A stretch of DNA of 64,000 nucleotides, taken from NCBI GenBank assembly GCA_015066085.1, contig SVPA01000003.1, positions 1 through 64,000 of the forward strand. The letters are read 5' to 3'. The stretch comes from Oscillospiraceae bacterium (GTDB lineage: Bacteria; Bacillota; Clostridia; Oscillospirales; Acutalibacteraceae). How positions within the stretch are numbered: the stretch's first letter is position 1; every line of letters begins with the position of its first letter. Both the position numbers and the translations under genes were made by a program. The notes beneath the pieces were generated by a model. That model did no database searches, was not told the DNA's origin, and saw nothing but the letters and a program-made list of their open reading frames with translations. Of the stretch, positions 1 to 64,000 are shown one piece after another.

Positions 1-99
1 AAGAAAAGACCTTATGAACGAAATTTCGAAAGATTTGAATAATCTGCTTGTTTTTCGAGAAGGTAAGTGATAAAATAACTGTGTAATAATAATTGGCTT

Positions 100-129
100 A
101 ATTATACAAAATGAATGTTTTGTATAATT
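100..129. repeat. Perfect inverted repeat AATTATACAAAA-TGAATG-TTTTGTATAATT upstream of a tyrosine recombinase gene
   Basis: Read directly: 12-bp arms, 6-nt spacer. Confidence 0.8.
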
Positions 130-199
130 GAGGGAAGCGATTTTTGCTAATATTGCAGAATATACCGTAATATTACATGTTTTTATAAGGAGTGGTTAT

Positions 200-1189
200 A
201 TGAAAAGAGAGATTTTGATTAGTTCTCCCGAAGTTATCCATCAGTTTTTACTTTACAATGAAGCGATTAAAAATAAATCATCTGCTACTATTGATGAATA
301 CTTTCGTGACCTTCAGACCTTCTTTCGTTACATAAAAACAATTAAAGGACGCGTAGATACTACCGTAGAATTCAACCAGATTGAAATAAATGATGTAGAC
401 ATTGATTTAATAAAAACTATCAATGTAAATGATTTATATTCCTTTTTAGTTTATTGTAAAGATGAACGTTCAAATAACTCTACAACAAGAGCTCGTAAGG
501 TGTCCACGTTGCGTCAATTCTTTAAATATTTGTCTGTTCAGACGCACCAAATAGATGAAAACCCTGCTGAACTGCTTGATGCTCCAAAACTGAAGAAATC
601 ACTTCCCAAGCATCTTTCTCTTGAAGATTCCCTTAAATTACTGAATTCAGTAAAAGAGGGAAATAATCCGAATTCAATTAGAGATTACTGTATAATTACA
701 CTTTTTTTAAACTGCGGAATGCGACTAAGCGAACTTTGTAGTCTAAACGTAACTGATATTAAAGCAGACGGTTCACTTAGAATTCTTGGTAAGGGTAACA
801 AAGAACGGGTAATCTATCTAAATGAGGCTTGTCGCGCTTCCCTACTCGACTATCTTAAAATCAGGCCAATGGAGGGTATACCCGCAGATCATAAAAACGC
901 TCTTTTTATAAGCCGCAACAGACGAAGAATAAGCAATAAAACTGTTCAACATATAGTTTATACAAATCTCGAAAAAATCGGTCTTGGCGACCAAGGGCTT
1001 TCGGTTCACAAACTAAGGCATACTGCAGCAACACTTATGTATCAGCATGGTGGTGTTGATATCAGAGTTTTGCAGGATATTTTGGGTCACGAAAATTTAG
1101 GTACAACTCAAATATATACCCATGTAGCCGACAGTCAGGTCAAGAACGCTATTGATTCTAATCCGCTTTCTAGTATAAATAAGAAATAA
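200..1189 (+). CDS. Tyrosine recombinase, XerC/XerD-like
   Basis: Phage-integrase signatures (HKLRHTAATLMYQHG, LGHENLGTTQIYTHV); ATG at 200 preceded by AAGGAGTGG; the ORF track start at 128 is probably too early. Confidence 0.9.
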   Translation: MKREILISSPEVIHQFLLYNEAIKNKSSATIDEYFRDLQTFFRYIKTIKGRVDTTVEFNQIEINDVDIDLIKTINVNDLYSFLVYCKDERSNNSTTRARKVSTLRQFFKYLSVQTHQIDENPAELLDAPKLKKSLPKHLSLEDSLKLLNSVKEGNNPNSIRDYCIITLFLNCGMRLSELCSLNVTDIKADGSLRILGKGNKERVIYLNEACRASLLDYLKIRPMEGIPADHKNALFISRNRRRISNKTVQHIVYTNLEKIGLGDQGLSVHKLRHTAATLMYQHGGVDIRVLQDILGHENLGTTQIYTHVADSQVKNAIDSNPLSSINKK

Positions 1190-1192
1190 AAA

Positions 1193-1224
1193 AAGAGTGA
1201 TAAAGCAAACGCTTTATCACTCTT
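1193..1224. terminator. Bidirectional intrinsic terminator
   Basis: 14-bp perfect stem AAGAGTGATAAAGC/GCTTTATCACTCTT between convergent genes. Confidence 0.85.
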
Positions 1225-1228
1225 AATA

Positions 1229-2482
1229 TTATAGCATTTGTAAAAGAACACCTGCTGCAACGGCAGAGCCGATAACGCCGGCAACGTTCGGTCCCATCGC
1301 ATGCATAAGAAGGAAGTTTCCGGGGTCCTCTTCTTGACCAACTTGCTGTGAAACACGGGCAGCCATCGGAACGGCAGAAACTCCGGCAGAACCGATAAGA
1401 GGATTAACCTTACCTCCGGTAAGCAGATACATAAGTTTTCCGAACATAACACCACTTGCAGTGCTGATACAGAAAGCAACAAGACCCATTAAAACAATTC
1501 CAAGTGTTTTTGCATTTAGGAACGAAGCAGCATTGGTTGTTGCACCAACGGTAATACCAAGGAATATTGTAACAATATTCATAAGTTCGTTTTGTGCGGT
1601 TTTGCAGATTCGTTCAACAACACCCGATTCTTTCATAAGGTTACCAAGCATAAGCATTCCTACAAGAGGAGCAGCGTCAGGAATAAGAAGCGAAACGATA
1701 ATAGTAACCATTATAGGGAAGATAATTTTTTCGGTCTTGCTGACAGTTCGAAGTTCTGACATTCGAACAAGACGCTCTTTTCTTGTAGTGAGCAATTTCA
1801 TTATCGGCTTTTGAATGAACGGTATAAGTGCCATATAAGAATATGCCGCAACTGCAATTGGGCCTAGAAGTTCAGGAGAAAGTTTAGAGGTTACAAAAAT
1901 CGCAGTAGGTCCGTCAGCACCGCCTATAATACCGATTGAACCGGCGTCTTTGGGGTCAAAAACAAGACCGGGAATTCCGATTGAACCTATTGTAAGAGCA
2001 CCTACGAATGCCGCAAAAATACCAACTTGGGCGGCTGCACCAAGCAAGAAACTCTTTGGATTACTGATAAGAGGACCAAAGTCAGTCATACAACCTATAC
2101 CAAGGAAAATAAGAGGCGGATAAATTCCAAGTTTTACCCCTAAATATAATATGTCGAGAATACCCGCTTCGAATTCTTGACCTGCAAGCGGACCCGATTC
2201 ATGCACACCCGGAATAACGTGTCCTATTACAGACCAATCTATATGACCGCCGTCGAATAGTTCGGGATGAAAAACGTTGGCTCCGGGAAGGTTTGCAAGA
2301 AGCATACCGAAGGCAATCGGAAGCAAAAGAAGAGGTTCAAATTTCTTTACAATAGCCAGATAAAGCAGACCACATGCAATTGCAATCATGACCGCAAACT
2401 TCCAACCATCGCCCGTAAAAATGGCGGCAAAACCGGAATTAGAAAGAATTCCGACAACTGCATCTAAGAACGCCTGAAACAA
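1229..2482 (-). CDS. oadB: Sodium ion-translocating decarboxylase beta subunit (OadB/GcdB family)
   Basis: [15 protein letters not shown] and [20 protein letters not shown] motifs; multi-TM protein. Confidence 0.9.
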
Positions 2483-2498
2483 TTAAATTACCGCCTTT

Positions 2499-2879
2499 CT
2501 AAAAAGTTCTTGTATTATCTGCAATTCCTGCAGAAGCCCAGGCAGAACGCCTTGAACCTGATTTTTTAATTGACTTTATAATCGGTTTTTTACCACTACC
2601 CGAATAAATTGTGGCAATTGCCGCAGAAATGGCGGCTACAATTTCGTTTTGGTTGCTCGGTGCGTTTTGCGTAAGGATGATAGGTTCTTCTATATTGGTA
2701 TCTAAAGCCATTTTCTCAAGTTGAGCCTTATTAATTCTTTCAGATTTCTTTTCAGAAAGTTTTGTAGCAAAAGAACTAATTAAACCAAAAATCATAAGAA
2801 CAAGAACAAGCAATACAAGCATAGAAAAAACGATAACTATACCTGTAAAAGTAACATTAATTGCAACATCCGAGTACAT
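2499..2879 (-). CDS. OadG-family sodium pump decarboxylase gamma subunit
   Basis: Single N-terminal TM followed by a charged region, directly upstream of oadB; start refined to the internal ATG. Confidence 0.6.
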   Translation of the reverse strand: MYSDVAINVTFTGIVIVFSMLVLLVLVLMIFGLISSFATKLSEKKSERINKAQLEKMALDTNIEEPIILTQNAPSNQNEIVAAISAAIATIYSGSGKKPIIKSIKKSGSRRSAWASAGIADNTRTF

Positions 2880-2978
2880 TTGACTAACACATCCCTTATG
2901 AGACAAAAATCATTTTATATTATAATACAGATTTCATACAAATTCAAGAAGATTTTACTTCAAATTTGCAAAATAAAA

Positions 2979-3000
2979 ATGGCTTTTCAGCCATCTTTAT
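2979..3000 (-). terminator. Intrinsic terminator after galK
   Basis: ATGGCTGAAAAGCCAT hairpin plus T-rich tract on the minus strand. Confidence 0.6.
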
Positions 3001-4283
3001 TTTAAAGACATTTCAAACCCTCCAACAGGTCTGATTTTAAGGATATAGCAACTTCCCTGTCCAAAAACATTTTCAATCATTTGTTTATAATCATCAATCA
3101 TATCTGTAGGAATAAAGCACTGAATTGTTCCGGCAAAACCACCGCCGTGAACACGACAGGCTCCCCTTCCCTTTAAGAATCTTTCAGTCAGGGCAAGACC
3201 TAAACAAAGTCCTTGTTCGTTAACTGATGAAGTTGAATAAACATTTTGCAGATATTTATATGATGAATTACCCGATTCATTTATTAAACGCAGGAATTCG
3301 TCAAAATTGCCGCTTTTAAGGGCGTTTTTCTCTGCTTCGGCTCGTTCATCTTCTGCAAAAAAGTGCATTGCTCGAAGAACAGCGCGGTCGCCGCATTTTG
3401 CTTTAACTTCTGCAATTTTATTATAGAACTCATCTTGATTAACGTCACGAAGATAGTCTTTATTAAAGAAATTGCTTACATCACGGCATTCAACAGTTAT
3501 ATCTGCATAGTCTTGCGTTAAATTTGCGTGATTTCCGCCCGTATCAACAACACATAAGGCGTGATTATAGGTAGCAATATCAAAATCGACATTTTCAACA
3601 AGCGGTGCAGTTATATCTTTAAAATCTATAGCGGTAAAGCCGCCAAGAGCGCTCGCTGATTGGTCAAGCAGACCACAAGGTTTACCAAAATATATGCTTT
3701 CGGCTTTCTGCGAAATTTTAGCGATTTCAACCGGAGAAATTCTTCCGTCGTTAAACAGATAATTCATTGCAGTTCCAACGAAAACTTCAAAAGCAGCCGA
3801 AGAAGAAAGCCCCGAACCCTTTAGAACATTGCTGGTAGTGTAGGCATCAAAACCGTTAACATTATGACCGTTTGCCTTAAAATTAGCACACATTCCTCGA
3901 ATTAGTGCAGATGCTCTGCCAAATTCGGATTTATCAATGTCAAGTTGGGTTAAAGAAACATCATCTTGAGGGTAGCCTTCCGACTTAATTCTAACGATAC
4001 CCTCATTATTAACGGCAACTACGCCAACAATATCTAAATCAACACTTCCTGCAAAAACTCTTCCGTGCTGATGGTCGGTATGATTTCCGCCAACCTCGGT
4101 TCTGCCGGGCGCAGAAAAAATACGAATATGACTTCTGTCTCCAAAAAGTTTTACAAACTCATCAAGCGCTTTTATGTAACGTGCTTTAGCAGATTCAATG
4201 TCCTGATAAAGTAAAGCAAATTGTGAATCTAATTCACCACTGTTAATAAGAGCAACTATTTGGTCTTTATTCAAAAAATTCAC
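2997..4283 (-). CDS. galK: Galactokinase (GHMP family)
   Basis: PGRTEVGGNHTDHQHG; GSGLSSSAAFEV; CRVHGGGFAGTIQ. Confidence 0.92.
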   Translation of the reverse strand: MNFLNKDQIVALINSGELDSQFALLYQDIESAKARYIKALDEFVKLFGDRSHIRIFSAPGRTEVGGNHTDHQHGRVFAGSVDLDIVGVVAVNNEGIVRIKSEGYPQDDVSLTQLDIDKSEFGRASALIRGMCANFKANGHNVNGFDAYTTSNVLKGSGLSSSAAFEVFVGTAMNYLFNDGRISPVEIAKISQKAESIYFGKPCGLLDQSASALGGFTAIDFKDITAPLVENVDFDIATYNHALCVVDTGGNHANLTQDYADITVECRDVSNFFNKDYLRDVNQDEFYNKIAEVKAKCGDRAVLRAMHFFAEDERAEAEKNALKSGNFDEFLRLINESGNSSYKYLQNVYSTSSVNEQGLCLGLALTERFLKGRGACRVHGGGFAGTIQCFIPTDMIDDYKQMIENVFGQGSCYILKIRPVGGFEMSLK

Positions 4284-4288
4284 CTCAA

Positions 4289-5488
4289 TTATTTTGAAAC
4301 AATCTCAAGTGTGTCTCGTGCAATAAGAAGTTCTTCGTTTGTCGGAACAACCCAAACTTGAACTTTAGAATCTTCGGAAGAAATTTTAATCTCTTGTCCG
4401 CTTGTATCGTTGTTCTCAAGATTTAGTTTAAAGCCGAGGAACTCAACCATTTCGCAAACATATTTTCTTGAACGGCGTTCATTTTCTCCAATTCCGCCTG
4501 TGAATACTATAGCGTCAACACCGCCCATTGCAGCAGCGTATGAGCCAATGAATTTGGCAACTTGATAATTTTGCATTTCGAAAGCAAGGCGGGCGCGGTG
4601 ATTACCTGCTTCGCCTGCTGCAATAACATCACGGCTGTCGTTAGAAATGCCTGAAATACCAAGCAGACCGGATTTCTTGTTTAGAATAGAGTTCATTTCA
4701 TCAGGAGAAATGTTGTCTTTTTTCATAATATAAGTGAGGATTGAGGGGTCGACACCACCCGAGCGAGTTCCCATCATAAAACCGTCAAGAGGAGTAAGTC
4801 CCATAGAGGTATCAACGCAAACGCCGTCTTTAATTGCAGAAATTGAGCAACCGTTTCCAAGGTGGCAGGTTATCATTTTAACATCCTTAAGGTCTTTATT
4901 CATAAGTTCTGCACAGCGTTTGCTTACAAATCTATGAGAGGTGCCGTGGAAACCATAGCGACGGATATTATATTTTTCGTAATATTCATAAGGAATTCCA
5001 TACATAAATGCCTTTTCAGGTATAGTTTGATGAAAGGCTGTGTCGAAGGTAGCAACCTGGGGTACATCAGGTCCGAATACCTTAATGCAAGCACGAATTG
5101 CTTGAGCATTTGCAGGATTGTGAAGAGGAGCAAGTTCGGCAAGTTCATCTATATCAGTTAATACTTTATCGGTAATTAAAACCGATTCGCCATAGATACT
5201 TCCGCCTTGTACAACACGATGTCCAATAGCAGATATTTCGGATATATCGTTAATAACTTTACCTTCTCCGTTTGTTAAAGAATCTATAACGGCTTCAAAT
5301 GCTTCAACATGAGTAGGCATTGCTATTTTTTTACTAAACTTTTTGTCGCCAACCTTGTGTTCGATGTTACTGTTTTCAGGAACGCCGATACGGTCGCAAA
5401 CACCCTTAGCAATTAGAATTTCGCCGTTCATATCGATAAATTGATACTTAAGCGAAGAACTGCCTGCATTGATTACAAGAATTTTCAT
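4289..5488 (-). CDS. ackA: Acetate kinase
   Basis: MKILVINAGSSSLKYQ; GYRVVQGG-like GHRVVQGG; HLGNGCS; TGGIGEN. Confidence 0.97.
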   Translation of the reverse strand: MKILVINAGSSSLKYQFIDMNGEILIAKGVCDRIGVPENSNIEHKVGDKKFSKKIAMPTHVEAFEAVIDSLTNGEGKVINDISEISAIGHRVVQGGSIYGESVLITDKVLTDIDELAELAPLHNPANAQAIRACIKVFGPDVPQVATFDTAFHQTIPEKAFMYGIPYEYYEKYNIRRYGFHGTSHRFVSKRCAELMNKDLKDVKMITCHLGNGCSISAIKDGVCVDTSMGLTPLDGFMMGTRSGGVDPSILTYIMKKDNISPDEMNSILNKKSGLLGISGISNDSRDVIAAGEAGNHRARLAFEMQNYQVAKFIGSYAAAMGGVDAIVFTGGIGENERRSRKYVCEMVEFLGFKLNLENNDTSGQEIKISSEDSKVQVWVVPTNEELLIARDTLEIVSK

Positions 5489-5625
5489 AAAATCTTCGAC
5501 CTTTCATTTTGCAAATAATAGTTGAGGAAAAAATAATAATATGTTATTATTTGTTAAACCTTATCATTAGTATAATACTTTATCTTGACAAATTTTTCAA
5601 GGCTTTTTAGAAAGAAAGTGATTAT

Positions 5626-6789
5626 TTGCGTCTTGCAGGTATTGTTGCGGAGTTTAATCCCCTACACAATGGTCATAAATATATTATTGACTGCGCTAAA
5701 AGCGACGGTTTTGCGGTTGCTTGTGTAATTTCGGGAAACTTTGTTCAGCGTGGGGATTGTGCTATAATTCCAAAATTCAAACGTGCACAGACAGCAATCA
5801 ATGTTGGTGTAGATATTGTTTGTGAACTTCCTGTTCCCTGGTCAATGTCCACGGCGCAAAACTTTGCTTTAGGAGGCGTTTCACAACTTCTATCTCTTGG
5901 GGTCAGTCAAATTTACTTCGGTAGCGAATGTGGTGATGTTGAACTACTTAAAACAGTAGCAGAGACTCTTATTTCAGATGAGTTTAACAATCAAATAAAA
6001 GAACAACTTGATTGTGGTTTAACATACGCTAAACTGCGTCAAAATGTTATATCAAATATGCTTGGAGATAGGGCTTCAAATGTCCTTGAATGTCCAAACG
6101 ATACACTTGCGGTAGAATATATCTGCGCAGCGAAGAAACTTGGCTCAAAAGTAGACTTTAAAGCAATTAAACGTGTAGGTTCGGGACATAATGATGAAAT
6201 ACCAGAAGATAATTACTCCTCTTCAACCTTTATCAGAAATAAAGTCAAAACTCAAGAAATTCAGTGTTTAAGTCAATTTATGCCTAAAGAATCGCTTGAT
6301 GTTTTACTGAGTTCACCCATCGCTGATATAAATCGTATTGATAAAGCAATAATCTCAAGAATTAAACAGATTGATTCTTTGGAGTTATCGCAGGTTCCTG
6401 ATATCAGCGAGGGACTTGATAATTTAATATTAAGCAGGTCAAAAGATGCATATTCGTATAACGCGCTTTGCGAGGCGGTTAAATCTAAGAGATATACCAT
6501 GGCAAGAATAAGGAGAATACTGCTCTGTGCATATCTGGGAATAAACAGAGACTATTTTTTGTCTGAACCGCCCTATTTAAGAATACTTGGTTTTAGCAAA
6601 ACAGGGATAGACCTTTTACCAAAACAACCTATTAAGCCGATTATAATGAGAGTATCACAAATTAGCGAATTAGACGATTCTTGTAAGCAACTTTTCGGAC
6701 TTGAAATGAAGATTAATGAATTATACGCTCTTTGTCTTGATAAGCCACAAGATTTTGTTAGTGAGTACAAAGAAAAATTGATAAAATAA
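5626..6789 (+). CDS. tmcAL: tRNA(Met) cytidine acetate ligase
   Basis: AGIVAEFNPLHNGHKYII HIGH-type nucleotidyltransferase motif; TTG start. Confidence 0.88.
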   Translation: MRLAGIVAEFNPLHNGHKYIIDCAKSDGFAVACVISGNFVQRGDCAIIPKFKRAQTAINVGVDIVCELPVPWSMSTAQNFALGGVSQLLSLGVSQIYFGSECGDVELLKTVAETLISDEFNNQIKEQLDCGLTYAKLRQNVISNMLGDRASNVLECPNDTLAVEYICAAKKLGSKVDFKAIKRVGSGHNDEIPEDNYSSSTFIRNKVKTQEIQCLSQFMPKESLDVLLSSPIADINRIDKAIISRIKQIDSLELSQVPDISEGLDNLILSRSKDAYSYNALCEAVKSKRYTMARIRRILLCAYLGINRDYFLSEPPYLRILGFSKTGIDLLPKQPIKPIIMRVSQISELDDSCKQLFGLEMKINELYALCLDKPQDFVSEYKEKLIK

Positions 6790-6819
6790 AAACAAGACCT
6801 CTGCTAGAGGTCTTGTTTT
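6789..6819. terminator. Bidirectional terminator between tmcAL and uvrC
   Basis: AAAACAAGACCTCT-GCT-AGAGGTCTTGTTTT. Confidence 0.85.
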
Positions 6820-8627
6820 TTATAATAATTGATAACTTTTTCAGCAAGTTTAATTGAAAAACCTTTTTCTAAAAAATCATTGATACTTGCCGATTTGATG
6901 TTTTTTACAGTTTTAAAGGAGTTAATCAGTTTTTTCGCAGTTATGTCCCCTACCCCGTCAATCTTAGTAAGTTCAAGTTGAAGAGTTGATAGTTTAGTTC
7001 GCTGCCTATGGTATGAAATTGCGAAACGATGCACCTCATCCTGAATGGTTGTGACAAGAGTAAATGCTTTGCGGTTGGCCTTAATCTGTATATCCTCTCC
7101 ACCTGCCGTAATAGCCCTTGTCTTGTGTTTAGAGTCTTTTACCATTCCAAAAAGATGAATATTTAACTCATACTTGTTAATGGCTTTTCGAACTGCAGTA
7201 AGTTGTCCTGCACCGCCGTCAATTAGTATAAGGTCGGGCAGTTCTCTGAAACTTTCATCTTCGCCGATTAGATATTCGGTAAATCTTCGGTCAATAATTT
7301 CATTAAGTGATTTAAAGTCGTCCTGACCTAAAAAACCTTTTATTTTAAACTTTCTATATAGTCTTTTCACGGGTCTTCCGTCAATGAAGACAACCATTGA
7401 ACCGACATTCTCGCTTCCGGCAGTATTTGATATGTCGTATGCTTCAATTCTTCTTGGGACACTATTTAGACCTAAAAGGGTTGAAAGTTCGTTAAGAGCG
7501 GCTGTTTCTCTACCATTTCTTTCAATCTTATCTGAAAGAGCCTGTGCCGCATTTGAAAGGCACATATCAACAAGTTGCTTTTGAATTCCTTTTTGCGGAA
7601 CAGTAATTCTAATTTTTGATTTTTTAAATTCGCAAAGCCAGTTTTCAATCAACGCTATATCATCAAAATCGCTGTCGATTGCAATTTGGGCGGGTATATC
7701 TTCGGATTGATAATATTGCTGTAAAAACTCACCATAATAATCAGATTTTGTGTTTTTACCGTCAACATAAAAAATCTTTTTATCAGCAAGATGTCCTTTA
7801 ATAAAAACAAACAAACTTATACAAGCGGTTTCACCCACCATAGCAGTTGCAATAATATCTTGGCGTTTATTAGATGAAAGAATGACCTTTTGTTTTTCCT
7901 TGCTTTTCTCAAGTGCCGATATTCTGTCTCTTAAACGGGCGGCAGTTTCAAAATCAAGATTTTCTGCAGCGGCATTCATTCTTGATTTAAGTTTATTTAT
8001 ATCATCCTCATTTATCCCGTCAATAATATATTTTCTTGCCGAATTTAAAGTATCAATGTATTCGTCATAAGAAATTTTAGCGAAACATGGTGCACAACAA
8101 AGACCAATATGATAGTTAAGGCAAGGCTTTGACGGTTTGTCAAAATTTCTGTTACAGGTTGGGAGTTTAAAGAGTTTATTTACTTCATCAACAGATTCTT
8201 TAACGATATAACCTGAATAAAAGGGTCCGATATATTCGGCGCCATCTTGAAGAATTGTTTTATCTGTTTCAATTCTCGGCCACTTTTCACTTGTTATTTT
8301 AATATAATGATATCCCTTATCGTCTTTAAGCAAAATATTATATTTTGGTTGATGCTGTTTTATAAGAGAGTTTTCAAGTAATAAGGCTTCATATTCACTG
8401 TCACATATTATGGTTTCAAAACGGTCAACCTGCTCAACCATTTTTCTGACTTTCGCTGTATGATTCAGGTTGCTTCCAAAATACTGGGTTACTCTGTTTT
8501 TGAGGGCTTTTGCTTTACCGATATAAATAATGTCATTCTGGCGGTTTTTCATAATGTAGACCCCGGGAAACAAAGGCAGTTTATTGGCCTGTTCTTTAAG
8601 GGCTTTTAATTTATCTGCATTATTCAA
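6804..8627 (-). CDS. uvrC: Excinuclease ABC subunit C
   Basis: GIY-YIG domain (PGVYIMKNRQNDIIYIGKAKALKNRV), UVR motif, C-terminal HhH. Confidence 0.97.
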   Translation of the reverse strand: MNNADKLKALKEQANKLPLFPGVYIMKNRQNDIIYIGKAKALKNRVTQYFGSNLNHTAKVRKMVEQVDRFETIICDSEYEALLLENSLIKQHQPKYNILLKDDKGYHYIKITSEKWPRIETDKTILQDGAEYIGPFYSGYIVKESVDEVNKLFKLPTCNRNFDKPSKPCLNYHIGLCCAPCFAKISYDEYIDTLNSARKYIIDGINEDDINKLKSRMNAAAENLDFETAARLRDRISALEKSKEKQKVILSSNKRQDIIATAMVGETACISLFVFIKGHLADKKIFYVDGKNTKSDYYGEFLQQYYQSEDIPAQIAIDSDFDDIALIENWLCEFKKSKIRITVPQKGIQKQLVDMCLSNAAQALSDKIERNGRETAALNELSTLLGLNSVPRRIEAYDISNTAGSENVGSMVVFIDGRPVKRLYRKFKIKGFLGQDDFKSLNEIIDRRFTEYLIGEDESFRELPDLILIDGGAGQLTAVRKAINKYELNIHLFGMVKDSKHKTRAITAGGEDIQIKANRKAFTLVTTIQDEVHRFAISYHRQRTKLSTLQLELTKIDGVGDITAKKLINSFKTVKNIKSASINDFLEKGFSIKLAEKVINYYKKQDL

Positions 8628-8733
8628 AGAATCACCACCTTTTATATATTAATTTAATTTTATCCCTATTATCTGTTATTTGCAAGTGTTGATTTTTATT
8701 ATCAACTATAATATAATGTCTATTGGTGATTAA

Positions 8734-9090
8734 ATGAGAAGAATTTTGTTAGTTTTTATCGCAATTGTATTGCTGCTTTTATTAACCGCATGTGACGCAG
8801 TATCTCAAAAAGAATATCCGGAACCTGTAGTTGTATTACCGAGCGATATTATGGCTGAAACCGTCAACGGATATAAAGCATTAAATAATGACGAATCAAC
8901 AAGCGTGGATTCCGAATCCAAAAACGAAAGTGAATCTAAATTTTTTGGCAATAAAAGTACTAAAAAATATCATAAGAAAGACTGCCGTTATGCTAAAAAT
9001 ATGAATGAAGAAAAGTTAGTTATTTTCGAGTCGCAGGGTCAGGCCTTTGAAAGCGGATTTTCGCCTTGCAAGGTGTGTTTTTCTGACTAG
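8734..9090 (+). CDS. Small lipoprotein with C-terminal Ada-like metal-binding motif
   Basis: Signal peptide with lipobox LLTAC; C-terminal KYHKKDCRYAKNM...GFSPCKVC; TTGATT-17-TATAAT promoter upstream. Confidence 0.75.
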   Translation: MRRILLVFIAIVLLLLLTACDAVSQKEYPEPVVVLPSDIMAETVNGYKALNNDESTSVDSESKNESESKFFGNKSTKKYHKKDCRYAKNMNEEKLVIFESQGQAFESGFSPCKVCFSD

Positions 9091-9096
9091 TTGCTC

Positions 9097-9128
9097 ATTG
9101 ACAATTTGTTTAATATTTGTTAAAATAT
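9097..9128 (+). promoter_or_regulatory. Sigma-A-like promoter for the acn-icd operon
   Basis: TTGACA-N17-TAAAAT immediately after the lipoprotein stop codon. Confidence 0.65.
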
Positions 9129-9143
9129 ATTATTATGTAAATT

Positions 9144-11099
9144 ATGAAAGAAGATGATTTTTTGGGTCTTACATTAACTGAAAAAATACTTAAAGCACAT
9201 CTTGTTGACGGTGAGTTTGTAAAGGGTAGTGAAATCGGTCTGAGAATTGACCAGACTCTTACTCAAGACGCTACCGGAACAATGGCTTATCTTGAATTTG
9301 AAGCAATGGGAATTCCTCGTGTTCAAACCGAGAAATCGGTTGCCTATATTGACCACAACACCTTACAGTCAGGTTTTGAAAATGCCGATGACCATCGTTT
9401 CATTGGCTCTGTTGCAAAAAAACACGGAATTTATTTTTCTCGCCCCGGAAACGGAATTTGCCATCAGGTTCATTTAGAGCGTTTTGGTGTTCCCGGTAAA
9501 ACTCTTATTGGTTCTGATAGCCACACACCAACCGGCGGTGGTATCGGAATGATTGCAATCGGTGCGGGTGGTCTTGATGTTGCTGTTGCTATGGGCGGCG
9601 GTGCGTACTACATTACATATCCGAAAATTGTTAAGGTTGAACTTATCGGTAAACTTAGCCCCTGGGTTGCTGCAAAAGACGTAATTTTAGAAGTTCTTCG
9701 TATTATGTCGGTTAAAGGCGGAGTTGGTAAGGTTATTGAATATACCGGCGAGGGTGTTAAAACCCTTTCTGTCCCCGAAAGAGCAACAATTACCAATATG
9801 GGAGCAGAACTCGGCGCAACAACTTCTATATTCCCCTCCGATGAAATTACAAAAGAATTTCTTAAGGCTCAAAAGCGTGAAGAGGTCTGGACAGAACTTA
9901 AGGCTGATGATGACGCTGTTTATGATGAGGTTATTAAAATTAATCTTTCTGAACTTGCTCCTATGGTTGCTTGTCCTCATTCTCCCGACAATGTTAAAAG
10001 CGTTAATGAACTTGGAAAACTTAAAATTGACCAGGTTTGTATCGGCTCTTGCACAAACTCATCTTTACTTGATATGAGCAAAGTTGCTTACATTTTGAAG
10101 GGTAAGACTGTTGACCCGTCGGTTTCTCTTTCAATTGCTCCCGGTTCAAAGCAAGTACTTAATATGATTGCTAAAAACGGAATGCTTTCTGATATGATTG
10201 ATGCCGGTGCTCGTATTTTAGAGAGTGCTTGCGGTCCTTGTATCGGAATGGGACAATCGCCTAACTCTAAGGGCGTTTCTCTTAGAACCTTTAACAGAAA
10301 CTTCGAAGGTCGTTCGGGAACAAAAGACGGACAAATTTATCTTGTTTCTCCCGAAGTTGCCGCTGCCTCAGCAATTACAGGTTATCTTACCGACCCCCGT
10401 GAACTTGGCGACATGCCTGAATTCTTATTACCTAAAGAGTTTGAAATTAACGATAATATGGTTGTATCCCCTGCTCCTGCTGAAGAAATGGAGAGCGTTG
10501 ATGTTCTAAGAGGTCCTAATATCAAGCCCTTCCCCACAACTAAGCCTCTTGATGACAAAATTGAATGTGAATGCTCTTTAAAGGTAGAAGATAACATTAC
10601 TACCGACCACATAATGCCTGCAGGTGCCAAGATACTCCCTCTTCGTTCTAATATTCCTGCAATTTCAAAACATTGCTTTACTGTTTGCGATGAAGAGTTC
10701 CCTGCTCGTGCAGAATTGCTCGGCGAAAGCATTATTGTCGGTGGTGCAAACTATGGTCAAGGTTCTTCCCGTGAACACGCAGCCCTTGCACCGTTGCATT
10801 TAGGCGTTAAGGCAGTTCTTGTTAAATCTTTTGCAAGAATTCACAGGGCTAATCTTATCAACGCAGGAATACTTCCCCTCACCTTCAAAAATGAAGATGA
10901 TTATAACAGTATTTCACTTGGAGATAGATTGTCGCTTGATAATGTTATTGAGGATATCAAAAACGGCGGTGACCTTAAGGTTAAGAATCTTACAAACGGA
11001 AAAGAAATAATGGTTAGTTGCGAACTTTCTGACCGCGCTAAAGAAATTGTTCTTGCGGGTGGACTTTTAAGTTATACTAAATCCAAATTAAGCAAATAA
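9144..11099 (+). CDS. acnA: Aconitate hydratase
   Basis: [46 protein letters not shown]. Confidence 0.95.
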
Positions 11100-11110
11100 G
11101 GAGTAAATCG

Positions 11111-12325
11111 ATGGCTGATAAAATTCAAATGAAAACACCTCTTGTCGAAATGGACGGAGATGAAATGACCAGAATCATCTGGAAAATGATTAAGGATATC
11201 CTTATTTATCCTTATGTTGACTTAAAATCAGAATATTACGATTTGGGTCTTGAATATAGAGACCAAACTAACGACCAGGTAACTGTTGACTCTGCAAAGG
11301 CTACCCTTAAATATGGCGTTGCAGTTAAGTGTGCTACCATTACTCCTAATGCAGCCCGTGTTGAAGAGTATAACCTTAAAGAAATGTGGAAATCCCCTAA
11401 CGGTACTATTCGTGCTATTTTAGACGGTACTGTATTCAGAACTCCTATTATTGTTAAAGGAATTACTCCTTTTATTCCAACTTGGACAAAACCCATTACA
11501 ATTGCTCGTCATGCATACGGCGATATTTATAAGAATACCGAGATGCAGGTTAAAAAAGGCTCTAAATGTGAACTTGTTTGCACTGATGAAAGCGGAAATG
11601 AAACCCGTTCTTTAATTTATGATTTCGCTGATAGTGACGGAATTATTCAAGGTGTTCACAACAAGGATGCATCAATTGCTTCCTTTGCAAGAAGTTGCTT
11701 TAATTTCGCGCTTGATACAAAGCAAGATGTTTGGTTTGCTACTAAAGATACTATTTCTAAAAAGTATGACCACCGCTTTAAAGATATATTTGCAGAAGTA
11801 TTTGAAGCAGAATATAAAGAAAAATTTGAAAAAGCAGGTATTGAATATTTCTACACTCTTATCGACGATGCAGTTGCCCGTGTTGTTCGTTCAAACGGCG
11901 GTTATATCTGGGCTTGTAAAAACTATGACGGCGATGTTATGTCTGATATGGTTGCTACCGCATATGGCTCGCTCGCTATGATGACCTCTGTGCTCGTTTC
12001 TCCTGACGGGGTATACGAATACGAGGCTGCTCACGGAACGGTTCAGAGACACTATTATAAGCATTTAAAGGGCGAAAAGACCTCTACCAACAGCGTTGCT
12101 ACCCTTTTTGCTTGGACAGGCGCTCTGCGTAAGCGTGGCGAACTTGACAACACTCCCGACCTTTGCGACTTCGCAGATAAACTTGAAAAAGCAACAATTA
12201 AAACTATTGAAGACGGTGTAATGACCGGCGACCTTGCTTCCCTTTCAACTATTGAAAACAAGCGTACGGTTGACACCGAAACATTCCTTGTTGAAATCAA
12301 TAACCGTCTTAAAGAAATGATGTAA
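11111..12325 (+). CDS. icd: NADP-dependent isocitrate dehydrogenase (eukaryote-like type)
   Basis: [51 protein letters not shown]. Confidence 0.95.
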
Positions 12326-12330
12326 AATTA

Positions 12331-12362
12331 AAATCCGATGTATCAAACGATACATCGGATTT
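12331..12362. terminator. Bidirectional terminator between icd and gltA
   Basis: AAATCCGATGTATC-AAAC-GATACATCGGATTT. Confidence 0.85.
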
Positions 12363-12363
12363 T

Positions 12364-13731
12364 TTATCTGTCTTCAAGTTTTGTGTAAGGACGTTCGGGC
12401 TGAACGCTTTGATATGCAGGACGAATTATTTTACTTGAGTTTACAAGTTCCTCAATTCTATGTGCACTCCAACCAGCAATACGAGCAATAGCGAAAATAG
12501 GAGTGTAAAGTTCATGAGGAAGGTCGAGCATTGAGTAAACGAAACCACTGTAAAAGTCAATATTTGCGCTAACCTTTTTCTGCATATTTTTATGCTCTGC
12601 AACAACTTCGGGAGCAAGTTTATGAATATTAGAATATAAAACAAATTCTTTTTCTCTTCCCTTTTCAACGGCAAGTTGTTCTACAAAGTTTCTAAAGATA
12701 TTGCAACGAGGGTCAGAAACAGTATAAACTGCGTGGCCGATACCATAAATAAGACCTGATTTATCGAAGGCTTCTTTATTAAGCATACGCTTTAAATAAT
12801 CGCGGATTTCTTCTTCATCGGTCCAGTCGCGGATTTCCTTTTTCATAGCGTCGAACATTTGGCATACCTTAATGTTTGCGCCGCCGTGTTTAGGTCCTTT
12901 AAGAGAACAAAGAGAAGCCGCTATAGCCGAATAAGTATCGGTACCCGAAGAAGTAACTACTCGGTCGGTGAAGGTAGAGTTGTTACCGCCGCCGTGTTCA
13001 GCGTGAAGAACGAGGGCAAGGTCGAGAATTTTTGCTTCAAGTTTTGTATATTTATTGTCGGGACGAAGTATGCTTAAAATATTTTCAGCGGTAGAAAGTT
13101 TAGGGTTAGGGTTATGAATTACAAGAGGTTTACCCTTTCTAAAATGAATATATGCTTGGTACGCATAAATAGCCATTAAAGGGAAGGTTGAAATAAGGCG
13201 AATAGACTGTTTAAGAACATTAGGAATAGAAGTGTCGTTAGCCATATCGTCGTAAGAATAAAGGGTTAAAACACTTCTTGCAAGAGAGTTCATAATATCG
13301 CCGTTAGAAGCTTTAAAAATTACGTCGCGAACAAAACTATTAGGAAGCGCTCTGTTGGCTGCAAGTAATTTATTAAAACTTTCAAGTTGGGTAGCGTTAG
13401 GAAGTTCACCGAATAATAGAAGGTAAACAGTTTCTTCAAAACCAAAACGGTCTTCTTTTAAAAAGCCATCTACCAGTTCGTTAATATCAATACCGCGATA
13501 ATATAGTTCACCATCAATGTTAGTAACAACACCATCAATTTCTCGTGAAGAATAAATAGTTGAAATTTCGGTAAGGCCGGTTAAAACACCTTTTCCTTTT
13601 GCATCACGCAGTCCACGATTAACTTTATTTTCGATGAAGAGTTCGGGAGCAATTTTGTCGTTTTCACAACAAAGTTTCGCAAGCTCTTCTATTTCAGGTG
13701 TAATTATTGAGAATTTTTTAGATGACATCAA
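12364..13731 (-). CDS. gltA: Citrate synthase
   Basis: YRGIDINELV; LHAEHGGGNNSTFTDRVV; GPKHGGAN; GIGHAVYTVSDPR. Confidence 0.95.
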   Translation of the reverse strand: MMSSKKFSIITPEIEELAKLCCENDKIAPELFIENKVNRGLRDAKGKGVLTGLTEISTIYSSREIDGVVTNIDGELYYRGIDINELVDGFLKEDRFGFEETVYLLLFGELPNATQLESFNKLLAANRALPNSFVRDVIFKASNGDIMNSLARSVLTLYSYDDMANDTSIPNVLKQSIRLISTFPLMAIYAYQAYIHFRKGKPLVIHNPNPKLSTAENILSILRPDNKYTKLEAKILDLALVLHAEHGGGNNSTFTDRVVTSSGTDTYSAIAASLCSLKGPKHGGANIKVCQMFDAMKKEIRDWTDEEEIRDYLKRMLNKEAFDKSGLIYGIGHAVYTVSDPRCNIFRNFVEQLAVEKGREKEFVLYSNIHKLAPEVVAEHKNMQKKVSANIDFYSGFVYSMLDLPHELYTPIFAIARIAGWSAHRIEELVNSSKIIRPAYQSVQPERPYTKLEDR

Positions 13732-13821
13732 ATAACTCCTAGATATTATTTCTAATTATTATAACTCTTTTCACATATATTTGTCAACCGTATTAAGTAT
13801 TTATTCTTTGCTAAAAAGGAA

Positions 13822-13848
13822 AAAACTCCGCTAGTTAAGCGGAGTTTT
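13822..13848 (-). terminator. Intrinsic terminator downstream of tRNA-Lys
   Basis: ACTCCGCT-AGTTA-AGCGGAGT plus T/A tract. Confidence 0.8.
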
Positions 13849-13849
13849 T

Positions 13850-13925
13850 TGGTGATCTATCGGAGATTCGAACTCCGGACACCTTGATTAAAAGTCAAGT
13901 GCTCTGCCGGCTGAGCTAATAGATC
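13850..13925 (-). tRNA. tRNA-Lys(UUU)
   Basis: Reverse complement GATCTATTAGCTCAGCCGGCAGAGCACTTGACTTTTAATCAAGGTGTCCGGAGTTCGAATCTCCGATAGATCACCA; cloverleaf, anticodon TTT, encoded CCA. Confidence 0.96.
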
Positions 13926-13980
13926 AAATTTGCAACATTGGTATTATATCAACATTGCACCTAAATGTCAAGCGTTATTT

Positions 13981-14014
13981 TTGCGGAAGTTTAAATTTTT
14001 TTAAACTTCCGCAA
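13981..14014 (-). terminator. Terminator downstream of leuS
   Basis: TTGCGGAAGTTTAAA...TTTAAACTTCCGCAA. Confidence 0.8.
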
Positions 14015-14020
14015 AATGTA

Positions 14021-16426
14021 CTATTTTACAACAATATTTACTAGTTTTTTAGGCACATAGAGTTCCTTAATTACGGTCTTATTTGCTATTTCCGCTGCGA
14101 CTACAGCATCGCCTTTTACAAGGGCAATTGCATCTTCAGAAGAAATGTCAGCGGGTATGTTAAGTCTTGCCTTAATTTTGCCGTTAATTTGTGCAACAAT
14201 TTCGACCGTAGACTCAACACATTTTGCCTCGTCATATTTAGGCCACTGCGCAGCGTTTAACATTCCATCATAACCACAGCATTCCCACAGTTCTTCAGTA
14301 ATATGTGGTGCAAAAGGATTAAGGAGAATAAGAAGGGTTTCAAATTCTGCACGGTTGATTCTGCCGAGTGAAGAAATGTCATTAAGCAACGCCATAAGGG
14401 TAGCGATAGCGGTATTCATTTTGAGCGTTTCAATGTCTTCAGAAACCTTCTTAATTGCCTTGTTAAAGGCAGTTTCAAGTTCTTTAGAGTAACTGTCCCC
14501 CTCAACAAGAATATCGTTTAAAGACCAAATACGGTCAAGGAAACGCTTACATCCTTTAATTGAATCAGATTTCCAGGGAGCAGCCTTTTCAAAGTCGCCT
14601 ATGAACATCTCGTAAAGACGCATGGTATCTGCGCCATAGTCACGGATAATATCATCCGGGTTAACGACATTTCCACGGGATTTAGACATTTTTTCGCCGT
14701 TTTCTCCAAGAATCATTCCGTGGCTTGTACGCTTAGCATAAGGCTCTGCGGTCGGTACAACACCTATATCATAAAGGAATTTGTGCCAGAAACGGCTATA
14801 AAGCAGATGCAAGGTGGTATGTTCCATACCGCCGTTATACCAATCAACAGAAAGCCAGTATTCAAGTGCTTCTTTGGAAGCAAGTTCCTTATCGTTGTGG
14901 GGGTCGCAGTAACGCAGGAAGTACCAAGAAGAACCTGCCCATTGAGGCATTGTATCTGTTTCACGAACAGCTTTTTTTCCGCATTTTGGACAGGTTGTAG
15001 TAATCCAATCTGTCATTTTTGCGAGCGGAGATTCGCCGTTATCGGTAGGTTCATATGAATCAACCATCGGTAAAAGCAAAGGAAGTTCGCTTTCCGGTAG
15101 AGGCACATATCCACAATCATCACAGTGAACAATTGGGATAGGTTCGCCCCAATATCTTTGACGAGAAAATACCCAGTCACGAAGTTTGTAATTGACCTTA
15201 AGTTCTCCAAGGCCTCGCTGTTTAAGCCAATCAGTAATTGTCTTTTTAGCCTCATCAACAGTTAGTCCGTTAAGGAAACCGGAATTTACCATATTACCTG
15301 TTGAACACTCGGTATAAGCCTCTTCCTCAGGGTTTCCGCCGGCAACCACCTCGATAATTGGAAGATTAAATTTCTTTGCAAATTCCCAGTCGCGAGTATC
15401 GTGTGCGGGCACCGCCATAATAGCACCTGTACCGTAAGAAATAAGAACATAATCGGAAATGAAAATAGGAATTTCCTTTTCGGTAACGGGGTTGATTGCC
15501 ATTACGCCTTCAAGTCTGACGCCGGTTTTATCTTTTGCAAGTTCGGTGCGCTCAAAATCAGACTTTTTGGCAGCAGCAATTTGGTATTCTTTCACTGCGT
15601 CTAAATTAGTTATGTTATTTGCCCAGGCATCAAGTAAAGGATGTTCAGGCGACATTACCATATATGTAGCACCAAATAAAGTGTCTGCACGGGTTGAGAA
15701 TACTTCCAAAACATCGCCTAAAGTAGTATTAAACTTAATTTGAGTACCGGTAGAACGGCCAATCCAGTTCTTTTGCTGAACTTTTACGCGGTCAATGAAA
15801 TCAACCGTATCAAGCCCTTCAAGAAGTTTTTCGGCATAATCGGTAATTTTAAGCATCCATTGACTTTTTTCTTTGCGGAGAACTTCGCTTCCGCAACGCT
15901 CACAAACGCCGTTAACTACCTCCTCGTTAGCAAGCACGCATTTACAGGAAGTACACCAGTTTACAGGCATCTTCTTTTTATAGGCAAGACCGTTTTCGAA
16001 AAGTTTAAGGAAAATCCACTGGGTCCACTTATAATATTCGGGGTCCGTAGTGTTGATTTCAGCACTCCAGTCGAAAGAAAAGCCAAGACTTTTAAGTTGC
16101 TTTTTGAAGTTTGCAATATTATTTTTAGTAACTATTTCGGGATGTATATGGTTCTTGATTGCAAAGTTTTCGGTAGGAAGGCCGAAAGCGTCCCAACCCA
16201 TCGGATAAAGAACATTAAAGCCTTCCAGTCGCTTTTTACGGGCAACAATATCAAGTGCGGTATAAGAACGGGGGTGTCCTACATGAAGTCCCTGACCGGA
16301 AGGATAAGGAAATTCAACAAGGCCGTAGAATTTTGGAAGAGTGTAATCTTTTTTTGTAGCAAAAGTTTGGTTTTCATCCCAAATATTCTGCCACTTTTTT
16401 TCAATTTGACTGTAATTATATTTCAA
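14021..16426 (-). CDS. leuS: Leucyl-tRNA synthetase
   Basis: [21 protein letters not shown] (HIGH); [14 protein letters not shown] (KMSKS); CP1 editing domain. Confidence 0.98.
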
Positions 16427-16428
16427 TT

Positions 16429-16794
16429 TTATTCCTCCCTGGCGGATGTTAAAATATTATCTAAATCGATTTTTTCGCCGTCATCCCACATGCGGTCAAG
16501 ATTATAATATTCTCTTGTATCTTTAGTGAAAATGTGGATTACTACCCCGCAATAATCAAGCAAAATCCAACCCGTAGCCTTTCCTTCTATATGGTCGGGC
16601 TCATAACCTGACTCGGAAAGTTTTTCTTCAACATAGTCAGCAAGAGCCCTTACGTGAGTACTGGAAGTTGCGGTTGCAATTATAAATGTTTCGGCAATAA
16701 CAGTAAGTTCCCCAACTTCTATTGCCGAAATATTCATGGCTTTTTTATCATTAAGAGCGTTTACGGCTATTTCAATAATTTTATCTGATTTCAA
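16429..16794 (-). CDS. rsfS: Ribosome silencing factor RsfS/Iojap
   Basis: [34 protein letters not shown] start with upstream AGAGGAG; the ORF track N-terminal extension overlaps yqeK and is likely artefactual. Confidence 0.9.
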
Positions 16795-16795
16795 T

Positions 16796-17374
16796 TTAAA
16801 TCTCCTCTGACTTAAGTTTTTGCGTAATTTCATAGTATGCCGACATAGTGTCGGAGTGAGGGACAAATCCCTTTGTTTTAAGACTTTTAATAGTGTATTT
16901 TAGTGAATACTCCATTGCTTTCTCAAGGCTAATATCAACAAGTTGCCGCATGATATCGACATCAGGATATTTTCGGTCTGCTGATGTAAAATCTGCAAGA
17001 TAAACAATTTTTTCAAGCAGACTCATATTTTTTCGTGCAGTTGTGTGATATCTAATTGCACTGATAATATCGTTATCATCAATGAAAAGAATGTGTTTAA
17101 CATAGGCCGAGCCTGTTATTGCGTGCCAAAGTTTTTCTGAATTTCTTTCTTGTTCGGTAAGTATTATATCAAACCTCTCAAAAACCTTCAAGTGCTCTTC
17201 TTTGGAATAATTTTTAGTTATATCATGTAGAAGCCCTGCTAAAAAGGCTTTTTCTTGATTTTCACCATATTTAATAGCCAGGCGCTTTGCTTCGTCTGCG
17301 ACACAAAGCGAGTGGTAGTATCTATAATCATCAAGATTTTCTCTTATAATCTTTTTATAATCTTCAAGCGTCAT
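16796..17374 (-). CDS. yqeK: HD-domain Ap4A hydrolase-type protein YqeK
   Basis: HSLCVADEAKRLA...LAGLLHDITK; conserved between nadD and rsfS. Confidence 0.9.
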   Translation of the reverse strand: MTLEDYKKIIRENLDDYRYYHSLCVADEAKRLAIKYGENQEKAFLAGLLHDITKNYSKEEHLKVFERFDIILTEQERNSEKLWHAITGSAYVKHILFIDDNDIISAIRYHTTARKNMSLLEKIVYLADFTSADRKYPDVDIMRQLVDISLEKAMEYSLKYTIKSLKTKGFVPHSDTMSAYYEITQKLKSEEI

Positions 17375-17979
17375 TATATTTCCCCATAAACATTGTTTGA
17401 AAAAATATAGTTTGCAATCTCGGGTAATAAATACCTATCAACCGATAAACCTTCTTTTATCATTTCTCTGATTTGTGAAGAAGAAATATCAGTAATATCT
17501 TCGTCAAGCGCAATTATTTTTCCGCCTAAATTTTTAAGTTTATCAATAGAATCATTATACTGATTTATATCTTTATTTTTCCTGAAAAAAGTAATTATAT
17601 CAGAAATATCCAGAATTTCTTTATAACTTTTCCATTGGTCAAAGGATATCAGCATATCAGCGCCAACGGTAATTGCAATTTTTTCGTTTGGAAAAAGTTT
17701 TTTAATTTCACAAAGTGTATCGATAGTATAACTTTTTCCTTCCCTATCAAGTTCAATTTTACTGACTTCGGCTTTTGAGAATAAGTTTGAAACTATTTCG
17801 CACATTTTTACTCGATGATGCTCATCAGCCAGAAAGGAACTTTGTTTATGGGGAGGAATTTTTGTTGGAATTATAATTACCTTATCGATAAAATCCTTAC
17901 CGCAAAGGGCACTAATAATCTCAAAATGTCCTTTATGTATTGGATTAAAAGTTCCTCCAAAAACAGCAATAGTACCCAT
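17374..17979 (-). CDS. nadD: Nicotinate-nucleotide adenylyltransferase
   Basis: FGGTFNPIHKGHFEI; ISSSQIREMI. Confidence 0.94.
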   Translation of the reverse strand: MGTIAVFGGTFNPIHKGHFEIISALCGKDFIDKVIIIPTKIPPHKQSSFLADEHHRVKMCEIVSNLFSKAEVSKIELDREGKSYTIDTLCEIKKLFPNEKIAITVGADMLISFDQWKSYKEILDISDIITFFRKNKDINQYNDSIDKLKNLGGKIIALDEDITDISSSQIREMIKEGLSVDRYLLPEIANYIFSNNVYGEI

Positions 17980-17981
17980 AA

Positions 17982-18275
17982 CTACTTAACAAGAACTATA
18001 GTTTTATGTTCTTTGCTTTCTTTGTAAAGAACAAAGCGAGAACCAATTACCTGAACGACATCAGCACCAACAGAATCTGCAATATTATTTGCAGCCTCTT
18101 TTGAAGTTATAGGAGAAGTTTCAAGAACTCTCATTTTAATAAGTTCACGGGCTTCAAGAGCATCCTTAACCTGAATAACTAATTGGTCGTTAATACCGCC
18201 TTTTCCAACCTGAAAAATTGTATCCATAGAGTTAGCCATACCTCTAAGTTGGGCTCTTTGTCTAGAATTTAACAT
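17982..18275 (-). CDS. yhbY: YhbY-family (CRM domain) RNA-binding protein
   Basis: LNSRQRAQLRGMANSMDTIFQVGKGGI. Confidence 0.9.
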   Translation of the reverse strand: MLNSRQRAQLRGMANSMDTIFQVGKGGINDQLVIQVKDALEARELIKMRVLETSPITSKEAANNIADSVGADVVQVIGSRFVLYKESKEHKTIVLVK

Positions 18276-18278
18276 AAA

Positions 18279-18887
18279 TCAAACCTCTTTCATATATTCA
18301 CACAGTACTTTAGAAAATTCTTCAAGTGCTCGTCCTCGGTGGCTTACCGAGTCTTTTTCTTTGTCAGAAATTGTGCCGAAACAACCAACACTGGAAACAA
18401 AAAGCGGGTCATATCCAAAACCATTATTACCGCACTTTTCTTCAGCAATATATCCGTGACATTCGCCTTTTGCTTTTAGGGTTGTTCCGTTTGGAAAAAC
18501 ACAGACGATACTACAAACGAATTTTGCGGTTCTATCGTCTTTTTTGACATCTTTTAACAGACTGAGAAGTTTTTGATTATTTTTTTCATTATCAACAGGT
18601 TCTCCGGCAAATCTTGCAGAATATATTCCCGGCGCACCGTCTAAATAATCAACGCAGAGTCCCGAATCGTCGGCAATGGAAGGCAGACCGGTCGCTTTCA
18701 TTGCGGAATTTGCCTTTAAAAAAGCGTTTTCTTCAAAAGTTAAGCCCGTTTCTTCAACATCTTCAAGAGTGAAATCCAAATCGGATTCACAGATAACATC
18801 ATAATTTAAATCGCTGAGTATTCTTTTAAACTCAATTAACTTGTGTTTGTTTTTGGTAGCCAAAAAGAACTTCATTTTTTCCTCCAA
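18279..18887 (-). CDS. rdgB: XTP/dITP diphosphatase (RdgB/HAM1)
   Basis: FLATKNKHKLIEF; GLTFEENAFLKA; ADDSGLCVDYLDGAPGIYSARFAG; SHRGRAL. Confidence 0.93.
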   Translation of the reverse strand: MEEKMKFFLATKNKHKLIEFKRILSDLNYDVICESDLDFTLEDVEETGLTFEENAFLKANSAMKATGLPSIADDSGLCVDYLDGAPGIYSARFAGEPVDNEKNNQKLLSLLKDVKKDDRTAKFVCSIVCVFPNGTTLKAKGECHGYIAEEKCGNNGFGYDPLFVSSVGCFGTISDKEKDSVSHRGRALEEFSKVLCEYMKEV

Positions 18888-18894
18888 TTAGGCC

Positions 18895-19169
18895 TAAGCA
18901 AACACGAATAATCCGAACCTGATTTTAAAGGCTCAATTTTCGTCTTTGCATTGTTAAAATACTCGTTAATCCGTCAGGATTAACTGCGTTTTGTGCCTCG
19001 CACAGCCAAAAATTCAACTCTTTAAAATTCTGCGACCTAAAACGGGCAGAATTTCGAGTGATTTTTGGTGCGGAAGAATCCGTCAGGCTAACGCCTACGG
19101 GTGATGACAAACCGAAAAGTGCCGAAAGAATGCCGTTTTAGGCAGGTTCGGATTATTCGTGTTTGCTTA
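18895..19169. mobile_element. MITE-like or structured repeat element with perfect 27-bp terminal inverted repeats
   Basis: TAAGCAAACACGAATAATCCGAACCTG (18895-18921) vs CAGGTTCGGATTATTCGTGTTTGCTTA (19143-19169); nested internal hairpins at 18965-18984, 19006-19068 and 19081-19099. Confidence 0.75.
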
Positions 19170-20069
19170 AAACAAGGCATCGACAAACATTTTGTTATCA
19201 AAAGGTTGCAGGTCGTCAATCTGTTCGCCTACTCCAATGAATTTAACGGGAATATTAAGGTCATTACCGATTGAAATAACGACTCCGCCTTTTGCAGTGC
19301 CGTCAAGTTTTGTGAGAACTATTCCGGTAATATCTGTAACCGATTTAAACTCCCTTGCTTGATTTACGGCGTTTTGACCTGTGGTAGCATCAAGGACTAA
19401 AAGAGCCTCTACATTTGCATCGGGTAGTTCCCTACCAATTACACGATACATTTTAGCGAGTTCATCCATTAGATTCTTTTTGTTATGAAGTCTGCCGGCA
19501 GTATCGCAAATAAGAACATCAACCTTTTTTGCTTTTGCAGAAACAACAGCGTCAAAAATTACTGCAGCAGGGTCAGTTCCGGGTACGTTTTTAACAATTT
19601 GAACATCGGCTCTTTCTGCCCAGAGCGCAAGTTGGTCGATTGCTGCTGCACGAAATGTGTCGGCAGCAGCCAACATTACACTCTTGCCTTGCGATTTAAG
19701 GACAGAGGCAAGTTTTCCGATAGTTGTCGTTTTTCCAACCCCGTTAACACCTATTACCATAATAACAGAAGGTTTAGTGTCAAGATGAAGACTTGTTTCT
19801 TTATTTGTCATCTCATAAAGTATTTCTTTTAGAAGTACTTTTACTTCTTCAGGGTCAGTGATTCGGTTTTCTTTAATTCTTTTGCGCAGATTTTCGCAAA
19901 TATCATTTGCCGTATTTGCGCCAATGTCTGACATTATAAGAATCTCTTCAAGTTCTTCAATTAGTTCCTCATCAATTTTTGTGAAGGAACCGATTACCGA
20001 GTTGACCGAATCAACAAATGCGTTTCGGGTTTTATTAAGTCCTTTTTTAATTTTATCAAAAAAAGCCAT
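19167..20069 (-). CDS. ftsY: Signal recognition particle receptor FtsY
   Basis: GVNGVGKTTTIGKLA; DTFRAAA; DTAGRLHNK; TKLDGTAKGG; GVGEQIDDLQPFD. Confidence 0.96.
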   Translation of the reverse strand: MAFFDKIKKGLNKTRNAFVDSVNSVIGSFTKIDEELIEELEEILIMSDIGANTANDICENLRKRIKENRITDPEEVKVLLKEILYEMTNKETSLHLDTKPSVIMVIGVNGVGKTTTIGKLASVLKSQGKSVMLAAADTFRAAAIDQLALWAERADVQIVKNVPGTDPAAVIFDAVVSAKAKKVDVLICDTAGRLHNKKNLMDELAKMYRVIGRELPDANVEALLVLDATTGQNAVNQAREFKSVTDITGIVLTKLDGTAKGGVVISIGNDLNIPVKFIGVGEQIDDLQPFDNKMFVDALF

Positions 20070-20092
20070 TATAATCTCCAAGAGTAATATTT

Positions 20093-23000
20093 TTATGCTT
20101 GTAACTGTTTCTCAAGTTCTGAAACATTGAGTTCAAGAAGTTTAGAAATTCCCTTTTCTTGCATTGTTACACCGTAGAGCATATCTGCCGCTTCCATAGT
20201 GCCTCGTCTGTGTGTAATACAGATAAACTGTGTTGCAAATTCAGATTTGCTCATATAATCTGCAAAACGGTCTACATTTATGTCGTCAAGCGCGGTGTCA
20301 ACTTCATCGAGGAAGCAGAAAGGAGGTGCATTTACGCGCATAATTGCAAAGTATATTGCAAGTGCTATAAGCGCTTTTTCGCCACCCGAAAGACCGTCAA
20401 GACTAGGAACATTTTTACCGGGAAGTTTTGCAACAATATCAATTCCGCTTTCAAGTATGTTGTCGGGGTCAGTAAGTACGAGTTTTGCTGTTCCGCCACC
20501 GAAAAGGTCGGTAAAGGTTTTTGAGAAATTCTCTCCGATTTTGTTAAAGCCAATAATAAAGAGTTCCTTCATTTGTTCGGTAAGTTGTCCGATTAATTTA
20601 TGAAGTTCGTCTCTAGCCTTTTCTACATCGGCAATCTGTTCCTTCATAAAGGTGTAACGCTCGTTTACTTCTTTATACTCTTCTATAGCAGAAACATTAA
20701 CATTGCCAAGCGAACGGATTTTAGACTTGATTTCCTGAAGATTTTTCTTTGCTTCTGCAGGATTTTCTATTTTAATTCCCGTTGCCTCTGCTTCTGTTTT
20801 TGTTAGCTGATATTCGTCAAAGAGTTGTCTGATAACATCATCACACTCTTTAACCATATTATCTCTGCGCTCGGAAAGACGGGCAAGGTCTCCGCTTAAT
20901 TTCTCTCTTTCAAGGGTAAGTGATTTTTCGTTTGTACGAAGTTCAACCGAAGATTTTTCTATTTCATCTCGTCTTTCTTGATAGGATAGAATATCCTGTT
21001 CAAAAACATCACAAGCAGAGCGCATTGAAACAATATTGGTGTTAAGTTCCTGAATATTATTTCTAATTTGCTCGTTTTTAACATTAAACTCTTCAATTTG
21101 AGAATTTAGTTCTTCTATTCTGAATGAGCGGTTACTGTCATTAAGTTCAAGAGCAGAAGCCGCTGCAAGCAGACCCTCAATATCTTTCTTAGTCTCAATG
21201 ATTTTAAGTTTAATATCGGTAATTTCGCTTGTAATTTTTTCACGGTCAGCAGAAAGGTTTTCTCTGCCACCCGAAAGAACAGATATTTTTTCTTCAAGTT
21301 CTTCTTTTTGAGCCTCGAGTTCTTTAACCTTAAGATTCGAAGACTGAATTAAAGCGTTTAGTGTCTGTATTTTTTCATCAGACATTTTAATTTCAGCATT
21401 ATAATCGGTTACTTGCTTTTCACACGCTGTACGGAGTTCGCCAACACGCCTAAGTTCACCAAGGGCTCTGATTTTATCTTCTCCGAGGTTTTTAAGCAGA
21501 TCTTGAATTGACTTAATTTCGCCTTCGCATTTTGACAGTTCTGCAAGGGTATTATTGTACTCATTTAAACAGTCTTTTTCTTTATCAAAGAGTTTATCTA
21601 CATCTGTTTTTAATTTATCTATGTCGGCTCCTCGAGAAAGAAGACCGGCATTCTTAATTAGCGAACCGCCCGTAATAGAACCGCCGGCATTTATTACCTG
21701 ACCGTCAAGGGACACAACCTTAAAACGATATTTAAATTTTTTAGAAATTGAAATAGCGCTCTCAATGTCTTCAACGACTATAGTTCCGCCCAAAAGATTC
21801 TTAACTATCTCAGAATATTTCGTGTGACAGTCAACAAGGTCACTTGCAACACCAACATAGCCAAACTCGTCTTCAAGATTTGCCTCTTTGAATTCTCTTG
21901 CCTTTGTAGAAGAAACGGGAATGAAAGTAGCTCTTCCGGAATTTGTCTTTTTAAGCATTTCAATAGCGTATTTTGCCGTTGCTTCGTTATCAACTACAAT
22001 ATTTTGAGCAGAGTCACCAAGTGCAGTTTCGATAGCAACAGAATACTTTTTATCAACAGTAAGAAGTCTGAGTAAAGGCCCGCAAACTCCTCTGATTTGA
22101 CCGCTTTCACTTTGTTTCATTACTGCTTTAACCGAATGTTTAAAGCCGTCCATATTCTTTTCAAGGTCTTCAAGAATCTGGATTTTTCGTTTTTTCGCTT
22201 CAATATCAAGTCTTATATTATCGAGTTTTTGTTTTGCAGAATCAGACGATGCTTTTCTGCTCTCAAAACGCATTGAATAACCCTTTAGTGTATTTTCGTT
22301 TGAAGTGATATCCTCTTCTATTTTATTTAGTAATTCTTCAACCTCTGCAAATTCCTTATTTAAAGATTCAAATTCGCTGTTGCGTTCAGAAACAAGATTA
22401 TTAGCAATCTCTCTTCTTGCAGTAAGTTCTTCAATAGTTGCACTAGATGATACAAGTTCGACTCTTGTATCTGAAATCTGAGTGGTAAGTTGATTTAAAG
22501 ATAGAATATCATTTTCAATTTTTCTTGAGATATCGTCGCTGCTTAAGAGAAGTTCTGAAAGTTTATTTTCGGTAGCAGTAAGAAGATTTTCTAAGCTTTC
22601 AATCTCAATATTCTTTCTGTCGGCTTGTTCTCGTTTATCAGAAATTTCTTTAGCGCTTGACACACTTGACGAATTTATCTCATCAATCTCTGAGGAAAGG
22701 CGCTTAATCGACTCCTCGTTGTGAAGAATGTCGTTATTTAAAACAGAAATATCACCAAGTATTTTTGCTACATTTTCGTTGTATTCCGAAATTTGTCTGC
22801 GACGTTCATCAATTTCTGATGAATATCTTGCAAAATCGGCAGAATTCTTCTCTGATTGTTCATCAAAGCCTAATAATTTTGATTCAATTTCTTTATAATG
22901 GGCCTGAGCAATTGCGATTTTGTCATCTTGGTTTAATAAGTTGTTTTTTGAACTTTCAAGGATATTGAGCCAAAGGCCGATTTCAAGTTCCTTTTTAGAG

Positions 23001-23659
23001 GCAGCAAGAGCTAAAAACTTTTCTGCTTTTTTACTTTGTTCAGAAAGCGGACCAATTCTGTCTTCAAGTTCTTTCATTATGTCAAGCAAACGAAGAAGAT
23101 TATCTTCTGCTGCTGCAAGTTTTCTTTCAGCGTCAGTTTTGCGATAGCGGTAGCGGGAAATACCCGAAGCCTCTTCGAAAATATCTCTTCGTTCTTGAGA
23201 TTTTGAACTGATAATGCTATCGATTTTGCCTTGACCAATCATTGAGTATCCGTCTCTGCCAAGACCGGTATCCATAAACAGTTCGTGTACATCACGCAGA
23301 CGCACAACATTTCCGTTTATAAGATATTCGCTTTCATGAGAACGATAATATCTACGGGTTACAGAAACAAAATCATTATCAAAATTAAGTTCTCTATCGG
23401 CATTATCAATATTTAACGTAACCTCGCAAAATCCATGAGGTTTACGGTCTGCCGTTCCGCTGAAAATAACATCTTCCATTGACTGTCCGCGAAGACTCTT
23501 GGTTGACTGCTCGCCGAGAACCCATCTTACAGCATCAGAAATATTACTCTTTCCGCTACCGTTAGGTCCAACAACTGCAGTGACTCCCCTGCCGAACTTC
23601 AAAACCGTCTTATCAGCAAAGGATTTAAAGCCTTGCACCTGAATAGATGTTAACAGCAT
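20093..23659 (-). CDS. smc: Chromosome segregation ATPase SMC
   Basis: GPNGSGKSNISDAVRWVLGEQS; hinge; LSGGEKALIALAIYFAI; coiled coils. Confidence 0.98.
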   Translation of the reverse strand: MLLTSIQVQGFKSFADKTVLKFGRGVTAVVGPNGSGKSNISDAVRWVLGEQSTKSLRGQSMEDVIFSGTADRKPHGFCEVTLNIDNADRELNFDNDFVSVTRRYYRSHESEYLINGNVVRLRDVHELFMDTGLGRDGYSMIGQGKIDSIISSKSQERRDIFEEASGISRYRYRKTDAERKLAAAEDNLLRLLDIMKELEDRIGPLSEQSKKAEKFLALAASKKELEIGLWLNILESSKNNLLNQDDKIAIAQAHYKEIESKLLGFDEQSEKNSADFARYSSEIDERRRQISEYNENVAKILGDISVLNNDILHNEESIKRLSSEIDEINSSSVSSAKEISDKREQADRKNIEIESLENLLTATENKLSELLLSSDDISRKIENDILSLNQLTTQISDTRVELVSSSATIEELTARREIANNLVSERNSEFESLNKEFAEVEELLNKIEEDITSNENTLKGYSMRFESRKASSDSAKQKLDNIRLDIEAKKRKIQILEDLEKNMDGFKHSVKAVMKQSESGQIRGVCGPLLRLLTVDKKYSVAIETALGDSAQNIVVDNEATAKYAIEMLKKTNSGRATFIPVSSTKAREFKEANLEDEFGYVGVASDLVDCHTKYSEIVKNLLGGTIVVEDIESAISISKKFKYRFKVVSLDGQVINAGGSITGGSLIKNAGLLSRGADIDKLKTDVDKLFDKEKDCLNEYNNTLAELSKCEGEIKSIQDLLKNLGEDKIRALGELRRVGELRTACEKQVTDYNAEIKMSDEKIQTLNALIQSSNLKVKELEAQKEELEEKISVLSGGRENLSADREKITSEITDIKLKIIETKKDIEGLLAAASALELNDSNRSFRIEELNSQIEEFNVKNEQIRNNIQELNTNIVSMRSACDVFEQDILSYQERRDEIEKSSVELRTNEKSLTLEREKLSGDLARLSERRDNMVKECDDVIRQLFDEYQLTKTEAEATGIKIENPAEAKKNLQEIKSKIRSLGNVNVSAIEEYKEVNERYTFMKEQIADVEKARDELHKLIGQLTEQMKELFIIGFNKIGENFSKTFTDLFGGGTAKLVLTDPDNILESGIDIVAKLPGKNVPSLDGLSGGEKALIALAIYFAIMRVNAPPFCFLDEVDTALDDINVDRFADYMSKSEFATQFICITHRRGTMEAADMLYGVTMQEKGISKLLELNVSELEKQLQA

Positions 23660-23661
23660 AA

Positions 23662-24651
23662 TTATTTCACTTCCTTAATAACAAATTCGTATGAATTTAA
23701 CTTTTCGTCAGGTAAAATTCTAATATTTATACCTTTATTTTTAAAATAATTTATATTTGATTTTTTCTGACCCGTTGCCTTTGAAACATCGTTTTTTGCG
23801 ACAAAAATATCATAATTTCCTTTTTTTTGAATACATTTATCTAGGTTATCTCGATATCGTTTATTATCGCACAGTTCCTTAAGTGCAGGATGCCACGGTC
23901 CCGCAAGATAAGCGTCATTTTCAATGCTGTGAAGTCCGAGTCGTATAACTTTAATGTCCGCTTTTTCAAACATTTTAAGAAGACTTGTACAAATATCAAC
24001 GGTTTCTTCCAGCGTTTGTGGCTTGTAAGTACCGTTTAAGTAAAGATTACCAAGGTTTGTGTTCTTTAGTATAATCGTAGGATAAATTCTAACGGTGTCG
24101 GGCTTGATTTCAATAATTTTTTCTGCGGTGTTTTTATCAATTTCGGCGTCGCTTCCGTATAAACCGGTCATCATTTGAAGTCCTAGTTCAAAACCAAATT
24201 CTTTAATCAAACGAGAGGCATTAACAACGTCCTGTGCAGTATGACCTCTTTGGTTAAGAGATAAAACAGTATCAATCATACTTTGAGCGCCGAGTTCAAT
24301 AGCAGAAACTTTATATGATTTTAAGATGTTAAGAATCTCTCTGTCTATACAGTCGGGTCTTGTGGAAATTCTTATACCCGAAACAATACCTTTTTCAACA
24401 TATTTACAAGCGACAGATAGCATTTTGGTCATATAATCTCTGTCAATAGCAGTAAAACTTCCGCCAAAAAAGGCAATTTCGGTCCTATTGCTATTATAAT
24501 TTGGTGATGACATTGCAATTTTCACTGCAGAATCAACATCTTTTTCCTCAGGCATAAGGTTTTGTCCTGTTATATGCTTTTGGTTACAGAAAGAACATTG
24601 GTGTGGACAACCGAGATGAGGAATAAAAATCGAAATATTAGAGTGGCTCAT
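23662..24651 (-). CDS. Radical SAM protein, Elp3/YhcC-like
   Basis: PHLGCPHQCSFCNQKHITG (CxxxxxxCxxC-type cluster motif); FFGGSFTAID. Confidence 0.85.
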   Translation of the reverse strand: MSHSNISIFIPHLGCPHQCSFCNQKHITGQNLMPEEKDVDSAVKIAMSSPNYNSNRTEIAFFGGSFTAIDRDYMTKMLSVACKYVEKGIVSGIRISTRPDCIDREILNILKSYKVSAIELGAQSMIDTVLSLNQRGHTAQDVVNASRLIKEFGFELGLQMMTGLYGSDAEIDKNTAEKIIEIKPDTVRIYPTIILKNTNLGNLYLNGTYKPQTLEETVDICTSLLKMFEKADIKVIRLGLHSIENDAYLAGPWHPALKELCDNKRYRDNLDKCIQKKGNYDIFVAKNDVSKATGQKKSNINYFKNKGINIRILPDEKLNSYEFVIKEVK

Positions 24652-25328
24652 TCTTCCATTCCCAAAAGTTGTAATGCTTGACGGGCGGCCGCTTGTTCGG
24701 CTTGTTTTTTGCTTGTGCCTACACCCTCGCCTATTACATTTGAATTTAGATGAACTTCAACCGTAAATCGTTTATCATGGTCAGGACCCGATTCTTCGGT
24801 TAAAACGTAGGAAAGTTTCTCTTCGGGGTTACGCTGAATAACTTCTTGAAGGAGTGTTTTGTAGTCACGAAAATGCTCAAAATCTCGGTCTTTAAGTTCC
24901 GGAATAATGAAACTAAGAACATGCTTTTTTGCCGCTTCCATTCCTCCGTCAAGATAGATAGCCGCAAGAATTGCCTCAAAAGCGTCAGCAAGTATGGAGG
25001 CTCTTTCGTTTCCGTGATTATGCATTTCTCCTTTTCCAAGGAAAAGGAAATCTCCTATTTTTATTTGTTTAGCAAAGACGCTTAAGGTTTTTTCACAAAC
25101 AAGCGAAGCGCGAAGTTTTGTAAGTTCGCCTTCGGGAAGATTCTTAAAATTCATATACAAATACTCTGCAACAATAATAGAAAGAATAGAATCTCCTAAA
25201 AATTCAAGGCGTTCATTTGAACCATAAGCAGAATGAACCTCATTTGCATACGATGAATGCGTAAGTGCGTTTTCAAGAAGTGATTTATTTTTAAACTTAT
25301 AACCGAGAATTTCTTCAAACTCTAACAT
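24648..25328 (-). CDS. rnc: Ribonuclease III
   Basis: NERLEFLGDSILS; ADAFEAILAAIYLDGG; C-terminal dsRBD. Confidence 0.96.
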   Translation of the reverse strand: MLEFEEILGYKFKNKSLLENALTHSSYANEVHSAYGSNERLEFLGDSILSIIVAEYLYMNFKNLPEGELTKLRASLVCEKTLSVFAKQIKIGDFLFLGKGEMHNHGNERASILADAFEAILAAIYLDGGMEAAKKHVLSFIIPELKDRDFEHFRDYKTLLQEVIQRNPEEKLSYVLTEESGPDHDKRFTVEVHLNSNVIGEGVGTSKKQAEQAAARQALQLLGMEE

Positions 25329-26327
25329 TTAAACGTTTTCCTTTTCTGCAAAACTATTTTCAATTGTACTAATAACATCGTTTTGAGCAAATAACATTGC
25401 CTTGTGTATCGCATTTTTGAAAGCAAAAGCATCTGAATTGCCGTGAGCCTTAAAGACAGGCTTTCTTGTTCCTAGAAGCGGTGCGCCTCCAACTTCAGAG
25501 GCGTTCATTTTATTTTTTACTCCACGAAGGCCTTTTTTAAGAAATATGTAGGAAAGTTTTGTAAGAAGATTGTTTAAAAAGACGGGTTTTAGCATTGAAA
25601 ACAGAGCAAGTGCCGTTCCTTCAATAAGTTTTAGGGCAATATTGCCTGTATAACCGTCGGTAATTACGGCGTTGCAAACCCCAAAAGGCAGTTCACGAGA
25701 TTCAACATTTCCGATGAAATTAAGGTTGCTGTTTTTAAAAAGTTCATAGGCTTCTTGTTGCAACTGGGTACCTTTTGTTTCTTCGGTACCAATATTTAGA
25801 AGGCCAATTGTAGGATTTTTAATTCCTTCAACCCTTTCAAGATATGCACTTGCCATAACACCAAACTGAAGTAACATTTCAGGGCGACATTCTGAGTTAG
25901 CGCCGATATCCATCATCATAAAATGCGAATCCGGAGAAGGAATCATAGCGGCTAAAGCAGGTCTTTTAACACCTTTAATTCTCTTTACTAAAAAAGTTCC
26001 GCCAACAACAACTGCACCGGTACTTCCTGCCGACACAAAAGCATCAGCATTTCCCTTGCTTAACTCGTTAAAGGCAACAGCCATTGAGGAGTTCTTTTTA
26101 GCCTTAAGAAGAGAAGTAGGCTCATCTTCCATAGAAATTACGTCAGGAGCGTGAGCGATTTGTAAATTATCAAAATGGATATTATTTTCTTCAATACACT
26201 TTTTGATTACTTCTTCGTTTCCACAAAGAATTATGTTTACACCGTATTCCTTTTCAGCAAGAGCAGAACCCTTAATAATTTCAAGAGGTGCATTATCTCC
26301 GCCAAATGCATCGACAACAATTTTCAT
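25329..26327 (-). CDS. plsX: Phosphate acyltransferase PlsX
   Basis: VDAFGGDNAPLEIIKG; GADAFVSAGSTGAV-like NADAFVSAGSTGAVV. Confidence 0.95.
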   Translation of the reverse strand: MKIVVDAFGGDNAPLEIIKGSALAEKEYGVNIILCGNEEVIKKCIEENNIHFDNLQIAHAPDVISMEDEPTSLLKAKKNSSMAVAFNELSKGNADAFVSAGSTGAVVVGGTFLVKRIKGVKRPALAAMIPSPDSHFMMMDIGANSECRPEMLLQFGVMASAYLERVEGIKNPTIGLLNIGTEETKGTQLQQEAYELFKNSNLNFIGNVESRELPFGVCNAVITDGYTGNIALKLIEGTALALFSMLKPVFLNNLLTKLSYIFLKKGLRGVKNKMNASEVGGAPLLGTRKPVFKAHGNSDAFAFKNAIHKAMLFAQNDVISTIENSFAEKENV

Positions 26328-26347
26328 AATAATCTCCTTAAATGTTA

Positions 26348-27649
26348 TTATGGTTGATTTTGGTTATACCAATCTAGTGAACGGTTTGAAAGAGCCGTAT
26401 ACCTTTCGGCCTTGACTTTAATTCTTTCATTTAAAGGGTCAACAATTCCGAAATTAGCGCCCATAGGCTGAAAATCTGACGAAGTGCTGTTTGTAACATG
26501 GTTTATAAGCGCGCCCAGCATTGTAATTGTTGGAAGATTTAAAGGGTCTTGTCCATTTATAAATCTTAATACATTTTCCCCTGCTATAATTCCGCAGGCA
26601 GCCGATTCCATATACCCCTCTACTCCTGTTATCTGTCCGGCAAAAAAGATGTTTGGGTGCGATTTTAAAGACAAATTTCTGTTAAGTAGTTTTGGAGAAT
26701 CTATAAAAGAATTCCTGTGCATAACACCATAGCGAACAAATTCAGCGTTTGATAGACCGGGAATAAGAGAAAACACTCTTTTTTGCTCGGGAAATTTCAG
26801 ATTAGTCTGGAATCCAACTAAATTATAAAGAGAACATTCTCGGTTTTCGCTTCTGAGTTGAACAACTGCATAGGGACGATTATTGGTTCTTGGGTCCTTA
26901 AGACCTACCGGTTTCAACGGACCAAAACGAATCGAATCCTCTCCCCGCTTTGCCATTATTTCAATCGGCATACAGCCTTCGTAAACATTTATAGACTTAT
27001 CGAAGGCGTGAAGTTCGGCAGTTTGAGCAGAAACGAGTTCATTATAAAAGGTTTCGTATTCTTCTTTGTTCATTGGACAGTTGATATAGTCAGCATCGCC
27101 TTTGTCATAGCGTGAGGCTTTAAATGCAACACTCATATCAATACTTTCTGCCGTGATAATAGGAGCGGCGGCATCATAAAAACTAAGATTATTAGTTCCG
27201 CAAAGTTTTTGAATGTTCAGGGCTAGTGTGTCATCGGTAAGGGGTCCCGTTGCGATGATACACAGTTTATCTAAAGGAATATCAGTTATTGTTTCATTGA
27301 TTATTTGAATATTTTTGTTGTCGACAAGTTTTTTGGTAATATACTGTGAAAAAGTGTTGCGGTCAACCGCTAAGGCCCCACCTGCAGCAACAGAACTTTG
27401 AGCCGCCGCTTCAAGACATATTGAGCCTAGAATACGCATCTCTGCCTTGAGTAGTCCCGATGCAGAAGAAAGTCTGTCTGCTTTAAGAGAGTTTGAGCAA
27501 ACAAGTTCTGCGTATGAATCTAATCTATGGGCGGGGCTTTTTTTATCAGGCTTCATTTCATAAAGTTTTACCTTGATTCCTGAATTTGCAATTCTCAAAG
27601 CCGCTTCACAACCGGCTAAACCGGCACCGACAACAATAACTTCATTCAT
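26348..27649 (-). CDS. trmFO: Methylenetetrahydrofolate-tRNA-(uracil-5-)-methyltransferase
   Basis: VVGAGLAGCEAAL; AELVCSNSLKAD; GQITGVEGYMESAACG. Confidence 0.95.
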   Translation of the reverse strand: MNEVIVVGAGLAGCEAALRIANSGIKVKLYEMKPDKKSPAHRLDSYAELVCSNSLKADRLSSASGLLKAEMRILGSICLEAAAQSSVAAGGALAVDRNTFSQYITKKLVDNKNIQIINETITDIPLDKLCIIATGPLTDDTLALNIQKLCGTNNLSFYDAAAPIITAESIDMSVAFKASRYDKGDADYINCPMNKEEYETFYNELVSAQTAELHAFDKSINVYEGCMPIEIMAKRGEDSIRFGPLKPVGLKDPRTNNRPYAVVQLRSENRECSLYNLVGFQTNLKFPEQKRVFSLIPGLSNAEFVRYGVMHRNSFIDSPKLLNRNLSLKSHPNIFFAGQITGVEGYMESAACGIIAGENVLRFINGQDPLNLPTITMLGALINHVTNSTSSDFQPMGANFGIVDPLNERIKVKAERYTALSNRSLDWYNQNQP

Positions 27650-27655
27650 TTATAA

Positions 27656-29737
27656 CTATTTCTTCTCTACTTTCTTTCGGGTTGGGCATTCGCTGTTCAT
27701 GCAATATTTTCGGCCTCTAAGTCCGGACAGGATAAATCCACCGCACTCGGGACATTTATCTCCGGTTGGGACGTTAGGAGCAGCGAAATCACAGGTTGGA
27801 TAGTTACTACATCCATAGAATTTTTTACCTGTTTTCTTTGAATTTCTTTTAACAAGTTTTGAGCCGCATTTGGGACAAGGTGTCGTTACCTCGTCTTCTG
27901 GTACGGGTTTAGTGTTTTTACATTCGGGATATCCGGGACAGGCAAGGAATTTACCAAACCGACTTGATTTTACAACCATTTTTCTTCCGCATTTATCACA
28001 AACTGTTTCGGTTTCTACCACGGGAACTTTAATTCTTTTTCCCGTGAGGTTGTTTTCTGCCTTTTTGAGAGATACACTGAAATCTTTATAAAAATCTTCT
28101 ATAATTTCGTTCCAAATAAGTTCTCCCGAACCTATACTATCGAGATTATTTTCCATTCCTGCGGTAAATTTAATATCCATTATCTTCTTGAAGTGTTCAA
28201 CAAGTAGGTCGGAAACAACAATACCAAGAGCAGTAGGTTTGAAAGATTTTTTCTCTTTTTCAATATATTCACGTTGCTGAATAACCGAGATAATGGGTGC
28301 ATAGGTTGAAGGTCTGCCTATACCATTGTCTTTTAAGGCTTGGATAAGGGTAGGTTCGGTATATCTTGCGGGTGGCTGTGTAAAATGCTGATTCGGGTCA
28401 AGAGATTTTAGTTTGAGCGAATCTCCTTCCTGCATTTCGGGAAGTGCACTTCCGTCAGATGAATCGTCATCCTTTCCCTCTTCGTAAAGAACGGTAAATC
28501 CGTCGAATTTTACAGAATATCCGCTTGCTTTAAAAAGATAACCGTTTGCAGTAATATCAACATTTACTGTATCCTGAACACAGTTAGCCATCAAAGAGGC
28601 AACAAAACGTTCCCAGATAAGTTTATAAAGTTTGTATTGGTCACTGGTAAGGCTTGATTTAACTGTTTCGGGTGTGAGATTTACATTAGTAGGACGTATA
28701 GCCTCATGAGCATCTTGTACATTTGCTTTAGACTTATATATCCTGGGAGATTTTGGCAGATACTTGTTGCCATATTTTGAAAGTATATACTGATTACCGG
28801 CGTTTCTGGCATCATCAGAAATTCTGAGCGAGTCGGTTCTCATGTATGTGATAAGACCGGTTGAGCCAACACCTGCAATATCAACGCCCTCGTAAAGCGT
28901 TTGGGCAACACGCATTGTTTTCTGGCCGTTAAAACCGAGTTTGCGGGATGCTTCTTGTTGAAGAGTAGCAGTTATAAATGGCGCTGCAGGCTGTTTGTTT
29001 CTGACGCCTTTCTTTACTTTACTTACCGAGTAAACTGCATTTTCAAGTTCTCTTACAATCTTTTCAGCATGCTGTTGATTTGAAAGTTCTATTTTTGTGC
29101 CGTTATTGCTTCCATAAAATGCGGCAGTAAAGGTCTTTCTGTTTGCACTGAGTTTTGCGTCAAGTGTCCAATATTCAACAGGAACAAAAGCATTGATTTC
29201 CTTTTCTCTGTCGACAATTAGACGAAGAGCAACGGTTTGAACTCGTCCGGCAGAAAGTCCGCTCTTTACCTTTTTCCAAAGAAAAGGACTAAGATTATAG
29301 CCAACAATTCTGTCGAGAACACGACGAGTTTGTTGAGCGTTAACAAGGTTCATATCAATTTTTCTCGGAGATGCCATTCCTGCTTTAATACCGCTTTCGG
29401 TAATTTCATTAAAAGCAACACGGTTGGCTTCGTTTAAATTTAATGATAACAATTGAGCAAGATGCCAGGATATTGCTTCGCCTTCACGGTCAGGGTCGGT
29501 TGCAAGATAAACAGCATCGCTGTTTGCAGCGGCAAACTGTAGTTCTTTAATTAGGTCTTTTTTATCTTGCATATTGATATATTTAGGGGTAAAACCATGC
29601 TCAATATCAACACCAAGTTGCGATTTAGGTAAATCACGAACATGACCTTTAGAAGCCATTACAGTATAATCAGAACCTAAGGTTTTTTTGACCGTTTTAA
29701 TCTTTGACGGCGACTCAACAATAACTAATTTAGACAA
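27656..29737 (-). CDS. topA: DNA topoisomerase I
   Basis: Toprim LVIVESPSKIKTVKK; LITYMRTDS; three C-terminal zinc-ribbon motifs. Confidence 0.98.
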   Translation of the reverse strand: MSKLVIVESPSKIKTVKKTLGSDYTVMASKGHVRDLPKSQLGVDIEHGFTPKYINMQDKKDLIKELQFAAANSDAVYLATDPDREGEAISWHLAQLLSLNLNEANRVAFNEITESGIKAGMASPRKIDMNLVNAQQTRRVLDRIVGYNLSPFLWKKVKSGLSAGRVQTVALRLIVDREKEINAFVPVEYWTLDAKLSANRKTFTAAFYGSNNGTKIELSNQQHAEKIVRELENAVYSVSKVKKGVRNKQPAAPFITATLQQEASRKLGFNGQKTMRVAQTLYEGVDIAGVGSTGLITYMRTDSLRISDDARNAGNQYILSKYGNKYLPKSPRIYKSKANVQDAHEAIRPTNVNLTPETVKSSLTSDQYKLYKLIWERFVASLMANCVQDTVNVDITANGYLFKASGYSVKFDGFTVLYEEGKDDDSSDGSALPEMQEGDSLKLKSLDPNQHFTQPPARYTEPTLIQALKDNGIGRPSTYAPIISVIQQREYIEKEKKSFKPTALGIVVSDLLVEHFKKIMDIKFTAGMENNLDSIGSGELIWNEIIEDFYKDFSVSLKKAENNLTGKRIKVPVVETETVCDKCGRKMVVKSSRFGKFLACPGYPECKNTKPVPEDEVTTPCPKCGSKLVKRNSKKTGKKFYGCSNYPTCDFAAPNVPTGDKCPECGGFILSGLRGRKYCMNSECPTRKKVEKK

Positions 29738-29750
29738 GGCTGTCGTCTCC

Positions 29751-30968
29751 TTAATATAATATAGAATATCTTCCTCCGGGAATTGCTTTTATATATCCGT
29801 AGAGTTCAAGTTGCGTTACAGCAGCGAGAATTTCTTCGAAAGGCAAACCCGAAACCAATAAATCATCAACAGTAAATAACTCTGTATCTATACAATTATA
29901 TACTATTTTTATATTTTTGGGAAGAGTTTCATCAATATTTTTCTTAATTTTTTTATCAGTATTCTCAGAAACGGGAGTATTTGATGTTATTACGGGTTCT
30001 CTATGGAAATATTTACTGCTGTTTAAACTTCTGTATAATTTTGTCAGGTTCTCTTTTTTAGCACGTTCGACATCAATTATATTTGCAAATTCGGATTCAT
30101 ATTCCGAAAAAATATCATCAGCAGTAAAAATAGGTTTAGCCCCGTCTCTTAAAAGAGCGTTAACTCCTTCATGATTTGGGTCATTTGGACGGCCCGTGAC
30201 ACCAAAAACGTCTCTTCCCTGTTCAAGAGCGTGACGGGCGGTTATAAGAGCGCCGCTGATTTTAGCGGCCTCAATCACAACGATACCGCGCGAAATACCG
30301 GACAAAAGTCGGTTTCGAATCTGGAAAGCGTTTTGGTAAAGCGGAGTATTGGGAGGCAGTTCGCTGATTAAACAACCATTATCGGCAATTAATTTACGAA
30401 GAAAGGCGTTTGTTTTAAGATAAGGATAATTTATTCCGCAAGGTAAAACAGCTATTGTTTTACCGCCAACTGCCAATGCGCCTTCGTGAGAAGCAGCATC
30501 AACGCCAAGCGCTCCTCCGCTTAAAACAAGAATTCCGCCAAGAGTAAGTCTTGCCGAAAGAGACCAAGCGCATTTAATTCCATAGTCGGTAGATTTCCTC
30601 TTGCCTACAAGGCAAACAATTGGAAGATTATTGAAATTTTCAAGATTTCCTTTCATATAAAGACAAGCAGGCGGATTTGAAATCTCCTTTAGAAGTTGCG
30701 GGTATCTTGGGTCATCAAAAGGTATAATTCTAATTTTGCTCTCTTCGCACTCTTCTATAATCCGATAAACTCTGTCAAGACTTTTGTTATTAAATCTTTT
30801 AAGTTCGTTGGGGCTTAAAAGATATGTTGATTGCAATTCGCTAATTGGTGTTTTATAGATAGCAAGAGGCGTCTTATAGCGTTCTAGTAAGGGTTTTAGG
30901 TGTGAAGAAGGGGTGTCTAAACAATTAGAAAGCCATATCCAATATTTTATCATTTGGACATCTCCCAC
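29751..30968 (-). CDS. dprA: DNA-processing protein DprA
   Basis: VGKRKSTDYG; SGGALGVDAASHEGAL; GISRGIVVIEA; C-terminal winged helix. Confidence 0.92.
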   Translation of the reverse strand: MGDVQMIKYWIWLSNCLDTPSSHLKPLLERYKTPLAIYKTPISELQSTYLLSPNELKRFNNKSLDRVYRIIEECEESKIRIIPFDDPRYPQLLKEISNPPACLYMKGNLENFNNLPIVCLVGKRKSTDYGIKCAWSLSARLTLGGILVLSGGALGVDAASHEGALAVGGKTIAVLPCGINYPYLKTNAFLRKLIADNGCLISELPPNTPLYQNAFQIRNRLLSGISRGIVVIEAAKISGALITARHALEQGRDVFGVTGRPNDPNHEGVNALLRDGAKPIFTADDIFSEYESEFANIIDVERAKKENLTKLYRSLNSSKYFHREPVITSNTPVSENTDKKIKKNIDETLPKNIKIVYNCIDTELFTVDDLLVSGLPFEEILAAVTQLELYGYIKAIPGGRYSILY

Positions 30969-31726
30969 ATTATTAATGAAGCCGCAACAGCAGCATTAAG
31001 CGACTCGGCATTTCCTCTCATGGGTATTGTAACCAAAACATCGCTCATTTGTATAGCGTTATCAGTTAATCCGTTTGCTTCGTTGCCAATTAAAACAACA
31101 CAGCCCTTGTCAAATTTAACTTGTCCAAGAGATTCTGCCTTAGTGTGAACAACGGCTGCAAATGACCGCAGACCGCAAGTTTCAAAAATTTCAAAGAGAT
31201 TATCCGTCTGAAATACAGGAATTCTAACAAGCGCACCCATAGAAGCACGAAGTGATTTAGGACTATATGGGTCACAACCGCCCTGAATTATTATTCCGTC
31301 AATACCAAGCGCTTCGGCTGTTCTTGAAATTGCGCCTAAATTTGAAGGGTCTTGTAGGTTTTCAAGAGCGATATATTTACCTTCAGGGTTAATTTCTTCA
31401 GGCGAATATGAACTTATTTTGCAGATACATAAAACGCCCTGTGGATTTACTGTATCTGATATCTTTTTAAACAGGGCATCGGGAAGAACAAAATTCTTTT
31501 TGGATTTATAAGATATTTCTTCTATGTTTTCAGAATACTTTTCGTTGGCAGTTTCAGAGATTATAAGCATCTCTATATCATAATTATTTTTCACTGCATC
31601 ACTACAGATTCTTAAACCTTCAAGAACAAACAAACCTAGTTCTCGCCTTTTTGAAGAGGACTTCTGAAGTTGAGAAATAAGTTTAATTATATCATTTTCT
31701 TTGCTGGTAATCCTGTAAAATTCCAT
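30950..31726 (-). CDS. TrmH/SpoU-family RNA 2'-O-methyltransferase
   Basis: LENLQDPSNLGAISRTAEALG; IGNEANGL; IPMRGNAESLNAAVAASLIMWE; start refined to 31726. Confidence 0.9.
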   Translation of the reverse strand: MEFYRITSKENDIIKLISQLQKSSSKRRELGLFVLEGLRICSDAVKNNYDIEMLIISETANEKYSENIEEISYKSKKNFVLPDALFKKISDTVNPQGVLCICKISSYSPEEINPEGKYIALENLQDPSNLGAISRTAEALGIDGIIIQGGCDPYSPKSLRASMGALVRIPVFQTDNLFEIFETCGLRSFAAVVHTKAESLGQVKFDKGCVVLIGNEANGLTDNAIQMSDVLVTIPMRGNAESLNAAVAASLIMWEMSK

Positions 31727-31749
31727 TTTTTTCGCTCTCCAATAAATAA

Positions 31750-31778
31750 AAATACGACCGAGGTGTTCCTCGGTCATA
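31750..31778 (-). terminator. Terminator after rplT
   Basis: GACCGAGGAACACCTCGGTC followed by GTATTTTTATTT on the minus strand. Confidence 0.75.
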
Positions 31779-31787
31779 TTAAGAAAA

Positions 31788-32147
31788 TTATTTTTCTAAT
31801 GCTTTTTTTGCTGCTTTAGCAAGAGTGGCAAAACCTGCGGGGTCATTAACTGCAAGTTCTGCAAGCATTTTACGGTTAACAGAAATTCCTGCTTTCTTTA
31901 ATCCGTTCATAAAGGTAGAATAGTTCATACCATTGATTTTAGCTGCAGCAGAAATACGGGTAATCCAAAGACGACGGAAGTCTCTCTTTTTCTGTTTACG
32001 ACCAACATAAGCATAGTTTCCGGATTTCATTACAGCTTCTTTAGCTGTTTTAAAAAGTTTAGATTTAGCGCCAAAGTATCCTTTAGCAAGTTTTAATACT
32101 TTATTTCTTCTCTTGCGTGTTGATAACGCACCTTTAACACGTGCCAT
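31788..32147 (-). CDS. rplT: 50S ribosomal protein L20
   Basis: [29 protein letters not shown]. Confidence 0.98.
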
Positions 32148-32172
32148 TTATATAACCTCCTTGTGTCCTGGA

Positions 32173-32370
32173 TTATTTGTAAGGAATCATCTTCTTAACT
32201 TTTGCTACATTAGTTACATCTGCAACAACAGTCTTGCGAAGATTTCTTTTACGTTTGGTTGTTTTCTTATTAAGAATGTGTGATTTGAATGCGTGTGCAC
32301 GTTTAACTTGACCGGTTTTTGTAAGTTTAAAACGCTTTTTAGCACCGCTGTGAGTTTTAATTTTGGGCAT
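32173..32370 (-). CDS. rpmI: 50S ribosomal protein L35
   Basis: [24 protein letters not shown]. Confidence 0.98.
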
Positions 32371-32395
32371 TTTAAATCCTCCTTAAGAATTATAA

Positions 32396-32917
32396 TTACT
32401 TTGTTGGCTTAGGGGCTAAAAACATTAACATGTTTCTGCTCTCCATTTTAGCAGGTTTTTCAATTACAGCATATTCCTGGCAATATTCAGCAAAACGAGC
32501 CATAATTTCGAGTCCGATTTCGGGATGACCGAGTTCGCGACCGCGGAATCGTATAGAAACCTTAAGTTTATTACCTGATTTCAAAAACTGAATTGCATGG
32601 TTACCTTTGGTTTCAAAGTCGTGTTTGTCAATGCTAAGGCCAAGACGGATTTCCTTGGTTTCAATTACCTTTTGATTCTTTCTTGCTTCCTTTTCACGCT
32701 TTGCAATATCAAAACGGTATTTACCGTAGTCCATAATTTTGCATACGGGCGGATTTGCATTAGGCGAAACATTTACAAGGTCAAGGTCTTTTGAGTAAGC
32801 GGCTTCGAGAGCATCTTTAATTGGAAGAATTCCAAGTTGAGAGCCGTCAGCATCAATAACTCGAACCTCTTTAAAAGTAATTTGTTCGTTAACAGGAATA
32901 TCTTTTGCGCTGATAAT
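32396..32917 (-). CDS. infC: Translation initiation factor IF-3, probable AUU start
   Basis: NEQITFKEVRVIDADGSQLGILP; GGAGG followed by 5 nt and ATT at 32917-32915; the upstream in-frame codons of the ORF track overlap the leader hairpin. Confidence 0.9.
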   Translation of the reverse strand: MISAKDIPVNEQITFKEVRVIDADGSQLGILPIKDALEAAYSKDLDLVNVSPNANPPVCKIMDYGKYRFDIAKREKEARKNQKVIETKEIRLGLSIDKHDFETKGNHAIQFLKSGNKLKVSIRFRGRELGHPEIGLEIMARFAEYCQEYAVIEKPAKMESRNMLMFLAPKPTK

Positions 32918-32924
32918 TAACACC

Positions 32925-33055
32925 TCCAAAAAATAAACAAAACGGACGGCATAAACCGTCCGTAATAAATCATAACCACACAAAAAGCGTATTGACTTAT
33001 TGACCCTTTCAGTAAGCCCTTAGGGTGAGAACGGTTAAGCTCTACTTTGTTTTCC
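32925..33055 (-). ncRNA. L20-type ribosomal protein leader of infC-rpmI-rplT
   Basis: About 130-nt structured leader between the promoter and infC, ending in an ACGGACGG/CCGTCCGT terminator-like hairpin and U-rich tract; operon identity. Confidence 0.6.
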
Positions 33056-33060
33056 TATAT

Positions 33061-33094
33061 ATTATACACCGCTTACAAAAAAAGTCAAGTATTT
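33061..33094 (-). promoter_or_regulatory. Promoter of infC operon
   Basis: Minus strand TTGACT-N16-TATAAT. Confidence 0.7.
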
Positions 33095-33095
33095 T

Positions 33096-34118
33096 TTATT
33101 CAATTATTAATTCTTTCATTGAACGAACCTGATAATCAATATCTTTAAGCAAACCGGGATTCTTTAAAGCAAGGGCTGCCCCTTTAATAATGCTGTGGCA
33201 AGGGTCTGTTGAATGAATAATTTTAGTTCCGATAAATTCTTCAATAAATCCTGCCATTCCGTGTATTAGAGAACCGCCACCTGTTAAATATATTCCGTTT
33301 TCCATAATATCGGAAACAATATCCGGGTCGGTCTTTTCAAGAACCTTCCTTACGGCATTAGAAATTGTTACAGCAATGTCAAATACCGTTTCATAAACTT
33401 GACTTGAAGTAATTTCAAAGGTCTCCGGTAGTCCTGTTCGAAGGTTCTTCCCTTTTGCAATCATTGTTATTTCAACGGGACGCTGGACAACAGTACCAAC
33501 TCTTTTTTTAATAAGTTCGGCAGTAAGCGGACCAATTTCAATATTAAACTTGCGTCTTACAAATTTAATTATTGCTTCATCGAAATCATTAGAAGCGAGT
33601 TTAAAACTATCGCACTGTACTATTCCGCCCATAGATATTGTCGCAATATCAGTAACACCGGCACCAATATCAACAACCATTGAACCTTTTGCCTGAGTAA
33701 AATCAATACCAACACCAAGCGCAATCGCAAGAGGACTTGCGATAACAGTGACGTTACGGCCTCCACTCTCCTCGATAACTTTTCCCATAAATCTATGTTG
33801 CAATTCCGTAAGGCCGGTGGGAAGACAAGCCATAACTCTTGGACGGACAATCTTATTGCCGAAAGCGTCAAGCATATATTTCGACATCATAGCCTGAGCA
33901 ACATCATAGTCTGCAATAGCGCCTCTCTCAATAGGTTGAACACACAAAAGTGTTTCAGGGGTTCTTCCCATTGATTCCTTAGCCATCTCACCAAAGTAAA
34001 CAGGCTCATAGGTCTCTGCGTCAACAGTAACCATTGTTGCTTCTTCGAGAATTATTCTTGAGTTACCGTAAATTACGGTTTTAGAAGTACCTAAATCAAT
34101 TGCAATATCAATAGACAT
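33096..34118 (-). CDS. mreB: MreB-family actin-like rod-shape protein
   Basis: IDIAIDLGTSKTVIYG; VVDIGAGVTDIA; GIYLTGGGSLIHG. Confidence 0.88.
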   Translation of the reverse strand: MSIDIAIDLGTSKTVIYGNSRIILEEATMVTVDAETYEPVYFGEMAKESMGRTPETLLCVQPIERGAIADYDVAQAMMSKYMLDAFGNKIVRPRVMACLPTGLTELQHRFMGKVIEESGGRNVTVIASPLAIALGVGIDFTQAKGSMVVDIGAGVTDIATISMGGIVQCDSFKLASNDFDEAIIKFVRRKFNIEIGPLTAELIKKRVGTVVQRPVEITMIAKGKNLRTGLPETFEITSSQVYETVFDIAVTISNAVRKVLEKTDPDIVSDIMENGIYLTGGGSLIHGMAGFIEEFIGTKIIHSTDPCHSIIKGAALALKNPGLLKDIDYQVRSMKELIIE

Positions 34119-34158
34119 TTAATCACCACATTTATTATAAACAACATATTAGATTATT

Positions 34159-34887
34159 TCAAGAAAATTTGTTTTCGCTTGGCTTTGCACCTTTAGATAC
34201 GAGTGCAGTAACGCAATAAACCATATTTGCTCCTGCAAACTTTAGTTGTCTTGCACATTCGTCAAGAGTTGCACCTGAAGTCTTTATATCATCAACAAGC
34301 AATATGTTCTTGTTTGATATATTCTTCGTGAAATAATAAGAATCTCTGGCATTCATAAATCGCTCGGTAATGCTTTTAATTTCGTGTTGGGTTTTTCTCT
34401 TGTCATATTTTTGAAGAATATCTGATTCAAGCGGAATATCAAGCGTTTTTGAAATATGCTCGGCTAGGAGTTGGCTTTGATTAAAACCTCTTTGTCGAAG
34501 CGAACGACTGGAAGCAGGTACAAATGTTATAATGTCAATATTTTCTCGACCGAATTTGTCAGAAGCGGTTTTAGCCATTACATCTCCTACTAAAGGAACA
34601 CAGGTAAATTTTCTGTTAAATTTATAATTATAAATTACTTCCTGTGCATACCCGTCATTGTAGTAAGGCGCAACCATTCCGTCAAAATGATATATAAACC
34701 TTGAGCATTCGCAGTTTTTGACATTCATACCGCAAGAAAAACAAGTTTCGTCATCAATAGGCTCTACAAGACCTTTACATCTATCACAATAGTCTTCAAG
34801 CAGTAAGGCTTTGTCACAAATGGGACATTTCGGCGGATAAAGAGTATCAAGAAAGGCTTCGATTATTTTATTCATATCTTTTACCAA
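34159..34887 (-). CDS. comF: ComF-family phosphoribosyltransferase
   Basis: N-terminal zinc-finger cysteines; RQRGFNQSQLLAEHI; ILLVDDIKTSGATLDECA. Confidence 0.92.
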   Translation of the reverse strand: MVKDMNKIIEAFLDTLYPPKCPICDKALLLEDYCDRCKGLVEPIDDETCFSCGMNVKNCECSRFIYHFDGMVAPYYNDGYAQEVIYNYKFNRKFTCVPLVGDVMAKTASDKFGRENIDIITFVPASSRSLRQRGFNQSQLLAEHISKTLDIPLESDILQKYDKRKTQHEIKSITERFMNARDSYYFTKNISNKNILLVDDIKTSGATLDECARQLKFAGANMVYCVTALVSKGAKPSENKFS

Positions 34888-37075
34888 TTAAAAAGTATTT
34901 TAAAGCGGTATAGCGTAAGGTTTTGCGGTCGTTTTTAATCATATCGTAAAATATTTCAGTGTCGCCGACAAGAACAATTAAACTTTTTGCTCTTGTTATA
35001 GCGGTATACAGTAAATTTCTATATCGTAAAAGTACCGAAGTATCAAAAATCGGCAGTACAACACACTTAAATTCACAACCCTGGCTTTTATGAACGGTTA
35101 TTGCATAGGCTAGTTCAAGAAGCCCTAAATTTTCCTCATAATATGTTGCAACTTTATCATCATATCTAACTTTAAGTGTATGGTTTTTAACATCGACAGA
35201 CTCAACAAATCCAATATCTCCGTTATATATACCGGAACCGGATTCTCCGTTATCATTTTCCCAGAGAATATCGTAATCATTCTTTATATGCATCACCTTA
35301 TCGCCAGTCCTAAAGGCAATACCCTTAAAGCGAAGTTCGGAACTTTCGTCGGACAAAGGATTAAGCTCGTCCTGTAGTACGGCATTCAGATTAACCGTTC
35401 CACAGTCTTTCTTTCTGGATGGAGAAATTACTTGAATATCACAAAACGGGTCGTACCCGTATGCCGAAGGAAGCCGTGAAGAACAGAGTTGAACAACCGT
35501 TTTCAAAGCCGAATTAAGTTCATTTCTTTTCAGAAAGAAAAAATCATTGGATTTTTCAAAATCTGATGGCAACATTCCGTTAATAATATTATGCGCAAAT
35601 GTTACAATTGAACTTTCGGCGGCCTGTCTGAATATTTTTTCAAGGCGTACAAAAGGTACTATTCCCGAAGCGATTAGGTCATTAAGAACATTCCCTGCAC
35701 CAACACTTGGAAGTTGGTCGGAATCTCCTACTAAAAGAATTCTTGTGTTGATTCGTGTTGCTTCAAGTAAGGCTCTAAACAACTGCACATCAACCATAGA
35801 CATTTCATCAATAATAATTACATCATAGTCAAGTGGATGGGCTTTATTTCTTTCGAAGTACTGTTTTGAGCCGTTTCTCCATTCGATTTCAAGCAGTCTA
35901 TGAATAGTGGTAGCGTTTCTACCGGTAAGTTCGGTCATTCGTTTGGCTGCCCTACCGGTTGGCGCAGCGAGTGCAATACTTAAATTTCTATTATCAAAAA
36001 TTTCAAGAATTGCGTTAAGGGTTGTTGTTTTTCCCGTTCCTGGTCCACCTGTTAGAACAAAAAAACTGTTTCTCATTGCTTCATTTACTGCCGCAATCTG
36101 AATCGGGTCAAAATCAATACCTAGTCTGTTTTGAACAAAATTAAGTTCATGCTCCGAAATATTATATAGACTTAAATTGTTTTCCAAAGCGGTTTTTACC
36201 CTACTGCTTATATATTCTTCAGCAGCGGCATATTCGGGCAAAAAGAGGTATTCTGTGCCATCTATGATATACTCAAATATTTGCATTGAATCAATCAGAA
36301 TGTTTAGATTTTTATAAATTTCTGCCTGCGTTACTCCAAGCAAACGAACTGCAACCGTGCAAAGTTTATCCTTGGGCAGACAGGTATGGCCATTAGAGAG
36401 ATTAGAACGCATAACATACAAGATACCCGCAATAATTCTGTTCGAATCATCTAAATTAATATCAAGACTTTCAGCAATTTCGTCAGCACGTTCAAACGAA
36501 AATTCAATCCCCTCAGCACACAAAATGTACGGATTTTGTTTGATAATTTCGACACTACTAGCCCCAAGTACTTTAAAAATATTTGCTGCTTCTGTAGGAG
36601 CAATATTAAAGCGAGACAATGTAATCATTATATCTCTAATACCAAATTGTTCTTTAAATTGTTCACAAATCGCTTGTGCTTTTTCTAAGGAAATACCTTT
36701 AATTGCAGTCAAGCGTTCAGGATAGTTTTCTATAATATCAAAGGTATCTTCTTTAAAATGCTTTACTATTTTTAAGGCGGTTGCAGGTCCTACACCTTTT
36801 ATTGCGCCGCCTGATAAATACTTTAAAATTTGCGCTTGAGTAGTTGGTACTGACACATCACACAGATTGCATTTAAACTGCTGTCCGTAGGTTGAATGAA
36901 TTACATACTCTCCGTGTACCGTTACGGAATCTCCCTCGTTCACAAAGGGCATTATCCCTGTTACAACTATCAATTCATCTGATGTTTTAAGTTTTAAAAC
37001 AGTATAGCCGTTTTCTCTGTTTCTATATGTAATAGATTCGACACAACCGCTTAATATTTTATCATCATTAATCAT
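34868..37075 (-). CDS. recD2: RecD2-type helicase
   Basis: LTGGPGTGKTTTLNAI; IIDEMSMVD; AYAITVHKSQGCEF; HhH region. Confidence 0.94.
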   Translation of the reverse strand: MINDDKILSGCVESITYRNRENGYTVLKLKTSDELIVVTGIMPFVNEGDSVTVHGEYVIHSTYGQQFKCNLCDVSVPTTQAQILKYLSGGAIKGVGPATALKIVKHFKEDTFDIIENYPERLTAIKGISLEKAQAICEQFKEQFGIRDIMITLSRFNIAPTEAANIFKVLGASSVEIIKQNPYILCAEGIEFSFERADEIAESLDINLDDSNRIIAGILYVMRSNLSNGHTCLPKDKLCTVAVRLLGVTQAEIYKNLNILIDSMQIFEYIIDGTEYLFLPEYAAAEEYISSRVKTALENNLSLYNISEHELNFVQNRLGIDFDPIQIAAVNEAMRNSFFVLTGGPGTGKTTTLNAILEIFDNRNLSIALAAPTGRAAKRMTELTGRNATTIHRLLEIEWRNGSKQYFERNKAHPLDYDVIIIDEMSMVDVQLFRALLEATRINTRILLVGDSDQLPSVGAGNVLNDLIASGIVPFVRLEKIFRQAAESSIVTFAHNIINGMLPSDFEKSNDFFFLKRNELNSALKTVVQLCSSRLPSAYGYDPFCDIQVISPSRKKDCGTVNLNAVLQDELNPLSDESSELRFKGIAFRTGDKVMHIKNDYDILWENDNGESGSGIYNGDIGFVESVDVKNHTLKVRYDDKVATYYEENLGLLELAYAITVHKSQGCEFKCVVLPIFDTSVLLRYRNLLYTAITRAKSLIVLVGDTEIFYDMIKNDRKTLRYTALKYFLIGKRYE

Positions 37076-37408
37076 TTAATTCTCCGAATTCAAATAATTA
37101 TGTATTTGATTTTCATCAATAACAGAAATCTTATAACTTTCAGCGAGTAGTTTGCAACGCTCTAACAGCTGAGCATCTTCAAGATAATTTATTGCAACAA
37201 TCCTATCGGCAAATTGCTTTCCTGACCATTTGTATTGTTCAATTACACACCTTAAGTTCAGTTCGGCAAATTCGTCTTTAAGAAGACAGAAAACAACCCT
37301 GCTGCTTCCATTTTTTACTCTTAATAAGGCAAGTCTGAAACTCTGAAAAACATCACACAAACCAATAACCGAAAGATAAAGAATAACTAAAAAAATTACT
37401 ACTGACAT
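37076..37408 (-). CDS. Small membrane-anchored hypothetical protein
   Basis: Single N-terminal TM, 110 aa, abuts recD2; no family recognised. Confidence 0.6.
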   Translation of the reverse strand: MSVVIFLVILYLSVIGLCDVFQSFRLALLRVKNGSSRVVFCLLKDEFAELNLRCVIEQYKWSGKQFADRIVAINYLEDAQLLERCKLLAESYKISVIDENQIHNYLNSEN

Positions 37409-37452
37409 ATATTCACCTCTGTAACATTATATGAGATGAACATAAAAATGCT

Positions 37453-37481
37453 AAAAGGGATTTCAATAGAAACCCCTTTAA
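37453..37481 (-). terminator. Terminator after cdaR
   Basis: AAAGGGGTTTC-TATT-GAAATCCCTTT hairpin. Confidence 0.65.
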
Positions 37482-37484
37482 GTA

Positions 37485-38783
37485 TTATTTTGAAAGTTTA
37501 ATTGTTACATCACAACTTCCAATCATCCACACAGAAACATTTTTATTTGATTTAAGTGTTGCGCCGACAGTATTTGTTCCTATGTTGCTTTCAGACATTT
37601 CGGAAAGGTTAAGCGATAAATATAAGTCAGAGGCCTTTAAAGAATTAATCGTATTCTTTGGTCCACACACAGTAACAGAATATCGCTTATCATAAGAAAC
37701 CGATAGTCCTGATTTTAAAGTTCCTTCGTGAGAGAAATTTGTTATATAGAAGTTTTTGACAGTATACCTAGACAAGTCATATTTAAAAACAACCTTGTCT
37801 ACAGCATCAGAAATCGTTACTCCTTCCGGGAGTTTAGGAATAAGTTCAAAGGTTTTTTGTGAGTTTGATGATGAAAGGCTTGACAGGTCTATCGGGTTAG
37901 AATACTCAATAGATGAAATAGAATCAATTACAGTTGGAGGACCTTTAATTGTTAATGTTTTTGTTTCGGTAGTCCAGCAATTATTAAGTGTTGCCGCAAT
38001 TTGTGGATTCCACATATTTATATATGACGGAGAAACGCTTAAAGTTTTTTCTTTAGATACCATCATTGCAATGGGTATAGATTCATAAGGCAGGGAGAAT
38101 TTTTTATTATCTAAAGCATTACCTTTGTCATCAAGATAAAGTATTTCGGGTTCGCTAAAAAATTTAGATTCAGCAATTAGTTCGTCTGTAGAGGCGTGAA
38201 CTTCAATTTTCGATAGTTTTTCAAGGTCTTTTCTAAAACCTTTAACATCAACAGACAGTGTCGACAGATTTCCGTCTGTAAAAATAGGTTCGTATATATA
38301 ATCATCTCGGTCAACCCTATCAAACCCTTCGATTATGGGAACGGCTTGAATGGTCTTTGTTTCATAATGGTCAAGTTCAACAGTAATTGTTTGGGGAGAA
38401 ATGCTTACAAAATTATAATCAGATTCGTTACCTTTTCTTGATGGAACCAATGTTAACTCGTAAGTATTGGGACCTTTAACATTAGAAAGGTCGGCATCAA
38501 CAGAAATATCATCAGCAGTAAGTGCACTTACAATATAATTAGGCCCATAAACTGTTACGGAAGCGGTTGTAGATATGTCGCCAACGACCTTAAGGGTTTC
38601 GTTGCCCCAGATTGACGAAGTGTCAACTTCAATTTGAATCTTGTTAATAGTGCGTTCTCTTTCAGGGCTTTGGTCAATAGCAATAATCAACCAGAAGAAA
38701 AAGGCGACAAATAATGAAAGCCCTATGGCAAATTTTTTATTAAATAAAAGTTTTCTGACAGAAAAATCCTTAAAAATTTTCAA
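37485..38783 (-). CDS. cdaR: YbbR-domain protein CdaR
   Basis: N-terminal TM, repeated YbbR-like segments, downstream of cdaA. Confidence 0.85.
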   Translation of the reverse strand: MKIFKDFSVRKLLFNKKFAIGLSLFVAFFFWLIIAIDQSPERERTINKIQIEVDTSSIWGNETLKVVGDISTTASVTVYGPNYIVSALTADDISVDADLSNVKGPNTYELTLVPSRKGNESDYNFVSISPQTITVELDHYETKTIQAVPIIEGFDRVDRDDYIYEPIFTDGNLSTLSVDVKGFRKDLEKLSKIEVHASTDELIAESKFFSEPEILYLDDKGNALDNKKFSLPYESIPIAMMVSKEKTLSVSPSYINMWNPQIAATLNNCWTTETKTLTIKGPPTVIDSISSIEYSNPIDLSSLSSSNSQKTFELIPKLPEGVTISDAVDKVVFKYDLSRYTVKNFYITNFSHEGTLKSGLSVSYDKRYSVTVCGPKNTINSLKASDLYLSLNLSEMSESNIGTNTVGATLKSNKNVSVWMIGSCDVTIKLSK

Positions 38784-38800
38784 ATTATCGCCTCCTCTTT

Positions 38801-39682
38801 TTATTTTTTCTTAAATTTGTCAAGTATATCAGTAAAGAAGTTCTTTTTATGTGATTCGGTAGAAAGAAGTTTTTGATAAAGTTCTTCTTTAAGTGTTATA
38901 GAATTATAGTCACGATTGATTTGACCGTTAACAGCAAGAGAAACCGTTCCTGTTTCTTCAGATACAACCAAAATAACGGCATCGGAATTTTCACTCATAC
39001 CAATAGCGGCACGGTGTCTTGTACCAAGTTGCGAGTTGATGTTGTTATTTGAGGTTAGAGGTAGAATACAACCAGCAGCACATACAAGTCCGTTTCGAAT
39101 TATAAGCGCACCGTCGTGCAAGGGAGATTTTGGGAAAAAGATATTACCAATGAGTTCATATGATACTTCGGCATTAAGAACCGTACCGGTGTTTGCAATT
39201 TCGCCAAGCATAGTGTTTCTTTCGAAAACGATTAACGCACCGATACGCTTGTCTGACATAACCGAAACGGCAGAGCAAACCGAGTCGATACAACTTTTTA
39301 ACCTTTGAGTTTCCTCGTCATACTCCTGTTGTTTTCCAAAGAAAGAAATTTTACTACGACCGACTTTTTCAAGCAGTCTTCGAATTTCGGGTTGAAAAAT
39401 TATTGCAATAATTATAATTGCATAGTCAAGCACCTTACTTAAAAGCCACTTAAGGGTTGAAAGGTCAAAGGCCGTAGCAAGAAGAAAGGCAAATATCAAA
39501 AGAGCAATACCCTTGACAAGTTGCCCTGAACGGGTGTCACGAAGGAACTCAATTGCCTTGTAAATCAGAAATGCAATTATTACAATATCGATAATATCGA
39601 AAAAATTGATATTCATTACCGCATAAACAAGTTGATTCCAAAATGCATATACAGAATCAAAAAAAGAAGTTATGAATTCCAA
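38801..39682 (-). CDS. cdaA: Diadenylate cyclase CdaA
   Basis: Three N-terminal TMs; DAC domain PLHDGALIIRNG; GTRHRAAIGMSE. Confidence 0.95.
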   Translation of the reverse strand: MEFITSFFDSVYAFWNQLVYAVMNINFFDIIDIVIIAFLIYKAIEFLRDTRSGQLVKGIALLIFAFLLATAFDLSTLKWLLSKVLDYAIIIIAIIFQPEIRRLLEKVGRSKISFFGKQQEYDEETQRLKSCIDSVCSAVSVMSDKRIGALIVFERNTMLGEIANTGTVLNAEVSYELIGNIFFPKSPLHDGALIIRNGLVCAAGCILPLTSNNNINSQLGTRHRAAIGMSENSDAVILVVSEETGTVSLAVNGQINRDYNSITLKEELYQKLLSTESHKKNFFTDILDKFKKK

Positions 39683-39743
39683 CGCTCTGCCTCCTAAATA
39701 TATTTATATATATTTTATCATATAATTATTTTCAAATCAACAA

Positions 39744-40874
39744 TTAAATTAGTTTTTTTAGAACAAACATTAATTTGTCAATATCATCAGCGGAATTAAA
39801 GGCTGACGGAGAAACTCTGACAGTTCCGATATTAACTGTACCAATTTGTTTATGTGCTAAAGGCGCACAGTGAAGACCCGAACGAACCGCAATACCGTTT
39901 TGTGCAAGCAAGTCGGCTACTTTTGTGCTCTCGAATCCGTAATAATTAAAAGAAACGACCGGAGCAAAGGCGTTTATTTCGGGCCGCTCGTTGTAAAGCG
40001 TTGCACCTGATTTTAACAGTTTGTTATAAAGGTGCTGACAAATCTCAATTTCGTGTTTGTAGATTTTTTCCGATTTCTTGTTTTTAACAAAATTTACACC
40101 GGCTTTAATACCGGCTATTCCCGGGAGATTTACCGTTCCGCTTTCAATTCTCTCCGGAAGTTCCTCCGGCTGTGTCAAATCAACCGAATTTACGCCCGTA
40201 CCACCCTGTAAAATAACCTTATCTATCCCCTTTTGCGCAACTAATATTCCCGTACCCATCGGAGCATAAAAGCCCTTGTGAGGGGCAATACAAAGATAAT
40301 CTATATTCATTTGTTTCATATCAATTGGGATAACACCTGCCGCTTGTGCAGCATCTACCGCAAAAAGAATATTTTTTTCTTTACATAGTTGTCCTATTTC
40401 ATAGAGTGGAAGAAGTCTTCCGATTACATTTGAGGCCGCTGTAACAATAATCATCTTAGTATTTTTTCTTATTAGTTTTTCGAAATTTTTCACCGTTACT
40501 TTATTATCCTTATCAACCTGTGCAACAGAATACTGAAGATGTTTCTCAAGAAAAAGGTTAAAAATCGGCCGTATTACAGCATTGTGTTCAAGAGATGAGG
40601 TAATTACATGGTCACCTTCTTTTAAAGTTCCCTGCAAAACGGTGTTTATAGAGTGGGTGCAATTCAAAGTAAAACATACATTATTTTCGCTTTCACAGTT
40701 TACAAATTCCTTTATAGTGCTTCTGCACTCGTATACAGTCATTGCTGCGTTATTTGAGGTTTCATATCCTCCTCTTCCCGGATTTGCCGATAGATTATTT
40801 AAGGCATAATTTACTGCATTTATAACCGAACGCGGTTTTATGCCTGTTGTAGCCGCGTTGTCAAGATATATCAT
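39744..40874 (-). CDS. Cysteine desulfurase-like class V aminotransferase (EF2568-like)
   Basis: MIYLDNAATTGIKP; AVDAAQAAGVIPIDM; APHKGFYAPMGTG; RSGLHCAPLAHK. Confidence 0.88.
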   Translation of the reverse strand: MIYLDNAATTGIKPRSVINAVNYALNNLSANPGRGGYETSNNAAMTVYECRSTIKEFVNCESENNVCFTLNCTHSINTVLQGTLKEGDHVITSSLEHNAVIRPIFNLFLEKHLQYSVAQVDKDNKVTVKNFEKLIRKNTKMIIVTAASNVIGRLLPLYEIGQLCKEKNILFAVDAAQAAGVIPIDMKQMNIDYLCIAPHKGFYAPMGTGILVAQKGIDKVILQGGTGVNSVDLTQPEELPERIESGTVNLPGIAGIKAGVNFVKNKKSEKIYKHEIEICQHLYNKLLKSGATLYNERPEINAFAPVVSFNYYGFESTKVADLLAQNGIAVRSGLHCAPLAHKQIGTVNIGTVRVSPSAFNSADDIDKLMFVLKKLI

Positions 40875-40888
40875 AATTAACACCTCAA

Positions 40889-40916
40889 AAAATGCACAGG
40901 ATAGCCTGTGCATTTT
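40889..40916 (-). terminator. Terminator/attenuator-like hairpin between the DUF3343 and desulfurase genes
   Basis: AAAATGCACAGG-ATAG-CCTGTGCATTTT; on the minus strand followed by T6 then GAGGTG Shine-Dalgarno. Confidence 0.7.
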
Positions 40917-40919
40917 AAA

Positions 40920-41150
40920 TTATAGTTTATTCACTTCGATAATTTTTATAGAATTACTCCTCAGAATTTCAACAGCCTTTGAAATATCACCGTACACAAC
41001 TATTCCATAGCCGCAACCAAGCCGACCAAGGCCGGAACTGTTTCGTTCGACGGTTGCTCTAAAGCCGTATTTTCGCAAAATATCTCGTCCTCTTATAGCG
41101 TAGGTTACTGTGCCGGTTACGATAACATGCTTCACTTCGCTCATCTCCAA
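40920..41150 (-). CDS. DUF3343 (putative Se/S carrier-like) protein
   Basis: KHVIVTGTVTYAIRGRDILRKYGF...SGLGRLGCGYGIVV; adjacent to the desulfurase. Confidence 0.8.
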   Translation of the reverse strand: MEMSEVKHVIVTGTVTYAIRGRDILRKYGFRATVERNSSGLGRLGCGYGIVVYGDISKAVEILRSNSIKIIEVNKL

Positions 41151-41195
41151 ATAATTTTCCTACACTATATTTTATGATGCTGTTTGATATATGAC

Positions 41196-41226
41196 AAAAC
41201 TCCCGAACAATAAATTCGGGAGTTTT
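41196..41226 (-). terminator. Terminator after ABC transporter operon
   Basis: AAAACTCCCGAA...TTCGGGAGTTTT. Confidence 0.8.
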
Positions 41227-41228
41227 CA

Positions 41229-42026
41229 TTAAATCTTAAGCATTGAACTTAAAAAGGCGCGAAGACTTTCTGTTTTGGGATTGTCAAAAAGTTCCTTTGG
41301 AGAACCTTCCTCAAGAATGAAACCGTTATCCATATAAATTACACGGTCAGAAACCTCTTTCGCAAAACCCATTTCATGAGTAACTATTATCATAGTTCTT
41401 CCCTGTTTGGCAAGGTTTGCAATAACCTTAAGAACTTCTACGGTAATTTGTGGGTCAAGCGCCGAAGTGGGTTCATCAAAACATAAAATTTTGGGTGAAA
41501 GCATAAGCGCTCTTGCGATAGCAACTCTTTGTTGCTGTCCACCGGAAAGTTCGCACGGATAACTGCTCAATTTGTCACCAAGGCCGACACTTTCGATAAC
41601 CGAGACGGCTTCCTTGTTTAATGCGTCAAAGGCAGATTTTCTTTCCTCTGAAGTTGCCTTGTTCTTCTTTAGTTTCTTTTGCAAATCAAGTTTGGGTGCC
41701 AATAAAACATTATCTAGAACATTATATTGAGGGAAAAGATTAAAAGACTGAAAAACAAGCCCTGTTGTAAGTTGATTTTCTCTTTTTTCTTCCTTTGAAA
41801 GTTTAACTTTTGAACTTGAATCAAATAAAACACGCTCACCGACGCTTATATAACCTGCATCTGCTGTTTCAAGACCCGTAATACAACGAAGTAGGGTTGT
41901 TTTACCGCTGCCTGAAGAACCAATGATTGACAAAACAGTTCCCTCTTCTTGAGAAAAAGAAATTCCTTTAAGTACTTTGGCCTTGCCGAAGTTCTTGCAT
42001 ATATTTCTAACTTCTAAAAGTGCCAT
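41229..42026 (-). CDS. Polar amino-acid ABC transporter ATP-binding protein
   Basis: GSSGSGKTTLLRCI; LSGGQQQRVAIARAL; LCFDEPTSALD. Confidence 0.95.
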   Translation of the reverse strand: MALLEVRNICKNFGKAKVLKGISFSQEEGTVLSIIGSSGSGKTTLLRCITGLETADAGYISVGERVLFDSSSKVKLSKEEKRENQLTTGLVFQSFNLFPQYNVLDNVLLAPKLDLQKKLKKNKATSEERKSAFDALNKEAVSVIESVGLGDKLSSYPCELSGGQQQRVAIARALMLSPKILCFDEPTSALDPQITVEVLKVIANLAKQGRTMIIVTHEMGFAKEVSDRVIYMDNGFILEEGSPKELFDNPKTESLRAFLSSMLKI

Positions 42027-42030
42027 ATAC

Positions 42031-42684
42031 CTAACTCCTAAAATAATTTAATTTCTTTTCTATGTAGCCGAAAAGCAGCGATAATACGCCGTTAAATATT
42101 AAGAAAAATGCGCCCGTGTAAAATAACGGCCAAATAACTCCAACGCCTGCATATCGTTCCGCACACATAAGTATTTCGGCTACCGCAATTACACGCGCAA
42201 GAGAAGTGTCTTTTACAAGAGTAATTATTTCATTGCTCATTGGCGGAACAATTCGTTTAACAACTTGTAATAATACAACCTTTAAAAAGGTTTCGGTACG
42301 CGTCATACCTAAAACCTGTCCGGCTTCGTATTGACCACGAGAAATGCTTTCTATACCACCACGATATATTTCGCTAAAATAACATGCATAGTTTATTACA
42401 AAAGCAATAACTGCTGCCAACATTCTGTTTCTCATCGGAATATTAAGGAGAATTCCCGGAAGATACATTACGACAAAAAGCTGGAGCATCAGAGGAGTTC
42501 CTCTGATGATCCAGACAAATACTTTTGTGAGCCAAGATAGTGGCTTGAATTTTGACATTGAGCCAAATGTAATAATCAAACCGAGAGGTATTGCCATGAG
42601 CAGTGTCATTGCGAATAACAGGCAATTTTCTCCAAAACCGACAAGCAACTCACTTGTTATAGTTGCAAATGATGAACTGGCCAT
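42031..42684 (-). CDS. Amino-acid ABC transporter permease (HisM/GlnP type)
   Basis: IIRGTPLMLQLFVVMY; EIYRGGIESISRGQYEAGQVLGMT; KDTSLA. Confidence 0.94.
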   Translation of the reverse strand: MASSSFATITSELLVGFGENCLLFAMTLLMAIPLGLIITFGSMSKFKPLSWLTKVFVWIIRGTPLMLQLFVVMYLPGILLNIPMRNRMLAAVIAFVINYACYFSEIYRGGIESISRGQYEAGQVLGMTRTETFLKVVLLQVVKRIVPPMSNEIITLVKDTSLARVIAVAEILMCAERYAGVGVIWPLFYTGAFFLIFNGVLSLLFGYIEKKLNYFRS

Positions 42685-42697
42685 TAATTTACCTCAA

Positions 42698-43480
42698 TTA
42701 TTTCTTAACTACCATTACCTGTTGATTTTCCATGTAAGGAATAGTAATGCTCATAGTTGCTTCTCTATCGGCATTGATAGTCATGCCGTTCCAGATGCAG
42801 TCAATGCTCTTAGCTTTGAGCTCTGCTTCTTTAGAGTTCCAGTTAATTTCTACAAATTCTGCTTCTACACCAAGAATTTCACAAACAGCTTTAGCAAATT
42901 CGGTTTCGAAACCAACAAGGTTATTGTCGGCATCAAGATAGTTCATAGGAGCAAAATAAGTGATACCAATTATCATTTTACCTTTGTTCTTAATGTACTC
43001 CCAATCGGAATCTTTTTCAGACTGTTTGAAAGGTTCGAAAGAATCAGTAGCAACGATTCTGTCTTCTAGCTTATAGTTTTTAGCAATCTGTTCAAGTTTA
43101 CCGTTGTCTTTTAAGGTTTTAATAGCTTCGTTAACCTTTGCAGTTACATCGGAGCCTTTTCTAAATGCGATTCCGTAATATTCGGGGCTATAGCCATTGC
43201 CTTCAACAACGAGGTCTTCAAAGTCGGTACCTTCACCGATAGAACCAATAGAAAGCACATAGTCTACGATTGCCGCATCGGCAGTTCCGGATTTTACTTC
43301 CATAAGAGCTTTAGTTTGGGTATCTACAGCAGTGTAAGCATAGTCAGTAAGAGTTTTAGCAACCTCTTCACCCGCAGAACCTTTTTCAGCAACAATAATC
43401 TTTTGAGTTTCAGCTCCACACCCTGCAAAACACATGGTTGCTAAAACAAAAACCATAATAAGTGCGATAATTTTTTTCAT
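42698..43480 (-). CDS. Circularly permuted amino-acid solute-binding lipoprotein (SBP_bac_3 halves in swapped order)
   Basis: Lipobox FAGC; lobe-2 half (KIIVAEKGS...YGIAFRKGSD...LEQIAKNYKLE) precedes lobe-1 half (MIIGITYFAPMNY...SIDCIWNGMTIN...NQQVMVVKK). Confidence 0.88.
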   Translation of the reverse strand: MKKIIALIMVFVLATMCFAGCGAETQKIIVAEKGSAGEEVAKTLTDYAYTAVDTQTKALMEVKSGTADAAIVDYVLSIGSIGEGTDFEDLVVEGNGYSPEYYGIAFRKGSDVTAKVNEAIKTLKDNGKLEQIAKNYKLEDRIVATDSFEPFKQSEKDSDWEYIKNKGKMIIGITYFAPMNYLDADNNLVGFETEFAKAVCEILGVEAEFVEINWNSKEAELKAKSIDCIWNGMTINADREATMSITIPYMENQQVMVVKK

Positions 43481-43497
43481 ATTCACTACCTCCATTT

Positions 43498-43523
43498 TAG
43501 TACACTAAAATACTAGTTTACTA
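43498..43523. promoter_or_regulatory. Tandem TAGTNNACTA palindromes (TrpR-operator-like)
   Basis: TAGTACACTA (43498-43507) and TAGTTTACTA (43514-43523), directly downstream of the -10 box. Confidence 0.65.
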
Positions 43524-43524
43524 A

Positions 43525-43553
43525 ATTATATATTATCTTTTGAAAAAAGTCAA
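43525..43553 (-). promoter_or_regulatory. Promoter of permuted-SBP ABC transporter operon
   Basis: Minus strand TTGACT-N17-TATAAT. Confidence 0.75.
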
Positions 43554-43582
43554 CAAAATAAAAAAGCAGATTGCTCCGCTTT

Positions 43583-44317
43583 TTATACCAATTCAATTTC
43601 ATATTGTTTTGCAAGTTTTAACAAAGAACCATCTTCAAGCATCTCTTTAATAATTGAATCAAACTTTTCTTTTAAATCTGAACCTTTTCTAAAACCAATA
43701 CCAAATTCTTCAATATTAAGCGTTTTAACTTTTTTAAGGTCAGTATGCACCAAAGTATCAAAAATAATCTTATCTACAACACAACCAGAAACATCTCCAC
43801 TAATTACTGCGTTAAGACATTCTTTTTGGGTTTTGTAAGTTTTTGGAATAGCGTTTTGTTTAGTTACTAAACGTTCAGCAGAAGAGCCTTTCTCAACCGC
43901 TAAAACCATATCAGAAATACCTTTTTCATTATCGTAACTGTTATCATCGGAAAGCATAACCAATATTTGAGAATTTATTGCATAAGGAGTTGAAAAAGAA
44001 ACCTGATCTTCATCATTTATAGTATAACCGTTCCAAATACAATCAATATCTTTGCTGTTTAGCTTGCTAACCTTTTCATCCCAGTTAATAACCTTAAATT
44101 CAACGCTAAGGTTAAGTTTTTGCGCTACAAGTTTTGCAAAATCGGCGTCAAAACCAATCCACTCACCATTACCCATAACTATATGCATCGGCGCATATTC
44201 AGTAATTCCAATTACTATCGTGCCTTTTTCTTCTACATATTTATAGTCCGATTTTTCAAAGCAACCCGCTATAAACAGCATACACGCGCAAAGACAAACA
44301 ACAACTAACTTTTTCAA
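43583..44317 (-). CDS. Canonical amino-acid solute-binding lipoprotein (SBP_bac_3)
   Basis: Lipobox IAGC; KGTIVIGITEYAPMHIV; DIDCIWNGYTIN; FGIGFRKGSDLKEKF in canonical order. Confidence 0.9.
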   Translation of the reverse strand: MKKLVVVCLCACMLFIAGCFEKSDYKYVEEKGTIVIGITEYAPMHIVMGNGEWIGFDADFAKLVAQKLNLSVEFKVINWDEKVSKLNSKDIDCIWNGYTINDEDQVSFSTPYAINSQILVMLSDDNSYDNEKGISDMVLAVEKGSSAERLVTKQNAIPKTYKTQKECLNAVISGDVSGCVVDKIIFDTLVHTDLKKVKTLNIEEFGIGFRKGSDLKEKFDSIIKEMLEDGSLLKLAKQYEIELV

Positions 44318-44362
44318 GGTTAACCTCCGTAAAATTTATAATACTATTATATCTGATTTCTA

Positions 44363-45346
44363 TTATTTTTCAACATATTTATTAAATTCAAACTTAAAGA
44401 GTTTATTAATATTACTTGTATTGTGTTCAACTTCTTTGCTGTAAAGTTGAGCTGCATTAATAAATTCAAAATCTATGCTTGAAATTACCATGTATGAAAT
44501 AATAGAAGATGTTATTGTTTTATATATTTCTTTTGTGAATGAGGCTTTAATTAAATATCTATATATAAAATAAGATGCCCAAATTTTAAATGTTTCTAAA
44601 CTATATGAAGGCTCATTTGTTAAGGCGTTATTTAAAATTTCTTTCCAGTTGTCTCTTAATATTTTATTTTTTAGATGTTTCTTAATTACAATTCTTTTTA
44701 AGTTTGTGTCGTATAAAAAGCAAGAATCATCCAATATATTATTAAACTCTGCATTAATAGCCAGGTTGAATTTATCGGCGTTAATATATTCCTCTACTGT
44801 TTTTGAATAGTTCAACAATATATTAACCAGTTCTTCGAGCGAACCGTTATAACCATCAATATAATTTAAAATTTTATCTCTAATCGCTTTTACTGTATTA
44901 AAAGTTTCAGCGTCTACATTTGTATATTCTGTTATAGGCTCATTGTTTTCTTCGGTGACAAGGACAAGTTTATTATTTGAAATAATTTTCGCGGAAACTT
45001 CGCACGAAAATGAGAGTCCCCTTTCCTCATATCCTCCAAAGTTATTTATAAATCGTGGATAAAGTCTGCAAGTTCTTGGTAATCCATCGTGATTAATCAT
45101 AGAATATAGATTGCAAAGCCCACAGTTGTTTAAAAAGTAACATGAATTTCCGATATTTTTAAAAGAATTACCGCTAATTCCCTTTTTAAGAGCGTATCCA
45201 ACGTCGTTGCCATCTTTAATAAGAGATTTATATCTAGCCTTTGAGTTCGAATCAAGTTCTACCTGCCAAAATTTACAGCAGGTATCTTTACACTCTGATG
45301 CGCTACAAACAAAGCTTTTGTAAAAAGTAGGGTAACATAGTTTCAT
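44363..45346 (-). CDS. FliB-like (flagellin lysine-N-methylase family) cysteine-cluster protein
   Basis: CSASECKDTCCKFW...NSCYFLNNCGLCNLYSMINHDGLPRTCRLYPR. Confidence 0.75.
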   Translation of the reverse strand: MKLCYPTFYKSFVCSASECKDTCCKFWQVELDSNSKARYKSLIKDGNDVGYALKKGISGNSFKNIGNSCYFLNNCGLCNLYSMINHDGLPRTCRLYPRFINNFGGYEERGLSFSCEVSAKIISNNKLVLVTEENNEPITEYTNVDAETFNTVKAIRDKILNYIDGYNGSLEELVNILLNYSKTVEEYINADKFNLAINAEFNNILDDSCFLYDTNLKRIVIKKHLKNKILRDNWKEILNNALTNEPSYSLETFKIWASYFIYRYLIKASFTKEIYKTITSSIISYMVISSIDFEFINAAQLYSKEVEHNTSNINKLFKFEFNKYVEK

Positions 45347-45359
45347 AAACAACCTCTAA

Positions 45360-45402
45360 AAAACCGCTTATGCAAAACGAGATTCTGCAATCAAGCGGTT
45401 TT
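45360..45402 (-). terminator. Terminator after xerD-like gene
   Basis: AAAACCGCTT...AAGCGGTTTT. Confidence 0.6.
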
Positions 45403-46288
45403 ATCTTGCCAATGGGTGAAATTTATTGTAGTCTTGAGTATATTTGTTTTTCATAAGTTGAGCATAAATTTGAGTAGTTGATATATCAGCATGTCCAAGC
45501 ATTTCTTTTATATCCTTAAGATTTGCTCCGTTTTCAAGAAGGTGTGCAGCAAAAGAATGTCTTAAAGTATGAGGCGTAATATCCTTCTTTATTTTAGATT
45601 TTTGAGCATAATACTTAACAATCTTCCAAAAGCCTTGTCTTGAAAGAGGTTCTCCGCTCATATTAGTAAACAATCGTTCTTCGGTCATATCGCTAATGAT
45701 GGCGGGTCTGACACTATTGATATATGTACTTAATGTTTTTATGGCAGCAGGATAAATAGGAATAATGCGTTCATTTTTAGAACCGGTCAGCACAAGAATA
45801 CCAATTTGCAGATTTATATCGGTAAGTTTAACCTCAATCAGTTCGGACACTTTTATGCCTGTTGCGTATAACAATTCAAGCATTGCTTTGTCACGAATAC
45901 TCTTATAATCGGTGCCGGAAGGTTGGGCTAAAAGGTTAAGCACCTCTTTACCGGTAAGAATTTCGGGCAACCTCTTTTCAGCGGCGGTCTTTTTAACCTT
46001 TATAATTGGATTTATATTGCACAAATTATTTTTACTTAAAAAATTAAAATAACAACGAAGAGAGGCTGCGACACGGGTGACTGTACACTGAGATTTACCT
46101 AAAACGTTAAGATACTCAAAATATCTATCAATTACAGAAGTGTCAACCTGAGATAAATCGGTAATGCCGTTGATTTTACAGTATGTCGAAAACTGCCCGA
46201 TATCTCTAAGATAAGAATCGAGCGTGTTTTTAGAACTTTTCTTTTCATTTGTCAAATAGTTTTCAAAAGACGAAATGAAATCCTGCAT
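45401..46288 (-). CDS. xerD: Tyrosine recombinase XerD
   Basis: ATGIKVSELIEVKLTDI; HTLRHSFAAHLLENGANL; MLGHADISTTQIYAQ; next to spoIIM. Confidence 0.9.
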   Translation of the reverse strand: MQDFISSFENYLTNEKKSSKNTLDSYLRDIGQFSTYCKINGITDLSQVDTSVIDRYFEYLNVLGKSQCTVTRVAASLRCYFNFLSKNNLCNINPIIKVKKTAAEKRLPEILTGKEVLNLLAQPSGTDYKSIRDKAMLELLYATGIKVSELIEVKLTDINLQIGILVLTGSKNERIIPIYPAAIKTLSTYINSVRPAIISDMTEERLFTNMSGEPLSRQGFWKIVKYYAQKSKIKKDITPHTLRHSFAAHLLENGANLKDIKEMLGHADISTTQIYAQLMKNKYTQDYNKFHPLAR

Positions 46289-46304
46289 TTTAACATTCCT
46301 TTAT

Positions 46305-46925
46305 CTAAAAATTAAAATAACCAATAAATAGAGAAGACATTCCAAGGTCGAAACCGATTGCTAAAAAACCCGTAATCAAGCAAAGTCCGCTGTTTACACA
46401 ATAACTTTTAAAATCAGAATAGATATTAACGGGCTTGCTTGATTTAATACAAATACCGCCTAAAAGATAAGAGAAAGCAAAAGACTCTTTTGCAAGAAGC
46501 AATAAACCGAATACGGTTATTAATGTTTGAGGGAGCAATATTAAAGCGGCAAACATAATACCCTCAAGTTTATATGTAGAATAAAGAAGCCCTGAAAGAC
46601 AGCCGTAAGCAAAGCCTTTATAAAGCAGTATTATTGGCGTTGTTGCTGTTCCTATTACCGAGGTGCCGCAAATATAAAGCAAAAAATAGAACGGAAGAAT
46701 TGATAAAAGCGAAGCCTTGAACATTTGAAGAAAATCAGCGCTTCTCTTAACCGCAATCATTTCAGAAAGTTTGTCCGTGCTTACAGTATTAAGCGAATCT
46801 AGTCTACATACTAATATGCTTCCTAAAAAAACGCCCAATATAAAGATTAAAGTGAATACTAAAAACGGCAAATAAGGCCGAAGAGTACTAATATTAAATG
46901 TAAATGAATTTTTCTTCCTTTGCAT
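46305..46925 (-). CDS. spoIIM: Stage II sporulation protein M
   Basis: Five-TM-like protein, FILGVFLGSIL, FAYGCLSGLLYS; start refined to 46925, the ORF track extension is out-of-frame proC sequence. Confidence 0.8.
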   Translation of the reverse strand: MQRKKNSFTFNISTLRPYLPFLVFTLIFILGVFLGSILVCRLDSLNTVSTDKLSEMIAVKRSADFLQMFKASLLSILPFYFLLYICGTSVIGTATTPIILLYKGFAYGCLSGLLYSTYKLEGIMFAALILLPQTLITVFGLLLLAKESFAFSYLLGGICIKSSKPVNIYSDFKSYCVNSGLCLITGFLAIGFDLGMSSLFIGYFNF

Positions 46926-46980
46926 AGAATGTCCTCCAATGTTTTTTATACATTCTATGCAGAGGATAGGACGAGTATTC

Positions 46981-47793
46981 TTATCTTGAAAGTTCTTTGG
47001 CTCTTTTAACGGTAGAGTTAAGGCAATCATCAAGCACAGCGTCAAACTTATTTGAATCAAGCGAAGCAAGACCTGCTTCTGTCGTTCCTTTAGGGGAAGT
47101 AACCATCTTAATAAGTTCATCAATGGTTCTGTTGTCATGTTCCACCATTTTTGCAGTACCGACAAAAACATTTAAAACCATTTTTTCTGCATCTTCATTG
47201 CTCATGCCGTGACCGACCGCAAAATCAATAAAAGATTTCATCGTTCTCATTATATAAGCAGGAGCACTACCGCTTACTGCGGTAATAGTATCAATAAGTT
47301 CTTCATCAACAACGCAGGATACCCCGCTGCATTCAAAACAACCTTTGATGAAAGAAAATTGTTCGTCAGTTACAGGAGCAGTTTTCACAAGCGCAGAAGC
47401 ACCAAAGCCGTACATAAGAGGTGTATTTGGCATTACTCTTATTACCGGAGCATCAAATTCCAATAATTGTTTAATATAAGATATGCTAATTCCCGCAGCA
47501 ACATCAATAAAGCAAGTGCCTTTAGCAACGGATTTTACAGAATTTATAACCTCTGCATATATTTGCGGTTTGACGGTTAAAAAGACAAATTCGCTTTGAC
47601 TAACTATGTCAGATTCGCAAGTACCTGCAGTTGCACCTTTTTGAACAAAGGGATTGGTCTTTTCAGGCATACTGTCAAATACGATTATATTCTCAGGCTT
47701 TATATAACCCGAACTGATAATTCCGCTGAATATAGCAGTAGCAATATTACCTGCGCCGATAAAACCGATTTTATATTCAGCCATAAAACCCAC
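46981..47793 (-). CDS. proC: Pyrroline-5-carboxylate reductase
   Basis: IGFIGAGNIATAIFSGI; VIRVMPNTP; AVSGSAPAYIM; TSPKGTTEAGL. Confidence 0.96.
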   Translation of the reverse strand: MGFMAEYKIGFIGAGNIATAIFSGIISSGYIKPENIIVFDSMPEKTNPFVQKGATAGTCESDIVSQSEFVFLTVKPQIYAEVINSVKSVAKGTCFIDVAAGISISYIKQLLEFDAPVIRVMPNTPLMYGFGASALVKTAPVTDEQFSFIKGCFECSGVSCVVDEELIDTITAVSGSAPAYIMRTMKSFIDFAVGHGMSNEDAEKMVLNVFVGTAKMVEHDNRTIDELIKMVTSPKGTTEAGLASLDSNKFDAVLDDCLNSTVKRAKELSR

Positions 47794-47843
47794 CTAATTT
47801 CCGTAAATATTTGTGTAAGTATATTTATACTACAAAAATAATT

Positions 47844-47933
47844 TTATGTCAACCAAAAAATAACGCTATTATAATATTATGTTAACTTGTTATGTAAACC
47901 ATACTATATATATGTATTAAACATTATGTCAAC
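47844..47933. repeat. Four direct copies of TTATGTNAAC in the proC/SDR divergent region
   Basis: 47844-47853 TTATGTCAAC; 47877-47886 TTATGTTAAC; 47890-47899 TTATGTAAAC; 47924-47933 TTATGTCAAC. Confidence 0.8.
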
Positions 47934-48019
47934 GCCACTAATTGTGTTATCACTTCCCTCTTTTCAAAAAAACTTTTTTGTGTTATAATGCTATCAGACT
48001 TATAAAAAGGGGTATGTTT

Positions 48020-48754
48020 ATGAGTAAGACTGTATTAATAACAGGGGCATCAAAAGGAATAGGTGCAAATATGGCAATCCGTTTTGCAGAGAGCGGATAC
48101 AATGTAATAATGAATTACAACACTTCTGTCCAGTCGGCTATTTTGCTTCAGAAATCGCTTAAGGAAAGCGGTTATAGTGTAATTGCTTACAAAGCAAATG
48201 TCAAAAACAGACTTGAAGTTGACCTAATGATAAAAGAAGCAATCTATCGCTTTGGTGGTATTGATGTTCTAATAAATAATGCAGGTGTTGCAAACCAATC
48301 GCTTATTACCGATATATCAGAACAAGAATGGAACGATATTATTGGGGTAAATTTAACAGGCGTCTTCAATTGCACACAGGCCGTGCTTCCTCATATGATT
48401 AATCAAAAGTCCGGTTCTATCATCAATATATCATCAATGTGGGGTGAGGTTGGTGCATCTTGTGAAGTAGCCTACTCTGCTGCAAAGGCTGGTGTTATTG
48501 GTCTAACGAAGGCTCTCGCAAAAGAGGTAGGCCCCAGCGGAATAACCGTTAACTGCATAACTCCCGGGCTTATCGATACCGCTATGAATCAAAACCTTGC
48601 TATTGAAGATGTAACTGCAATTATAGACGAGACACCGCTTGGCAGAATCGGTACAACCGATGATATTGCATCGGCAGCGCTTTTCCTCGCCTCAGAACAA
48701 GCCTCCTACATAACAGGACAGGTCCTCGGTATAAACGGTGGATTTGTGGTATAA
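48020..48754 (+). CDS. SDR-family oxidoreductase (FabG-like 3-oxoacyl-ACP reductase)
   Basis: TGASKGIGANMA; NNAG; YSAAKAGVIGLTKALAKEVG; TGQVLGINGGFVV; ATG at 48020 after AAAAGGGG. Confidence 0.9.
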   Translation: MSKTVLITGASKGIGANMAIRFAESGYNVIMNYNTSVQSAILLQKSLKESGYSVIAYKANVKNRLEVDLMIKEAIYRFGGIDVLINNAGVANQSLITDISEQEWNDIIGVNLTGVFNCTQAVLPHMINQKSGSIINISSMWGEVGASCEVAYSAAKAGVIGLTKALAKEVGPSGITVNCITPGLIDTAMNQNLAIEDVTAIIDETPLGRIGTTDDIASAALFLASEQASYITGQVLGINGGFVV

Positions 48755-48783
48755 AAAAAAGACTCCGATTGGAGTCTTTTTTT
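48755..48783. terminator. Bidirectional terminator
   Basis: AAAAAGACTCC-GATT-GGAGTCTTTTT. Confidence 0.85.
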
Positions 48784-51175
48784 ATGTCCTTATTTCTGCG
48801 ATAGTTACGCCTGCTTCTCCCTCGCCGAAAACGCCGAGTCGGAATGTAATAATATTTTTGTTTGACTTTAGGAACTCATGGGTGGCTTTTCTAAGCGCTC
48901 CTGTTCCCTTTCCGTGAATAATAGTAACGCTGGGTATTCCCGCAAGAACTGCGCCGTCAATATATCGGTCAAGTTCAATTATTCCTTCGTCAACCGTCAT
49001 TCCGCGCATATCAAATTCATATCTTGCATCGCGTTCTACCCTTGATTTAAGACCGGTAACTTTTCTTCCTTTTGAAGTTTGATTATCCTTTTTAGGAGCA
49101 TCACACAGTTTTAAATTTTTAACATCAGTCCAACTTTTAAGGCCGCCGATAGCAACAAGCGCCCTTTGTCTATCTTTAGATAATTGTTCGACAGTTGCTT
49201 GCTTATTAAGGTCACGAACCGTAACTGAATCTCCTAAAGCCAGTTCTCTTGGTAAAGAATAATCATCATTATCCAAAACGGAAACAGGGTCCGATTCATT
49301 CTGGATACCCTCGATAACATTTTTGCTGTTTTTAATTGCTTTTCCATATAGTTCAGAGGCATTATCTGCATTAAATTTTTTCTTGATATCTTCAAGTTCA
49401 AGAATGAGATTATTAGACTTATAACGAGCGTTATCAACTATATATAAAGCATCATTTTTTGCTTTTTCGAGTATTGACTCCTTCTTTGCGTTAGCGTCAG
49501 AAAGAGTTTTTTGTGCTTCGTCTAATAACTTTTCTGCCTTTTGTCTTTCAGATTTGGCAGATGAGCGTTCCTTATCAAGTTCAAGCCTTGCAATTTCAAG
49601 CGCTTTGGTTACCTTTTCGAGTTGTCGCTCATCATCGGCAATAAAGGTATCAGCCATATCAATAATATTCTCGGGTATGCCAAGTTTCTTTGAAATTGCA
49701 AATGCATTTGAACGACCTGGAACACCAACGAGAAGTTTGTAGGTTGGTTTTAATGTTTTTATATCGAACTCACAAGAAGCGTTTTCAACCCTAAAAGTAT
49801 CGATTGCGTAACTTTTTAGTTCAGGATAATGAGTTGTTGCAACGGTTTTAGCCCCGTTTTCAGCAAGAGTTATAAGAATTGCTTTAGCAAGAGCAGCGCC
49901 TTCAACGGGGTCAGTTCCTCCACCAAGTTCATCAAGCAAAACAAGACTGTTGTTAACCGATTCTTCAAGGATTTTAATAATATTTACCATATGGGAAGAA
50001 AAAGTAGACAACGACTGCTCAATACTTTGTTCGTCACCAATATCAACAAGTATTCTCTCGAAATAAGAAATCTCACTACCTTCATTTGCAGGAATAAGCA
50101 TACCGCACATCGACATTAAAGTAAGAAGTCCTATCGTTTTAAGGGTAACTGTTTTTCCGCCTGTATTTGGACCTGTAATAACTAATGTGTCATAATCTGT
50201 TCCGAGAGAAACCGAAATAGGGACAACTTTTTGTCTGTCAATAAGCGGATGTCTTGCCTCTTTAAGAACTATTCTTCCGCTATTGTTCATTTTAGGCATA
50301 GTAGCCTTCATTTTATAGGCAAGATTCGCCTTTGCAAAAACCAGATTAAGTTCGCAAAGCGCTTTGTATGACATTCTTATAGTATCAGAAAATTCAGAAA
50401 CCTTAAGGGAAAGTTCGGCAAGAATTCTTTCAATTTCTTCCCTTTCTTTCGACATTAAAACTCTAATTTCATTATTAGATTCAACTACTGACATAGGTTC
50501 AATAAACAAGGTTGAACCCGATGAAGAAGTATCGTGAACAATTCCGGGTATTTCGTTTTTACATTCGGATTTTACCGGAACAACATATCTGCCGTCACGC
50601 TGTGTAACAATGGCTTCCTGAAGATATTTGGCTTTGCCGTGATTCTTAATAATCGAATCTAATTTCTCCTTGATTAAGGCGGATTCTCTTCGAATTTTAC
50701 GGCGGATATCGGCAAGGGCTACCGAAGCATTGTCATGCATCTCTTCAGGGCTTTTAATTGCCAAAGAAATTGTGTCTTCAATAAATTTATTAGGAGATAG
50801 GGCGTTGAACAGGTCATTGAGTTTAACGACCGCAGTTTCTGATATATTATTGCGCCATTCTTTAACGCCTCTAATAACCCTTAGACAGTCGGCAACAGAC
50901 AATAAATCCCCCATTGTCAAAACGGCCCCAACCTCACATTTTGTAAGCAGAGGGTCGGGCTTTGCGGGATTGCCAAAAGACGGTGTAGCATATTTTGCTG
51001 AAAGTATATATGCTTCATCGGTCTTTTCAAGTTCACTTATTACGGTTTGAAAGTCACAAAAAGGGCGCAGACCAAGAGCGACCGCTTTAGCCGAATCCAT
51101 ACTTGCCTGTTCAGAAAGGAGTTTAAGAACAGAAATAAGTTCAAGTGAATTATAATATTTTTCAAATTCGTACAT
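48782..51175 (-). CDS. mutS2: Endonuclease MutS2
   Basis: GPNTGGKTVTLKTIGLL; LLDELGGGTDPVEGAAL; C-terminal Smr domain FDMRGMTVDE...HGKGTGALR. Confidence 0.96.
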   Translation of the reverse strand: MYEFEKYYNSLELISVLKLLSEQASMDSAKAVALGLRPFCDFQTVISELEKTDEAYILSAKYATPSFGNPAKPDPLLTKCEVGAVLTMGDLLSVADCLRVIRGVKEWRNNISETAVVKLNDLFNALSPNKFIEDTISLAIKSPEEMHDNASVALADIRRKIRRESALIKEKLDSIIKNHGKAKYLQEAIVTQRDGRYVVPVKSECKNEIPGIVHDTSSSGSTLFIEPMSVVESNNEIRVLMSKEREEIERILAELSLKVSEFSDTIRMSYKALCELNLVFAKANLAYKMKATMPKMNNSGRIVLKEARHPLIDRQKVVPISVSLGTDYDTLVITGPNTGGKTVTLKTIGLLTLMSMCGMLIPANEGSEISYFERILVDIGDEQSIEQSLSTFSSHMVNIIKILEESVNNSLVLLDELGGGTDPVEGAALAKAILITLAENGAKTVATTHYPELKSYAIDTFRVENASCEFDIKTLKPTYKLLVGVPGRSNAFAISKKLGIPENIIDMADTFIADDERQLEKVTKALEIARLELDKERSSAKSERQKAEKLLDEAQKTLSDANAKKESILEKAKNDALYIVDNARYKSNNLILELEDIKKKFNADNASELYGKAIKNSKNVIEGIQNESDPVSVLDNDDYSLPRELALGDSVTVRDLNKQATVEQLSKDRQRALVAIGGLKSWTDVKNLKLCDAPKKDNQTSKGRKVTGLKSRVERDARYEFDMRGMTVDEGIIELDRYIDGAVLAGIPSVTIIHGKGTGALRKATHEFLKSNKNIITFRLGVFGEGEAGVTIAEIRT

Positions 51176-51187
51176 ATATGTATTTCC

Positions 51188-51946
51188 TTAAAATAATGAA
51201 TTGAAAAACTGTAATGTTTTATAGTTGCGTTCGGTTTTATTTATAAAATACTTCTCAGTTATTTGCGAGAGAGCATACGCGGCTTGTTGCGGAAGGGTAA
51301 AGGCAAACAGTTTATTAAAATCAGAATAAATTATATGTCGCATTGCCGTTATCAGAGTTGTGTTTATCAAAGCATAACTCGTCTCATAGGGTGTGCATTC
51401 CGTACAGAAAAGAGTGCCTTCTGTTGTATCAAAGTACATCAGTTCATTCTCATACTTCAAACATTTTTTACAGGCAACAAGATCGGGCATATAACCAATA
51501 AGCGAAAGGAGTTTTAGTTCAACCACGGCCTTAATTAAATGAATGTCTCTTTTCCCTTTAGATAAATAGTATAGCGCATTTAAGAACAATCGCAGTACTG
51601 TTTCACTGGTTTCGTCAGAAGGAGCGTGGCATATAGCGAGTTCACAAAAATATTGGGCTAGAGAAAATGCTTCAATATCGTTACCGGTACTAAAGAAGAC
51701 CTCGATTGAACTGGCTTCTGTAATACGATATGAGTCGCCCTTTTTCTTTAAGGTCAGTGAGGAATAGGACAAAAACGAGGTTGCGGCGTTTCTCTTGCTT
51801 TTTATACTTTTTGCACCGCTTGCATAGGCTGTAATTATTCCGTTATTGCGCGACAAAACGGTGACAAGTTTATCACTGTCACCTATTTGTTGCTCCCGTA
51901 TTATCAGTCCGTCTATCGTTAATAGAGTTTGTTCCATCATGTACAC
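51188..51946 (-). CDS. recO: DNA repair protein RecO
   Basis: DGLIIREQQIGDSDKLVTVLSRNNGIITAYASGAKS; zinc-binding CKKC...CTEC. Confidence 0.92.
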   Translation of the reverse strand: MYMMEQTLLTIDGLIIREQQIGDSDKLVTVLSRNNGIITAYASGAKSIKSKRNAATSFLSYSSLTLKKKGDSYRITEASSIEVFFSTGNDIEAFSLAQYFCELAICHAPSDETSETVLRLFLNALYYLSKGKRDIHLIKAVVELKLLSLIGYMPDLVACKKCLKYENELMYFDTTEGTLFCTECTPYETSYALINTTLITAMRHIIYSDFNKLFAFTLPQQAAYALSQITEKYFINKTERNYKTLQFFNSLF

Positions 51947-52037
51947 TGCCTTGTGTTTTCAAATGTTCTCTATAATTTAAATATGACTCAATTTTTCCAT
52001 CATTTTTAAACTTATTCCAGTATTCATCTTGATTCAA
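51879..52037 (-). CDS. yqzL: YqzL-like small protein
   Basis: YWNKFKNDGKIESYLNYRE resembles YqzL; position between era and recO; TTG (or GTG at 52046) start after AGGGGG. Confidence 0.6.
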   Translation of the reverse strand: MNQDEYWNKFKNDGKIESYLNYREHLKTQGSVHDGTNSINDRRTDNTGATNR

Positions 52038-52099
52038 AATGGTCACCCCCTGCTGTGATATTAGTATCACACAAAGTATGAACATTATAAAAGGAAAAA

Positions 52100-53023
52100 T
52101 CAGTCAAGACCGAAAGTATGAATAAGACCTTGTCTATTTCGCCAGTCTTCCTTAACCTTTACCCAAAGTTTAACAGAGGCTCTGATTCCAAAAAAATCTT
52201 CAATATCTTTTCTGGACCTTATACCGATTTTTTTAAGCATCGAGCCGTTTTTACCTATTATAATTCCCTTATGAGAATCTCTTTCACAGTATATTGTTGC
52301 TTCAACTTCGAGAATTGGCTCCCCATCAACAGTATCACGCTCAAAAAATCTTTCTATATCAACAGCAATACCGTGAGGAACCTCTTTATCGAGTGACCTA
52401 AGCAGTTTCTCGCGAATCATTTCGGCAACCATTGTTTTTTCGCCTTGGTCTGTGATATCGTCACTACCGAAATAGTGAACAGATTCCTTTAAAAAGCCTT
52501 TAGCCTCATCAAGAATAATAGATACACCATCATTTTTAAGAGCAGAAACAGGAATTACACTTTCAAAATTGTAAAGTTTATTATAAGCAGTTATAATCTC
52601 AAACAATTCCTCTTTGTCCGAAAGCAAATCCACTTTATTTATAACAAGAAAGCATTTGTGTTTTCTGCGCTTAATTTCGTTAATAAGTTCAAGTTCTGCG
52701 GCAGGCAGATTATCTTTATTAAAGTTGAATTTAGGGGCAGCCTCAACAACTAACATAACAGCATCAACATCAGATAGGCCGCTGCCGACAGCCTTGACCA
52801 TATTCTCGCCGAGTTTGTTTCTTGGCTTGTGAAAACCCGGGGTGTCAACGAAAACGAACTGATTAACGCCTTTAGTAAACACACCCATTATTCTAGTGCG
52901 CGTAGTTTGCGCCTTATCGGAAACAATAGCAACTTTTTGACCAAGCAATCTGTTTATTATTGAAGATTTGCCGACATTTGGGCGCCCTACGATTGCAATA
53001 AAAGCCGAGTAAGTCTTATCCAT
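52100..53023 (-). CDS. era: GTPase Era
   Basis: GRPNVGKSSIINRLLGQKVAIVS; DTPGFHKP; KH domain GKNGSMLKKIG. Confidence 0.97.
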   Translation of the reverse strand: MDKTYSAFIAIVGRPNVGKSSIINRLLGQKVAIVSDKAQTTRTRIMGVFTKGVNQFVFVDTPGFHKPRNKLGENMVKAVGSGLSDVDAVMLVVEAAPKFNFNKDNLPAAELELINEIKRRKHKCFLVINKVDLLSDKEELFEIITAYNKLYNFESVIPVSALKNDGVSIILDEAKGFLKESVHYFGSDDITDQGEKTMVAEMIREKLLRSLDKEVPHGIAVDIERFFERDTVDGEPILEVEATIYCERDSHKGIIIGKNGSMLKKIGIRSRKDIEDFFGIRASVKLWVKVKEDWRNRQGLIHTFGLD

Positions 53024-53034
53024 ACGATACCGTC

Positions 53035-53508
53035 CTAAATTATTTGAAGACCAATTTTTTCAAGGGCTTGTTCTTCTTTTGTTCGCATAATTTTCTTCTG
53101 ATTACCCTCATCAACATGGTCATATCCGAGCAAATGAAAAACCGAATGAACCGTCAAATAAGCAATTTCACGCTCGACCGAGTGGCCGAATGTTTCGGCT
53201 TGATTAATAGCATGTTCAACAGAGATAATAATATCGCCGAGCATAATGCAGTCATTTTCCGGGTTTATATCATATTCTCCGTCATAAGACAAAGGAAAAG
53301 AAAGCACATCGGTAGACCTATTTATATTTCTGAATGTCTTATTGATTTCTTTAATTTTTCTGTCGCTGACAAAGGTTACATTTACCTCACAGTTGTCGGT
53401 AAAATCTTCAACCTCAAGCGCTGCCTTTATTGCAGAAATCACAAGTTCGGTTGTATTGTTTGAAAGAACGGATTTTCTTTGCCTGTTAGCAAAATTTACA
53501 CTAATCAT
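53035..53508 (-). CDS. ybeY: Endoribonuclease YbeY
   Basis: FRNINRSTDVLSFPL; HSVFHLLGYDHVD; start refined to 53508 with AAAGGAA. Confidence 0.94.
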   Translation of the reverse strand: MISVNFANRQRKSVLSNNTTELVISAIKAALEVEDFTDNCEVNVTFVSDRKIKEINKTFRNINRSTDVLSFPLSYDGEYDINPENDCIMLGDIIISVEHAINQAETFGHSVEREIAYLTVHSVFHLLGYDHVDEGNQKKIMRTKEEQALEKIGLQII

Positions 53509-54472
53509 TTCTATTCCTTTGCTCGTCTGATTTTTCGTAAGCATTGATGATTGCCTGTACTAACTTATGTCTTACGACGTCTTTTCCTCTAAGCCGTATG
53601 ATTTCAATATCATCTACCTTTTTAAGCACAGAAACAGCGTCCTTCAGACCGGATTTTTTACCTTTAGGAAGGTCAATCTGAGTAACATCTCCCGTAACAA
53701 CAGCCTTAGAATTAAAGCCAAGACGGGTAAGAAACATTTTCATTTGTTCACAAGTGGTGTTCTGGGCTTCGTCAAGGATAATAAAACTATCATCAAGAGT
53801 TCTTCCGCGCATATAGGCAAGTGGAGCAACCTCAATATCTCCCCTTTCCTGACATCTTTGAAAGTTTTCTGCACCAAGCATTTCAAAGAGAGCGTCATAA
53901 AGGGGACGGAGATAAGGGTCAACCTTTGATTGAAGGTCGCCGGGTAAAAAGCCAAGACTTTCTCCCGCCTCGACAGCAGGACGAGTCAATATTATTCGGT
54001 TAATTTCTTTTGCTCTGAACGCCTTAACAGCCATTGCAACCGCAAGATATGTTTTTCCCGTTCCGGCAGGTCCAACACCGATTGTTATAGTGTTGTTTTT
54101 AATTGCTTCAAGGTACCTTTTTTGTCCAAGTGTTTTCGGCTTGACAGGTTTTCCCTTTGAAGTGACACAAACACAGTCGCTGTCTGTAAGACGGGATATC
54201 TGATGCTCATCTCCGTCAGATACAAGTGAAAAAACATAATCAATATTCTGGTCAGTTATTACCTCACCTTTACTGATTAATGTAAGAAGGCTATTTGTTG
54301 CACGAACAGCCTTCTGAACATCATCAGGGTCGCCTTTAATTCTAACATAACTACCGTGCGAGGATATTTTTACCGAATATTTTTGTTCAATCTTTTTAAT
54401 GTTTTCATCGAAACTTCCGAAAAGACTTATTATATCTTCCATTCTGTCGATATTAATTATTTGCTCCATCAT
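53501..54472 (-). CDS. phoH: PhoH-family protein
   Basis: GVGPAGTGKTYLAVAMA; LTRPAVEAGESLGFLPGDL; DEAQNTT. Confidence 0.95.
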   Translation of the reverse strand: MMEQIINIDRMEDIISLFGSFDENIKKIEQKYSVKISSHGSYVRIKGDPDDVQKAVRATNSLLTLISKGEVITDQNIDYVFSLVSDGDEHQISRLTDSDCVCVTSKGKPVKPKTLGQKRYLEAIKNNTITIGVGPAGTGKTYLAVAMAVKAFRAKEINRIILTRPAVEAGESLGFLPGDLQSKVDPYLRPLYDALFEMLGAENFQRCQERGDIEVAPLAYMRGRTLDDSFIILDEAQNTTCEQMKMFLTRLGFNSKAVVTGDVTQIDLPKGKKSGLKDAVSVLKKVDDIEIIRLRGKDVVRHKLVQAIINAYEKSDEQRNRND

Positions 54473-54492
54473 ATAATGCTCCGAAAAAAGTG

Positions 54493-56838
54493 TTACATTA
54501 TTACCTTAATAATATGTTCTTTGCCATCGGGAATATATTTAACAAAATTTCCATCTTGCTTAACGCCATCAACTTCAAGAACGGAAACTCCGGTTTGCTT
54601 GTGTTCAGGGTTTGAAACAATAACTTTATAAACATTCTTTCTAAAGGGTCTTATTACCTCAAAACCATCCCATTCCTGATTTATACAAGGGTCAATAATT
54701 AAGCCTTCAAGACTGGTTTTAATACCAAGCATATAATCAAGAACGGCTCTAAACATCCAAGCAGCAGTTCCGGTCATCCAGTGATAAGCGCCTCTGCCGT
54801 ATTCAGGAGAATTTGGTCCGTGAGAGAACTGAGAATAAATATAGGGTTCGCACATATGGACGTCTTGCTTTTTACAAGCGGGCAGAACTTTTTTGTATAC
54901 TCGATACATATCGTTACCTCTGCCGAGTAAAGCCTTAGCAACAAGGTTGAATGCAGTAGCGTGAGAAAATACAGCGCCATTTTCCTTCATACCTCTTGCA
55001 AATGCGCTTGATACGCCGATATTTTCATCAAGACAATCATACGCAGGCATTACAAGAGACAAACCATAGGGAGTTTCAAGGTAATCGTCAACGGCATCCA
55101 TTGCTTTCTCAAGACGCTCTTTACTGCCAATTCCGCTGATTACAGCCCAAGTTTGAGTATTAAGATAGGTGTTTCCAACTCTATCCTTCTTTGTTCCGAC
55201 AGCCTCCATTAAATCGTTATATCCGATAATATACCAATCTTCATCCCAAGCAAATTCCTCGTGGGCGGTTTTAAATTGTTCTGCAATTTTAGTAAGTTCG
55301 GTTAACTCCTTATCGTCATTTTTAAGTATTAAAAGGGGCTTAATTTCGTTAATGCAATAATAAATAAACTGTGCAAGCCAAACGCTTTCGCCAATACCTT
55401 TATCGCCAACACGATTCAAACTATCGTTCCAGTCGCCGCCGCCAAAAAGAGGCAAACCGTGACAGCCCTTATCGCATGCAATTCTCTTAAGTCCAAGCAA
55501 AATATGCTCGTAAAGAGTTCCCTGACCGCCGTCAAGGTAAGGGATTACCTCGTCAAGAATTGCCATATCTGCAGTTTCGTTAATGTAATTACAAGTTGCA
55601 AGAGCCATCCAAAGCGGAACATCCACCTTAATACCCTTATTTGCTTTATACTCTATTCTGCTTGTTACATCGCATGGAGAACCATCAGAGAAAATAAAAC
55701 TTGCAACTCTTAAAATCTGTTCTCTTGCCCACTTAGAACTTAGCGGAATCATACCAAAAGCGTCCTGGAAACTGTCACGCATACCCATACTTTGTTCAAG
55801 ATGATAGTATGACGGTGCTCTACCAAAATTGAAATTCATATAAATTTGATATTTGTTCCAGTAATTAAAGTTTCTGTTGATTTCTTCGTCAGGAGTTTTA
55901 ATTTTAATTCCGTCTACATAGTTTGTCCAAAATTCAGTAGTCTTTGTATATAATTCATCAATTATCTCGGTTGTAAATTTAGCAGGAGTTTTTTCAAAAA
56001 TATTAGTATAAACATCATTTTCGTAGCATTCGTCAGCCGAAAGTTCTAAATTCCAACAAAAAGCAGCAACCGAAGGCATGCCAAAATTATCTTTATTGGA
56101 AAGAGAACCGTTTTCTACTGAAACAGGGTTATGAACATCTCTGTGAACACCTATAAAGCGTTCTTGTGAGGTTTCAATGCTTTCGGGAGATTTGGTCGCA
56201 CCAATCATAACGGTATAAGGCCAAACTTTATCAGATTTGAAGTTATCACCGGCACGACTGCTTGTACTCCAAATAGAATAATTAGCAAAGATTTTTTCGT
56301 CATTAATTTTTGCTTGTCCAAACATTGAAGCAATTGCTCTCTCGTGCTCGTTAAATTCGAAATTTCCAAGTTGCAGTTCTTCGTAAAAATAGACCGAAAG
56401 ATTTCTTTTTGAGCCGGAAATGTTTGTAATTTTAATTCTTGCAATTTCCGCATCTACGCCCATAGGTACAAAATAGGTTATTTCGCCGGCAATACCGTGG
56501 CTTTCGGTTTTAACTGTAGTGTAACCCATACCGTGAACAGCCTCAAATTTATCAAAACTGTTTTGTACAGGCATAACATTTAAAGAGAAAATTTCGCCAC
56601 TATCGTTATCCTTTATGTAAACATATCTTCCGGGTCTGTCAGAAATCAGATTTCTTTGCTCTCTTCTGAGAATATTATTTGCATGGTGACTCTTGTAGAA
56701 ACTGAATCCGCCTCCTGTTGAGGAAACGATTGCACAATAATCACCGTTAGAGAGATAGTTTACCCAAGGAAGCGGAGTATCATATCTTGTTACAATGAAT
56801 TCATTACCCTTTTCAGAAAAATGACCATACTTATTCAT
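54493..56838 (-). CDS. GH94 glycoside phosphorylase (cellobiose/cellodextrin phosphorylase-like)
   Basis: PLPWVNYLSNGDYCAIVSSTGGGFSFY; GLPLFGGGDWNDSLNRVG; YHWMTGTAAWM. Confidence 0.88.
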   Translation of the reverse strand: MNKYGHFSEKGNEFIVTRYDTPLPWVNYLSNGDYCAIVSSTGGGFSFYKSHHANNILRREQRNLISDRPGRYVYIKDNDSGEIFSLNVMPVQNSFDKFEAVHGMGYTTVKTESHGIAGEITYFVPMGVDAEIARIKITNISGSKRNLSVYFYEELQLGNFEFNEHERAIASMFGQAKINDEKIFANYSIWSTSSRAGDNFKSDKVWPYTVMIGATKSPESIETSQERFIGVHRDVHNPVSVENGSLSNKDNFGMPSVAAFCWNLELSADECYENDVYTNIFEKTPAKFTTEIIDELYTKTTEFWTNYVDGIKIKTPDEEINRNFNYWNKYQIYMNFNFGRAPSYYHLEQSMGMRDSFQDAFGMIPLSSKWAREQILRVASFIFSDGSPCDVTSRIEYKANKGIKVDVPLWMALATCNYINETADMAILDEVIPYLDGGQGTLYEHILLGLKRIACDKGCHGLPLFGGGDWNDSLNRVGDKGIGESVWLAQFIYYCINEIKPLLILKNDDKELTELTKIAEQFKTAHEEFAWDEDWYIIGYNDLMEAVGTKKDRVGNTYLNTQTWAVISGIGSKERLEKAMDAVDDYLETPYGLSLVMPAYDCLDENIGVSSAFARGMKENGAVFSHATAFNLVAKALLGRGNDMYRVYKKVLPACKKQDVHMCEPYIYSQFSHGPNSPEYGRGAYHWMTGTAAWMFRAVLDYMLGIKTSLEGLIIDPCINQEWDGFEVIRPFRKNVYKVIVSNPEHKQTGVSVLEVDGVKQDGNFVKYIPDGKEHIIKVIM

Positions 56839-56902
56839 AAAAAACCTCCAAAAACAAATATAATTTATATTTAATAAATTATATCATAATATAGCATTCG
56901 TT

Positions 56903-58078
56903 TCAATACTCAATTTTAAGCTGTTGCTCTACTGCAATATTCTCCGTACAATTCGCAGATACAGTAATTAAAAACCTATCATTTAATTCTTTTATGTCTG
57001 TAGTATAGTTATTAACCTTCACAATCGGTTGGTTTCTTAATGATTCACTAATTTGATATAACGCTATATCAATACTTTCTTCTTTTGATAAACGGACAAT
57101 ATGTTTTTCTTTAAACACAAATTTTCGTTGAACAATTTGAATAGGCAGTTCCTTTTCAAACATTTTTAAACTAAAAACGTTATAAATCGAATCGGAATAA
57201 CCATCGACATCGTGCAAATACAGAGGTATTTCAAGCCAAAAAATCTTTAAAATGCTTCTGTATTGAGTTCTATTTACTTCGGTTTCTAATAATAAATCTT
57301 TCATAACTTCAACACTAAAAACTCGCTGTGTATCGGCTAATATTTCACCCTTAGAATGAACAAATTTTGTATTAGCATCATCTGAGATAACTCCGGAAAC
57401 TAAAAGGTCCCCCTTTCTTACCGCCTGACCCAGTAAAAACTCTTTTTTGCCCTCAATGATTTCAGCAGATTTAATTACTCCGTCAAAAGAAGCGACTATA
57501 TTAGACGGAGTGTTTTCGGGATTTTTTTCAGATTCCGTTGCAACAGAAATATTTACCGTAAGATTTGAACCCTCAACATTTAGTGAAACCCAAGCGATAT
57601 TGTCAATCCTAAGCGCCAATAACTGCGAAAGATTATATGTATCAATGCTCTGCCTTGGGACTCCGGCAGATACTCCCAGTTCACTTAAAACAGATATAAT
57701 TTGATTTTTGTCAATACTGTTAGGTGCGACAATATCTATGTTCCAAATAAACTGAGAAAAAGCGATATTTATTATAAAAAACATTGCAATACCGGTAATC
57801 AGGCCCGGGCGTTTTATGACTTTTTTGCTTATAAACACAAGGCCATGTTTTTCTTGCAATCTGACTCTTATTGACCTATCAATTTTTCTTCTTATTTCGC
57901 GAAGATTTTTATAGTCTGACAACCCTATATTAAGGTATATTCCGTCGTTTTTCCTTTTTATATTCCAAACGGAGATTCCGTTTGACGCGCAGTAATTTAT
58001 AAATCTTTCAGGAGCAACACCAAAAACAAAAATTCTAACAAAACCTAATAGAAACCTATAAAATGACAACATCTGCAC
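56903..58078 (-). CDS. yqfD: Sporulation protein YqfD
   Basis: RFLLGFVRIFVFGVAPERFINYCASNGISVWNI; next to yqfC. Confidence 0.9.
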   Translation of the reverse strand: MQMLSFYRFLLGFVRIFVFGVAPERFINYCASNGISVWNIKRKNDGIYLNIGLSDYKNLREIRRKIDRSIRVRLQEKHGLVFISKKVIKRPGLITGIAMFFIINIAFSQFIWNIDIVAPNSIDKNQIISVLSELGVSAGVPRQSIDTYNLSQLLALRIDNIAWVSLNVEGSNLTVNISVATESEKNPENTPSNIVASFDGVIKSAEIIEGKKEFLLGQAVRKGDLLVSGVISDDANTKFVHSKGEILADTQRVFSVEVMKDLLLETEVNRTQYRSILKIFWLEIPLYLHDVDGYSDSIYNVFSLKMFEKELPIQIVQRKFVFKEKHIVRLSKEESIDIALYQISESLRNQPIVKVNNYTTDIKELNDRFLITVSANCTENIAVEQQLKIEY

Positions 58079-58087
58079 TCATCACCA

Positions 58088-58375
58088 TTACTCAAACTCA
58101 ACACTTGAAAATCGACCCGTAAGCATAAAGGCGCCGCTTTCAACATTACTTAACATTATGGAAGAACCCGTTACTGTCAGCATCTTTTGTTTGCCAAGCC
58201 TTATTTTTAACATATTTTCTGAATATTCTGTTATTGAATATTTCCCCTCAAATGACATTCTTGTGTTACCGAAGAATTCAATATGAGGCACTCCCGAAAG
58301 ACTTGCAAAAGGAATATCTGATTTATTTATACTTATTTGCTCATCAAAACTAATCCTTTTTCTTTTTTCACCCAT
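58088..58375 (-). CDS. yqfC: Sporulation protein YqfC (YabP/YqfC family)
   Basis: Small YabP-like protein (HIEFFGNTRMSFEGKYSITEYSENMLKIRLGK) upstream of yqfD. Confidence 0.85.
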   Translation of the reverse strand: MGEKRKRISFDEQISINKSDIPFASLSGVPHIEFFGNTRMSFEGKYSITEYSENMLKIRLGKQKMLTVTGSSIMLSNVESGAFMLTGRFSSVEFE

Positions 58376-58447
58376 TTAACCACCTCATTCATACTATTCA
58401 TTCTATGATAATATAGTTTGAGTGTATGATATATTTGAGGTATTGTT

Positions 58448-59485
58448 ATGAAATATAAAGTAGTTTTAACGGCTTCGGTAATATCTTGTTTCGCTTTATG
58501 CCTTGTTGTGTTTTCTTCAGGCGCTACTGCGGGAGCAATACATGGTCTTAACCTATGTTATTCTGTAGTTATCCCCTCTCTCTTTCCGTTTATGGTTTGT
58601 TCGCTGGTTTTGTTTAAGACAAAAATACTTACAACCTTTGCTGACAGACTAGAAAGAATAACCTTATCGATTTTCTCCCTTGATTCAGAATGTTTTACAG
58701 TTTTTCTATTATCGCTTATCGGCGGATTTCCGGTGGGTGCGAAACTAATTGAAAAACTTTATGTAGACAAAAAAATATCAAAAAAGACCGCTGAACTTAT
58801 GCTTGGTTTTTGCGTAAATTCAGGGCCTTCATTTATTGTTATTACTGTAGGTGCAGGTATTCTATCAAACAAAACTCTTGGCTATATTCTTCTGTTTTCA
58901 AGCATTATTTCTTCATTTTTAGTAGCACTTATATTTTCAAGGTTTATAAGACCTCAGCCAACAAGGTTTAGACCAAAAAACGAAAAATTTGTTATAAGCG
59001 AAACAATTATTAAGTCAACCTACGATGCAACAACATCTATTATAAATATTTGTTCATTTGTAGTGCTTTTTTCGACTATAATCGGGTTGATTGATTCATA
59101 TTTAAGCAGCAGTTCAATAATCAGAAACATTTTACCTTTACTTGAAATTACAAGCGGGATTAAGTATTATTCAAAAAATATATTTTTTATTTCTTTTATT
59201 ATTGGGTTTGCCGGAATATGTGTACATTTTCAGGTTATATCATCTTGTAAAACAATAAACATAAATTACTTTAAATTTTTTATGTTCAGAATTTTTCACG
59301 GAGCATTGTGTTCATTTTGTACTTATATTTTGCTTAAAATTTTTAAAATATCGGTGCCGACAGTATCTATCAACCCCTCTTTAGTCATTGAACCGTCAAG
59401 ATATACTATAGTTTTCGGAATAGTTTTTATCGCCCTTTCAGTGCTTTTTATTGTATCTACAAGAAAATTTTCTAAAACTATATAG
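58448..59485 (+). CDS. ylbJ: Sporulation integral membrane protein YlbJ-like (GATE domain)
   Basis: GLNLCYSVVIPSLFPFMVCSLVL; LSLIGGFPVGAKLI; LGFCVNSGPSFIVITVG. Confidence 0.82.
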   Translation: MKYKVVLTASVISCFALCLVVFSSGATAGAIHGLNLCYSVVIPSLFPFMVCSLVLFKTKILTTFADRLERITLSIFSLDSECFTVFLLSLIGGFPVGAKLIEKLYVDKKISKKTAELMLGFCVNSGPSFIVITVGAGILSNKTLGYILLFSSIISSFLVALIFSRFIRPQPTRFRPKNEKFVISETIIKSTYDATTSIINICSFVVLFSTIIGLIDSYLSSSSIIRNILPLLEITSGIKYYSKNIFFISFIIGFAGICVHFQVISSCKTININYFKFFMFRIFHGALCSFCTYILLKIFKISVPTVSINPSLVIEPSRYTIVFGIVFIALSVLFIVSTRKFSKTI

Positions 59486-59527
59486 CATTTTTTGTAATTT
59501 TCTGTTATAATGTCACTTGGTGATATT

Positions 59528-59743
59528 ATGAATAAACTCGGATTTGAGAAAAAAAGGTCAAAATATTGCACATATTGTGTGTATGCCAAGCCCCTTGAAT
59601 ATACAGATGAAGTGTTCTGTATCAAGAAGGGCTTTGTTGACAAATTCTCAAAATGTCTAAAATACAAATATGACCCTCTTAAGCGCAAACCCGAAGCAAA
59701 AAATTTAACCTCTAAATATAGCGCAGAAGATTTTAAACTATAA
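59528..59743 (+). CDS. Conserved small four-cysteine protein of unknown function
   Basis: CTYCVYAKPLEYTDEVFCIKKGFVDKFSKCLKYKYDPLKRKP; ATG at 59528 after GGTGAT. Confidence 0.75.
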   Translation: MNKLGFEKKRSKYCTYCVYAKPLEYTDEVFCIKKGFVDKFSKCLKYKYDPLKRKPEAKNLTSKYSAEDFKL

Positions 59744-59745
59744 AT

Positions 59746-59774
59746 AAAAAACGGCATTATTTATGCCGTTTTTT
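59746..59774. terminator. Bidirectional terminator
   Basis: AAAAAACGGCAT-TATTT-ATGCCGTTTTTT (approximate ends). Confidence 0.8.
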
Positions 59775-60646
59775 TATTTATGGAAATATAGTTGCTTTTT
59801 CTCGTCAATTTCAATTTCTAATTTTTCAAAACTCCCGTCCTTATGAAGTTTATTCATTTCATTAATTACTGACTTAGGAAATAATTCTTTCATATCTTCC
59901 GTGTAATAGCCGTCACTTGGAAATCGGCTTTCTTCAACAGTAAAACTATTCTTGTTCTCATTCTCTTTAACGGTAAATTTAAACGGTATTGAAAAAGCGC
60001 TATATTCTAAAACTTCGTTATTCTTTAAATAACACTGTTTTTGAAGAACCCAGGCGTAAACATTATATTTTCCATCAGTATCAACACTTTCAATTAGATA
60101 TGTCTTAATGGCAACAAATGTTTTCACACCGTCTTCGTGCTTTTCTTCATTATCTCCTTGCTCAACAAGGTAATTCCTTATCGCATATTCAATTTCTTCA
60201 TCTTGTAAATCTATAGGCGGTGTGTAATCAATTCCCCATGTGCTAAAAAATACAGGTTCGTTGTTCCTCATTCTATCTATATCAACAGCAAAAAGTGTTG
60301 ATATAAGCGTTATAACAAGTAAAATACTAACTAAAATGGAAATTAAAATAATTCTTGTTTTTATAATCTTATTTTTAGAATAAGTTAATGTATTAACTAT
60401 ATTTTCTTCCGCTTTCACTGTAAAATGTTCGTCTGAAATTCTTTCACCGCAAAACAATTCATTAACTGAAATAGATAAAGCATCACAAAGCGGTTTTATG
60501 AGTGATATTTCAGGCATTCCCCTTCCGTTTTCCCACTTTGAAATTGCACGGTCGGTAACTCCTAATATGTTTGCTAAATCAAGTTGTGTCATATTTCGCT
60601 CTTTACGAATTTGAGCGATAAATTTTCCAATTTTTATCTGGTCCAT
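59774..60646 (-). CDS. XRE-family HTH protein with one TM and extracytoplasmic domain
   Basis: IGKFIAQIRKERNMTQLDLANILGVTDRAISKWENGRGMPEISLIKPLCDAL; TM IILISILVSILLVITLISTLFAV. Confidence 0.85.
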   Translation of the reverse strand: MDQIKIGKFIAQIRKERNMTQLDLANILGVTDRAISKWENGRGMPEISLIKPLCDALSISVNELFCGERISDEHFTVKAEENIVNTLTYSKNKIIKTRIILISILVSILLVITLISTLFAVDIDRMRNNEPVFFSTWGIDYTPPIDLQDEEIEYAIRNYLVEQGDNEEKHEDGVKTFVAIKTYLIESVDTDGKYNVYAWVLQKQCYLKNNEVLEYSAFSIPFKFTVKENENKNSFTVEESRFPSDGYYTEDMKELFPKSVINEMNKLHKDGSFEKLEIEIDEKKQLYFHK

Positions 60647-60750
60647 AACGCATATCCACTCCTTGTACATATTGTAACATAGACTTGCCTTAAAATAAAC
60701 AAACGAATTGTAGAGTTAAGTCATTAACTTTAAAAATATTACTATAAAAC

Positions 60751-60780
60751 AAAAAAGCACACCTAATAGTGTGCTTTTTT
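60751..60780 (-). terminator. Terminator downstream of tRNA-Arg
   Basis: AAAAAAGCACAC-CTAATA-GTGTGCTTTTTT. Confidence 0.8.
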
Positions 60781-60857
<77 letters not shown>

Positions 60858-60865
60858 ATTCATAT

Positions 60866-60892
60866 AAAAAACCCCATAAACTATGGGGTTTT
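60866..60892 (-). terminator. Terminator downstream of tRNA-Gly
   Basis: AAAAACCCCATA-AAC-TATGGGGTTTTT. Confidence 0.8.
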
Positions 60893-60896
60893 TCCG

Positions 60897-60971
60897 TGGA
60901 GCGGGTGATGGGAATCGAACCCACGTCTCCAGCTTGGAAGGCTGGCATTCTAGCCGTTGAACAACACCCGC
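60897..60971 (-). tRNA. tRNA-Gly(UCC)
   Basis: GCGGGTGTTGTTCAACGGCTAGAATGCCAGCCTTCCAAGCTGGAGACGTGGGTTCGATTCCCATCACCCGCTCCA; anticodon TCC. Confidence 0.96.
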
Positions 60972-61030
60972 ATGTCTTACGGCAAGAGATATATTACCAC
61001 ACTTCAAGCCGTAAGTCAACACTTTTTTGA

Positions 61031-63298
61031 TTATTTTTCAGAAAAAATCAGTTCACTTTTTTCTACAGAAACGCAAATTTCTTTTAGCGTTGATTCGCCT
61101 TTATCAATAATGATATCAACCACTCTGTCTTCAATCTTTTTGCGTATATTATTTCTTAAATCTCTTGCTCCCGCTTTGCCCTTTATACTGATATTGGCAA
61201 TATATTCGCAAACAGCATCATCAAAGGAAAAAAGTATATCTTTTTCAGCCAAAACGACGCTTAAATCCGAAAGCATAAGTCTTGCAATCTTAATCATACT
61301 TTCAAGGCTAAGTTTAGAAAAGGCAACGATTTCATCAATTCTTGCAATGAATTCAGGACGCAAGAACTCTTCAAGAGCAGAAATTGCTTTTTCCTTTGAA
61401 GACTCATTCTCGCTTTTTCCAAAGCCCATAAGATTCTCTTTATTATGACTACCCGCATTAGAGGTCATAACAATAATAGTATTTTCAAAATTAACCGTTC
61501 TTCCTTGTGCATCTGAAATTCTTCCATCATCAAGAATCTGAAGAAGAATATTAAGAACATCGGGATGGGCTTTCTCAATTTCGTCGAAAAGAACTACCGA
61601 ATAGGGTCTGCGCCTTATTTTTTCAGTAAGTTGTCCGGCATCATCATAACCCACATATCCGGGAGGCGCTCCTATAAGTTTTGATACCGAATGTTTTTCC
61701 ATAAATTCGGACATGTCAAAACGGATAAGAGTTTCGGGAGTATCGAAAAGTTGTTCGGACAAAACCTTGACAAGTTCGGTTTTTCCGACACCTGTAGGTC
61801 CTACGAAAATGAAAGAAGCAGGTTTTCTATGGGGTGTTGTCTGAACTCTTGAACGCTTTACCGCGGCAGCAACAAGGTGAGCGGCATTATCCTGTCCAAT
61901 AATTCGCTCCTTGATTTTATCCTCAAGCGAAACAAGTTTAACAAGGTCGTTTTCAACAATTTTAGTGGCAGGAATACCTGTCCAGAGTTCAATTACTTTT
62001 GCAATATCATCTTCTGTGACCGCATTATTAGAAGCAGATTCGTAAAGGCCGTTTGCTATATTCTTATATTTTGTAAGTTCTGTCTTTATACGAGCCTGTT
62101 CTTCATAGTTTGGGTTATCAACATCTGCTTCAAGACGGTCAAGTTCAATCTGATATTCACCAATTTTCTTATTAGCAATATAGAGTTCATCAACCGCAGT
62201 ATTTGCAAGGCTCGCACAAGCACAGGCCTCATCTAACAGGTCTATTGCCTTATCGGGCAAATATCTGTCGCAAACATATCGCTCGGAAAGCAGAACAATT
62301 TTCTTAATAAGAGAATCGTCAACCGTTACATTATGAAAACCTTCATAGTATCCTTTTACGCCTGAAAGTATCTTAATAGCGTCTTCAACCGAATTTTCCT
62401 CAATTATAACAGGCTGAAAACGGCGTTCAAGGGCGCTATCTTTTTCAATATGCTTACGGTACTCTTTGAGAGTAGTCGCTCCTATAACCTGAATTTCGCC
62501 ACGTGAGAGGGCAGGTTTTAGTATGTTGGCAGCATTCATAGAACCCTCTGAAGAATCACCGGCGCCAACAAGATTATGAACTTCGTCAATGAACAAAATA
62601 ATATTTCCGTCATTCTTAATTTCTTCTACTAAACCTTTTACTCTGCTCTCAAATTGTCCTCTAAACTGAGTACCGGCAACTAAAGCGGTTAGGTCAAGAA
62701 GCATAATCTGCTTATCAAGCAGACGCGCAGGAGCCGTTTTATTAGCGATTTTAATTGCCAGGCCCTCAGCAATAGCGGTTTTACCGACTCCGGGTTCGCC
62801 AATTAAGCAAGGGTTGTTTTTAGACCTTCTTGATAAAATCTGAATAGTACGGTAAAGTTCATTCTCTCGGCCAACAATAATGTCGAATTTGCCTTCTTTG
62901 GCACGTTGAGTAAGGTTAGTGCAATATTGGTCAAGAAAACGGCGCTTTTTAGGCTTTGGTTCCTTTTTATTCTTTGATTTATTGTCTGTATTTTCCGAAG
63001 AATCGTCTTCCTCGCTTGAGTCAACCGCTCCGAAGACATTATTAAGAAAAGGAAACGGAGGAGCCGTTCCAAAATCCATCTCATCGGGATTATCTCCCAT
63101 TATCTCCATAAACTGATTAGTTATTTGTTCAATATCTTCTTCGCTTATATTCATGTTTTTAAGCATATCATCAACCGGTTTTATACCCATGTTCTTTGCA
63201 CACTCAAGGCAAAGACCTTGAGGAGGCTTTGAAGGAGCATTCTGGTCAGATATAAAGACCATCGCAGGTCGTTTTTTGCATTTATCACATAATTTCAT
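61031..63298 (-). CDS. Clp ATPase (HSP100) with N-terminal four-cysteine zinc finger, ClpE-like
   Basis: CDKCKKRP...GLCLECAKN; two AAA+ modules (GEPGVGKTAIAEGLA, GPTGVGKTELVKVLS); putative ClpP loop MGFGK. Confidence 0.9.
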   Translation of the reverse strand: MKLCDKCKKRPAMVFISDQNAPSKPPQGLCLECAKNMGIKPVDDMLKNMNISEEDIEQITNQFMEIMGDNPDEMDFGTAPPFPFLNNVFGAVDSSEEDDSSENTDNKSKNKKEPKPKKRRFLDQYCTNLTQRAKEGKFDIIVGRENELYRTIQILSRRSKNNPCLIGEPGVGKTAIAEGLAIKIANKTAPARLLDKQIMLLDLTALVAGTQFRGQFESRVKGLVEEIKNDGNIILFIDEVHNLVGAGDSSEGSMNAANILKPALSRGEIQVIGATTLKEYRKHIEKDSALERRFQPVIIEENSVEDAIKILSGVKGYYEGFHNVTVDDSLIKKIVLLSERYVCDRYLPDKAIDLLDEACACASLANTAVDELYIANKKIGEYQIELDRLEADVDNPNYEEQARIKTELTKYKNIANGLYESASNNAVTEDDIAKVIELWTGIPATKIVENDLVKLVSLEDKIKERIIGQDNAAHLVAAAVKRSRVQTTPHRKPASFIFVGPTGVGKTELVKVLSEQLFDTPETLIRFDMSEFMEKHSVSKLIGAPPGYVGYDDAGQLTEKIRRRPYSVVLFDEIEKAHPDVLNILLQILDDGRISDAQGRTVNFENTIIVMTSNAGSHNKENLMGFGKSENESSKEKAISALEEFLRPEFIARIDEIVAFSKLSLESMIKIARLMLSDLSVVLAEKDILFSFDDAVCEYIANISIKGKAGARDLRNNIRKKIEDRVVDIIIDKGESTLKEICVSVEKSELIFSEK

Positions 63299-63303
63299 TA
63301 ATA

Positions 63304-63861
63304 CTAGTCTCCTTTTACATCGCCACGAAACATTCTAAAATAACCCGTAATAGAAATAATCATACAAACAATTGAACAGGCGCTAAGTATGTATATCGGA
63401 AATTCAACAAAAGCGAATATATCAACCAAAAGAGTATAAACCATTGTTAAGAAAATCACTACTGTAGACAGTTTACCAAACCATCTTGAAGAAATTGGCT
63501 TAGTTCCTTTCGAAAGCAAATGAATTGCAAAAAACAAGGTTAAAAGTTCCTTTATAAAAAGCACTGAAAACATTGGAAATATTGCAAGCGGATGCATTAT
63601 ACCAAGAGATAGTATAACTGTCGCTTGGGTTAGTTTGTCTGCAATAGGGTCAAGAACCTTTCCTAAATCAGAAACCATATTAAAATGTCGTGCAATAAAT
63701 CCGTCCACAACATCACTAAGTCCGCTAATAAGAACAATGATGATAGCAATATAAATGTATTTTATATCATTAACACCCATAAAATACGAAATTACGAAAA
63801 ACGGTATCAGAACAAGTCTGAACATAGATATGATGTTTGGAATTGTAAAAATATTTTTCAT
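63304..63861 (-). CDS. pgsA: CDP-diacylglycerol-glycerol-3-phosphate 3-phosphatidyltransferase
   Basis: CDP-alcohol phosphatidyltransferase motif SDVVDGFIARHFNMVSDLGKVLDPIADK. Confidence 0.93.
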   Translation of the reverse strand: MKNIFTIPNIISMFRLVLIPFFVISYFMGVNDIKYIYIAIIIVLISGLSDVVDGFIARHFNMVSDLGKVLDPIADKLTQATVILSLGIMHPLAIFPMFSVLFIKELLTLFFAIHLLSKGTKPISSRWFGKLSTVVIFLTMVYTLLVDIFAFVEFPIYILSACSIVCMIISITGYFRMFRGDVKGD

Positions 63862-63876
63862 TTATTTCCCCGCCTT

Positions 63877-63999
63877 TTATAAGGTTACTAAACAAAAGTC
63901 TAGCAAAAACTTGCAAATATACGAACTGTTTATCATATTGACATTTATAATATCAACACCTAAAACTCCTGTTGATACGACAAATGAAACAATTAAACA
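63877..63999 (-). CDS. Possible 3' end of an ORF truncated by the window edge
   Basis: Open frame ...LIVSFVVSTGVLGVDIINVNMINSSYICKFLLDFCLVTL* upstream of pgsA; family not recognised. Confidence 0.25.
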   Translation of the reverse strand, partial: CLIVSFVVSTGVLGVDIINVNMINSSYICKFLLDFCLVTL

Positions 64000-64000
64000 G

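Follow-up and report, generated by a model that had tools for sequence, protein, structure and literature searches.

The 64,000-nucleotide stretch of Oscillospiraceae DNA analysed here (contig SVPA01000003.1, positions 1 to 64,000; hereafter the window) comes from a gut bacterium and carries a gene whose product is, with a probability of about 0.88, a functional, lipid-anchored binder of amino acids that belongs to a complete ABC importer and has a circularly permuted polypeptide. Judged by its sequence, the protein is a permuted variant of SBP_bac_3 (PF00497) rather than an ordinary member of that family. We divided the canonical SBP_bac_3 chain into segment A (the lobe-1 N-terminal half up to the first hinge strand), segment B (the first half of lobe 2) and segment C (the second half of lobe 2, the second hinge strand and the C-terminal helices). 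Canonical proteins have the order A-B-C; the window protein reads signal peptide-B-C-linker-A and is called BCA below, with CAB used correspondingly. Its frame is open throughout, from the ATG at 43480 to the stop codon at 42700-42698, and a GGAGG ribosome site is read 5′ of the gene. Coordinates of all features are given in Table 1.

Table 1. Permuted SBP gene and neighbouring features in the window
Feature	Position	Strand	Remarks
Circularly permuted SBP_bac_3 lipoprotein, 260 aa	42698..43480	-	order lobe 2 - linker - lobe 1
Signal peptide, lipobox ending FAG-C21	43418..43480	-	read from sequence
Lobe-2 half and old C-terminal helices (segments B and C), residues 27-140	43061..43402	-	
Linker between old C- and N-termini, residues 141-157	43010..43060	-	
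Lobe-1 N-terminal half (segment A), residues 158-260	42701..43009	-	last element is the first hinge strand
Promoter-like TTGACT-17-TATAAT, 11/12	43525..43553	-	before permuted gene; consensus match only
Terminator-like hairpin of upstream gene	43561..43584	-	between canonical neighbour and permuted gene; consensus match only
Amino-acid ABC permease	42031..42684	-	13 bases downstream of permuted gene; orthologues adjoin permuted and canonical SBPs
ABC ATPase	41229..42026	-	same operon
Neighbouring SBP, canonical order A-B-C, 244 aa	43583..44317	-	diverged, without the carboxylate-binding Arg position

Using BLASTP against the neighbouring SBP, residues 158-258 match subject residues 23-121 (44% identity, e-value 4e-28) and residues 28-139 match 138-242 (30%, 4e-11), i.e., in reversed order. 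The PF00497 profile matches two stretches of the protein with 105 bits, well above its cut-off of 26.4; the best one places residues 174-260 on model positions 6-92. Similarly, residues 155-260 fall on positions 10-115 of PDB chain 3hv1 and residues 48-148 on positions 157-256. All matches of the window protein in Pfam, NCBIfam and PDB come in two pieces, reversed wherever both pieces are given. The co-linear SBP_bac_3 order (N-half of lobe 1, then lobe 2, then the C-part of lobe 1) is absent from the protein as encoded and appears only after rotation: rotated in silico to the canonical order, the protein gives a single co-linear match to 3hv1 (3-229 on chain 14-256, E 2.3e-28). The halves are homologous to one parent, stand in swapped order and are joined at the old termini in a chain of full length, all of which characterizes a natural permutant.

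These results bear out most of what the first-pass annotation had read from the letters. It had described swapped halves in an uninterrupted frame beside an SBP of normal order, and its half boundaries are correct to within a few residues. The new termini are where it had put them: the first hinge strand now closes the chain, and the new N-terminus lies at the first lobe-2 strand. The HMM search it had suggested returned two reversed stretches instead of one co-linear match. The ribosome site and promoter that it assigned to the gene are present as consensus matches and are best regarded as candidates.

To obtain a structural model, AlphaFold2 was given an alignment of nine permutants and canonical halves. 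The structure prediction, likewise proposed in the first-pass annotation, gave a confident model (pLDDT 90.0, pTM 0.81; 72-74 pLDDT in the linker residues) whose secondary-structure elements follow one another as in an SBP; strands 90-107 and 250-259 occupy the places of the two hinge strands. In an order-respecting Foldseek search no amino-acid SBP matched the whole chain above a TM score of 0.47, while lobe-sized pieces matched ArgBP at about 2.2 A; the top match was OpuAC (TM 0.42-0.45). A CAB protein was modelled with similar scores (pLDDT 89.3, pTM 0.82), and part of its chain is matched by canonical SBPs, e.g., by 4ohn over 186 columns at 2.8 A. The viral structure library yielded nothing useful, and no solved structure of an SBP_bac_3 permutant turned up. 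Judging from the confidence scores, the secondary structure and the matches to parts of the chain, the window permutant would fold like an ordinary type II SBP with two lobes. Going by segment order, a cut at the first hinge strand would leave a single covalent crossover between the lobes, with the other hinge strand free-ended, and the lipid anchor, formerly on lobe 1, would now sit on lobe 2.

The predicted ligand-site residues are kept in the window permutant, namely R239 (carboxylate-binding Arg, lobe 1) and D73 (amine-binding Asp, lobe 2); among 20 BCA proteins, Arg is found in 17 and Asp in all. We suppose that the permutant would close on an amino acid through these two residues and pass the ligand to the permease. 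The lipobox Cys is invariant across eight aligned permutants. An operon of SBP, permease and ATPase occurs at all nine permuted orthologue loci, each time with the permuted gene directly upstream of the permease, and in relatives a canonical SBP holds the slot which the permuted SBP has here. In one of these species (G109), the BCA operon is immediately followed by another permuted SBP, diverged and accompanied by a permease and an ATPase of its own (L051, 3002-3901, minus strand); segments C-A were detected in it, and its C-terminus is B-like.

Homologs of the same order, which the first-pass annotation had recommended searching for, occur in nine species with independent assemblies, with identities to the window protein of 80% (G126), 72% (G049 and G168), 69% (G180), 67% (G109) and 59-73% (L035-L037). 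Three diverged pairs of permutants show pN of 0.105-0.146 against pS of 0.78-0.88, and dN/dS of the remaining pairs is 0.03-0.28. The permuted gene is under purifying selection. The reversed order could in principle be an artifact, either of assembly or of two SBP genes fused in tandem and truncated, as a canonical SBP lies next door and a collapsed repeat is conceivable. However, the length is that of one SBP, as already pointed out in the first-pass annotation against a tandem fusion, and each main segment is present once. The neighbor is only 30-44% identical to the permutant and is not its sister on the SBP tree, and two species of the genus g380 share their own permuted protein at 86% identity. 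Misassembly, against which a check had been advised, is refuted by this conservation across independent genomes, and the probability left to an artifact of either kind is practically negligible.

A further reading is that the permutant is a non-binding relic or decoy, with the canonical neighbor serving the transporter. A canonical SBP does precede the permuted gene in the window and in G126, and since the operon region in the window includes it, the permutant need not be the sole binder in this genus, in contrast to others. An SBP of this kind directly upstream of the permuted gene was seen in the window's genus only (also L034, 1302-1946). Yet it is this neighbor that lacks the Arg position and sits on a long branch (0.67), while the permutant keeps both Arg and Asp, and in the other BCA orthologue operons the permutant is the only SBP of its cluster. 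Hence, we give the relic or decoy reading hardly any probability. From its sequence, the neighbor may bind a different ligand or may have lost binding.

Permutation is not confined to the window's lineage. Searches with profiles of the joined old termini detected permuted proteins across many families of the class, and also in f157, a family of the same phylum outside the class. Of 200 genomes in the family of the window, 19 carry a permutant (6 BCA and 13 CAB); altogether, 20 distinct BCA and 43 distinct CAB sequences were collected. Three breakpoints are represented, A/B (BCA), B/C (CAB) and one just past the first lobe-2 strand. Both the recurrence and the number of breakpoints go beyond the first-pass annotation. 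In the third type, known from two different families (L096, 1276-2118, plus strand; L256, 1201-2064, minus strand), the chain ends just past this strand (EAGSAGE). The exact ends of BCA proteins also vary by lineage, the first lobe-2 helix being lost in some, N-terminal in L110-L112 and C-terminal in L123. A junction-only search able to detect cuts in lobe 1 found no such permutant in 200 genomes of the family and 243 of the class. One CAB protein (L257, 102-1106, minus strand; second copy in G446) appears to be held not by a lipobox but by a transmembrane helix with a long spacer of low complexity.

On a tree of 134 rotated SBPs, BCA and CAB require 10 label changes each; on a tree of the 115 adjacent permeases, they require 9 and 7. 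Restricted to well-supported branches, the forced changes on the two trees are 6 and 6 for BCA and 4 and 5 for CAB. Both are quick trees, and the counts are blind to gain versus loss. A single clade was rejected by the AU test with SBP data (BCA p 8e-7, CAB p 3e-5) and with permease data (BCA p 1.5e-4, CAB p 3e-6), and a single BCA clade was rejected even within the 34-row clade containing the window protein (p 7e-46). Joining the window clade with L123 (p 3e-4) or with L110-L112 (p 0.016) was rejected as well. The permutation has recurred in many lineages of Clostridia, both trees rejecting a single origin. In a rival history, permutation happened only once or twice, long ago, and canonical order was regained repeatedly; change counts cannot separate the two. 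Indeed, a canonical protein (L106 in G031) nests among CAB proteins in both SBP and permease trees, possibly after such a return, and a grouping of the window clade with L082 withstands the AU test (p 0.22). On the other hand, the varying breakpoints of BCA lineages and the scattering of permuted clades, each with canonical sisters of its own, speak against repeated reversal, and many returns need as many duplications as many origins do. We consider it unlikely.

A recent case of permutation was found in g380. G636 and G1184, the two species mentioned above, have a BCA protein, whereas G1183 and G1185 have a canonical orthologue. Permuted and canonical proteins are 70-77% identical in each half and are served by the same permease and ATPase (76-92%). 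In the permuted L123, the linker is made up of the former C-terminal tail and, behind it, a stretch resembling the old N-terminus after the lipobox. This linker and the shared nearest canonical kin of both halves are as predicted by in-frame fusion of two copies with subsequent trimming. By this route, the SBP gene would first be duplicated in tandem and in frame; afterward, the first copy would lose its lobe-1 half behind the signal peptide, and the second copy its lobe-2 half. The duplicated state is reachable, since tandem SBP-SBP-permease fusions exist in the window's family (L067, 1503-3857, 785 aa; L068, 4116-6389, 758 aa; both minus strand), each with two nearly identical canonical SBP domains and a permease. 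No standing duplication intermediate of the window gene was found. A leftover second SBP copy was sought between SBP and permease of the canonical sister L039, where an unrelated gene, dehydrogenase-like by eye, was present instead. SBP and permease are about 1.2-1.8 kb apart in canonical kin of the g380 case (L039, 1045-2225; L212, L213, L214), and the permease lies within about 95 bases of the SBP in the permuted species.

Domain shuffling would offer another route, lobes 2 and 1 being drawn from two SBP genes to form a chimera. The halves of the window clade do differ in their nearest canonical kin (L101, L103 and L012 for lobe 1; L017, L014 and L012 for lobe 2). Nevertheless, all of these fall inside one 34-row clade, and in the clearest lineages the nearest kin of one half are also those of the other: L039 for L123, L157-L159 for L126, L138 and L139, L003 for L066, L104 for L114 and L115, and L030 for L117-L121. 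Thus, a chimeric origin is very unlikely, and duplication within one gene is the route we prefer.

All permutants seen begin in lobe 2 or at its entry, and consequently the anchored N-terminus moves from lobe 1 to lobe 2. We tentatively propose, at somewhat less than even odds, that permutation is a frequent and selected route in amino-acid SBPs of Clostridia, with repeated independent cuts only at or inside lobe 2 always re-anchoring lobe 2, altering the hold over the permease and loosening the hinge. The pattern may reflect a tethering advantage or, just as well, a fold that tolerates no other cuts.

Natural circular permutations are usually old and observed a single time in a family. Matched permuted and canonical orthologues on the same transporter in one genus can serve to measure the price of permutation for folding, hinge motion and transport, and a recurrent system can probe the DNA-level origin as well as membrane tethering, the driver proposed for MglB-2. 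Further, permuted SBPs are natural templates for permuted biosensor scaffolds. Annotation and structure search that depend on order hide such proteins.

Compared with canonical SBP_bac_3 binders of polar amino acids (3hv1, 4ohn, Thermotoga maritima ArgBP), the window protein has the same sequence family, ligand-site Arg and Asp, operon with permease and ATPase, and lipid anchor; what sets it apart are the rotated halves, the relocation of both termini to the first hinge strand and an anchor on lobe 2. Searches of mainly open literature for permuted amino-acid SBPs brought up only MglB-2 and the CPSARST survey. They agree with the remark in the first-pass annotation that it was aware of no well-known natural permutant in this family; elsewhere in the SBP superfamily, natural permutation is known. 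The Treponema pallidum lipoprotein Tp0684 (MglB-2) is a circularly permuted, tethered glucose-binding protein which still binds its ligand, and its authors suggested tethering as a reason for permutation (PMC4990184). Natural permutation of a tethered SBP is common to both; MglB-2, in contrast, belongs to another family with the type I sugar-binding fold, has N-lobe strands moved to the C-terminus and an extra fourth crossover, and was described as one permuted subclass (PMC4990184). The family matches of the window protein in Pfam, NCBIfam and PDB are SBP_bac_3 and amino-acid SBPs, which places it outside the type I sugar-binding family. OpuAC and ProX are related to each other, and to molybdate-binding proteins, by circular permutation (PMC2395249). 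They have a permuted order and the two-lobed binding fold that is predicted for the window protein, but sequence identity is below 24%, the ligand family is another one, and recent events with close canonical partners are lacking; the glycine betaine family gave no match in Pfam or NCBIfam, the similarity being one of fold (Foldseek). Fusions of the GlnPQ type (SBD-SBD-permease; here L067 and L068) likewise contain SBP domains of this family, duplicated in frame, and are a plausible stepping stone, yet both copies are complete, canonical and fused to the permease. While natural SBP permutation as such was already known from MglB-2 and OpuAC/ProX, its recurrence, its recency and its matched canonical partners in amino-acid SBPs are new as far as the open literature shows.
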